Virus record (IMG/VR): IMGVR_UViG_3300029449_000176
Span: 1-33,983 of that record
DNA length: 33,983 nucleotides
Reading direction: 5' to 3' (one strand)
Source of the DNA: a virus
This document shows positions 1 through 33,983 of this stretch, piece by piece. The first letter of the stretch is position 1, and each line of letters starts with the position of its first letter. The notes beneath the pieces were generated by a model that saw nothing but the letters and a program-made list of their open reading frames with translations, ran no database searches and had not been told where the DNA came from. Made by a program: the position numbers and the translations under genes.

Positions 1-135
1 CCGTCAACACTCGCACGCGACCTGGCATACCTCAAGCGAAAGGGCTACATCACAAAAGAAGTTCAGCCCGTGGATCTCTTTCCGCATTCAACACACGTTG
101 AGACGGTAGTATTGCTATCAAGAGTAGAGAAGTAA
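1..135 (+). CDS. rlmD: 23S rRNA (uracil-5-)-methyltransferase RlmD/RumA, C-terminal fragment
   Basis: The first 44 codons are open from base 1 and end at TAA 133-135. They encode the conserved tail of the RlmD/RumA family of SAM-dependent 23S rRNA m5U methyltransferases: P-S-T-L-A-R-D-L, then V-Q-P-V-D-L-F-P-H and H-V-E-T-V-V-L-L. Only the extreme C-terminus is present; the catalytic part lies outside the window. Family knowledge makes this a housekeeping gene, so it is most likely host chromosome. The 3' end of rumA is a known insertion site for integrative elements in Firmicutes, and everything downstream is defence or phage DNA, so the fragment probably marks the left boundary of the element. 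Other TrmA-type uracil methyltransferases share this tail, so the exact paralogue is inferred. Confidence 0.85.
94..119. other. candidate attachment-site region in the rlmD 3' end
   Basis: These bases encode H-V-E-T-V-V-L-L-S at the end of rlmD. From memory, integrative elements of streptococci recombine into the equivalent H-V-E-C-V-V-L-L codons of rumA. The sequence changes from housekeeping to mobile DNA right after this point. No second copy (attR) is inside the window and no integrase is visible, so the exact crossover cannot be placed. Confidence 0.35.
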
Positions 136-166
136 GAGCGTAGAAACATAAGTAAATAAGCACTTT

Positions 167-215
167 CCGTGATTTGAGATCTGGCATTTAACCAGGAGGA
201 TAGTCACGGTTTTTT
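167..215 (+). terminator. terminator-like hairpin after rlmD
   Basis: CCGTGA (167-172) pairs with TCACGG (204-209) and is followed by six T residues (210-215). Inside the large loop a second stem, CTGG (181-184) with CCAG (192-195), can form. It lies 31 bases after the rlmD stop and probably ends that transcript. The long internal region makes the fold less certain than a simple hairpin. Confidence 0.55.
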
Positions 216-282
216 ATTTTGTGGGAACTTATCTAAGACTATGAAAGTGTAAGGTTGAGTGGCTAGATTTACTTTAGGGCTT

Positions 283-340
283 GTGAGTTGATAAGATAAC
301 TGACAAAAACGTGGTGAGTTGATAGGATTATTGTCAAAAA
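283..340. repeat. two imperfect 27-bp direct repeats, 31-bp period
   Basis: Copy 1 runs 283-309 and copy 2 runs 314-340. Both begin GTGAGTTGATA and end in CAAAAA, with a few differences between. The start-to-start distance is 31 bp, close to three helical turns, so both would lie on the same DNA face. They sit between the presumed attachment site and the promoter at 365-393. They could be recombinase arm sites or regulator sites; the sequence does not decide. Confidence 0.5.
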
Positions 341-364
341 ATTAGAAAACATTTACACTTTATA

Positions 365-393
365 TTGACCGAGTCAATAAAATGAAGTACAAT
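365..393 (+). promoter_or_regulatory. sigma-A type promoter with palindromic operator
   Basis: TTGACC (365-370) and TACAAT (388-393) are separated by exactly 17 bases, a near-consensus housekeeping promoter. The -35 box lies in a perfect palindrome, TTGAC-CGA-GTCAA (365-377). It precedes the HTH regulator gene at 437 and the R-M genes, so autorepression by that regulator is the simplest reading. The transcription start would be near 400. Confidence 0.65.
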
Positions 394-436
394 AAATATT
401 AGGTGGGATTATAGCCCTGCACCAGGAGGTGAGAAC

Positions 437-1030
437 TTGATAGGATTAGAATATATTTTAAACCTCTATAACCTTCAACATATAGAACTTGCAGAAAAAC
501 TTGGAATTAAAAAACAAAATATAAACATGTGGGTGAAAGGGCGACAGAACATTCCAAAGAAATATCTACCGGTTTTAGAAGAACTCTTTGGCATTGACCA
601 GTCCTATTTTGGACGTGAGCTTAGTGAAATTGATCAGTTAGAAATCCAGAAGGAAAAGCTGAAAAGAGATCTGAAGCCTGTAATCAAAAAGCATGAACAG
701 CAGTTTTCTTTGGGAGAGATTAATGATCTTGTTGAAGTTCCCATCTATGATAAAGAAGAAATGAATGCTATAGAGCGAGATATTGAAAAGGCCAAGCTGG
801 TATCTAAGTTTAAGGCAGCAATGGATATAGTAGATAATAATCCATACTTGGAGACCTATAAGCTCATCGTAGAACTACTTGAAAAAGTGCAGCATGAATC
901 AGTTCTACACAAAACGGTTGAAGCATTGGCTCACTATTACGAAGTCTTACCTGATTGGGTAAGCAGCGAACCGGAACAAGAAGGCTTTGAAAGTGAAATT
1001 TTTGAAGTCTTTGATGATCATAACTATTAA
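437..1030 (+). CDS. XRE-type HTH regulator of the R-M locus
   Basis: A 197-aa protein starting at TTG 437, chosen because AGGAGGT (424-430) lies 6 bases upstream. Residues about 3-55 form a helix-turn-helix of the XRE/Cro type ([20 protein letters not shown], then Q-N-I-P-K-K-Y-L). The rest is charged, helix-rich and not recognised; it may be a dimerisation part, and the C-terminus is acidic. It is the first gene after the promoter/operator at 365-393 and is followed 19 bases later by hsdM. Similar regulators precede type I hsdM genes in Firmicutes, so I infer that it controls the R-M locus. It could instead act as the prophage repressor, since no other CI-like gene is seen. Confidence 0.75.
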
Positions 1031-1049
1031 ACATTTGGAGGGAATATTA

Positions 1050-2573
1050 ATGGCTGAAAACACAGGAAACATTGGATTTGAAGAGACACTTTGGAAAGCG
1101 GCAGATAAGCTGAGAGGCAGCATGGATGCCAGTGAATATAAACACGTGGTACTGGGTCTGATTTTCCTTAAGTACATATCCGATAAATTTGAAACAAAGT
1201 TTAATGCGCTTGTAGAAGAAGGTGCAGGTTTTGAAGAGGACCGAGATGAGTATGAAGCAGAGAATATCTTCTGGGTTCCTAAAGAAGCGAGATGGACATT
1301 TATCAAAGATAATGCAAAAGATTCTAAGATTGGTCAGTACATTGATGATGCCATGATTCTCATTGAAAAAGAGAATCCATCCCTTAAGGGTGTACTGGAT
1401 AAGCGCTACGCAAGGCCAGAAATAGATAAACGAAGACTTGGAGAACTGATTGATCTTATTTCAACCATAAAGCTTCATCAAAATGGAGAAAAGGACTTAC
1501 TTGGTAGAGTGTATGAATATTTCCTTGGCCAGTTTGCCAGCGTTGAAGGAAAAGGTGGTGGAGAATTCTACACCCCTACCAGTGTAGTTAAGACTTTGGT
1601 TGACATGATCGAGCCATACCAAGGTAGAGTGTATGACCCTTGCTGTGGATCGGGCGGTATGTTTGTACAGAGTGAAAAGTTCGTGGAAGATCATCAAGGG
1701 AAAGTTGAAAACCTTTCTATCTATGGTCAGGAAATGAACTCAACTACGTGGAAACTTTGTAAGATGAACCTAGCCATCAGGGGACTTGATGCCAATCTAG
1801 GACCACACCACGATGACACTTTTCATCATGATCTTCATAAGACATTAAAAGCAGATTATATCCTTGCTAATCCACCTTTTAATATCAGTGATTGGGGTGG
1901 CAATCAGCTTACAGATGATGTGAGATGGAAGTTTGGTATTCCACCTGCAGGAAATGCGAACTACGCATGGCTTCAGCATATGGTTTATCATCTGGCTCCC
2001 AATGGCAGTGCAGGGATTGTTCTTGCTAATGGTTCACTAAGTACCAACACTTCAAACGAAGGTGAAATCAGAAAGAATTTATTAGAAGGGGATATGGTCG
2101 ATGCCATTGTTGCACTTCCGGATAGGTTGTTCTATTCCACAGGCATTCCAGTGTCACTATGGATTTTGAACAGAAACAAGAAGGATAATCCGAAGTTCAG
2201 ATCAAGAGAACATGAAGTCCTCTTTATTGATGCACGACAATTGGGAGAAATGATTGATAGACGTCACAGAGAGTTGACGGAGGAAGATGTCAGTAAGATA
2301 TCTGAAACCTATCATGAATGGCGAAATGTCGATGGAGAATACGAAGACATCAAGGGCTTCTGTAAGTCAGCAAAAATTGAAGACATAAGAGAGCATGAAT
2401 ATGTCTTAACTCCTGGAAGATACGTGGGCATAGAAGATGTGGAAGATGATGGCATTCCATTCGATGAAAAAATGGAAAATATGACAGCAGAGCTGGCAGA
2501 ACTCTTTGCTAAATCCCGACACCTAGAAGATGAGATCAGAAAGAATCTTGGAGGTATTGGGTATGAGTTTTAA
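1050..2573 (+). CDS. hsdM: type I restriction-modification DNA methyltransferase subunit HsdM
   Basis: A 507-aa N6-adenine methyltransferase subunit. The start at ATG 1050 follows TTGGAGGG (1036-1042); an upstream in-frame ATG at 987 lies inside the regulator gene and has no good binding site. Residues about 8-150 form the helical HsdM N-terminal domain. The SAM-binding motif is D-P-C-C-G-S-G-G from residue 196, and the catalytic motif N-P-P-F is at 274-277, in the gamma-class order. The enzyme would act with two copies per HsdS to methylate adenines in a bipartite site and protect self DNA. Its stop overlaps the hsdS start by 11 bases, which implies translational coupling. The length is normal and no key residue is missing. 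Confidence 0.95.
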
Positions 2574-3816
2574 TGAATGGAAAGAGTCCAAAATCTCAGA
2601 CTTAATTGAAATAATAGGAGGAGGAACACCTAAGACAAGTATTCCAGAATATTGGAGTGGTAGTATTCCTTGGCTATCAGTTAAGGACTTTAATACAGGA
2701 TACAGATATGTTTATGAAACTGAAAAAACAATCACTGAAATTGGGCTGAATAATAGTTCAACAAAACTATTGAAAAAAGATGACCTTATTATATCCGCTA
2801 GAGGTACAGTAGGAGCTTTAGCTCAATTGGGAAGACCAATGGCATTCAATCAGTCTTGTTATGGATTAAGAGCAAAAGAAATGACTACAAATAATTTTGC
2901 ATATTATCTACTAAAAAATATGATCGGTAATATACAACAAAATACTCATGGATCTGTATTTAATACTATTACAAGAGATACGTTTGATATTTTAAAAGCG
3001 AATTTGCCTCCACTATCTGAACAAAAAGCCATAGCTTATATTCTCTCAACTTTAGACGATAAAATCGAAGTCAATAACCAGATCAACAAAACACTAGAGA
3101 ATATGGCACAAGCAATATTCAAGCAGTGGTTTGTAGATTTCGAATTTCCCAATGAAGATGGAGAACCTTATAAGTCCAGTGGTGGAGAAATGGTTGAAAG
3201 CGAGCTTGGAATGATTCCTAAGGGGTGGAAAGTGAAGGGACTCGATGAAATTGCAGAATTTCTCAACGGTTTAGCTATGCAAAAATTTAGACCTGCAGAG
3301 ACTGAGAAAGCTTATCCAGTCTTAAAAATTAAAGAATTACGTCAAGGAAGAACAGATGAGAGTAGCGATTTATGTTCTTGCAATATTGATGATAAATATA
3401 TTGTGAGAGACGGTGATATAATATTTTCTTGGTCTGGTAGTTTACTAGTTGATATTTGGTGCGGCGGAACTTGCGGCTTAAATCAACATTTGTTTAAGGT
3501 TACATCTGATAAATTTGATGAATGGTTCATTTATCAATGGAACAAGTATCACCTAGATAAATTTGACAGAATTGCAAAAAGCAAGGCCACTACAATGGGA
3601 CATATAAAAAGAAAAGACTTAAGCGATTCAAAAGTATTAGTTCCAAGTAATGAAATATATTTGAAAGCAGCTCAACATCAAAAATATCTATTTGAAAAAA
3701 TAAAGTTTTTAAAGGTTGAAATGAAAAGACTTGAAAAAATAAGAGATTCTCTACTCCCAAAACTCATGTCAGGTGAAATCAGAGTTCCCTTGGATGAAGA
3801 AGGTGCTGCATCATGA
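2563..3816 (+). CDS. hsdS: type I restriction-modification specificity subunit HsdS
   Basis: A 417-aa protein with start ATG 2563 behind GGAGG at 2550-2554, inside the end of hsdM. It shows the two-half HsdS plan. TRD1 covers about residues 1-150 (G-G-G-T-P-K-T, then I-P-W-L-S-V-K-D). A central helical spacer contains [10 protein letters not shown] and W-F-V-D-F-E-F. TRD2 covers about 210-365, and the C-terminal conserved helix contains [10 protein letters not shown]. Each TRD reads half of a bipartite target and the spacers fix the gap. The target sequence cannot be read from the protein. TRDs are the part of these loci exchanged most often; the coding here is AT-richer than in hsdM. The stop overlaps the next ATG by 4 bases. 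Confidence 0.93.
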
Positions 3817-4016
3817 AATTTGGATTCCGGAAACCTAGCCTAAAAAGAAGAATCTCTGCTAGGACCAGTATAAAAAGACAGGTAGTGCACAGGGCAGGGA
3901 TAAAAATGCCTAGGGGATATGGGTTTCTTAGAAATCCTAAGAAAGCAGTTTATAACAAAGTATATAATCGAGCATCTTTTGATATATTCAAAACACTAAA
4001 AAAGCTGTTCAAATAA
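3813..4016 (+). CDS. small very basic protein between hsdS and hsdR
   Basis: A 67-aa protein whose ATG overlaps the hsdS stop (ATGA), so it is very likely translated by coupling. It is rich in Lys and Arg, with few acidic residues, and contains A-G-I-K-M-P-R-G-Y-G-F and N-P-K-K-A-V-Y-N-K-V-Y-N-R. I remember similar short basic proteins from Firmicutes mobile elements but know no function. The charge suggests nucleic-acid binding; that is inference. No signal peptide or membrane segment is seen. Its place inside the hsdS-hsdR interval makes a role tied to the R-M complex possible. Confidence 0.7.
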   Translation: MKFGFRKPSLKRRISARTSIKRQVVHRAGIKMPRGYGFLRNPKKAVYNKVYNRASFDIFKTLKKLFK

Positions 4017-4063
4017 CTACTCATTCAAGGTGGGTTCGTTGAATGGAGAAGTGGAGGTGCGAG

Positions 4064-4156
4064 GTGATCAATAAAATAATAGAATTAAATCAAATGACTG
4101 CTCTGGAAATGCGAATCAATATTAAAGATTGTCTGGGAGGTGGTAGTGATGAGTAG
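4064..4156 (+). CDS. possible 30-aa leader peptide coupled to hsdR
   Basis: A short open frame starts at GTG 4064 with GGAGGT (4053-4058) 5 bases upstream and ends at TAG 4154-4156, overlapping the hsdR start at 4149. The peptide is [17 protein letters not shown] and on to L-G-G-G-S-D-E. Its last codons read through the ribosome binding site of hsdR (GGGAGG, 4135-4140), so its translation would expose or compete with that site. A coupling role is inference; the frame could be a chance one. Confidence 0.4.
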
Positions 4157-7100
4157 TGTAAATGGTATTTTTACGGAAGCAATGCTTGAAGAAGCAGCTA
4201 TTGAAATATTACAAAGTCTTGGCTACGATTATGCCTTTGGCCCAGACATCTCTTTAGGTGGAGATTATGAGGAGCGTAAAGATTTTCGTGAGGTGATCCT
4301 TTCACATAGAGTTAAAGAAGCACTTTTTAGGATTAACCGAGATCTTCCAAGAGAAGCGCTTGATGATGCCTATCGTCAACTGATTACATTTAACAGCCCA
4401 ATGCTGGAAGAAAACAATCGATATTTTCATCAATTAATGACAGAAGGGATAGAAGTATCCTTTAATGAAGGTGGGCATATTCGAACTAAAAGGGCATATA
4501 TCATAGACTTTGAAAATATGAGTAATAATGAGTTCGTGGTCGTCAATCAATTTACCATAATTGAAAATGAAGAGAGAAGACCAGATCTCATTGTTTTTGT
4601 AAATGGTCTACCTCTTGTGGTTATAGAATTAAAGTCCGCCAGTGATGAAAATGTGGGGATTGATGGTGCCTTCAATCAGATACAAACTTATAAAAGAGAC
4701 ATTCCATCACTATTTAACTATAACGCTTTTTGTATCATCTCTGATGGGATCAATGCCAAAGCAGGAACCATTACTTCCAATGAAGAGTGGTTTATGAACT
4801 GGAGAACCGTTGATGGGGAGAATATCGCACCTTTATCTGAGCCTCAGTATGAAGTATTGCTAAATGGTATGTTCCATAAGGAAAGATTATTGGATATCAT
4901 TCAAAACTTTATTCTTTTCCAGGAGTCTAAAGAACCGGAGAAGGACATTGATGGAAAGAAAATAGGGGATAAAAAATCCATCATTAAAATCTTGGCAGCC
5001 TATCATCAGTACTTTGCTGTTAAGAAAGCGATTGAAAAAACAAAAGAAGCGACAAAGGAAGACGGCGATCGTAAGATCGGTGTTGTTTGGCATACACAAG
5101 GTTCTGGAAAGAGTTTCTCTATGGTGTTCTATACCGGGGGCCTTGTGCGGGAACTGAATAATCCAACCATCGTGGTCATAACTGATAGAAATGACCTGGA
5201 CGATCAGCTTTTCACAACCTTCTCTAAATCAAAAGATATCCTGCGTCAGACTCCAAAACAAGCAACAGTAAGGAAACTTTCAGATAGCCAGAGAACGAAT
5301 TATGTGGGTGGTAATAGCACTGAGGTTAATGGGCTTTATGACCTTTTAAATGATAGAGAGTCTGGTGGGATTATCTTCACCACCATTCAAAAGTTCAAAC
5401 CAGAAGATGGCGAGATGCCAGTACTCACTGATCGTAAGAATGTCATCATCATCGCAGATGAAGCCCACAGAAGCCAATACGGATTAGAGGCCAAAGTGGA
5501 TTCTAAAACCGGTGAAGTGAATTATGGTTATGCTAAATACCTAAGAGATGCACTACCTAATGCGTCTTTTATCGGCTTTACAGGGACACCGATTGATCTT
5601 GAAGATCGATCTACTGTAGCCATATTTGGTCATACCATTGATACATATGACATGACCCAGGCGGTAGAAGATGAAGCAACGGTTCGGATTTATTATGAAA
5701 ACCGCATTATTAAACTGGAAACAGATGAAGAAGAGCTGACAAAAATTGATGATGAGTTTGAAGAGATCACAGAAGGTCAGGAAGAATTTGAGAAGGATAA
5801 AAACAGAGCCAAATGGTCCAGAATGGAATCCATTGTGGGTTCTCCAAACAGAGTCAAAAAGCTTGCTGAAGATATAGTAAATCATTACGAAGAAAAAGCA
5901 AAGAGCATCGATGGCAAGGCTATGGTTGTCTGCATGAGTCGAAGAATCTGTGTTGAGCTCTATGATGCCATAACAAAACTGAGACCCGATTGGCACAACG
6001 ATGATGTTGATAAAGGAAAAATAAAAGTTGTTATGACCGGCAGCGCCGCAGATAATGAAAAGCTACAGAAGCATCTAGGAGGTAAACAGCGTAGGGATTT
6101 ATTGGCCAAACGTATGAAGGACAATAGTGACGAACTTAAAATAGTGATAGTTCGTGACATGTGGCTCACTGGATTTGATGTGCCATCCATGCATACCATG
6201 TATATTGACAAGCCAATGAAGGGGCATAACCTGATGCAAGCTATTGCAAGGGTTAATCGCGTCTTTAAAGAGAAATCAGGCGGTGTAGTGGTTGACTATA
6301 TCGGGATTTTAGAAAGTTTAAAGAGCGCCTTAAAACAATACACCAATACGGATCGTCAGAATACTGGTATTGATACGGATGTTGCTGTTGCTGTTATGCT
6401 TGAAAAACTGGAAATATTAAGAGACATGATGCATGGCTATGATTACTCAAAATATATGGGCAACTCCCAAGTGGAAAGAATGAGGACTATTGTAGGTGGT
6501 ATGGACTTCATTCTCGGAAAGAAAGAAGAAGAACAAAAGGAATTTAAAAAGACAGCTCTTGAATTAGGAAAGGCTCATGCACTATGTGCTGCAACTGATA
6601 AAGGGAAAGAAAAGGCTCTTGAAATCAGCTATTTTAAAGCAGTTAAAGCCAGCCTTGTCAAGCTAAAGGAAAAGGACAAAACGCCACTATCAAAAAGAGA
6701 AATTGAAGCAAGACTTCATCAAATGCTGGAACGCTCCATCATCTCAGAAGATGTTATTGATGTATTTGATGCCATGGGAATCAAAAGGCCGGAGATCTCA
6801 ATCCTTTCTGAAGAGTTCTTAAAAGAAGTTCAGGGAATGAAGCAGAAGAACTTAGCTGTAGAAATGCTTAAAAAGTTATTAGAAGGCAACATCAAAGCTA
6901 TGGAAAAGAGAAACATCGTGAAATCAGAGAAGTTCTCTGAAAGGCTGACAAAGGCTCTAAACAAGTATCGAAACCAAGCACTTACAAATGCTGAAGTGAT
7001 TGAAGAACTTATTAGAATGGCCCACGACATTAAAAAGATGCGAGAAGAAGAGGCTGAACTGGGTCTAAGCGACGATGAAATTGCTTTTTATGATGCACTG

Positions 7101-7403
7101 ACAGCGGATGATATCGTTAAAGAACTTATGGAAGATGAAACGCTTAAGAAAATCGCTCATGAATTAACTTTGGCTATAAGAAATAATATCACCATTGATT
7201 GGAGCGTTCGAAAAAGTGCAAGAGCGAGCATGAGACGTGTAATTAAGAGGCTTCTTAGCAAGTATGACTATCCACCAGATCAAGCATTAAAAGCGATGAA
7301 TATTGTCATGAGGCAAGCAGAGAAAATGGCTGGAAATGTTTATGAAGAAGTTATCTGGTCAGATAGAGTTGCAGAAGAACCTGGGGAATTTACAATTGAT
7401 TGA
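4149..7403 (+). CDS. hsdR: type I restriction-modification restriction subunit HsdR
   Basis: A 1084-aa protein, the usual HsdR length. ATG 4149 is chosen because GGGAGG (4135-4140) lies 8 bases upstream. The N-terminal nuclease has the PD-(D/E)xK core: D146 in R-P-D-L-I-V and E160-L-K162. The translocase follows, with Walker A T-Q-G-S-G-K-S (316-322), DEAH box D-E-A-H (437-440), F-T-G-T-P-I, and a second RecA lobe with W-L-T-G-F-D-V-P and Q-A-I-A-R-V-N-R. The C-terminal third is helical and would contact the methyltransferase core. The enzyme pumps unmethylated DNA using ATP and cuts when blocked. All catalytic motifs look intact, so the system appears functional. Confidence 0.95.
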
Positions 7404-7421
7404 TGAAAGGATTGATTTTAG

Positions 7422-7643
7422 ATGGCGGATATAAAATACGAAATCAAAAAAACTGTGGGTGCTCTATCCGAAAACAATAAAGGTTGGTCAAAGGAGCTGA
7501 ATTTAATCAGCTGGAATGACAGGGAACCTAAATATGACATCAGAGATTGGGCACCTGAACATGAGAAGATGGGCAAAGGTGTAACCTTAAGCGTAGAAGA
7601 ACTTAAAAAGCTTAGGGAGATACTGAATGAAATGGAACTTTAG
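7422..7643 (+). CDS. YdbC/PC4-family ssDNA-binding protein
   Basis: A 73-aa protein starting at ATG 7422, 18 bases after hsdR. It matches the bacterial YdbC group of the PC4 fold: L-S-E-N-N-K-G-W-S-K-E-L-N, W-N-D-R-E-P-K-Y-D-I-R-D-W and H-E-K-M-G-K-G-V-T-L. In this family a small dimer binds single-stranded DNA through a beta-sheet groove. These genes are common in phages and integrative elements. It probably shares the R-M transcript. Whether it serves restriction, the downstream helicase system or phage replication cannot be told. The frame after its TAG stays open for 46 codons (see findings). Confidence 0.8.
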   Translation: MADIKYEIKKTVGALSENNKGWSKELNLISWNDREPKYDIRDWAPEHEKMGKGVTLSVEELKKLREILNEMEL

Positions 7644-7854
7644 AGTTGGAGGAATGGGGAAATAAACTCTTTTAGGGATGTCGTAAAAGCTCTATTTTAT
7701 AATGAAATATACAAGGAGCTATCATTTTATATAGAAGAGAACCCTTCCAAGCTAGACTGTAGATACTCTGAGTCTAATGATTAAGCATAGTCATGGTGAT
7801 GGAGTCGATCGATTATATAAAAATTGCTGTAATAGAATAATAGGAGGCATCGCA

Positions 7855-9312
7855 ATGAAACGATTATGTTTTGGTACACTTATGCACATATTGTATCAAG
7901 CTCGTAACCAGAAAGTTACGAATGATTTGTTGTGCGATGCTATCTTTTCTTCTTATTCTCAAACAACAAATTCTTTTGATAGTTCCTTGCCTGGACATCT
8001 CAAAAGTGGCCGGAATAATGTACCACCAGATGTGATTGCCGCTGCTAGAGATACATCATTTGAAGATGCAGAAAGAGTATTTCAAAATAAAGTAGTTAAG
8101 TTAATAAAAGATAGTAAGCGGGAATCGGTAGTTAGGGCTATTAAGGAAGTTTTGCGCGAGGATGTATCACTTCAAGACCATTTTGTGATTGGATATTTTA
8201 AGGGGTATGAAAAAAGCAATATTATAAGTAGCTCTACATTTAGCTTTTCTGCGCTTTTAGCCTCGGTGTTTTATTATGCAATAATTGAAGTAAAAAACCA
8301 AGGATGTCAAGAAGGAATAAAAGAGATCGATAAAAAATTTGTTGAGTCTTTTGATCTATCTGACGAGCAAATTTATTTTGAAGATACAAAAACAGAAACT
8401 CAAATTCCTTTGCAAAAGACTTTACATGACCCGACTTTTGACAGGGTATTTGAAAAAGCCTCATCTATAAACATATTCGGTTTATCTAATCCGTCCAATG
8501 TACATATATACGGTGTTGACGCTAATAATTGCAAGTTTAAGTTTAGGGCGCTAAAGGAATATCTTGTGGATAACATAGGAAACTATGTCTTTTCTAGAGC
8601 CAAAACAAACAGACTTGTTACTTCAAAGAAAAGTTCTGCTATAGGATCACAAGCTTTAATTAAATTTATGCAAGCTTATGGAGCCTCTGCAGAAACGGTC
8701 CTAGGAGAAATGCTCCTTTATGTATTTATGGAACAAGAGCTAAATGCACCTAAAATAATGAGCAAAATCGAAATAAATGATCTAGGTAGAAATATCGAAA
8801 GTAAAAGTGATGGGGTTCACCTGCTTGCTATAAATGATAATGGCCAGCTATTCCATCAACTTGTCTTTGGTGCATCAGATGTTTATGGAGATTTAGCCTT
8901 AGCGATTGACCGCGCATTCGATAAGATTATTGAGATTGAAAGTAACAGTGACACTGAATTAAAGATGGTGGAGAACACCACACACGGAAGCATATATGAT
9001 TCGGATACAACAAATTATATGGTTAATCTTCTGATACCTAATAAAGCTAGTGTAGCAAAACCAGATATGGCCTTTGGTGTTTTCCTTGGTTATACACTTT
9101 CGTTAGGCTACACAGAAACTAATAATAACAAGTATCGTATTGCAGTCAAAGAACAGATGAAGAAAGATATTTCTGCTCTAAAGCCGTATATTGAACAGAA
9201 AATTTTTGATAACGGTATGAGTGGGTATAATTTTTATTTTTACGTTGTGCCCTTTAATGATGCTCCATTAGAGAAAAGCAGTATTATATCGGAAATGCTT
9301 GATGGGAGGTAG
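7855..9312 (+). CDS. HamA-like (DUF1837) Hachiman/AbpA-type defence protein with N-terminal extension
   Basis: A 485-aa protein; the start is ATG 7855 behind AATAGGAGG, whereas an in-frame ATG at 7777 has no binding site. The C-terminal part, about residues 265-470, looks like the DUF1837 domain of HamA/AbpA: G-E-M-L-L-Y from G284, K-S-D-G-V-H around D319, then H-Q-L-V-F-G-A-S-D-V-Y-G-D-L and a helix A-I-D-R-A-F. The first 200 or so residues (R-L-C-F-G-T-L-M-H-I-L onward) form a separate helical domain that I cannot name, longer than in classical HamA. It is followed 4 bases after its stop by the helicase partner, the usual HamA-HamB order. Family members are nucleases that act when the helicase senses damaged or invading DNA. 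Here the expected ExK position reads A-S-D, so activity is uncertain. Confidence 0.75.
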   Translation: MKRLCFGTLMHILYQARNQKVTNDLLCDAIFSSYSQTTNSFDSSLPGHLKSGRNNVPPDVIAAARDTSFEDAERVFQNKVVKLIKDSKRESVVRAIKEVLREDVSLQDHFVIGYFKGYEKSNIISSSTFSFSALLASVFYYAIIEVKNQGCQEGIKEIDKKFVESFDLSDEQIYFEDTKTETQIPLQKTLHDPTFDRVFEKASSINIFGLSNPSNVHIYGVDANNCKFKFRALKEYLVDNIGNYVFSRAKTNRLVTSKKSSAIGSQALIKFMQAYGASAETVLGEMLLYVFMEQELNAPKIMSKIEINDLGRNIESKSDGVHLLAINDNGQLFHQLVFGASDVYGDLALAIDRAFDKIIEIESNSDTELKMVENTTHGSIYDSDTTNYMVNLLIPNKASVAKPDMAFGVFLGYTLSLGYTETNNNKYRIAVKEQMKKDISALKPYIEQKIFDNGMSGYNFYFYVVPFNDAPLEKSSIISEMLDGR

Positions 9313-9316
9313 GAGG

Positions 9317-11932
9317 ATGCAAACACCAAGAAATCAAACTCTTGCCGAAGCGTTGTATAGAGATATTGACAAGAATGATTATTTAAAAGAGATATACGAA
9401 TCATTGCTTTATAATTACTCAATCAATTTGTTTAAGTTAAGGAAACAGCAAAAAGAGATAAACATAAAAGATGCATTAAGATTTGCGGACCTGTTAGCAA
9501 AATCTACCCTACCAGACAAACGTGATAAACATCGATTGTGGGGTCAGGAACTCGTAATTTTATTAAGTATTGTTTATCCGGAAGACTTAGTAGTCAAGTA
9601 TTACCTCGGTTCTGTTCTTTCGACAGTTGGTAATTATCGTGGCTTGAAATCTACTTATATTGAGGGATTTCAAACTTCTGATGTGTTTGATGGTTTGTAT
9701 TTTGAGTATGATAAATCTAGATTACAAATACCAGGTGATGAGGGAAGTTATTTTTTTCATGATCAGAAAGATGTATATGATGGATTAAATTATAAGTACT
9801 TTAGCTATTCTGGACCTACCTCAATGGGCAAATCATTTGTCGTACAAACATATATTAAACAACAAATAGAAAAAGGTTCAACCAAGAATTATGCTATTCT
9901 TGTACCCACGAAAGCTTTAATAAACGAAGTACGAAGTGAAATAATTGGAAGTCTTCAAGAAAAGCTAAAAGAAACAAATTATCGTGTTGTCAGTGCATCT
10001 GGAGATATTGTATTACAACAAGAACACAGCTTTATTTTTGTTATGACTCCAGAACGTCTGCTTCATATGATGATAGGTATGCCCAAAATAAAAATTGATT
10101 TTCTGTTTGTAGATGAGGCTCATAAAATATCAGACAGAGGTGGGCGTAGTGCTTATTATTATAAAGTGATTGCACAGCTATCTAAGATGAAGGAAATGCC
10201 AACAGTAGTTTTTGCGTCTCCAAATATTCCAAACCCAGAAGTTTACCTCGGTTTGATACCAAAAATCAATATAGATGAAGTAAAAAAACTAGCATCAAAA
10301 TATACACCAGTATGCCAGTTTAAATATTTTCTGGATTTATGCGAAGGTCAAGCCTACTTTCATAATGATTATTCTAAATCATTATCATTGATAGGAGATA
10401 TACCACAAGAAGATGAGTTGAGTGATATTGTTAATCGAGTTGGATCCACACAACAAAACATTATCTATTGCAATTCGAGACAAAAAGTTGTCGATTATGC
10501 TGTACAATATGCAACCAAACTTCCTATTAAAGATGATGAAAAGCTTATCTCATTAGCTAATGATATCCGTACTGAGGTCCATAGTGATTGTTATCTTGCT
10601 GATTTAATACAACGAGGGGTAGCATATCATGTCGGATACCTCCCTACCAACATCCGATTAAGAATAGAGAAGAGTTTTGTTGATGGTATTCTAAGAACAA
10701 TATTCTGTACTAGCACACTTGTTGAAGGAGTAAATCTACCAGCAGATAACTTATTTATTACAAGCTATAGAAACGGAAATTCTAATATGGATGAAGTGGA
10801 ATTTAGAAACTTGGTAGGACGTGTTGGGCGGATAAAATATAATTTATATGGAAATGTGTTCTTGATTCGCATGGAGGATAGACTTAAAACTCAGAATTAT
10901 ATTAATTTACTTCAAAACGACGTTCCGGAACAGGAGATTTCCATTAACATAATAGATAACAAAAAATATTTGAACTTGGTAGTTGATGATTTAGCTCGTG
11001 GTGACATGGAACTGACCAAGGTTCGTGAAGCAACAACCTCAAAGGACTTTGAAGCGTTGCGAAAATTTGCAATGATTTTTACCAAAGATATTGCAGAGGA
11101 TAATATTACACCTATACGAGAAGCTTTTTCATCGCTATTAGATGAAGAAAGTGAATATAAAATAAAAGAAAACTTTCCTGTCGAAAAGACAAGTGACGAT
11201 ATCAATTTTTCATACGACCAAATTATTAACTTAAGGGCCCTTGTTGAAAGTGGGCAAGAATATCCAAAATTAACAGGAGAAAATGATGAGGTCGATTTCG
11301 AAGAAGTTGTTGATTTTCTAATGAAGCTTAGAAAGGTGTTCAAATGGGATATCTATGAAAAACGAACAATAGGCAAAACAGGTATTTATCGAGAGGATTC
11401 CGTTATAAGATGGTATGCGGTTATCCTATTAAGATGGATTAGGGGCAGTGGTCTTAGTCAGATTATATACCATGCACTTAAATATAAAGAGAAAAATCCA
11501 AATACAGGTGTATGGGTTGGCAATATGAAAATGGCTGATGTTTATAATAAGAACTCCAAATCCCACAAAAACTATATTATTGCTGAAACACTTGGTGTAA
11601 TTGAAAATGTCCTTTTATTTAGTATCTCAAATTATTTTAGGAAATTTTCCCTGGAATATAAGGATGTACATCAAGTAGATCATTTCCAAAATGATTGGTA
11701 TGAATATGTGGAATACGGTACAACAAATCCTTTGACTATTTTTCTTCAACAAAGTGGTTTTTCACGAGAATCTTCAAAATATATAGAACAACCATCTAAT
11801 CAGAATAAATATTTAATAGAAGTTGATGGTGAAATAAAAATCCACCGTTCGATACTCACGTGTGGTAATATCGGCGTTGAAACCGAAGCACACGATATAC
11901 AATTTAATATGCCTGAACTATTTATTGACTAG
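9317..11932 (+). CDS. HamB-like DEAH superfamily 2 helicase (Hachiman/AbpB type)
   Basis: An 871-aa helicase. ATG 9317 is preferred because GGAGG (9305-9309) lies 7 bases upstream; two earlier in-frame starts (9299, 9302) have none. Motifs: Walker A G-P-T-S-M-G-K-S at about 166-173, P-T-K-A-L-I (motif Ia), D-E-A-H at 266-269, a motif III-like A-S-P-N, T-S-T-L-V-E-G-V-N-L-P (motif V) and L-V-G-R-V-G-R at about 499-505 (motif VI). Residues 1-130 are helical, and about 570-871 form a C-terminal region without named motifs. Known HamB proteins load on DNA ends or gaps and hold HamA inactive until triggered. The pair makes one operon closed by the terminator at 11950. The coding is AT-rich relative to the phage genes, in keeping with acquired cargo. 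Confidence 0.8.
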   Translation: MQTPRNQTLAEALYRDIDKNDYLKEIYESLLYNYSINLFKLRKQQKEINIKDALRFADLLAKSTLPDKRDKHRLWGQELVILLSIVYPEDLVVKYYLGSVLSTVGNYRGLKSTYIEGFQTSDVFDGLYFEYDKSRLQIPGDEGSYFFHDQKDVYDGLNYKYFSYSGPTSMGKSFVVQTYIKQQIEKGSTKNYAILVPTKALINEVRSEIIGSLQEKLKETNYRVVSASGDIVLQQEHSFIFVMTPERLLHMMIGMPKIKIDFLFVDEAHKISDRGGRSAYYYKVIAQLSKMKEMPTVVFASPNIPNPEVYLGLIPKINIDEVKKLASKYTPVCQFKYFLDLCEGQAYFHNDYSKSLSLIGDIPQEDELSDIVNRVGSTQQNIIYCNSRQKVVDYAVQYATKLPIKDDEKLISLANDIRTEVHSDCYLADLIQRGVAYHVGYLPTNIRLRIEKSFVDGILRTIFCTSTLVEGVNLPADNLFITSYRNGNSNMDEVEFRNLVGRVGRIKYNLYGNVFLIRMEDRLKTQNYINLLQNDVPEQEISINIIDNKKYLNLVVDDLARGDMELTKVREATTSKDFEALRKFAMIFTKDIAEDNITPIREAFSSLLDEESEYKIKENFPVEKTSDDINFSYDQIINLRALVESGQEYPKLTGENDEVDFEEVVDFLMKLRKVFKWDIYEKRTIGKTGIYREDSVIRWYAVILLRWIRGSGLSQIIYHALKYKEKNPNTGVWVGNMKMADVYNKNSKSHKNYIIAETLGVIENVLLFSISNYFRKFSLEYKDVHQVDHFQNDWYEYVEYGTTNPLTIFLQQSGFSRESSKYIEQPSNQNKYLIEVDGEIKIHRSILTCGNIGVETEAHDIQFNMPELFID

Positions 11933-11949
11933 TTTTAAGCATTAATTAG

Positions 11950-11981
11950 GCCTCCTGCAGAAATGCAGGGGGCTTTTTTTT
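11950..11981 (+). terminator. Rho-independent terminator of the defence cargo
   Basis: GCCTCCTGCA (11950-11959) and TGCAGGGGGC (11964-11973) form a 10-bp stem with one G-U pair and a GAAA loop, followed by eight T residues. It lies 17 bases after the helicase stop and separates the defence cargo from the phage-type genes. Confidence 0.92.
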
Positions 11982-12114
11982 GTCCTTTTTTAATTACCAT
12001 ACACTATCCATATTCCATCCCTACTGCATCCATATTTTGAAGACGAACTATTAGCGATAATAGAAATATCAAAGGATTATCTTTGAAATTCATTAGATGT
12101 AGGAGGTGAACATA

Positions 12115-12255
12115 ATGCGAAAGAATACGAAGCAAACATCTAAGAGAGTTGCGTCAAAAGCAAGCAAAATTCTTAACGATGGTCGCTACAGCAAGAAAGC
12201 CAAGTCGGTTGCTGGAAGTGCTTTAAGTCAAACAAGACCAAGCAAGAAAAAGTAA
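12115..12255 (+). CDS. 46-aa basic protein, unknown function
   Basis: ATG 12115 follows AGGAGGTGA with good spacing and the frame runs to TAA 12253-12255. The product is rich in Lys, Ser and Arg: M-R-K-N-T-K-Q-T-S-K-R-V-A-S-K-A-S, then Y-S-K-K-A-K-S-V-A-G-S-A-L-S-Q-T and a K-K-K tail. I have seen similar short proteins in clostridial mobile elements but know no function. It stands alone between the terminator at 11950 and the structured region at 12269, with only a weak possible promoter upstream (TTGAAG at 12037). The strong binding site and the clean composition support it as real. Confidence 0.65.
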   Translation: MRKNTKQTSKRVASKASKILNDGRYSKKAKSVAGSALSQTRPSKKK

Positions 12256-12370
12256 TTTCAGAACAAATGATAGGTAGCGACAGATTTGAATAATCAGCCT
12301 ACCTATCTTCCCTAAGGGAGAAATCTATCCAGAGCGGTTATCGCTCAACAAAATCAATCTCAAAGTCCTA

Positions 12371-12472
12371 GTGCGCATACGGACGGCGGGATGCATAAGA
12401 GTTCAGAACACAGTAATAAAGACTGTGTTTGGAATGAAGATGCACCCACCGTACTTTCGTGCGCTCTTTTTT
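12371..12472 (+). terminator. long interrupted hairpin with U-tract, attenuator-like
   Basis: Outer stem G12371-A12377 with T12460-C12466 (one T-T mismatch), middle stem 12383-12396 with 12440-12452 (one mismatch, one bulge), and a 7-bp apical stem 12407-12413/12423-12429 with a 9-base loop. T12467-T12472 follow directly. The shape fits a terminator or attenuator, or a small RNA ending there. Confidence 0.5.
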
Positions 12473-12482
12473 AGGACAAGCG

Positions 12483-12515
12483 GAGTCTGTGGTCATCTTC
12501 ACTACAGGCTCTTTT
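12483..12515 (+). terminator. second terminator-like hairpin of the leader
   Basis: GAGTCTGT (12483-12490) pairs with ACAGGCTC (12504-12511) with one G-U pair, followed by four T residues. It is only 10 bases after the previous U-tract, so the two make a tandem attenuator upstream of the sigma-like gene. Confidence 0.5.
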
Positions 12516-12556
12516 GTATTCCGCCGCCCAATGCATAAGGCGGAAAGGAATACTTT

Positions 12557-13129
12557 ATGAAGATTCGAGTTTTATATGAAGACAACATCAAAAACGGCCA
12601 CAAGAACTACACCACAATTGAAATTCCAGATGGAGATTACAGCGTCATGCTGGATATCGACTATGAGCAACGTCTTGCAGAGGCTAAGTCTGAAAAGAAA
12701 GACGAGGTTAAGCGCTGTGAAACGGTTCAGGAAGTATTTGACATTATGAACAAGCGTGAATACAACGGGTGGAGAAGAGAAACCAGACATATCGATGCTA
12801 CTCCTAAGATGAAAAAAATGAATGGCAAAGCAGGATATATCCAGGCAGAACAAGATGATAAGTCCTTTAACATTATGGATTATCTGTGCACTTCATCAGA
12901 TGAAGATTCACGAAGTAGAGACTATGAAAATGAAGAAATTACTAGTTGGATCCGAGAAGTCTTAGTTAAGAAACCAGAGTGGGCAGATGCTTTTATTGCA
13001 GTTCGCATAAATGGCATTTCTATACGTGAATATGCAAGAACTATAGGAGCTGATGAGAATAATATCACTCAGAAATTAAAGCGGGCAACAAAAAAACTTC
13101 AAAAAGAATATAAAAATCGTCAGATTTGA
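12557..13129 (+). CDS. sigma-70 region 4-like transcription factor
   Basis: A 190-aa protein; ATG 12557 follows AAAGGAA at 12544-12550. The N-terminus resembles short beta-rich phage/ICE sigma-like proteins (Y-T-T-I-E-I-P-D-G-D-Y). The C-terminal 60 residues contain a helix-turn-helix of region-4 type: I-N-G-I-S-I-R-E-Y-A-R-T-I-G-A-D-E-N-N-I, then K-L-K-R-A-T-K-K-L-Q-K. No region 2 is seen, so it is probably an accessory or phage-specific factor and not a full sigma subunit. It is the first gene behind the structured leader, and a hairpin (12519-12545) overlaps its ribosome binding site, so its expression may be conditional. Similar genes occur in conjugative elements of Firmicutes. Confidence 0.65.
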   Translation: MKIRVLYEDNIKNGHKNYTTIEIPDGDYSVMLDIDYEQRLAEAKSEKKDEVKRCETVQEVFDIMNKREYNGWRRETRHIDATPKMKKMNGKAGYIQAEQDDKSFNIMDYLCTSSDEDSRSRDYENEEITSWIREVLVKKPEWADAFIAVRINGISIREYARTIGADENNITQKLKRATKKLQKEYKNRQI

Positions 13130-13193
13130 CTTCTTCCCAAGGCTACCACTTAGAAGGGTCAAGACCTTCAAAAAAATTAAGGAGGTAATTCTG

Positions 13194-13943
13194 ATGAGAG
13201 AATTAGTGAGAATTGAATATGAAAATGAACAACCTACTGTGCTTGGGCGCGATTTACATCAAGCCTTAGAGGTGAAAACAGCTTACAAAGATTGGTTTCC
13301 AAGAATGTGTGAATATGGATTTGTAGAGGGAACAGACTTTAGCTCATTTTTGAGCGAAAGTAATGGAGGTAGGCCAAGTACTAATCATCAGCTAACTATT
13401 AATATGGCAAAAGAAATATGCATGATTCAACGCACTCCAAAGGGAAAAGAGTGCCGAAAGTACTTTCTTGCAATCGAGGAAAAATGGAATTCTCCAGAGG
13501 CAATTATGGCGCGGGGTCTGCAATATGCTAGCAAGCAACTTGCCATAGTAAAACATCAAAATGAACTGCTTGAAAATACTATAGCTGTTCAAAGTCAGCA
13601 AATTACAGAAATGAAACCAAAGGTCTCGTATTATGATGTTGTTCTAAATTGTAAGGATCTTATTTCAACGTCAGCTATTGCTAAGGACTATGGTAAATCA
13701 GCTATATGGATGAACCGCTATCTGAAGAAGAAAGGAATACAGTTTAAGCAAGGTAACATCTGGCTTTTATATCAGAAGTATGCAGAAAGAGGCTATACAA
13801 GCACTAAAACACATAATTATCTTGGTAGAAATGGTCAGCAACATACAAAAGTTCATACCTATTGGACTCAAAAAGGAAGACTTTTTATTTATGAACTGAT
13901 GAAGGCAGATGGTATTTCGCCTCAGATAGAAATGGAGGATTAA
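13194..13943 (+). CDS. phage antirepressor (AntA/AntB N-terminal domain, KilAC-type C-terminus)
   Basis: A 249-aa protein from ATG 13194 behind AAGGAGG. Residues about 10-90 match AntA/AntB antirepressors: L-G-R-D-L-H-Q-A-L-E-V-K-T-A-Y-K-D-W, then N-H-Q-L-T-I-N-M-A-K-E-I-C-M and a G-K-E-C-R-K-Y-F helix. A short coiled stretch at about 110-140 follows. The C-terminal 110 residues look like the KilAC/ANT DNA-binding domain (Y-Y-D-V-V-L-N, I-S-T-S-A-I-A-K-D-Y-G, T-W-T-Q-K-G-R-L-F-I-Y). Such proteins counter the prophage repressor during induction. The gene opens the early replication run, so it probably belongs to lytic control. Confidence 0.9.
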   Translation: MRELVRIEYENEQPTVLGRDLHQALEVKTAYKDWFPRMCEYGFVEGTDFSSFLSESNGGRPSTNHQLTINMAKEICMIQRTPKGKECRKYFLAIEEKWNSPEAIMARGLQYASKQLAIVKHQNELLENTIAVQSQQITEMKPKVSYYDVVLNCKDLISTSAIAKDYGKSAIWMNRYLKKKGIQFKQGNIWLLYQKYAERGYTSTKTHNYLGRNGQQHTKVHTYWTQKGRLFIYELMKADGISPQIEMED

Positions 13944-13944
13944 T

Positions 13945-14478
13945 ATGTGTAAGAAATTTAAGGAGCCAGAACAGTGGGTTTATGTAATTGAAAAACCTAA
14001 AAACCAAGTCAAAGTTGGGGTTTCGAAAAATTATATAGAAAGAATTAAGTATTTAGAAAGAACTGGTGGGTTTTTCTCTTTAAGATGTATAGCCTTAGGG
14101 CCTTATCAGAATGGATATGAAGTAGAAAGTAAAATTCTAGCACGGTTAAAGAAATATAGAACTATGGGAGAGTGGCATTGTGTATCATACGAAGACGCGG
14201 TAGCTACAGCCAAAGAAGTGGCGAAAAAAGTAGGAAACTCTAGTGTGGTCGAAGTTTTAGATTCAATAGATTTAGTTGAAACAGTAGATGAATTATTCCC
14301 ACTTAGAGCAACTATTAATATCAATGAACATTTACAAGATACAGTTATCACCGGGTTTGTTGGTGAAAAAAATGCTTTATGGCTTGAAACAGAAGAATGT
14401 GGGATATTTTTACCAGAATTTTTAATAGGTTTTCTTAGAGCGCTATCTAGAGGAGGCAAGTCTTATGAGCATAAATAA
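13945..14478 (+). CDS. T5orf172/GIY-YIG superfamily protein
   Basis: A 177-aa protein starting at ATG 13945, one base after the antirepressor stop, with GGAGG at 13933-13937. The first 95 residues resemble the T5orf172/MUG113 branch of the GIY-YIG fold: V-Y-V-I-E-K-P, V-K-V-G-V-S, a conserved R in Y-I-E-R-I-K-Y-L, E in V-E-S-K-I-L, and G-E-W-H at the end. GIY-YIG folds are nucleases; many phage T5orf172 proteins sit near antirepressors and their role is not settled. The second half carries no motif that I know. The gene overlaps the next one by 14 bases. Confidence 0.7.
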   Translation: MCKKFKEPEQWVYVIEKPKNQVKVGVSKNYIERIKYLERTGGFFSLRCIALGPYQNGYEVESKILARLKKYRTMGEWHCVSYEDAVATAKEVAKKVGNSSVVEVLDSIDLVETVDELFPLRATININEHLQDTVITGFVGEKNALWLETEECGIFLPEFLIGFLRALSRGGKSYEHK

Positions 14479-14908
14479 ATATAATTCAGAAGGCTACCAT
14501 GACCCGACTCCTTTTGAAGCACTCACCAATATTACTAAAGAGGAGAAGGCGGCATCAAAGCCCGCCTTTAGACCTCTTGTATATATATGCTCACCTTTTA
14601 GTGGAGATATCGAAGAAAATGTTAAACGTGCACAGAAATTTTGTCGTTTTGCCTTAGAAAAGGGGAACATTCCTCTGGCTCCGCATCTTATGTTTCCGCA
14701 GTTTATGGATGATACAAATGAAGAAGAAAGAGAACTCGCCATTTTCATGGACATCATCCTTATGGGTAAATGCCAGGAAGTATGGGTCCTTGGTGACACC
14801 ATTTCAAGAGGTATGCGTATTGAAATAGAAAAGGCAAATAAACGTAAGCAGCGGGTCAGATATTTCAATAAAAACTTTGAGGAGGTGGATGCTGAGTGCG
14901 TAATTTAG
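14465..14908 (+). CDS. DUF4406-family, nucleoside deoxyribosyltransferase-like protein
   Basis: A 147-aa protein, ATG 14465 behind AGAGGAGG. After a 35-residue leader it shows the DUF4406 pattern: V-Y-I-C-S-P-F-S-G-D-I-E-E-N, A-L-E-K-G-N-I-P-L-A-P-H-L-M-F-P, a long helix, and V-W-V-L-G-D-T-I-S-R-G-M. The fold is related to nucleoside 2-deoxyribosyltransferases and to the YspA group, which suggests nucleotide or base handling. The substrate is unknown. It is a frequent member of clostridial prophage replication modules. Its end overlaps the primase gene by 13 bases. Confidence 0.75.
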   Translation: MSINKYNSEGYHDPTPFEALTNITKEEKAASKPAFRPLVYICSPFSGDIEENVKRAQKFCRFALEKGNIPLAPHLMFPQFMDDTNEEERELAIFMDIILMGKCQEVWVLGDTISRGMRIEIEKANKRKQRVRYFNKNFEEVDAECVI

Positions 14909-17244
14909 CCATTGCCTACGGAAATAGCCGGCAAGCAAAGAAGTGGATAAATAAGACAATTACCTTTGAAGATTTAAAGGAAAGATTAAAGGTTCCTATT
15001 AGAACAACGGAGTCGGCTGAAGAATATGCCAAGTTCAGTAAATCACAAAAGGACAATGCCAAGGATCATGGAGGTTTTGTTGCCGGTGCATTAAAGGACG
15101 GACGAAGAAAAATTGACGCGGTAGACCTGCGTTCCATGATTGCCCTAGATGGGGACAAGATTGATAAAGATTTCCTAGATAATTATGAATCCAGAGCGCC
15201 TTATACATCAGCTCTTTATACCACACACAGCAGTACAGAAGATAATCCAAGAGTTAGGCTCGTTTTCCCACTAACAAGAGATGTGACGCCTGAAGAATTT
15301 GTTGCAGTTTCAAGATATCTGGCAGAGATGCTTGGCATGGACAACTTTGATGAATGCTCCTATCAACCTAATCAGCTGATGTATTGGCCCAGCACATCAG
15401 CCAACGGACACTTTGTTTATAAAGAAGTGGATAAGGCATGGCTTGATCCAGATGAAATATTATCAGCTCATCCCCAGTGGACAGACCCTACAAGACTGCC
15501 CACATCGTCTAGAGAGAGTAAGGCCAACACAGCAAGTTATAAGAAGGTGGAAGATCCTCTCGAAAAGGACGGTATTGTAGGACTTTTTAACAGGGTCTAT
15601 TTCCCTATAACAAAAGCACTAGATAAATTTCTTAATGACATATATCAGTCTACAGAAAATGAAAATAGGTATCACCTTACTGAGTCAAGCAGCATGGCTG
15701 GTGTTGAAATTATTGAAGGTGGTAAATTCGTTTATAGCCACCATGCCAAGGACCCTGCATATTTAAGTCTTTGTAATGCCTTTGATATCGTTCGCATCCA
15801 TAAGTTTGGCGATGGTGATGATAAAAAATCCTTCAAAAATATGTGCGAATTTGCCATGAAGGATGAGGATGTAAAACAACTTGCTACCGCTGAACGATTA
15901 ACTGAAGCTGAAGTGGACTTTGAAAATATTGATGGAGACTGGACAAAGAAGCTTAGATACCAGCCCCGAAGCCAAGTACTGGAAAACAGTGTCTACAACT
16001 TAAATCTTATTCTCAATAACGATCCTGATTTTAGGGACTTTGCCTTTAACGAGATGGCCAATCGAATCCAGGTGAAGGGTCCACTTCCTTGGGGAAGACC
16101 AGAAGGCAATGCTTTCTGGAGGGATGCCGATACAGCCCAGCTTAAATCAATTATAGATATACGTTATCTTCCGTTTTCAAGTAGAAATCATGATGTGGCT
16201 TTTACCAAAGTAGCTGATGATAGGCGGTTCCACCCAGTTAGGGATTATCTAAATGCGCTGCCAGCTTGGGATGGTGTGAAACGTGTGGAAGATCTCTTTA
16301 TCAAATATCTAAAAGCAGATGATACAGAGTATATCCGTACAGTGACTCGCAAGACATTTGCAGCTGCAGTAGCTCGGATTTATGTTCCAGGGATAAAATT
16401 TGACTGCGTACCTGTGCTTGATGGAGACCAAGGCATCGGTAAAAGTACTATTGTAAAGGACCTAGTCTCATCAGATTATTATTCAGAAACCTTATCTCTT
16501 ACTGATATGGACGATAAGTCAGGTGCTGAGAAACTCCAAGGCTTCTGGGTGGTAGAGATTGGTGAGCTTGCCGGTATGAAAAAAGCTGACATTGAAAAAG
16601 TGAAGGCCTTCCTCTCGACATCAGATGATAAGTACAGGCCATCTTATGGCAGAGTTGTTGAAAGCCATCCAAGGCAGTGTATCATCATTGCAACGGTCAA
16701 TGGTGAGCGTGGATACCTTCGAGATATTACAGGTAACCGACGCTTCTGGATTATAAAGGTCCACCAGAAAAAACAGAAAAAGTCTTGGAACTTCACTGAA
16801 GAATATAGGCGCCAGTTCTGGGCGGAAGCAAAAGAAATATGGAAGTCTGGTGAAAAACTGTATCTAGAAGGTGATGTTCTAGAGGAGGCTGAAAAAGCGC
16901 AAAAAGGTGCTATGGAAGCTGATGAGCGTGTTGGTATGGTGGAAGAGTACCTGAATACAAAATTACCAGATGACTGGGATAGCATGGATCTGTTCTCCCG
17001 CCGCAACTACCTAAATGGAAGTGAGTTTGGAAGCTTAGAACGCAATGGAACGATTACTAGAACCGAGGTAAGCAATGCTGAGATATGGTGCGAATGTCTT
17101 AATAGGAACCTATCGGAGCTTAAGGCTACGGATAGTTACCAGATTGCTGCCCTTATGGCCCAGATTCCTGGTTGGGAACGTACCAGTAGTATTAAGCGTT
17201 TGCCGATTTATGGCAGGCAGCGACTCTACCAATACGGAAAATGA
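14896..17244 (+). CDS. phage primase-helicase: PrimPol-like N-terminus, VapE-type ATPase C-terminus
   Basis: A 782-aa protein starting at GTG 14896, with GGAGGTG (14881-14887) 8 bases upstream. The N-terminal 200 residues look like an archaeo-eukaryotic primase fold: M-I-A-L-D-G-D with D85 and D87 as likely metal ligands, T-H-S-S-T-E-D-N-P-R-V-R-L-V-F-P-L, and Q-L-M-Y-W-P-S. Residues about 430-660 are a VapE-type SF3-like ATPase with Walker A G-D-Q-G-I-G-K-S-T (510-518), an acidic V-V-E-I-G-E-L strand, and T-V-N-G and N-R-R-F-W motifs. Together they would prime and unwind phage DNA at the origin. It is the core of the replication module; the 148 bases after it hold short repeats that may be the origin. 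Confidence 0.88.
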   Translation: MRNLAIAYGNSRQAKKWINKTITFEDLKERLKVPIRTTESAEEYAKFSKSQKDNAKDHGGFVAGALKDGRRKIDAVDLRSMIALDGDKIDKDFLDNYESRAPYTSALYTTHSSTEDNPRVRLVFPLTRDVTPEEFVAVSRYLAEMLGMDNFDECSYQPNQLMYWPSTSANGHFVYKEVDKAWLDPDEILSAHPQWTDPTRLPTSSRESKANTASYKKVEDPLEKDGIVGLFNRVYFPITKALDKFLNDIYQSTENENRYHLTESSSMAGVEIIEGGKFVYSHHAKDPAYLSLCNAFDIVRIHKFGDGDDKKSFKNMCEFAMKDEDVKQLATAERLTEAEVDFENIDGDWTKKLRYQPRSQVLENSVYNLNLILNNDPDFRDFAFNEMANRIQVKGPLPWGRPEGNAFWRDADTAQLKSIIDIRYLPFSSRNHDVAFTKVADDRRFHPVRDYLNALPAWDGVKRVEDLFIKYLKADDTEYIRTVTRKTFAAAVARIYVPGIKFDCVPVLDGDQGIGKSTIVKDLVSSDYYSETLSLTDMDDKSGAEKLQGFWVVEIGELAGMKKADIEKVKAFLSTSDDKYRPSYGRVVESHPRQCIIIATVNGERGYLRDITGNRRFWIIKVHQKKQKKSWNFTEEYRRQFWAEAKEIWKSGEKLYLEGDVLEEAEKAQKGAMEADERVGMVEEYLNTKLPDDWDSMDLFSRRNYLNGSEFGSLERNGTITRTEVSNAEIWCECLNRNLSELKATDSYQIAALMAQIPGWERTSSIKRLPIYGRQRLYQYGK

Positions 17245-17248
17245 TGAA

Positions 17249-17374
17249 CACAACACAACACAAGATTTTCCCTTATATTCAAAATGCTTTTTCTTAAAAG
17301 CACATAGTAAATACCTGTGAGCGCACGCGCGTAAGTAAATATAGGGGAATAGTTGTGAACTTGTGATTCTTGTG
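17249..17374. repeat. short repeats in the gap after the primase gene, possible origin
   Basis: The 148-base gap between the primase and the VRR-NUC gene carries three tandem CACAA units (17249-17263) and, about 100 bases on, three spaced TTGTG units starting at 17353, 17361 and 17370, which is the reverse complement. A GC-rich GAGCGCACGCGCG patch lies between. Replication origins often lie next to phage primase-helicase genes, but this assignment is only positional. Confidence 0.3.
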
Positions 17375-17392
17375 TCAGATGGGAGGAAAAAA

Positions 17393-17677
17393 ATGACTGA
17401 AAAATATATAGAGCAAAAATTAGTAAAAGCAGTAAAAGCCATGGGAGGTATGGCCCTTAAATTCACTAGTCCAGGGTTTGATGGTGTGCCAGATAGGATT
17501 GTACTTCTTCCCATGGCAAGAATGGCCTTTGTTGAATTAAAAGCACCAGGTAAAAAGATGCGGCCTCTTCAGGTAAGGCGAAAAAGGCAACTGGAAGCGT
17601 TAGGTTTTTTGGTCTACTGCATTGATGGTGTGGATCAGATTGGAGGGGTGCTGGATGAAATTAAAAATGGAATGTAA
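17393..17677 (+). CDS. VRR-NUC domain nuclease
   Basis: A 94-aa protein; ATG 17393 follows GGGAGGAAA and is preferred to the unsupported upstream start at 17363. It is a stand-alone VRR-NUC domain of the PD-(D/E)xK fold: G-F-D-G-V-P-D34-R, E48-L-K50, then R-P-L-Q-V-R-R-K-R-Q and G-F-L-V-Y-C-I-D. Such phage proteins are thought to process branched DNA intermediates. In related phages this gene is normally followed directly by a SNF2 helicase gene; here an HNH gene lies between and overlaps it by 23 bases. All expected catalytic residues are present. Confidence 0.9.
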   Translation: MTEKYIEQKLVKAVKAMGGMALKFTSPGFDGVPDRIVLLPMARMAFVELKAPGKKMRPLQVRRKRQLEALGFLVYCIDGVDQIGGVLDEIKNGM

Positions 17678-18164
17678 TTGGTGTGGTAAAGAAATTTATA
17701 AATACCCATCACAAATAAAAAAGCATAATTTTTGTTCTCGCAAGTGTTTATCCGATTTTAGCAATAAAAGTATAAACCCTACTGGATATCATGAACTCAA
17801 AGACTATACAAATATGTCAGAGCATCTCTCAGAGTTAAATCGCAAGTTGAACCCAACAAAGATGACAAAAGAGATGAGAACAAAAATGAGAAAAGCTAGG
17901 CTAGGTACAGGTGAAGGAAAAACATATACAAAATATTATGGGAGACATGCTCATAGGGTGGTGGCAGAACAAAAACTTGGTAGAAAATTAAAAAAGAATG
18001 AGGTTGTACATCACATTGACGGCAATCGAAGAAATAATGATCCTGATAACTTGATGGTTTTCTCTTCAAGTTCAGATCATATGAGATATCACGCTCAGAT
18101 TAGAAAGTTCTTTGATAAGGGAGAAATACCTTTGAAAGTGATAGAGGAGGTGATGCCCTTATGA
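17655..18164 (+). CDS. free-standing HNH endonuclease, homing type
   Basis: A 169-aa protein. ATG 17655 is preferred because GGAGGGG (17642-17648) precedes it. The N-terminus has a probable zinc knuckle (C-N-W-C, then C-S-R-K-C). A NUMOD3-like stretch follows (M-T-K-E-M-R-T-K-M-R-K-A-R-L-G). The HNH core is V-V-H-H-I-D-G-N-R-R-N-N-D-P-D-N-L with H119 and H120, closing with S-S-D-H-M-R-Y-H. This domain set is usual for free-standing homing endonucleases, which spread by cutting genomes that lack them. It is wedged between two genes usually adjacent, overlaps both, and its coding is AT-richer than theirs. The next gene is broken 84 bases after its end. Confidence 0.82.
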   Translation: MKLKMECNWCGKEIYKYPSQIKKHNFCSRKCLSDFSNKSINPTGYHELKDYTNMSEHLSELNRKLNPTKMTKEMRTKMRKARLGTGEGKTYTKYYGRHAHRVVAEQKLGRKLKKNEVVHHIDGNRRNNDPDNLMVFSSSSDHMRYHAQIRKFFDKGEIPLKVIEEVMPL

Positions 18165-19518
18165 TGTTCAAAGCGTATGACTATCAAAAATTTTGTATCG
18201 ACTATATCGATAAGAATGAGATATCAGCACTGTTTTTGGACATGGGTTAGGTCTCGGTAAAACCGTTATAACCTTGTCGTCTATTTACAGTCTATGCCTT
18301 GATAGATTTGAAATCAGAAAAGTGCTGATTATAGCTCCCCTAAGAGTCGCTAGAGATACTTGGCCTTTAGAAATCAAAAAATGGAATCATCTAAAGGGCT
18401 TACCCTATTCAGTAGCAGTGGGGACTGAAAAAGAAAGAAAAGAAGCCCTTATGAAAAGATCCATGGTTTATATTATAAACCGTGAAAATGTAGGCTGGCT
18501 TATAAATAAAAGCGGCACCCCTTTTGATTTTGATATGGTGGTTATTGATGAATTATCATCCTTTAAATCTTATAGTGCTAAGCGCTTTAAAAGTCTTTTA
18601 AAAGTAAGGCCCAAAGTAAAAAGAATAGTAGGGCTTACTGGAACACCTTCAACGAATGGACTTATGGACCTATGGGCAGAGTTTCGAATTCTTGATATGG
18701 GCCAAAGACTAGGGAGATATATAACCCACTATAGAAATGCATACTTTAAACCGGATAAACGAAATGGTCAGATCATCTTTTCATATAAGCCCATACCAGG
18801 AGCAGAAGATAAAATCTATGAGCAAATATCGGACATCACCATTTCCATGAAATCTATCGATTATCTTAAAATGCCAGAATGCATCATAAACAAAGTACCT
18901 GTTTCTATGAGCGAAAAGGAATGGAAGTTGTATTCAAGCTTTAAAGAGGATATGGTCACTAAGTTAGGTGATAGTGAGATAGATGCTATAAATGCTGCAG
19001 TGCTTTCAGGAAAGCTTCTTCAAATGGCAAATGGCGCTGTCTATGATGACGAAAAGAAGGCGCATGTCATTCATGATAGAAAACTCGATGCCCTTGAAGA
19101 TCTAATTGAAGGGGCAAACGGTAAACCTGTTCTTGTGGCCTATTGGTACAAACATGATCTGGAACGCATTCAGAAGAGATTTACTGTAAGGCAGCTAAAG
19201 TCATCAAAAGATATTAAAGAGTGGAACGAAGGGAATATCCCCATAGCTGTTATCCATCCAGCAAGTGCAGGACATGGACTTAACCTTCAAAGTGGCGGAT
19301 CCACTCTGATCTGGTTTGGTCTGACCTGGTCTCTAGAACTTTACCAGCAAACCAATGCTCGTCTCTACAGACAGGGGCAAAAGAACACGGTTGTCATTCA
19401 CCACATTATAGCTAAGGGTACCATTGATGAAAATGTGATGGCTGCCCTGAGTAAAAAAGAAAAAACTCAAAACTCTCTAATTGAGGCAGTGAAAGCTAAA
19501 CTGGAGGTGAAAAGGTGA
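18161..19518 (+). pseudogene. SNF2-family DNA helicase disrupted by a 5-base insertion in Walker A
   Basis: ATG 18161 follows GAGGAGGTG (18144-18152) and overlaps the HNH stop (ATGA). It reads M-M-F-K-A-Y-D-Y-Q-K-F-C and on to A-L-F-L-D-M-G, then TAG at 18248. Dropping five bases (18248-18252) restores L-D-M-G-L-G-K-T-V-I-T-L, the SNF2 Walker A, and an open frame to 19518. The rest is intact: V-V-I-D-E-L-S-S-F-K (motif II), G-L-T-G-T-P-S (III), P-A-S-A-G-H-G-L-N-L (V) and Q-T-N-A-R-L-Y-R-Q-G-Q (VI). It would be about 451 aa. Any product from a later start lacks the ATP-binding loop. A sequencing error or recoding is possible but less likely than mutation. Confidence 0.85.
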
Positions 19519-19736
19519 CTGATCCTTATGAAAATTTAGCAAATGCCATAATTTTAATGGCAGTTAAAGATTATAGATGGGCTTTAAATAAACTTGAAAA
19601 AAGATCTAATTATGAGCCAGCAAAGATGATTATAAAAGAGGTGGAGAGGTTCTTTCGCTCCAGTTGGTATAGAGAACTTACCTCTGTTGATGGGAATTTT
19701 CTAATCGAAAAAATAAGATCGGAGGTAAGTGAATGA
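19515..19736 (+). CDS. small phage protein, unknown function
   Basis: A 73-aa protein from GTG 19515, which overlaps the helicase stop (GTGA); GGAGGTG lies about 5 bases upstream. The sequence is helical and charged: Y-E-N-L-A-N-A-I-I-L-M-A-V-K-D-Y-R-W-A and E-V-E-R-F-F-R-S-S-W-Y. I recognise the type from clostridial prophages, between the helicase and the DUF1492 regulator, but know no function. The end overlaps the next gene by 4 bases, so it is clearly part of the same operon. Confidence 0.7.
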   Translation: MTDPYENLANAIILMAVKDYRWALNKLEKRSNYEPAKMIIKEVERFFRSSWYRELTSVDGNFLIEKIRSEVSE

Positions 19737-20158
19737 AAATAAAAGAATACCTGCATCAGGCCTATAGGCTAGATAAAAGAATCCAATCAAACATTGAGGA
19801 AATGGAAAGTTTAAGAGAAATGGCAACAAGTGTATCCTCACCTAGTTGGGATGAAAGAGTTCAAACTTCAAGATGCGAAGAAGCAAAATTTGTAAGGTGC
19901 GTGGAAAGAATCATGGATTTGGAAAGAAGGATCAATGCGGAAGTAGATAATCTTATAGCCCTAAAAGAACAGATTAGATTTGTCATCAATGAAGTGTCTA
20001 ATACTGATGAACGCATGGTTCTACGCTACCGCTACGTTCATAACTTTACATGGGAGCAAATAGGCGATGCACTTGACGCTGACAGGACAACGGTTTATAG
20101 GTGGCACAATGCAGCCCTTAAACATGCAGTGCTTCCAGATGTTCCTATTAAAATATAA
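19733..20158 (+). CDS. DUF1492/ArpU-like late transcription regulator
   Basis: A 141-aa protein, ATG 19733 behind GGAGG, overlapping the previous stop. Residues 1-90 are a long helical, probably coiled-coil part (Y-R-L-D-K-R-I-Q-S-N-I, M-D-L-E-R-R-I-N-A-E-V-D). Residues about 93-135 form a region-4-like HTH: M-V-L-R-Y-R-Y-V, F-T-W-E-Q-I-G-D-A-L and R-T-T-V-Y-R-W-H-N-A-A-L. Family members of the DUF1492/ArpU/RinA type switch on phage packaging and structural genes. It is the last gene before the late module, and the next 62 bases hold repeats and a -10 box that fit its role. Confidence 0.8.
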   Translation: MKIKEYLHQAYRLDKRIQSNIEEMESLREMATSVSSPSWDERVQTSRCEEAKFVRCVERIMDLERRINAEVDNLIALKEQIRFVINEVSNTDERMVLRYRYVHNFTWEQIGDALDADRTTVYRWHNAALKHAVLPDVPIKI

Positions 20159-20220
20159 TTTGCACACTTTGCAACACTTTGCAACAAGATACCACAGTCA
20201 CCTTTGTGTTATAGTATAAT
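20159..20220 (+). promoter_or_regulatory. probable activator-dependent late promoter
   Basis: Three TTTGCA-CAC-like units start at 20159, 20168 and 20178, one helical turn apart. A perfect TATAAT box lies at 20215-20220, but the -35 position (about 20192-20197, CCACAG) is poor. A good -10, no -35 and upstream repeats at about -40 to -68 are typical of activated phage late promoters. The DUF1492 product encoded just upstream is the natural candidate activator. Confidence 0.55.
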
Positions 20221-20239
20221 TAGCAAAAAGAATAAACTT

Positions 20240-20270
20240 AAGCCTTGTGGGTTCGACCTGCAGGGCTTTT
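20240..20270 (+). terminator. leader hairpin of the late operon
   Basis: AAGCCTTG (20240-20247) pairs with CAGGGCTT (20261-20268), with two more G-C pairs above and a GTTCGA loop, followed by TTTT. It lies between the late promoter and the first late gene, so it would act as an attenuator if it terminates at all. Confidence 0.45.
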
Positions 20271-20295
20271 CTTATGCCCAAAAGGAGGTGAAGCA

Positions 20296-20655
20296 GTGCC
20301 ATATAAACCTAAACGACCCTGCGCCTATCCCGGTTGCAGCAAACTATCAGACAGTGGACAGTACTGCAGTGAACATAAAAAGATTGTTATGAAGCGTTAC
20401 AACCAGTACCAACGAGATCCTAAGTCCAATAAAAGATACGGCAGGGCCTGGAAACGAATAAGAGACCGCTACATCAAAGCTCATCCTCTTTGTGAGGAGT
20501 GTGAAAAGAACGGAAGGATTAAAGCTGCAGAAGAAGTCCACCACATCCTCCCTTTATCAAAAGGTGGTGGCAATGAAACCAGTAACCTGATGGCCCTTTG
20601 TAAGTCTTGCCACTCAAAGATCACTGCTGAGAGTGGCGACCGGTGGGGGAGGTAA
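20296..20655 (+). CDS. phage packaging-associated HNH endonuclease
   Basis: A 119-aa protein starting at GTG 20296 behind AAGGAGGTG; the in-frame ATG at 20245 lies in the leader hairpin. It has an N-terminal Cys/His pair set (C-A-Y-P-G-C, Y-C-S-E-H), the helix G-R-A-W-K-R-I-R-D-R-Y, C-E-E-C, and the HNH core E-V-H-H-I-L-P-L-S-K-G-G-G-N with H82 and H83, then N-L-M-A-L-C-K-S-C-H-S-K. HNH proteins encoded next to terminase genes in cos phages work with TerL in end cutting (known from HK97-like phages). Its position just before TerS fits this role and not homing. Confidence 0.9.
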   Translation: MPYKPKRPCAYPGCSKLSDSGQYCSEHKKIVMKRYNQYQRDPKSNKRYGRAWKRIRDRYIKAHPLCEECEKNGRIKAAEEVHHILPLSKGGGNETSNLMALCKSCHSKITAESGDRWGR

Positions 20656-20720
20656 AATCCCTACGACTAAAAATTTTGGACAGCGGGCTGGGGCATCGTG
20701 TGAAAAAACGCAGAATCAAA
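20641..20720. other. candidate cos region
   Basis: The 104-base gap between the HNH gene and terS starts with a G-rich run (GGTGGGGGAGG) and continues AATCCCTACGA, GGACAGCGGGCTGGGG, then GAAAAAACGC. From memory, similar G-rich blocks are conserved between HNH and terS genes of Firmicutes cos phages. The cut position cannot be read from sequence alone. Confidence 0.35.
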
Positions 20721-20759
20721 CAAGGGTATAGGCCAATCCCCAAAAAGGAGGTGTGATTA

Positions 20760-21311
20760 TTGGCAAAAGACGGTACAAATAGAGGTGGCCCTCGTATTGG
20801 TGCAGGGGCAAAAAAGAAGCCACTAGCTGATAAAATATCTGAAGGTAACCCGGGCGGTAGGAAACTCACCGTTATGGAGTTTTCAAATACTGCAGATCTT
20901 GAAGGACAAGAAATGCCAAAACCAAATAAAATGCTTGAAGCCATACAAAAAGACGGTAAAGCTCTGGTCGCAGGTGAAATCTATAAAACAACATGGAAGT
21001 GGCTTGATAAGCGTGGGTGTTCTTCTCTAGTCTCTCCCCAGCTCTTAGAGCGATACGCTATGAGTGTTGCCCGTTGGATTCAGTGTGAAGAAGCTATAAC
21101 GGAGTATGGATTTCTTGCCAAGCACCCTACTACAGGAAATGCTATTCAAAGTCCTTATGTTTCTATAGGTCAAAACTACATGAACCAGACCAATCGTTTG
21201 TGGCTTGAGATATTTCAGATTGTAAAAGAAAACTGCACCGGCGATTATAAAGAAGCAAATCCCCAAGATGATGTGATGGAAAAACTTCTTTCTGCTCGAA
21301 GGGGAAAATAA
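20760..21311 (+). CDS. terS: terminase small subunit, P27 family
   Basis: A 183-aa protein starting at TTG 20760, with AAAGGAGGTG ending 7 bases upstream. It opens with the typical G-G-P-R-I-G-A-G-A-K-K-K-P loop, then G-N-P-G-G-R-K-L, and a helical core (L-L-E-R-Y-A-M-S-V-A-R-W, S-P-Y-V-S-I-G-Q-N-Y-M). P27-type TerS recognises phage DNA and feeds it to TerL. The gene lies directly after the candidate cos region. TerL is unusually far away here, at 25143, because six genes including a SAM synthetase and a methyltransferase sit between the two subunits. Confidence 0.9.
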   Translation: MAKDGTNRGGPRIGAGAKKKPLADKISEGNPGGRKLTVMEFSNTADLEGQEMPKPNKMLEAIQKDGKALVAGEIYKTTWKWLDKRGCSSLVSPQLLERYAMSVARWIQCEEAITEYGFLAKHPTTGNAIQSPYVSIGQNYMNQTNRLWLEIFQIVKENCTGDYKEANPQDDVMEKLLSARRGK

Positions 21312-21331
21312 TATAGATTGGAGATTATGAA

Positions 21332-22513
21332 ATGAGTAAAAACTACAGAACCGCAGAAAGTGTATGTAAGGGACATCCTGATAAGCTTTGTGATTTAGTT
21401 GCAGACAGTATTTTAGATGCGTGCCTTCGAAAAGATAAGGCTTCAAGAGTTGCCTGTGAGGTTATGGCTACTAAGGGAAAAATTATCGTGGCGGGCGAGA
21501 TCACCTGCAGCGAAAAAATAGATATTCGTCTCATTGTAAGAAATGTACTTCGTGAAGTTGGATATAACCCAAGGAAATTTAGAGTATCCGTGTTTGTACA
21601 TCATCAAAGTGTAGATATTGCTTCTGGTGTAGATACAGCTCTTGAAGTAAGAAATGGAATTATAGACCCATACGGTTCCATCGGTGCTGGTGACCAAGGC
21701 ACTGTTTATGGTTATGCAACAAATGAAACAAGAGAAAAGCTGCCTTTGCCACTACTTCTTTCTCATAGAATTGTTAAGCGCATTGATGAATGTCGCGAAG
21801 GTAAAATCATCAAGGGCATCTTACCCGATGGAAAGGCTCAAGTCACTATTGAGTACTATGGCGATAAACCTATTCGCGTTAAAACAGTTGTGGTATCTGT
21901 TCAGCATCACAAGGATAAAACAATGGAGCAACTAGAATCAGATATCTTAAATAACGTGCTCTGGCAGTGTTTTGAGGATTTACCGGTTGATGATGACACT
22001 GAAATCCTCATCAATCCGTCAGGACGATTTGTCGAAGGTGGCCCTGCTGCTGATACAGGCCTTACAGGAAGAAAGATTATGGTTGATACCTATGGTGGAC
22101 TGGCTTCTCACGGTGGAGGTGCACTTTGCGGAAAGGATCCAACCAAGGTAGATAGGAGCGGCGCCTATATGGCCAGATACATTGCTAAGAATATTGTTTG
22201 GAGCGGGCTTGCTGAAAAATGTGAGGTCGCTCTTTCTTATGCCATCGGAAAAGCAAATCCCGTAGCAGTTAGTGTTAACTCTTTTGGAACTGGAATAATC
22301 AGTGACGAGCATTTATGTGGAGTTGTTCTAGAAACCTTTAATCTACGTCCAGCGGCCATTATCGAAAAGCTGCGACTTAGAAATGCAATTTACTCCGATA
22401 CAGCAACCTACGGTCATTTTAATTCCTGTCTATTCCCCTGGGAGAATGTAGACTTTAACTTGAATTTAAGAAAGGCGGCGGAAAGATATGAAGATCGAAA
22501 AATTGAAGACTAA
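21332..22513 (+). CDS. metK: phage-encoded S-adenosylmethionine synthetase
   Basis: A 393-aa enzyme of normal length, ATG 21332. It makes SAM from methionine and ATP. All signature segments are present: H-P-D-K at 15-18, E-V-M-A-T-K-G-K, G-A-G-D-Q-G from 118 with Y-A-T-N-E-T, and the phosphate loop G-G-G-A-L-C-G-K-D-P-T-K-V-D-R-S from 261 (usually F-S in place of L-C). The gating region D-T-G-L-T-G-R-K-I is also kept, so the enzyme should be active. It overlaps the DNA methyltransferase gene by 26 bases, so SAM supply and use are coupled. The setting inside a packaging module shows that it is a phage gene, not the host metK. Confidence 0.93.
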   Translation: MSKNYRTAESVCKGHPDKLCDLVADSILDACLRKDKASRVACEVMATKGKIIVAGEITCSEKIDIRLIVRNVLREVGYNPRKFRVSVFVHHQSVDIASGVDTALEVRNGIIDPYGSIGAGDQGTVYGYATNETREKLPLPLLLSHRIVKRIDECREGKIIKGILPDGKAQVTIEYYGDKPIRVKTVVVSVQHHKDKTMEQLESDILNNVLWQCFEDLPVDDDTEILINPSGRFVEGGPAADTGLTGRKIMVDTYGGLASHGGGALCGKDPTKVDRSGAYMARYIAKNIVWSGLAEKCEVALSYAIGKANPVAVSVNSFGTGIISDEHLCGVVLETFNLRPAAIIEKLRLRNAIYSDTATYGHFNSCLFPWENVDFNLNLRKAAERYEDRKIED

Positions 22514-23720
22514 AAACCTCATCCCCGCTGACTATAATCCACGAAAGGACTTAAAGCCTGGGGATGCTGAATACGAAAAGCTAAAGCGATCCATTGAAGA
22601 GTTTGGCTATGTCGAACCTGTTATCTGGAATAAGACTACTGGAAGAGTTGTAGGTGGCCACCAGAGATTAAAAGTGCTCCTTGATTTAAGAATGGATGAA
22701 GTTGAGTGCGTAGTTATTGAAATGGATGAAGAAAAAGAAAAGGCTCTCAACATTGCTCTTAATAAAATCAGTGGTGACTGGGACAAGGATAAATTGGCTC
22801 TACTTATCGCTGACCTCCAAGGTGCTGACTTTGATGTTTCCCTTACAGGATTTGATCCTGCTGAACTGGACGATCTATTTAAAGATTCCTTGAAGGATGG
22901 CATTCATGATGATGAATTTGATGTGGACGGGGAGCTTGAAAAACCAGCTATGACAAAACTTGGTGACGTTTGGAAGCTTGGACCCCATAGACTTATTTGC
23001 GGTGACTCTACCAAGGCTGAAACCTTCATGATCCTTATGGATGGAAAGCAAGCAAATTTGGTGGTGACAGACCCGCCTTACAATGTGAACTACGAAGGGT
23101 CTGCTGGAAAAATTAAAAATGATAACATGGGCGATTCTGCTTTTTATGAATTCCTGCTAGCGGCTTTCACCAATGCGGAAGCAGTGATGACAGAGGACTC
23201 TTCTATCTATGTTTTTCACGCGGATACGGAAGGGCTGAACTTTAGAAAAGCCTTCTCGGATGCTGGTTTTTATCTATCAGGTACCTGCATCTGGAAAAAG
23301 CAATCTCTAGTTCTTGGTAGGTCCCCTTACCAGTGGCAGCATGAGCCTGTGCTCTTTGGGTGGAAGAATAAGGGCAAGCACAAGTGGTATGCTGATAGAA
23401 AGCAAACGACTATATGGGAATTTGAAAAACCTAAGAAGAATGGATCTCATCCAACAATGAAGCCTGTGGCGCTTGTGGCTCATCCAATTCTTAATTCAAG
23501 TCTTAGTAACTGCATCGTCCTGGATCCCTTTGGCGGTTCAGGTAGTACGCTTATTGCCTGTGAACAAACCCAGAGAATTTGTCACACCATTGAGCTTGAT
23601 GAGAAGTTTTGTGATGTTATAGTGGAAAGGTTTATTTCTAGTGTTGAATCAGCAGATGAAGTTTACCTTATTCGTGATGGAAAAGAATACCGCTATAGTG
23701 ACCTCCTAGAAAATAAATAA
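22488..23720 (+). CDS. ParB-domain DNA methyltransferase, beta class
   Basis: A 410-aa fusion, ATG 22488 inside the end of metK. Residues 1-110 are a ParB N-terminal-like domain (I-P-A-D-Y-N-P-R-K, G-G-H-Q-R near 56-60). Residues about 165-400 are an amino-methyltransferase with D-P-P-Y at 195-198 before D-P-F-G-G-S-G-S-T from 346, the beta-class order of N6-adenine or N4-cytosine enzymes. No restriction partner lies next to it, so it is an orphan enzyme. It could protect phage DNA from restriction or mark DNA for packaging. The target site is not readable. ParB-methyltransferase fusions are common in Firmicutes prophages near the terminase. Confidence 0.92.
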   Translation: MKIEKLKTKNLIPADYNPRKDLKPGDAEYEKLKRSIEEFGYVEPVIWNKTTGRVVGGHQRLKVLLDLRMDEVECVVIEMDEEKEKALNIALNKISGDWDKDKLALLIADLQGADFDVSLTGFDPAELDDLFKDSLKDGIHDDEFDVDGELEKPAMTKLGDVWKLGPHRLICGDSTKAETFMILMDGKQANLVVTDPPYNVNYEGSAGKIKNDNMGDSAFYEFLLAAFTNAEAVMTEDSSIYVFHADTEGLNFRKAFSDAGFYLSGTCIWKKQSLVLGRSPYQWQHEPVLFGWKNKGKHKWYADRKQTTIWEFEKPKKNGSHPTMKPVALVAHPILNSSLSNCIVLDPFGGSGSTLIACEQTQRICHTIELDEKFCDVIVERFISSVESADEVYLIRDGKEYRYSDLLENK

Positions 23721-23801
23721 GAGAACTATCGAAAGATAGACTTGCTATTTACATCAATTAGAGTGATGTATGTAGTAAGAATAAAAAGGAGGTCAAGTAT
23801 T

Positions 23802-24485
23802 ATGAAAATTAATTACAATGTAAGTGGACAAGAACGTAAAAAGCTGGTGAGGCTCGTTAGCGAAATCACAGAAGTTTCTTCAAAGTACCTGGGTGTTCCG
23901 TCCTGTGCTTACCAAGTTGGTCCTTACAACATTGGAAAAGATGGAGAGCTAAACTATGACAGTGAAGTGGCACCAGAGGATATCAAGTCGCTAATGCAAC
24001 ACCTTTCAGATGCAGGCTTTGAAGCTGAAGTGGAAGAACCAGCTCCAGCTGCAGCAGAACCTGAGGAAACTGGGCTCATCATCCAGATACCAAAAGACTC
24101 TCTTTCCGATGAGGACTTGGAGAAACTTAAGAAACTCATAGGAGCTAAAGGAAATCTTATTAAAAAGGCACTGGGTGTAGATGCCCTTCCCATTGAAGAC
24201 GGAGAAGAATGCATTAGCTTCCCTTGGTTTTCAGAGCTGCCAAATCCAGATGAGATAAAAGCCTACTCGGAGTTCATCACGAAGCTTTGTGAGATGGCGA
24301 AAACTCAAAAGAGGATCACCGTAAAAGAGAAAGAAGTCGACAATGAGAAATACGCATTTAGGTGCTTCCTCCTCCGCCTTGGATTTATCGGAGAAGAATT
24401 TAAAACCCACAGAAAGATTCTCCTTCAAAATCTTTCTGGCAGCAGTGCATTCAAAGGAGGTGACCCTAGTGAAACCGATAAGTAA
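23802..24485 (+). CDS. phage protein of the 'virulence-related' type, unknown function
   Basis: A 227-aa protein; ATG 23802 follows AAAAGGAGGT, while an in-frame start at 23742 has no such site. The first 90 residues (Y-N-V-S-G-Q-E-R-K-K-L-V, P-S-C-A-Y-Q-V-G-P-Y-N-I, L-M-Q-H-L-S-D-A-G-F) are a recognisable prophage domain often labelled virulence protein; I know no proven role. An acidic Ala/Pro-rich linker follows (about 85-95), then a second domain with F-P-W-F and Y-S-E-F-I-T-K-L-C-E-M-A. It overlaps the next gene by 17 bases. It is soluble, with no signal peptide. Confidence 0.7.
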   Translation: MKINYNVSGQERKKLVRLVSEITEVSSKYLGVPSCAYQVGPYNIGKDGELNYDSEVAPEDIKSLMQHLSDAGFEAEVEEPAPAAAEPEETGLIIQIPKDSLSDEDLEKLKKLIGAKGNLIKKALGVDALPIEDGEECISFPWFSELPNPDEIKAYSEFITKLCEMAKTQKRITVKEKEVDNEKYAFRCFLLRLGFIGEEFKTHRKILLQNLSGSSAFKGGDPSETDK

Positions 24486-24711
24486 AGAAAAATTGGCCCA
24501 CCTGCGCAAGCAGTATTCCGCTGGCGCCAGGGTCGAGCTTCTTTGGATGGATGATGCGCAAGCACCACCAAAGGGCACAAAAGGCACCGTGTGGGGCGTG
24601 GATGACATAGGATCCATAATGGTTCAATGGGACAATGGCAGTAACCTCAGTGTGGTTTATGGTGTTGATTCCTGCAAAGTAATCGAAGAAAGATCTGAGG
24701 AGGCATTCTAA
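24469..24711 (+). CDS. DUF4314-type small protein
   Basis: An 80-aa protein from GTG 24469, with AAAGGAGGTG just upstream; an earlier in-frame ATG at 24343 lies inside the previous gene without a binding site. The sequence has an SH3-like beta pattern: Y-S-A-G-A-R-V-E-L-L, G-T-K-G-T-V-W-G-V-D-D-I-G-S, Q-W-D-N-G-S. This matches the DUF4314 family of phage and ICE proteins, whose function is unknown. Its stop and the next start overlap by one base (TAATG). Confidence 0.75.
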   Translation: MKPISKEKLAHLRKQYSAGARVELLWMDDAQAPPKGTKGTVWGVDDIGSIMVQWDNGSNLSVVYGVDSCKVIEERSEEAF

Positions 24712-25022
24712 TGAAGGCATTATTTGGTAGAAAGTTCTACAGTATAAAGGAACTAAAAGAAGCAACTGAAGAAGCAAAGGAAGATGGTGTAATAGGCTCT
24801 GATTACACTGTGATTCGAGAAGTAGAGCTCGGTGATTTAGAGTTTCAAAAGTTCACCAGTAATTTTCTAGAGGACCAACCATGGATCAAGAAATCAGATG
24901 GAGGGATTAATGAAAAAGGTGAGCTTCGATGCATAAGGATCATTAATAAAGACACTGGTGAAAAGATACTCACCAATCCTGAAGGCTACGAATATCCTCG
25001 GTACACTGCGATTGAAGATTAA
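24711..25022 (+). CDS. small prophage protein, unknown function
   Basis: A 103-aa acidic protein starting at ATG 24711, sharing one base with the previous stop, with GAGGAGG upstream at 24698-24704. Visible stretches are M-K-A-L-F-G-R-K-F-Y, L-K-E-A-T-E-E-A-K-E-D-G-V-I and Y-E-Y-P-R-Y-T-A. It is a recurrent neighbour of DUF4314 genes in clostridial prophages, from memory. No catalytic motif, membrane segment or signal peptide is seen. It is the last gene before a hairpin and the terminase large subunit. Confidence 0.65.
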   Translation: MKALFGRKFYSIKELKEATEEAKEDGVIGSDYTVIREVELGDLEFQKFTSNFLEDQPWIKKSDGGINEKGELRCIRIINKDTGEKILTNPEGYEYPRYTAIED

Positions 25023-25093
25023 ACTGATAGGCTAAAAACAAGATTATATTTCACATAGGAACAGGGCGTAATAGCTCTTTTCCTCGTTATAGA

Positions 25094-25114
25094 AGACCTT
25101 AGGGTCTATTTTTT
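25094..25114 (+). terminator. terminator-like hairpin before terL
   Basis: AGACC (25094-25098) pairs with GGTCT (25103-25107) across a 4-base loop, followed by an A and six T residues (25109-25114). The stem is short. It lies in the 156-base gap between the preceding gene and terL and resembles the other module-border hairpins. Confidence 0.5.
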
Positions 25115-25142
25115 ATGTCACTATGTAAGGAGGTGTCCGCAT

Positions 25143-26744
25143 ATCCGAAAATTAAAAAAGTATAAACCTACTGTCTATATGTCGAAAGATTCCCATTATA
25201 GCAAAGAGATGGCGGACTATGCAGTGGGTTTTATTGAATGCCTTTCTCACACCAAAGGAACATGGGCAGGAAAGCCCTTTGAACTGATAGATTGGCAAGA
25301 GAGAATAATCCGGGATCTATTTGGCACTTTAAGACCTGATGGCTATCGTCAATTTAATACTGCTTATGTGGAAATACCAAAGAAGATGGGAAAAAGTGAG
25401 CTTGCGGCGGCTGTTGCCCTGCTCTTAACCTGTGGAGATAACGAAGAACGTGCAGAAGTTTATGGCTGCGCTGCAGATCGTAATCAGGCATCTATTGTTT
25501 TTAACGTGGCAGCGGATATGGTACGAATGTGCCCAGCCTTATCCAAACGGGTGAAGATTTTAGATTCACAGAAAAGGCTCATCTATAAGCCGACAGGAAG
25601 TATCTATCAAGTATTATCAGCGGATGTTGGAAATAAACATGGTTTCAATACGCATGGTGTTGTATTTGATGAGTTACACACACAGCCAAACAGAAAGCTC
25701 TTTGATGTTATGACCAAAGGAAGTGGTGACGCCAGGATGCAGCCACTATATTTTTTAATCACCACTGCAGGTGATAACCAAAATAGTATCTGCTGGGAAG
25801 TCCATCAAAAGGCTCTGGATATTATGAACGGTAGAAAAACTGATCCTACCTTTTATCCCGTCATTTATGGTGCAGCTCTAGAAGATGACTGGTCTGATCC
25901 AAAGGTATGGAAGAAAGCAAATCCATCCCTCGGCATCACTGTCAGTATGGATAAAGTAAAAACGGCCTACGAGTCTGCAAGACAAAATCCTGCTGAGGAA
26001 AACAGCTTCAGACAGCTTCGACTCAATCAATGGGTGAAGCAGGCCATCCGATGGATGCCAATGGATAAATGGGATGCCTGCGCTTTCCCGGTTAATCCTG
26101 AAGAACTTAAAGGTCGCGTCTGCTATGGTGGACTGGACCTTTCTTCATCTACAGACATAACAGCCTTTGTACTGGTCTTCCCTCCACAGGATGAAGACGA
26201 CAAATATGTGGTTCTTCCATACTTCTGGATACCGGAAGACAGCATTGACCTTAGGGTTAGACGGGATCATGTGAATTATGATGTGTGGGAAAAACAAGGC
26301 TTCCTTCTTACTACCGAAGGTAACGTAGTTCACTACGGATTCATTGAGGCTTTCATTGAGGAACTTGGGATGAAATATAACATCCGCGAGATTGCCTTTG
26401 ACCGCTGGGGAGCAGTTCAGATGACTCAGAACCTAGAAAACTTAGGGTTCACAGTTGTCCCTTTTGGTCAGGGATTTAAAGACATGTCTCCGCCAACAAA
26501 AGAATTAATGAAGCTGACTTTGGAAGAAAAGATAGCCCACGGTGGTCATCCTGTTCTCCGCTGGATGATGGATAATATCTTCATTAGAACTGATCCTGCG
26601 GGGAACATCAAAGCAGACAAAGAAAAATCCACCGAGAAGATTGACGGTGCTGTAGCCACAATCATGGCTCTTGACCGAGCGATCCGCTGTGGTGGAGAAA
26701 CTGGTAATTCTGTTTATGACGATCGGGGTCTTTTAATCTTTTAA
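25143..26744 (+). CDS. terL: terminase large subunit TerL, start codon uncertain
   Basis: At least 521 aa from ATG 25179. That ATG lacks a ribosome binding site; AAGGAGGTG (25127-25135) lies 7 bases before ATC 25143, which extends the frame upstream by R-K-L-K-K-Y-K-P-T-V-Y. Counting from 25179, the ATPase has K-K-M-G-K-S (68-73) as Walker A, the Walker B-like V-V-F-D164-E165, and I-T-T-A as coupling motif. The RNase H-type nuclease holds G-G-L-D-L-S-S-S-T-D, D-R-W-G-A and a late D-G-A-V-A-T. It pumps DNA into the head and cuts it at cos with HNH and TerS. The 5' end looks altered (see findings). Confidence 0.9.
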   Translation: MRKLKKYKPTVYMSKDSHYSKEMADYAVGFIECLSHTKGTWAGKPFELIDWQERIIRDLFGTLRPDGYRQFNTAYVEIPKKMGKSELAAAVALLLTCGDNEERAEVYGCAADRNQASIVFNVAADMVRMCPALSKRVKILDSQKRLIYKPTGSIYQVLSADVGNKHGFNTHGVVFDELHTQPNRKLFDVMTKGSGDARMQPLYFLITTAGDNQNSICWEVHQKALDIMNGRKTDPTFYPVIYGAALEDDWSDPKVWKKANPSLGITVSMDKVKTAYESARQNPAEENSFRQLRLNQWVKQAIRWMPMDKWDACAFPVNPEELKGRVCYGGLDLSSSTDITAFVLVFPPQDEDDKYVVLPYFWIPEDSIDLRVRRDHVNYDVWEKQGFLLTTEGNVVHYGFIEAFIEELGMKYNIREIAFDRWGAVQMTQNLENLGFTVVPFGQGFKDMSPPTKELMKLTLEEKIAHGGHPVLRWMMDNIFIRTDPAGNIKADKEKSTEKIDGAVATIMALDRAIRCGGETGNSVYDDRGLLIF

Positions 26745-26760
26745 TTCCATTTCCCTATGG

Positions 26761-26775
26761 TATAATAAATATAAT
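26761..26775 (+). promoter_or_regulatory. possible -10 boxes for the nucleotidyltransferase gene
   Basis: Two TATAAT boxes lie at 26761-26766 and 26770-26775, shortly after the terL stop and 78 bases before the cargo gene. Neither has a good -35 at 17-18 bases, so a weak own promoter is possible but not shown. The whole gap 26745-26852 is AT-rich. Confidence 0.3.
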
Positions 26776-26852
26776 AGTCCAAAGTTAATTGCAGATAAGT
26801 GGATATATGCGTAACAATTTTTAATAAATTGTAATTTGAACGGGGTGATTGT

Positions 26853-27347
26853 ATGGTGAATAAAACTGACGCTATTGAAATAATAACATGGGCCGAAGAA
26901 AATGAAATTAGTATTTGGATAGATGGTGGTTGGGGTGTAGATGCCCTGTTGAAAGAAGAAACTAGAGCACACAATGATATTGATTTATTTGTGGAGGAAA
27001 GCAACGGCAAAAAATTTATTAGTATATTAAAGAAAAAAGGCTTTATTGAAATTGTTGAATCATATACAACAGAATCTCACACGGTTTGGAAGGATACTAA
27101 AGGTAGGATAATTGATCTTCATATATTCAAATTTAATGAACAGGGATACATTGTTTTTGAAGGAGAAGAATATCCACCAAATGTGTTTAGTGGTATTGGG
27201 GAAATAGGTAATAAAGAGGTAAAGTGCATTGACGCTGAAAATCAAGTGCTATTTCACTTGGGCTATGAACATAATGAAAATGATGTACATGATGTAAAAC
27301 TTTTATGTGAAAGATTTGGTATTCCTATTCCGAGAGAGTACAAGTAA
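26853..27347 (+). CDS. LnuA-like nucleotidyltransferase, possible antibiotic-modifying enzyme
   Basis: A 164-aa protein, ATG 26853 behind GGGGTGA. It carries the minimal nucleotidyltransferase motif W-I-D-G-G-W-G-V-D-A-L (G25 to D30) and the metal-binding D42-I-D44 in H-N-D-I-D-L, then I-D-L-H-I and a late L-F-H-L-G-Y-E. Length and motif layout match lincosamide nucleotidyltransferases of the LnuA/LnuC type and ANT(2'')-related proteins. Such enzymes add AMP to drugs, but many relatives have no known resistance activity. It sits alone between terL and portal, normally adjacent in HK97-type phages, and is clearly AT-richer, so it is a cargo (moron) gene. Substrate unknown. Confidence 0.78.
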   Translation: MVNKTDAIEIITWAEENEISIWIDGGWGVDALLKEETRAHNDIDLFVEESNGKKFISILKKKGFIEIVESYTTESHTVWKDTKGRIIDLHIFKFNEQGYIVFEGEEYPPNVFSGIGEIGNKEVKCIDAENQVLFHLGYEHNENDVHDVKLLCERFGIPIPREYK

Positions 27348-27448
27348 TTAACAACCGCTAAATTATATAAGCAGAAATTTTATTATGGCTATGTCATATC
27401 ATTTATATTATATGAGCTACTGTTAATGTGAATTCAAAAGTATATATT

Positions 27449-27474
27449 AAGCATCTCAATAGAGGTGCTTTTTT
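27449..27474 (+). terminator. terminator-like hairpin before the portal gene
   Basis: AAGCATCTC (27449-27457) and GAGGTGCTT (27462-27470) form a 9-bp stem with one G-U pair and an AATA loop, merging into six T residues (27469-27474). It would end the cargo transcript and also lies in the path of late transcription. Confidence 0.75.
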
Positions 27475-27502
27475 CATGCCCATTTTAAGGAGAGTGATGT
27501 CC

Positions 27503-28759
27503 ATGGGAATACTGCAAGGAATATTTAAGGCACGTGATAAGCCTAAAGACGCTCTTAGTGGAAGCCGCTATAGTTTCTTTTTTGGAAGTACTAGTGCTGG
27601 TAAACCAGTTAATGAGCAAACTGCTATGCAAATGACAGCGGTCTACAGCTGCGTAAGAATCTTATCGGAGACGTTGGCTGGTCTACCGCTTCATGTCTAT
27701 AAATACAATGATTCAGGCGGCAAAGAGAAAAACCTAAATCACCCGCTATACAAGCTGCTTCATGATGAACCAAACCCTGAGATGACTTCTTTTGCGTTTA
27801 GAGAAACGCTGATGAGTCATCTTTTATTATGGGGAAATGCCTATGCTCAGATTATTCGAAATGCACGAGGTGAAGTGATTTCCCTGTACCCATTAATGCC
27901 AAACAAAATGACGGTCGATCGCGATTCAAGTGGTCGGCTTTTCTATTTGTACCAGCGCGGTAGTGAAGATGCTCCTACTCTTGGTAGAGAGAACCAGGTG
28001 TATCTTTCACCATCAGACGTCCTTCATATCCCCGGACTTGGCTTTGATGGACTGGTGGGATATTCACCCATTGCCATGGCTAAAAATGCTGTGGGCCTTG
28101 CCATAGCTACTGAAGAGTACGGCGCTAAATTCTTTGCTAATGGGGCTTCACCGGGTGGCGTCTTAGAACATCCCGGTACTATCAAAGACCCTCAGAAGAT
28201 TAAAGAATCCTGGAACGCTGCCTATCAAGGAAGCGGTAATGCCCATCGGGTGGCTGTCCTTGAAGAAGGTATGAAGTATCAACCTATTGGTATATCTCCT
28301 GAGCAGGCACAGTTCCTTGAAACCAGAAAGTTTCAGATCAATGAGATCGCTCGTATTTTTAGAGTCCCACCACATATGCTTGCTGATTTAGAGAAGTCAT
28401 CCTTTAGCAACATCGAACAGCAATCACTGGAGTTTGTAAAATACACCCTCGACCCTTGGGTGGTCCGCTGGGAACAGTCCATGTGCAGAGCGCTTCTCAT
28501 GGAAAGTGAGAAACCTAATGTATTTATCAAGTTTAATGTGGATGGCCTACTGCGTGGTGATTATGTGAGCCGTATGAGCGGTTATGCAACTGCAAGGCAG
28601 AACGGTTGGATGAGCGCCAATGATATCAGAGAGCTTGAAAATCTGGATAGAATTCCAGAATCCCTAGGTGGCGACCTCTACCTCATCAACGGTGCCATGA
28701 CAAAATTACAGGACGCAGGCGCGTTCGCCAATATCAAAGAAACGGAGGAACCTAAATGA
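27503..28759 (+). CDS. portal protein, HK97 family
   Basis: A 418-aa protein. ATG 27503 is chosen because AAGGAGAG (27487-27494) lies 8 bases upstream; the ATG at 27497 is too close to it. Family marks: Q-T-A-M-Q-M-T-A-V-Y-S-C-V-R-I-L-S-E-T-L-A, H-P-L-Y-K-L-L-H-D-E-P-N-P, L-L-L-W-G-N-A-Y-A-Q-I, and R-I-F-R-V-P-P-H-M-L followed by S-N-I-E-Q-Q-S. The twelve-subunit portal ring is the DNA gate and the docking site for the terminase. Its stop overlaps the protease start (ATGA), the standard HK97 order portal-protease-capsid. Confidence 0.95.
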   Translation: MGILQGIFKARDKPKDALSGSRYSFFFGSTSAGKPVNEQTAMQMTAVYSCVRILSETLAGLPLHVYKYNDSGGKEKNLNHPLYKLLHDEPNPEMTSFAFRETLMSHLLLWGNAYAQIIRNARGEVISLYPLMPNKMTVDRDSSGRLFYLYQRGSEDAPTLGRENQVYLSPSDVLHIPGLGFDGLVGYSPIAMAKNAVGLAIATEEYGAKFFANGASPGGVLEHPGTIKDPQKIKESWNAAYQGSGNAHRVAVLEEGMKYQPIGISPEQAQFLETRKFQINEIARIFRVPPHMLADLEKSSFSNIEQQSLEFVKYTLDPWVVRWEQSMCRALLMESEKPNVFIKFNVDGLLRGDYVSRMSGYATARQNGWMSANDIRELENLDRIPESLGGDLYLINGAMTKLQDAGAFANIKETEEPK

Positions 28760-29454
28760 AGAAGTTTTGGAACTGGGCACGAGATGAAAACACTGGTGTC
28801 CGAACACTCTACCTAGACGGCGTTATTGCCGAAGACTCATGGTTTGACGATGATGTCACCCCTATGGCATTTAAGGCAGAGCTTACTGCCGGTGAGGGTG
28901 ACATTGTTATTTGGCTCAATTCTCCAGGAGGTGATTGTATTGCTGCTAGTCAGATTTACACCATGCTAATGGATTACAAAGGCACTGTTACCGTAAAGAT
29001 TGATGGCATTGCCGCTTCTGCTGCCTCAGTCATCGCCATGGCGGGGACAACGGTGCTCATGGCCCCAACTGCCCTTATGATGGTCCATAACCCCCTTACA
29101 GTGGCCATTGGGGACAGCGAGGAGATGAAAAAGGCCATTGCCATGCTTTCTGAAGTTAAAGAGAGCATCATCAATGCCTACGAAATCAAGACAGGTCAGT
29201 CAAGGACAAAGCTCTCGCACCTTATGGATGCAGAAACCTGGCTCAATGCAAAGAAGGCCATCGAGCTTGGCTTTGCTGATGGCATCTTGGAGGATGAAAA
29301 GAAAAGAAATCAGACCGAGGACTTTACCTATGCCTTTAGCCGCAGAGCTGTTACCAACTCCCTGCTGGATAAGGTAAAACCCAAACTACCAAAAGAGAAT
29401 ACTGGCACCCCAATTGAGTCGCTAGAAAAGCGGCTTTCTTTGATTCAACACTAA
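28756..29454 (+). CDS. ClpP-like prohead maturation protease
   Basis: A 232-aa serine protease of the ClpP/crotonase fold. Visible motifs are W-L-N-S-P-G-G-D, G-I-A-A-S with S88 as the likely nucleophile followed by A-A-S-V-I-A-M-A-G, and M-M-V-H111-N-P with the catalytic His. In phages this enzyme trims the capsid protein scaffold region during head maturation. It starts at ATG 28756 in overlap with the portal stop and is followed 19 bases later by the capsid gene, so stoichiometry is set by separate ribosome binding sites. Length is typical. No key residue is missing. Confidence 0.93.
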   Translation: MKKFWNWARDENTGVRTLYLDGVIAEDSWFDDDVTPMAFKAELTAGEGDIVIWLNSPGGDCIAASQIYTMLMDYKGTVTVKIDGIAASAASVIAMAGTTVLMAPTALMMVHNPLTVAIGDSEEMKKAIAMLSEVKESIINAYEIKTGQSRTKLSHLMDAETWLNAKKAIELGFADGILEDEKKRNQTEDFTYAFSRRAVTNSLLDKVKPKLPKENTGTPIESLEKRLSLIQH

Positions 29455-29473
29455 ATTTTAGGAGGAAAACACT

Positions 29474-30682
29474 ATGAATAAAATTCTTGAACTGCGTGAA
29501 AAAAGAGCAAAGTCCTGGGAAGCTGCTAAAGCATTCCTGGATACCAAAAGAGGTACAGATGGCATTGTATCTGCTGAAGACACTGCAACCTATGAAAAGA
29601 TGGAAGCAGATGTGGTTGCCCTCGGTAAAGAGATTGATCGTCTTGAAAAGCAAGAAGCACTAGACCGTGAGCTTTCAAAGCCACTTAACACACCACTTAC
29701 CGGGAAGCCAATTTTCCAAGGTATGGAATCCAAAGGCGGTAGAGCTTCTTCGGAATACCAGAAAGCCTTCTGGAATGCCATGAGAACCCGTTCTGGTGAA
29801 GGGCTTGATCCTGTTATTAAGAACGCACTTCAGATTGGCACTGACACTGAAGGTGGGTATCTTGTACCAGATGAGTTCGAGCGTACTCTTATTGAAGCTT
29901 TGGATGAAGAGAATATCTTCAGAAAGCTGGCCAACGTCATCTCCACTTCTTCTGGTGACCGTAAGATTCCAGTAGTGGCTTCAAAAGGAACCGCATCTTG
30001 GATTGATGAAGAAGGTGCCATTCCTGAAAGCGATGATAGCTTTGGACAGGTGTCTATCGGTGCTTACAAGCTAGGTACCATGATCAAGGTGTCTGAAGAG
30101 CTTCTTAATGACAGCGTCTTTAATCTTGAAAACTATATTGCTAGAGAGTTTGCAAGACGTATCGGCAACAAGGAAGAAGATGCTTTCTTCACAGGAGATG
30201 GCTCTGGTAAGCCTACAGGTATCCTTGCCGCTAGCGGTGGAGCACAAATCGGTGTAACCGCTGCTAGTGCTACAGCTATTTCCATCGATGAGATTTTGGA
30301 CCTCTTCTACTCTCTTAAATCGCCTTACAGAAATAAGTCCGTGTTTGTTATGAACGATGCCACCATTAAGGCCATTAGAAAGCTAAAAGATGGTCAGGGT
30401 CAGTATATCTGGCAGCCTTCACTTCAGGCAGGAACACCAGATACCATTCTGAACAGACCTGTTTACACTTCATCCTACGTTCCTACCATCGCCGCATCTG
30501 CAAAGTCCGTCATCTTCGGTGATTTTGGTTATTACTGGGTAGCGGATCGTCAAGGTAGAGTATTCAAGAGACTTAATGAGCTTTATGCAGCCACTGGTCA
30601 GGTAGGCTTTGTTGCTACTCAGCGTGTGGATGGAAAGCTGATTCTACCTGAAGCCATCAAAGTGCTTCAGCAGAAAGCGTAA
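29474..30682 (+). CDS. major capsid protein, HK97 family
   Basis: A 402-aa protein from ATG 29474 behind GGAGG. Residues about 1-75 form a charged coiled-coil delta region (Y-E-K-M-E-A-D-V-V-A-L-G-K-E-I, L-E-K-Q-E-A-L), the part normally cut off by the prohead protease. The rest is the HK97 fold: G-G-Y-L-V-P-D-E-F, I-P-V-V-A-S-K-G-T-A-S-W, E-E-L-L-N-D-S, F-F-T-G-D-G-S-G-K-P-T-G-I-L, and a C-terminal V-G-F-V-A-T-Q-R-V-D-G-K-L. Whether it forms HK97-style cross-links cannot be told. The gene is GC-richer than the cargo genes, as expected for phage core genes. Confidence 0.95.
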   Translation: MNKILELREKRAKSWEAAKAFLDTKRGTDGIVSAEDTATYEKMEADVVALGKEIDRLEKQEALDRELSKPLNTPLTGKPIFQGMESKGGRASSEYQKAFWNAMRTRSGEGLDPVIKNALQIGTDTEGGYLVPDEFERTLIEALDEENIFRKLANVISTSSGDRKIPVVASKGTASWIDEEGAIPESDDSFGQVSIGAYKLGTMIKVSEELLNDSVFNLENYIAREFARRIGNKEEDAFFTGDGSGKPTGILAASGGAQIGVTAASATAISIDEILDLFYSLKSPYRNKSVFVMNDATIKAIRKLKDGQGQYIWQPSLQAGTPDTILNRPVYTSSYVPTIAASAKSVIFGDFGYYWVADRQGRVFKRLNELYAATGQVGFVATQRVDGKLILPEAIKVLQQKA

Positions 30683-30694
30683 TGGAGGTGCCCT

Positions 30695-30907
30695 ATGAGT
30701 TATAACACAAAGAACTTTACCGAACAGGGCGGTGAAAAAACCGTCATTGGTGGAACTCTTGAAATCAAGGAAGGGGCGGTCGTTACTGGCCTCCCTATTC
30801 TTGATAATCAAGCAGCAAGCGCTGCTACCACAGTTGAAGATTTGGTGACAGATTTCAATGCCCTTCTCACCAAACTTAAGACTGCAGGGCTTATGATTTC
30901 AGACTAA
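30695..30907 (+). CDS. head fibre-type small protein
   Basis: A 70-aa protein, ATG 30695, with GGAGGTG 7 bases upstream. It reads Y-N-T-K-N-F-T-E-Q-G-G-E-K-T-V-I-G-G-T-L-E-I, then V-V-T-G-L-P, and ends with a helix D-L-V-T-D-F-N-A-L-L-T-K-L-K. This resembles the phage head fibre protein family, which decorates capsids of some Bacillus phages and is often coded straight after the capsid gene. Here it follows capsid by 12 bases. The role as decoration or fibre is inferred from family and position. Confidence 0.75.
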   Translation: MSYNTKNFTEQGGEKTVIGGTLEIKEGAVVTGLPILDNQAASAATTVEDLVTDFNALLTKLKTAGLMISD

Positions 30908-30925
30908 TGAAAGGATGGTGGTGGT

Positions 30926-31234
30926 ATGACACTGCTGGAAAAAGTAAAAGCAAATCTTATTCTTCATCACTCAGCTGATGATGACCTGCTTGAGATGTAC
31001 ATCACTGCCGCTACTAGGTACGCAGAAAGCTATCAGCATCATCCTGAGAACCACTATGTGGAAGCAGTTATGCCAGCCACCACACAGCAAGCCATCATCA
31101 TGCTGTCATCTCACTTCTATGAATCACGAGATGGCAGCACTGGTGGTTTTTACTCAGATAATGTTCAGGCTGGACAGCAAGTATGGAATACAGTCAATCT
31201 TCTACTGCGGCTTGATCGGGATTGGAAGGTGTAG
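30926..31234 (+). CDS. head-tail connector protein, gp6-like (DNA packaging)
   Basis: A 102-aa helical protein starting at ATG 30926 behind AAAGGATGG. Pattern: L-L-E-K-V-K-A-N-L-I-L-H-H-S-A-D-D-D-L-L, then A-A-T-R-Y-A-E-S-Y-Q, Q-A-I-I-M-L-S-S-H-F-Y and V-N-L-L-L-R-L-D-R. This is the usual sequence style of HK97 gp6/SPP1 gp15 adaptor proteins, which form a ring under the portal. It is followed by a head completion gene 2 bases after its stop. Gene order and length both support the call. Confidence 0.88.
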   Translation: MTLLEKVKANLILHHSADDDLLEMYITAATRYAESYQHHPENHYVEAVMPATTQQAIIMLSSHFYESRDGSTGGFYSDNVQAGQQVWNTVNLLLRLDRDWKV

Positions 31235-31236
31235 AT

Positions 31237-31569
31237 ATGAGCTTTGGCAAAATGAATACCTTTATCGATATTGTAGAAAGCGTCACCATTAAAGATGCTG
31301 AAGGATTTAAAACTGAAGTTGATAACATTGCAGCTTCTGTTAGGGCGTATCGTGAAGGTCGACATGGCAATGAGAAATGGGCAAATAGAGCTTCCTTTAC
31401 TGAAGCCACAGACCTTTTTCGCTTTCGCTGCATCCCTGGTATTACCATTACGGCATCTATGGTGATCATCCACAGTGATAAGAGATTTGAAATCACATCT
31501 GTTGAGGATGTGAAAGGACGCGGAATGTATCTTGAAGTTCTAGCTAAGGAGGTGGTTCCAAGTGGCTAA
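31237..31569 (+). CDS. head-tail adaptor / head closure protein
   Basis: A 110-aa protein; ATG 31237 is preferred with GGAAGGTG (31224-31231) upstream. It is beta-rich with F-I-D-I-V-E-S-V-T-I-K-D-A-E-G-F, I-A-A-S-V-R-A-Y-R-E-G-R-H-G-N-E-K-W, F-R-F-R-C-I-P and a C-terminal R-F-E-I-T-S-V-E-D-V. These features match the SPP1 gp16-like head closure family (head-tail joining protein). It would plug the connector after packaging and dock the tail. The end overlaps the next gene by 8 bases. Confidence 0.85.
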   Translation: MSFGKMNTFIDIVESVTIKDAEGFKTEVDNIAASVRAYREGRHGNEKWANRASFTEATDLFRFRCIPGITITASMVIIHSDKRFEITSVEDVKGRGMYLEVLAKEVVPSG

Positions 31570-31993
31570 CGCAACCATGAAAATGCCCGATGAGTTTTTA
31601 ATGAAGCTTACAAAGCTTGGTGATAAGACAGATGAGATAGTCTCAAGAGTATTAGAAGCTGGCGGTGAAGTAGTTCTGGATAAAGCCAAAGCCAACCTGA
31701 AAGGTGTTATCGGAAGTGGTACAAAGGAGAAAAGCCGTTCTACTGGTGAGCTGGTCTCATCCCTTGGGCTATCTCCAACTAAGCTAGACAGAAACGGAAA
31801 CTTTAACGTGAAGGTTGGCTTCAATGAGCCTCGTGACGATGGAGATTCGAATGCTAAGATTGCAAATATCATTGAATATGGTAAATCAGGTCAGCCTCCT
31901 AAGCCCTTCTTGAAGCCAGCAAAGTCCGCATCTCGGAAGGCATGCATTGAAACTATGAAATCAGAACTGGATAAGGAGATTGAAAAGCTATGA
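31562..31993 (+). CDS. HK97 gp10-like tail/neck component
   Basis: A 143-aa protein starting at GTG 31562, with AAGGAGGTGG about 6 bases upstream. It has an N-terminal helical stretch (L-T-K-L-G-D-K-T-D-E-I-V-S-R-V-L-E-A-G-G-E-V-V split by a turn), a beta part with V-K-V-G-F-N-E-P, and the typical I-I-E-Y-G-K-S-G-Q-P-P-K-P-F-L-K-P-A signature of HK97 gp10 proteins near the end. These proteins act at the head-tail junction during tail completion. The next start overlaps its stop by 4 bases. Confidence 0.9.
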   Translation: MANATMKMPDEFLMKLTKLGDKTDEIVSRVLEAGGEVVLDKAKANLKGVIGSGTKEKSRSTGELVSSLGLSPTKLDRNGNFNVKVGFNEPRDDGDSNAKIANIIEYGKSGQPPKPFLKPAKSASRKACIETMKSELDKEIEKL

Positions 31994-32334
31994 GCTTACT
32001 TGCGGATTTAAACCAAATACTAGATCCCCTAAACATTCCTGCGGAGACCGGAGTGTTTTCAGATACGCCGCCTGATGAATATCTGGTTATCACCCCCATG
32101 TCTGATAGGCTTGATCTCTTTGCAGATAATGAAGCAAATATGGTTCTTTCAGAAGCTAGGCTTTCTTTTTTCACGAAGAAGAACTATATGAAGCGCAAGA
32201 AAGAACTAACTAAAGCCCTTCAATCCGGAGGAATCACCATCACAGATAGGCAGTATGTTGGTTACGAACATGATACTAAATTTCATCATTACGCCATTGA
32301 CGTAATGAAAGAATATGAAACGGAGGAAGAATAA
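31990..32334 (+). CDS. tail terminator-like protein
   Basis: A 114-aa protein, ATG 31990 in overlap with the previous stop. It begins with L-L-A-D-L-N-Q-I-L-D-P-L-N-I-P-A-E-T-G-V-F and contains D-E-Y-L-V-I-T-P, L-D-L-F-A-D-N-E-A and a C-terminal H-H-Y-A-I-D-V-M. The style and the place between gp10-like and tail tube genes fit SPP1 gp17-type tail completion or terminator proteins. Sequence similarity in this family is low, so the call leans on gene order. Confidence 0.75.
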   Translation: MSLLADLNQILDPLNIPAETGVFSDTPPDEYLVITPMSDRLDLFADNEANMVLSEARLSFFTKKNYMKRKKELTKALQSGGITITDRQYVGYEHDTKFHHYAIDVMKEYETEEE

Positions 32335-33216
32335 ATGGCAACAATCGGATTGGATTCTCTATATTATGCCAAGATCACAGAAGATCAAAACGGCATTGAA
32401 ACCTATGGCACCCCTAAAGTACTGGCTAAAGCCATGACTGCGGAGCTGAGCATTGAGCTCATTGAAGCTATTCTCTACGCAGATGACGGTGCCAGCGAGG
32501 TAGTAAAAGAATTTAAGAGTGGTGCCCTGACACTGGGTATTGATGATATCGGATCATTGGTAGCGCAGGATTTGACAGGGTGTAAAATCGACAGTAATAA
32601 TGTGGTGGTTTCAAGAAGTGAAGATGGTGGTAGCCCTGTGGCAGTTGGGTTTCGTGCCAAGAAAGCCAATGGAAAGTATCGCTATTTTTGGCTTTACAGG
32701 GTTATTTTCTCTGTTCCTGCCACAAGTCTTGCCACCAAAGGCGATTCCATTACATTTAGCAGTCCCACCATAGAAGGAACCGTCTTTAGAAGAAACAAAC
32801 TGGACGGAGAAAGCAAACATCCTTGGAAAGCGGAAGTTACTGAAGGAGATAATGGTGTATCGGCATCAACAATTACAAGTTGGTTTGCTTCTGTGTATGA
32901 ACCAGACTTTACAGCCGTAACCCCAACCATTACAATCACAACTCAACCAGCAAGCTTAACTGAAGTAACCACAGGAAGCATTTCTGGAAGCCTTTCTGTT
33001 GTGGCAAATTCCAACACCTCAAACCCTGTAACCTATCAATGGTATGAAAATACCACTGATAGCACCACTGGCGGTACTACCATTAATGGAGAAACTTCTG
33101 CGAGCTTTGATATTCCAACGGACCTTCTGGCGGATACCTATTACTACTACTGCGTCTTAAGCTCTAGTGGTGCAGAAAACGTGACGACTACAGTGGCTAC
33201 TGTTGTTGTTTCTTAA
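32335..33216 (+). CDS. major tail (tube) protein with C-terminal Ig-like domain
   Basis: A 293-aa protein starting right after the previous stop, with GGAGG at 32323-32327. Residues 1-195 are the tube-forming part of the phi13/TP901-type major tail family (G-L-D-S-L-Y-Y-A-K-I, A-E-L-S-I-E-L-I-E-A-I-L-Y-A-D-D). A Thr-rich linker follows (about 195-215). Residues about 205-293 form an Ig-like beta domain: V-T-Y-Q-W-Y-E-N-T, A-S-F-D-I-P-T, T-Y-Y-Y-Y-C-V-L-S-S. Such domains decorate the outside of the tail tube and may bind carbohydrates or cell surfaces. The domain is fused without any frameshift here. Confidence 0.9.
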   Translation: MATIGLDSLYYAKITEDQNGIETYGTPKVLAKAMTAELSIELIEAILYADDGASEVVKEFKSGALTLGIDDIGSLVAQDLTGCKIDSNNVVVSRSEDGGSPVAVGFRAKKANGKYRYFWLYRVIFSVPATSLATKGDSITFSSPTIEGTVFRRNKLDGESKHPWKAEVTEGDNGVSASTITSWFASVYEPDFTAVTPTITITTQPASLTEVTTGSISGSLSVVANSNTSNPVTYQWYENTTDSTTGGTTINGETSASFDIPTDLLADTYYYYCVLSSSGAENVTTTVATVVVS

Positions 33217-33230
33217 CGGGAGGGTTGATC

Positions 33231-33641
33231 ATGACAGATGAAAAATTAAAGGTTGATGAGGCCGCTGAAGAACGAAGTACCACCATTGATATTGGCGGCA
33301 CGGAGTTTAAGATGATTCTTACCACTAAAGCTACAAAGGAAATTGCCAAACGCTATGGAGGACTTGAAAACCTGGGCGATAAGCTTATGAAAACTGAGAA
33401 CTTTGAAATGGCGCTAGAGGAGGTTGTTTGGCTCATCACCCTCCTAGCCAATCAGTCCATCCTGATCCACAATATTAGGAACAAGGATGATAAAAAAGAA
33501 CTGCTCACAGAAGATGAAGTGGAGCTTCTTACCACTCCCTTTGACCTGGCTAATTACAAAAACGCCATTATGGCCAGTATGATGAAAGGCACAAAAAGGA
33601 ATGTGGAGAGTGACGACTCAAAAAACGAGGTGGTCGGGTAA
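33231..33641 (+). CDS. tail assembly chaperone, short (G-type) product
   Basis: A 136-aa protein. ATG 33231 is chosen because CGGGAGGG (33217-33224) lies 6 bases upstream; TTG 33225 is adjacent to that site. It reads T-T-I-D-I-G-G-T-E-F-K-M-I-L-T-T-K-A-T-K-E-I, a form typical of phage tail assembly chaperones between the tube and tape measure genes. The zero-frame product ends at TAA 33639-33641. A slippery heptamer eight codons before the end leads part of the ribosomes into a second frame and makes a longer product, as with lambda G and GT. The chaperone would coat the tape measure protein during tail building. Confidence 0.88.
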   Translation: MTDEKLKVDEAAEERSTTIDIGGTEFKMILTTKATKEIAKRYGGLENLGDKLMKTENFEMALEEVVWLITLLANQSILIHNIRNKDDKKELLTEDEVELLTTPFDLANYKNAIMASMMKGTKRNVESDDSKNEVVG

Positions 33642-33665
33642 GTGATGAACAAGTCTTTACCCGAC
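33620..33665 (+). promoter_or_regulatory. -1 programmed ribosomal frameshift signal
   Basis: The slippery heptamer A-AAA-AAC (33620-33626) is exactly in register (TCA AAA AAC). Six bases later, GTCGGGTAA (33633-33641) and TTACCCGAC (33657-33665) form a perfect 9-bp stem with a 15-base loop. Heptamer, spacing and stem all match the classic -1 frameshift design. The zero-frame stop lies in the stem. Confidence 0.9.
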
Positions 33666-33829
33666 TTATCTACTTTGGAACAGTCCATTTAAGACGTTTA
33701 GAAGATGAAGTGTGGCTCATGCCCATTGGCTATTTGATGGACCTTTGGGAATGTCACAAGCAATTTACCGGAATATCGAAACCGAAACAAGAGCGCTACA
33801 TCGATGAAATAATACCGGAATTTCTATAA
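33626..33829 (+). CDS. tail assembly chaperone frameshift extension (T part of GT)
   Basis: After a -1 slip at 33620-33626 the frame runs on from CGA 33626 to TAA 33827-33829, adding 67 residues: R-G-G-R-V-S-D-E-Q-V-F-T-R-L-I-Y-F-G-T-V, W-L-M-P-I-G-Y-L-M-D-L-W-E-C-H and a short acidic end. The full fusion would be 199 aa. The frame has no start codon with a binding site of its own, so frameshifting is the only sensible route of expression. In known phages the extension recruits tail tube protein to the chaperone-tape measure complex. Confidence 0.88.
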   Translation, partial: RGGRVSDEQVFTRLIYFGTVHLRRLEDEVWLMPIGYLMDLWECHKQFTGISKPKQERYIDEIIPEFL

Positions 33830-33845
33830 CAAAACCATTTAGAGT

Positions 33846-33869
33846 GGCACCTACAACGGTGTCTTTTTT
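33846..33869 (+). terminator. terminator-like hairpin before the tape measure gene
   Basis: GGCACC (33846-33851) pairs with GGTGTC (33858-33863), one G-U pair, with a TACAAC loop and six T residues (33864-33869). It lies between the chaperone and tape measure genes, an odd place for a full stop, and matches other module-border hairpins. Confidence 0.6.
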
Positions 33870-33893
33870 CATGCCCCAAAGGAGGTGAACGCT

Positions 33894-33983
33894 ATGTCGG
33901 ACTTCGGCCTAAAAATAGGTGTTGAGGGTGAGAAAGAATTTAAGAACTCTCTTCGAGATATCAATCAAACATTCAAAGTGCTG
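33894..33983 (+). CDS. tail tape measure protein, N-terminal fragment
   Basis: ATG 33894 follows AAAGGAGGTG with good spacing, and the frame is open to the end of the window (30 codons). It starts M-S-D-F-G-L-K-I-G-V-E-G-E-K-E-F, then F-K-N-S-L-R-D-I-N-Q-T-F-K-V-L, the usual opening of Firmicutes tape measure proteins. Position after the chaperone pair agrees. Nothing can be said of the rest, including its length, which sets tail length. Confidence 0.85.
   Translation, partial: MSDFGLKIGVEGEKEFKNSLRDINQTFKVL

What the first reader, a model, noticed from the sequence alone, without database searches (positions are those of the whole stretch)
7855..11932. Hachiman/AbpAB-like pair with an extended HamA and a changed active-site motif
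Seen: a 485-aa HamA-like protein, with DUF1837-type C-terminus, next to a DEAH helicase. The first ~200 residues form an additional helical domain. At the place where I expect the family's E-x-K (after the D-G-V-H strand) the protein reads F-G-A-S-D-V-Y. Family knowledge: HamA nuclease activity needs a PD-(D/E)xK-type site. Inference: either the nuclease is dead and the N-terminal domain is the effector, or the site is rearranged. This could be a separate Hachiman subtype.
Basis: partly seen in the sequence, partly recalled or inferred. Interest (0 to 1): 0.75.

Follow-up and report, generated by a model that had tools for sequence, protein, structure and literature searches.

The report
Hachiman variant with borrowed N-terminal domain
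A phage-borne two-gene anti-phage system (Hachiman) in which the usual DNA-cutting enzyme has lost its cutting site and instead carries an all-helical front domain, of no recognisable fold, that it shares with another bacterial immune system (Lamassu/ABC-3C).

Summary
HamA (485 aa, 7855-9312) has a clear HamA/DUF1837 C-terminal domain (E=9e-37) and is followed by the helicase HamB (9317-11932). The canonical G-E-x-K site reads F-G-A-S-D; the E and the K are lost in all ten relatives of this type, while the domain stays under strong purifying selection. So the nuclease is very probably dead and the domain is kept for something else. The extended subtype is not unknown: one PADLOC HamA model covers the whole protein, and dead-HamA fusions (AbpA, trypsin-HamA) are published. 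What I could not find described is the first ~170 residues. They form a compact all-helical domain (AlphaFold pLDDT 95) without a match among PDB folds. It also heads the effector subunit of Lamassu/ABC-3C systems (37% identity, E=4e-37 between the closest pair), often in the same prophage slot. Best reading: HamB senses damaged DNA, the dead HamA domain transmits, and the N-domain is the output module. That last step is inferred: no catalytic signature was found, and close relatives with dead HamA but no N-domain exist. New variant of a known kind.

The parts
7855..9312 (+). HamA fusion protein, 485 aa (N-domain + linker + degenerate HamA domain)
   Evidence: RBS at 7843-7847
7843..7847 (+). 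ribosome-binding site GGAGG of hamA
   Evidence: sequence printed
7855..8370 (+). N-domain, residues 1-172: all-helical module shared with Lamassu/ABC-3C effector subunits
8371..8550 (+). linker and lead-in to the HamA domain, residues 173-232
   Evidence: AF2 confidence falls after residue ~178
8551..9255 (+). HamA (DUF1837) domain, residues 233-467, catalytically degenerate
   Evidence: Pfam PF08878 E=9.2e-37; place
8707..8709 (+). Glu285, conserved helix Glu of the nuclease core (retained)
8809..8811 (+). Asp319, the D of the canonical D-ExK site (retained here, S in L024)
8866..8880 (+). F338-G-A-S-D342, at the place of canonical F-G-E-x-K
9317..11932 (+). HamB, DEAD/DEAH Ski2-like helicase, 871 aa
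11948..11975 (+). terminator-like hairpin just after hamB
   Evidence: 12 pairs, T run
7422..7643 (+). PC4-like gene upstream (neighbour, kept in L002, L003, L007; not claimed as part of the mechanism)
4140..7403 (+). HsdR of a type I R-M system upstream (neighbour; HsdM 987-2573, HsdS 2530-3816)

Best explanation
A phage-carried Hachiman variant. HamB is an intact helicase that, as in characterised Hachiman, would bind DNA and be triggered by damaged or replicating phage DNA. The HamA domain has lost the E and K of its nuclease site and works as a structural transmitter bound to HamB. The output is moved to the fused N-terminal domain, an all-helical module that also sits in the effector (LmuA) subunit of Lamassu/ABC-3C systems; when HamAB is triggered and HamA oligomerises or is released, the N-domains are brought together and stop the infected cell. 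Shown here: fusion, loss of ExK, purifying selection on the dead domain, module sharing with Lamassu/ABC-3C, a confident fold without PDB match. Inferred: the HamB trigger, HamA as transmitter, the N-domain as effector; its biochemical activity is unknown.
For: ExK lost in 10/10 fusion members, kept in intact relatives. dN/dS 0.05-0.10 in the dead HamA domain and 0.04-0.18 in the N-domain (some pairs near dS saturation): both are maintained. N-domain homologous to the N-terminus of CTD11 ABC-3C proteins (L054 vs L026: 37% over 167 aa, gapless, E=4e-37) and of a CTD6 LmuA protein (L055, hhalign 97.9%; PADLOC LmuA E=1.4e-72), next to middle component and LmuB-type ATPase. In L055 the N-domain is followed by CTD6 with no other recognised domain. 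Published LmuA N-termini are effectors and their C-termini probable docking parts (PMC10586767). In HamMAB the dead HamA domain is a HamB-bound oligomerisation part and the fused domain does the work (PMC12799240). The same clade has a TIR domain in the same place (L074). No gene other than hamA and hamB is constant across the fusion loci, so no trans effector is evident.
Against: No enzymatic signature, Pfam hit or PDB fold match for the N-domain. Dead HamAs without any fused domain exist: L076, L077 (next to OLD + helicase genes), L078, L073, so loss of ExK is not tied to this fusion. In CTD11 proteins the N-domain is followed by a zinc/HNH-like stretch that could itself be the effector there. 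AlphaFold could not model the HamA domain with the few rows allowed, so the dead site rests on sequence alignment.
Confidence: 0.5

Rival explanations
1. The N-domain is an adaptor or sensor, not an effector: it binds DNA, a phage protein or a partner and recruits a separate effector (for instance the neighbouring R-M enzyme or a host nuclease) to HamAB, as it would in Lamassu/ABC-3C.
For: No catalytic signature; an N-terminal stretch that resembles an XRE-type helix-turn-helix by eye (TQK..L...S.L..GKKN); in CTD11 proteins a second, zinc-binding stretch lies between N-domain and CTD; R-M genes lie beside many of these loci.
Against: Foldseek gives no helix-turn-helix match above noise; no neighbour gene is constant across fusion loci; in L055 there is no other recognised effector domain in the subunit.
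Confidence: 0.33
2. Dead-HamA systems work through HamB alone (stalling, unwinding or blocking phage DNA), and the N-domain only regulates or stabilises the complex.
For: Close relatives with dead HamA and no fused domain keep an intact-looking hamB (L076, L077, L078, L073).
Against: In characterised systems, mutating the nuclease (HamA) or the fused effector abolishes defence (PMC12278908, PMC12799240); the N-domain is kept under purifying selection.
Confidence: 0.12
3. The HamA nuclease is active with a rearranged site (retained Glu285 and Asp319 plus residues elsewhere).
For: Glu285 and Asp319 are mostly retained.
Against: The E and K positions are A and D/N/E/Q/H in 10/10; D319 is S in L024 and E285 is D in L054; no invariant Lys after the site.
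Confidence: 0.05

Closest known systems
Hachiman (HamA-HamB), PADLOC HamA model PDLC00164
   Same: Full-length match 1-488 of 490, E=8e-254; HamB full-length match; same gene order.
   Different: PADLOC does not name the N-domain or the loss of ExK; the same model also fires on ABC-3C proteins through the N-domain alone (E=2.9e-30).
AbpAB (Hachiman variant) and the solved HamA of PDB 9wh1
   Same: N-terminal extension and a HamA C-terminal domain with lost catalytic residues (PMC12278908; 9wh1_A, 528 aa, E=1.1e-9, ExK position reads A-x-I).
   Different: AbpA's N-terminal domain is similar to the Cap4 nuclease (PMC12278908); the N-domain here has no sequence or fold match in the PDB; the match to 9wh1_A covers only the HamA domain.
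Trypsin-HamA / HamMAB
   Same: Fused N-terminal domain on a degenerate HamA paired with HamB (PMC12799240).
   Different: No trypsin domain found in HamA here and no constant extra gene that could be HamM.
Lamassu / ABC-3C (LmuA-LmuC-LmuB)
   Same: The N-domain heads the LmuA-position subunit with CTD11/MC7/DUF2326-ATPase and with CTD6/MC2/LmuB.
   Different: Here the C-terminal partner is a HamA domain and the sensor is the helicase HamB; no SMC-like ATPase or middle component.
TIR-HamA fusion L074
   Same: Same degenerate-HamA clade, fused N-terminal domain, HamB next.
   Different: TIR_2 domain in place of the N-domain; site reads FGKSS.

Membership tests
Hachiman | HamA/DUF1837 domain | tested here: met
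   PF08878 E=9.2e-37; PADLOC HamA E=8e-254
Hachiman | HamB Ski2-like helicase encoded next to HamA with intact helicase motifs | tested here: met
   PADLOC HamB E=0; motifs in the translation
Hachiman | HamA D-GExK nuclease site (canonical Hachiman) | tested here: not met
   reads D319 ... G-A-S-D; E and K lost. Published Hachiman fusion variants also lack it (PMC12799240, PMC12278908), so this is a variant, not canonical Hachiman
Hachiman | DNA-damage-triggered defence by HamAB | not testable with these tools
   needs phage and biochemical assays
AbpAB / Cap4-HamA | Cap4-type nuclease at the N-terminus | tested here: not met
   No Pfam, PDB-sequence or fold match; all-helical model
HamMAB (trypsin-HamA) | trypsin domain on HamA plus adjacent MBL-fold nuclease gene | tested here: not met
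   no trypsin match in HamA, upstream gene is PC4-like
Lamassu / ABC-3C | N-terminal domain of a LmuA-type subunit | tested here: met
   37% identity over 167 aa between HamA fusion L054 and ABC-3C protein L026; hhalign 97.9% with LmuA protein L055
Lamassu / ABC-3C | ABC-3C C-terminal domain, middle component and SMC-like ATPase | tested here: not met
   none beside hamA; HamA domain and HamB instead

The most novel reading that the evidence does not exclude
The N-domain is an unrecognised cell-killing or growth-stopping effector of new fold that Hachiman and Lamassu/ABC-3C have shared by exchange within one prophage defence slot, so that a helicase sensor and an SMC-like sensor drive the same output.
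Probability: 0.4. Interest if true: 0.75.

Novelty: new variant of a known kind. Interest (0 to 1): 0.55.

Why it matters
It shows one domain of no recognisable fold used by two unrelated sensors (HamB helicase, LmuB-type ATPase), carried by phages themselves in the same replication-module slot. That gives a small, testable candidate for a new effector or adaptor, and a natural experiment on what a dead HamA domain is for: the same clade holds N-domain fusions, a TIR fusion and unfused forms. It also warns that PADLOC's PDLC00164 can call an ABC-3C gene 'HamA'.

Tried and rejected
Full-length AlphaFold model: most of the HamA domain is below pLDDT 50 with the rows allowed, so its Foldseek search is worthless and is not used. 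N-domain Foldseek against PDB and BFVD: best E 2.0 and 1.6, probability at most 0.15, no match. N-domain profile against PDB sequences: nothing below E 0.24. Helix-turn-helix reading of residues ~6-60: only by eye, not backed by any search. N-terminal helical domains of other LmuA-like proteins (L082, L086, L088-L090): hhalign 39%, suggestive only. NBR1-Ig gene upstream of dead HamA in L073 as an N-domain in trans: not supported by the N-domain profile (0.2%). N-domain on plasmids: none found (with the L005 N-domain; one search matches only the HamA part). A first tree in which all dead HamAs were N-domain fusions was a sampling effect: adding L073, L074, L076-L078 showed other dead members in the same clade. 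Literature on PDB 9wh1, and on this N-domain in ABC-3C systems, was not found in the library.

Full report
What is there. The window is a virus record of 33,983 bases, a tailed-phage genome fragment with terminase, portal and capsid genes on the right and a defence block on the left: HsdM, HsdS, HsdR of a type I R-M system, a PC4-like gene, hamA, hamB, closed by a terminator-like hairpin at 11948-11975. hamA starts at 7855, with GGAGG at 7843-7847, and encodes 485 residues; hamB most likely starts at 9317.

The HamA domain. Pfam HamA matches residues 233-467 at E=9.2e-37. I aligned the C-terminal part of ten fusion proteins with intact HamA proteins from unrelated genomes and from plasmids. 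The three elements of the nuclease core line up: helix Glu (G-E-M-L-L-Y, Glu285), the strand with Asp319 (S-D-G-V-H), and the G-E-x-K strand. The domain is not decaying: dN/dS is 0.05-0.10 between relatives for which it can be computed. In characterised Hachiman the E138A,K140A double mutant loses defence (PMC12278908).

Not the first dead HamA. AbpA has a Cap4-like domain on a catalytically inactive HamA (PMC12278908), and about 5% of Hachiman systems have trypsin fused to a HamA that in virtually all cases lacks D-GEXK; there the dead HamA domain is needed for activation and can be replaced by a dimerisation peptide (PMC12799240). PADLOC model PDLC00164 already spans the whole protein of the present type, and the nearest solved HamA, 9wh1_A, also lacks E-x-K in the aligned position. 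So the class 'fused, dead HamA' is known. PMC12799240 also mentions other, single-origin HamA fusions in supplementary figures that I could not read; this fusion may be among them.

The N-domain. Residues 1-172 have no Pfam family and no convincing PHROG. With 21 related rows AlphaFold gives a single all-helical domain of ten helices at mean pLDDT 94.9, pTM 0.91. Foldseek finds no counterpart in 350,542 PDB chains (best E 2.0, probability below 0.05 at the top) or in BFVD. Its homologues are telling. A profile search found the same domain at the start of proteins that end in CTD11 of the ABC-three-component systems and are followed by middle component MC7 and a DUF2326 ATPase; one HamA fusion and one ABC-3C protein are 37% identical over 167 residues without a gap, E=4e-37. 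It also begins a 338-residue protein with CTD6, followed by MC2 and an ATPase, which PADLOC calls LmuA (E=1.4e-72) and LmuB; hhalign gives 97.9% for that link. A tree of the N-domains separates the HamA set and the CTD11 set (97/96), so exchange looks old rather than continual in this sample.

Where it happens. In many loci the module lies beside the same phage replication genes (PolA, DUF2815, DUF2800): about 16 loci with the ABC-3C version (L026, L031-L036, L039-L045 and others), L024 and L054 with the HamAB version, and L055 with the LmuA version. The same slot thus accepts N-domain-HamA-HamB or N-domain-ABC-3C cassettes. In L009 (Enterococcus aquimarinus) only the first 64 residues remain, 95% identical, before unrelated sequence begins, a visible break inside the module. 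In L023/L030 the hamA C-terminus is cut and no hamB was found in the stretch held.

What the dead clade looks like. Adding close relatives of the C-terminal domain changed my first picture. The degenerate HamA clade (14 rows, 100/99) holds nine N-domain fusions, a TIR fusion (L074, TIR_2 E=3.5e-11), and four unfused proteins: L073 (FGKSN), L076 (FGKSR), L077 (FGKSH), L078 (FGTSS). The nearest intact relatives, L075, L079, L080, are unfused. The simplest reading is that the nuclease site was lost once in this clade, and that different domains, or none, sit on the dead HamA. This fits a transmitter role for the HamA domain and an interchangeable output, but the unfused members show that a fused output is not always needed, or that it can come in trans.

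Mechanism. By analogy with characterised HamAB and HamMAB, HamB senses DNA and the HamA domain passes the signal. I think the N-domain is the output: it takes the place held by Cap4-like, trypsin or TIR domains in other HamAs and by effector domains in LmuA (PMC10586767), and no other gene is constant across the fusion loci. Against this stand the lack of any catalytic signature, the zinc-binding HNH-like stretch that accompanies it in CTD11 proteins, and the unfused dead HamAs. I give the full chain 0.5, the adaptor reading 0.33.

Verdict. Observation confirmed. Interpretation half right: dead nuclease yes; new subtype no in the strict sense, since databases already hold it. The less expected part is the shared, unclassified domain that links Hachiman and Lamassu/ABC-3C.

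Noticed in passing
L074:4433-5920 +: TIR-HamA fusion (TIR_2 E=3.5e-11, HamA E=2.2e-34) with degenerate site FGKSS, followed by HamB and preceded by type I R-M genes.
   Followed up: partly
L073:5851-7941 -: Unfused dead HamA (FGKSN) preceded by an HTH_17 gene and a 303-aa gene with a C-terminal NBR1-type Ig domain; possible trans partner.
   Followed up: partly
L076:5013-10408 + and L077:5094-10490 +: Unfused dead HamA + HamB between a type I R-M operon and an OLD-type TOPRIM ATPase with a helicase-like gene (Gabija-like).
   Followed up: partly
L026:5901-7139 +: PADLOC HamA model PDLC00164 matches this ABC-3C CTD11 protein through the N-domain alone (E=2.9e-30): a source of false HamA calls.
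   Followed up: yes
L026, L027, L005, L086, L088, L089: Between the N-terminal helical domain and CTD11 lies a CxxC...CxxC stretch resembling an HNH domain without the usual catalytic His in most copies.
   Followed up: no
window 987-11932: Type I R-M operon, PC4-like gene and HamAB lie back to back; L003 and L007 keep HsdR (96-97%), PC4 and HamAB while HsdS differs (38-42%).
   Followed up: partly
window 21332-23720: The phage carries its own S-adenosylmethionine synthetase next to an N6/N4 DNA methylase with a ParB-like N-terminus.
   Followed up: no
L008:900-2660 (Globicatella sulfidifaciens): A copy of hamA-hamB about 93-97% identical to the window's, broken by stops and frame changes.
   Followed up: no
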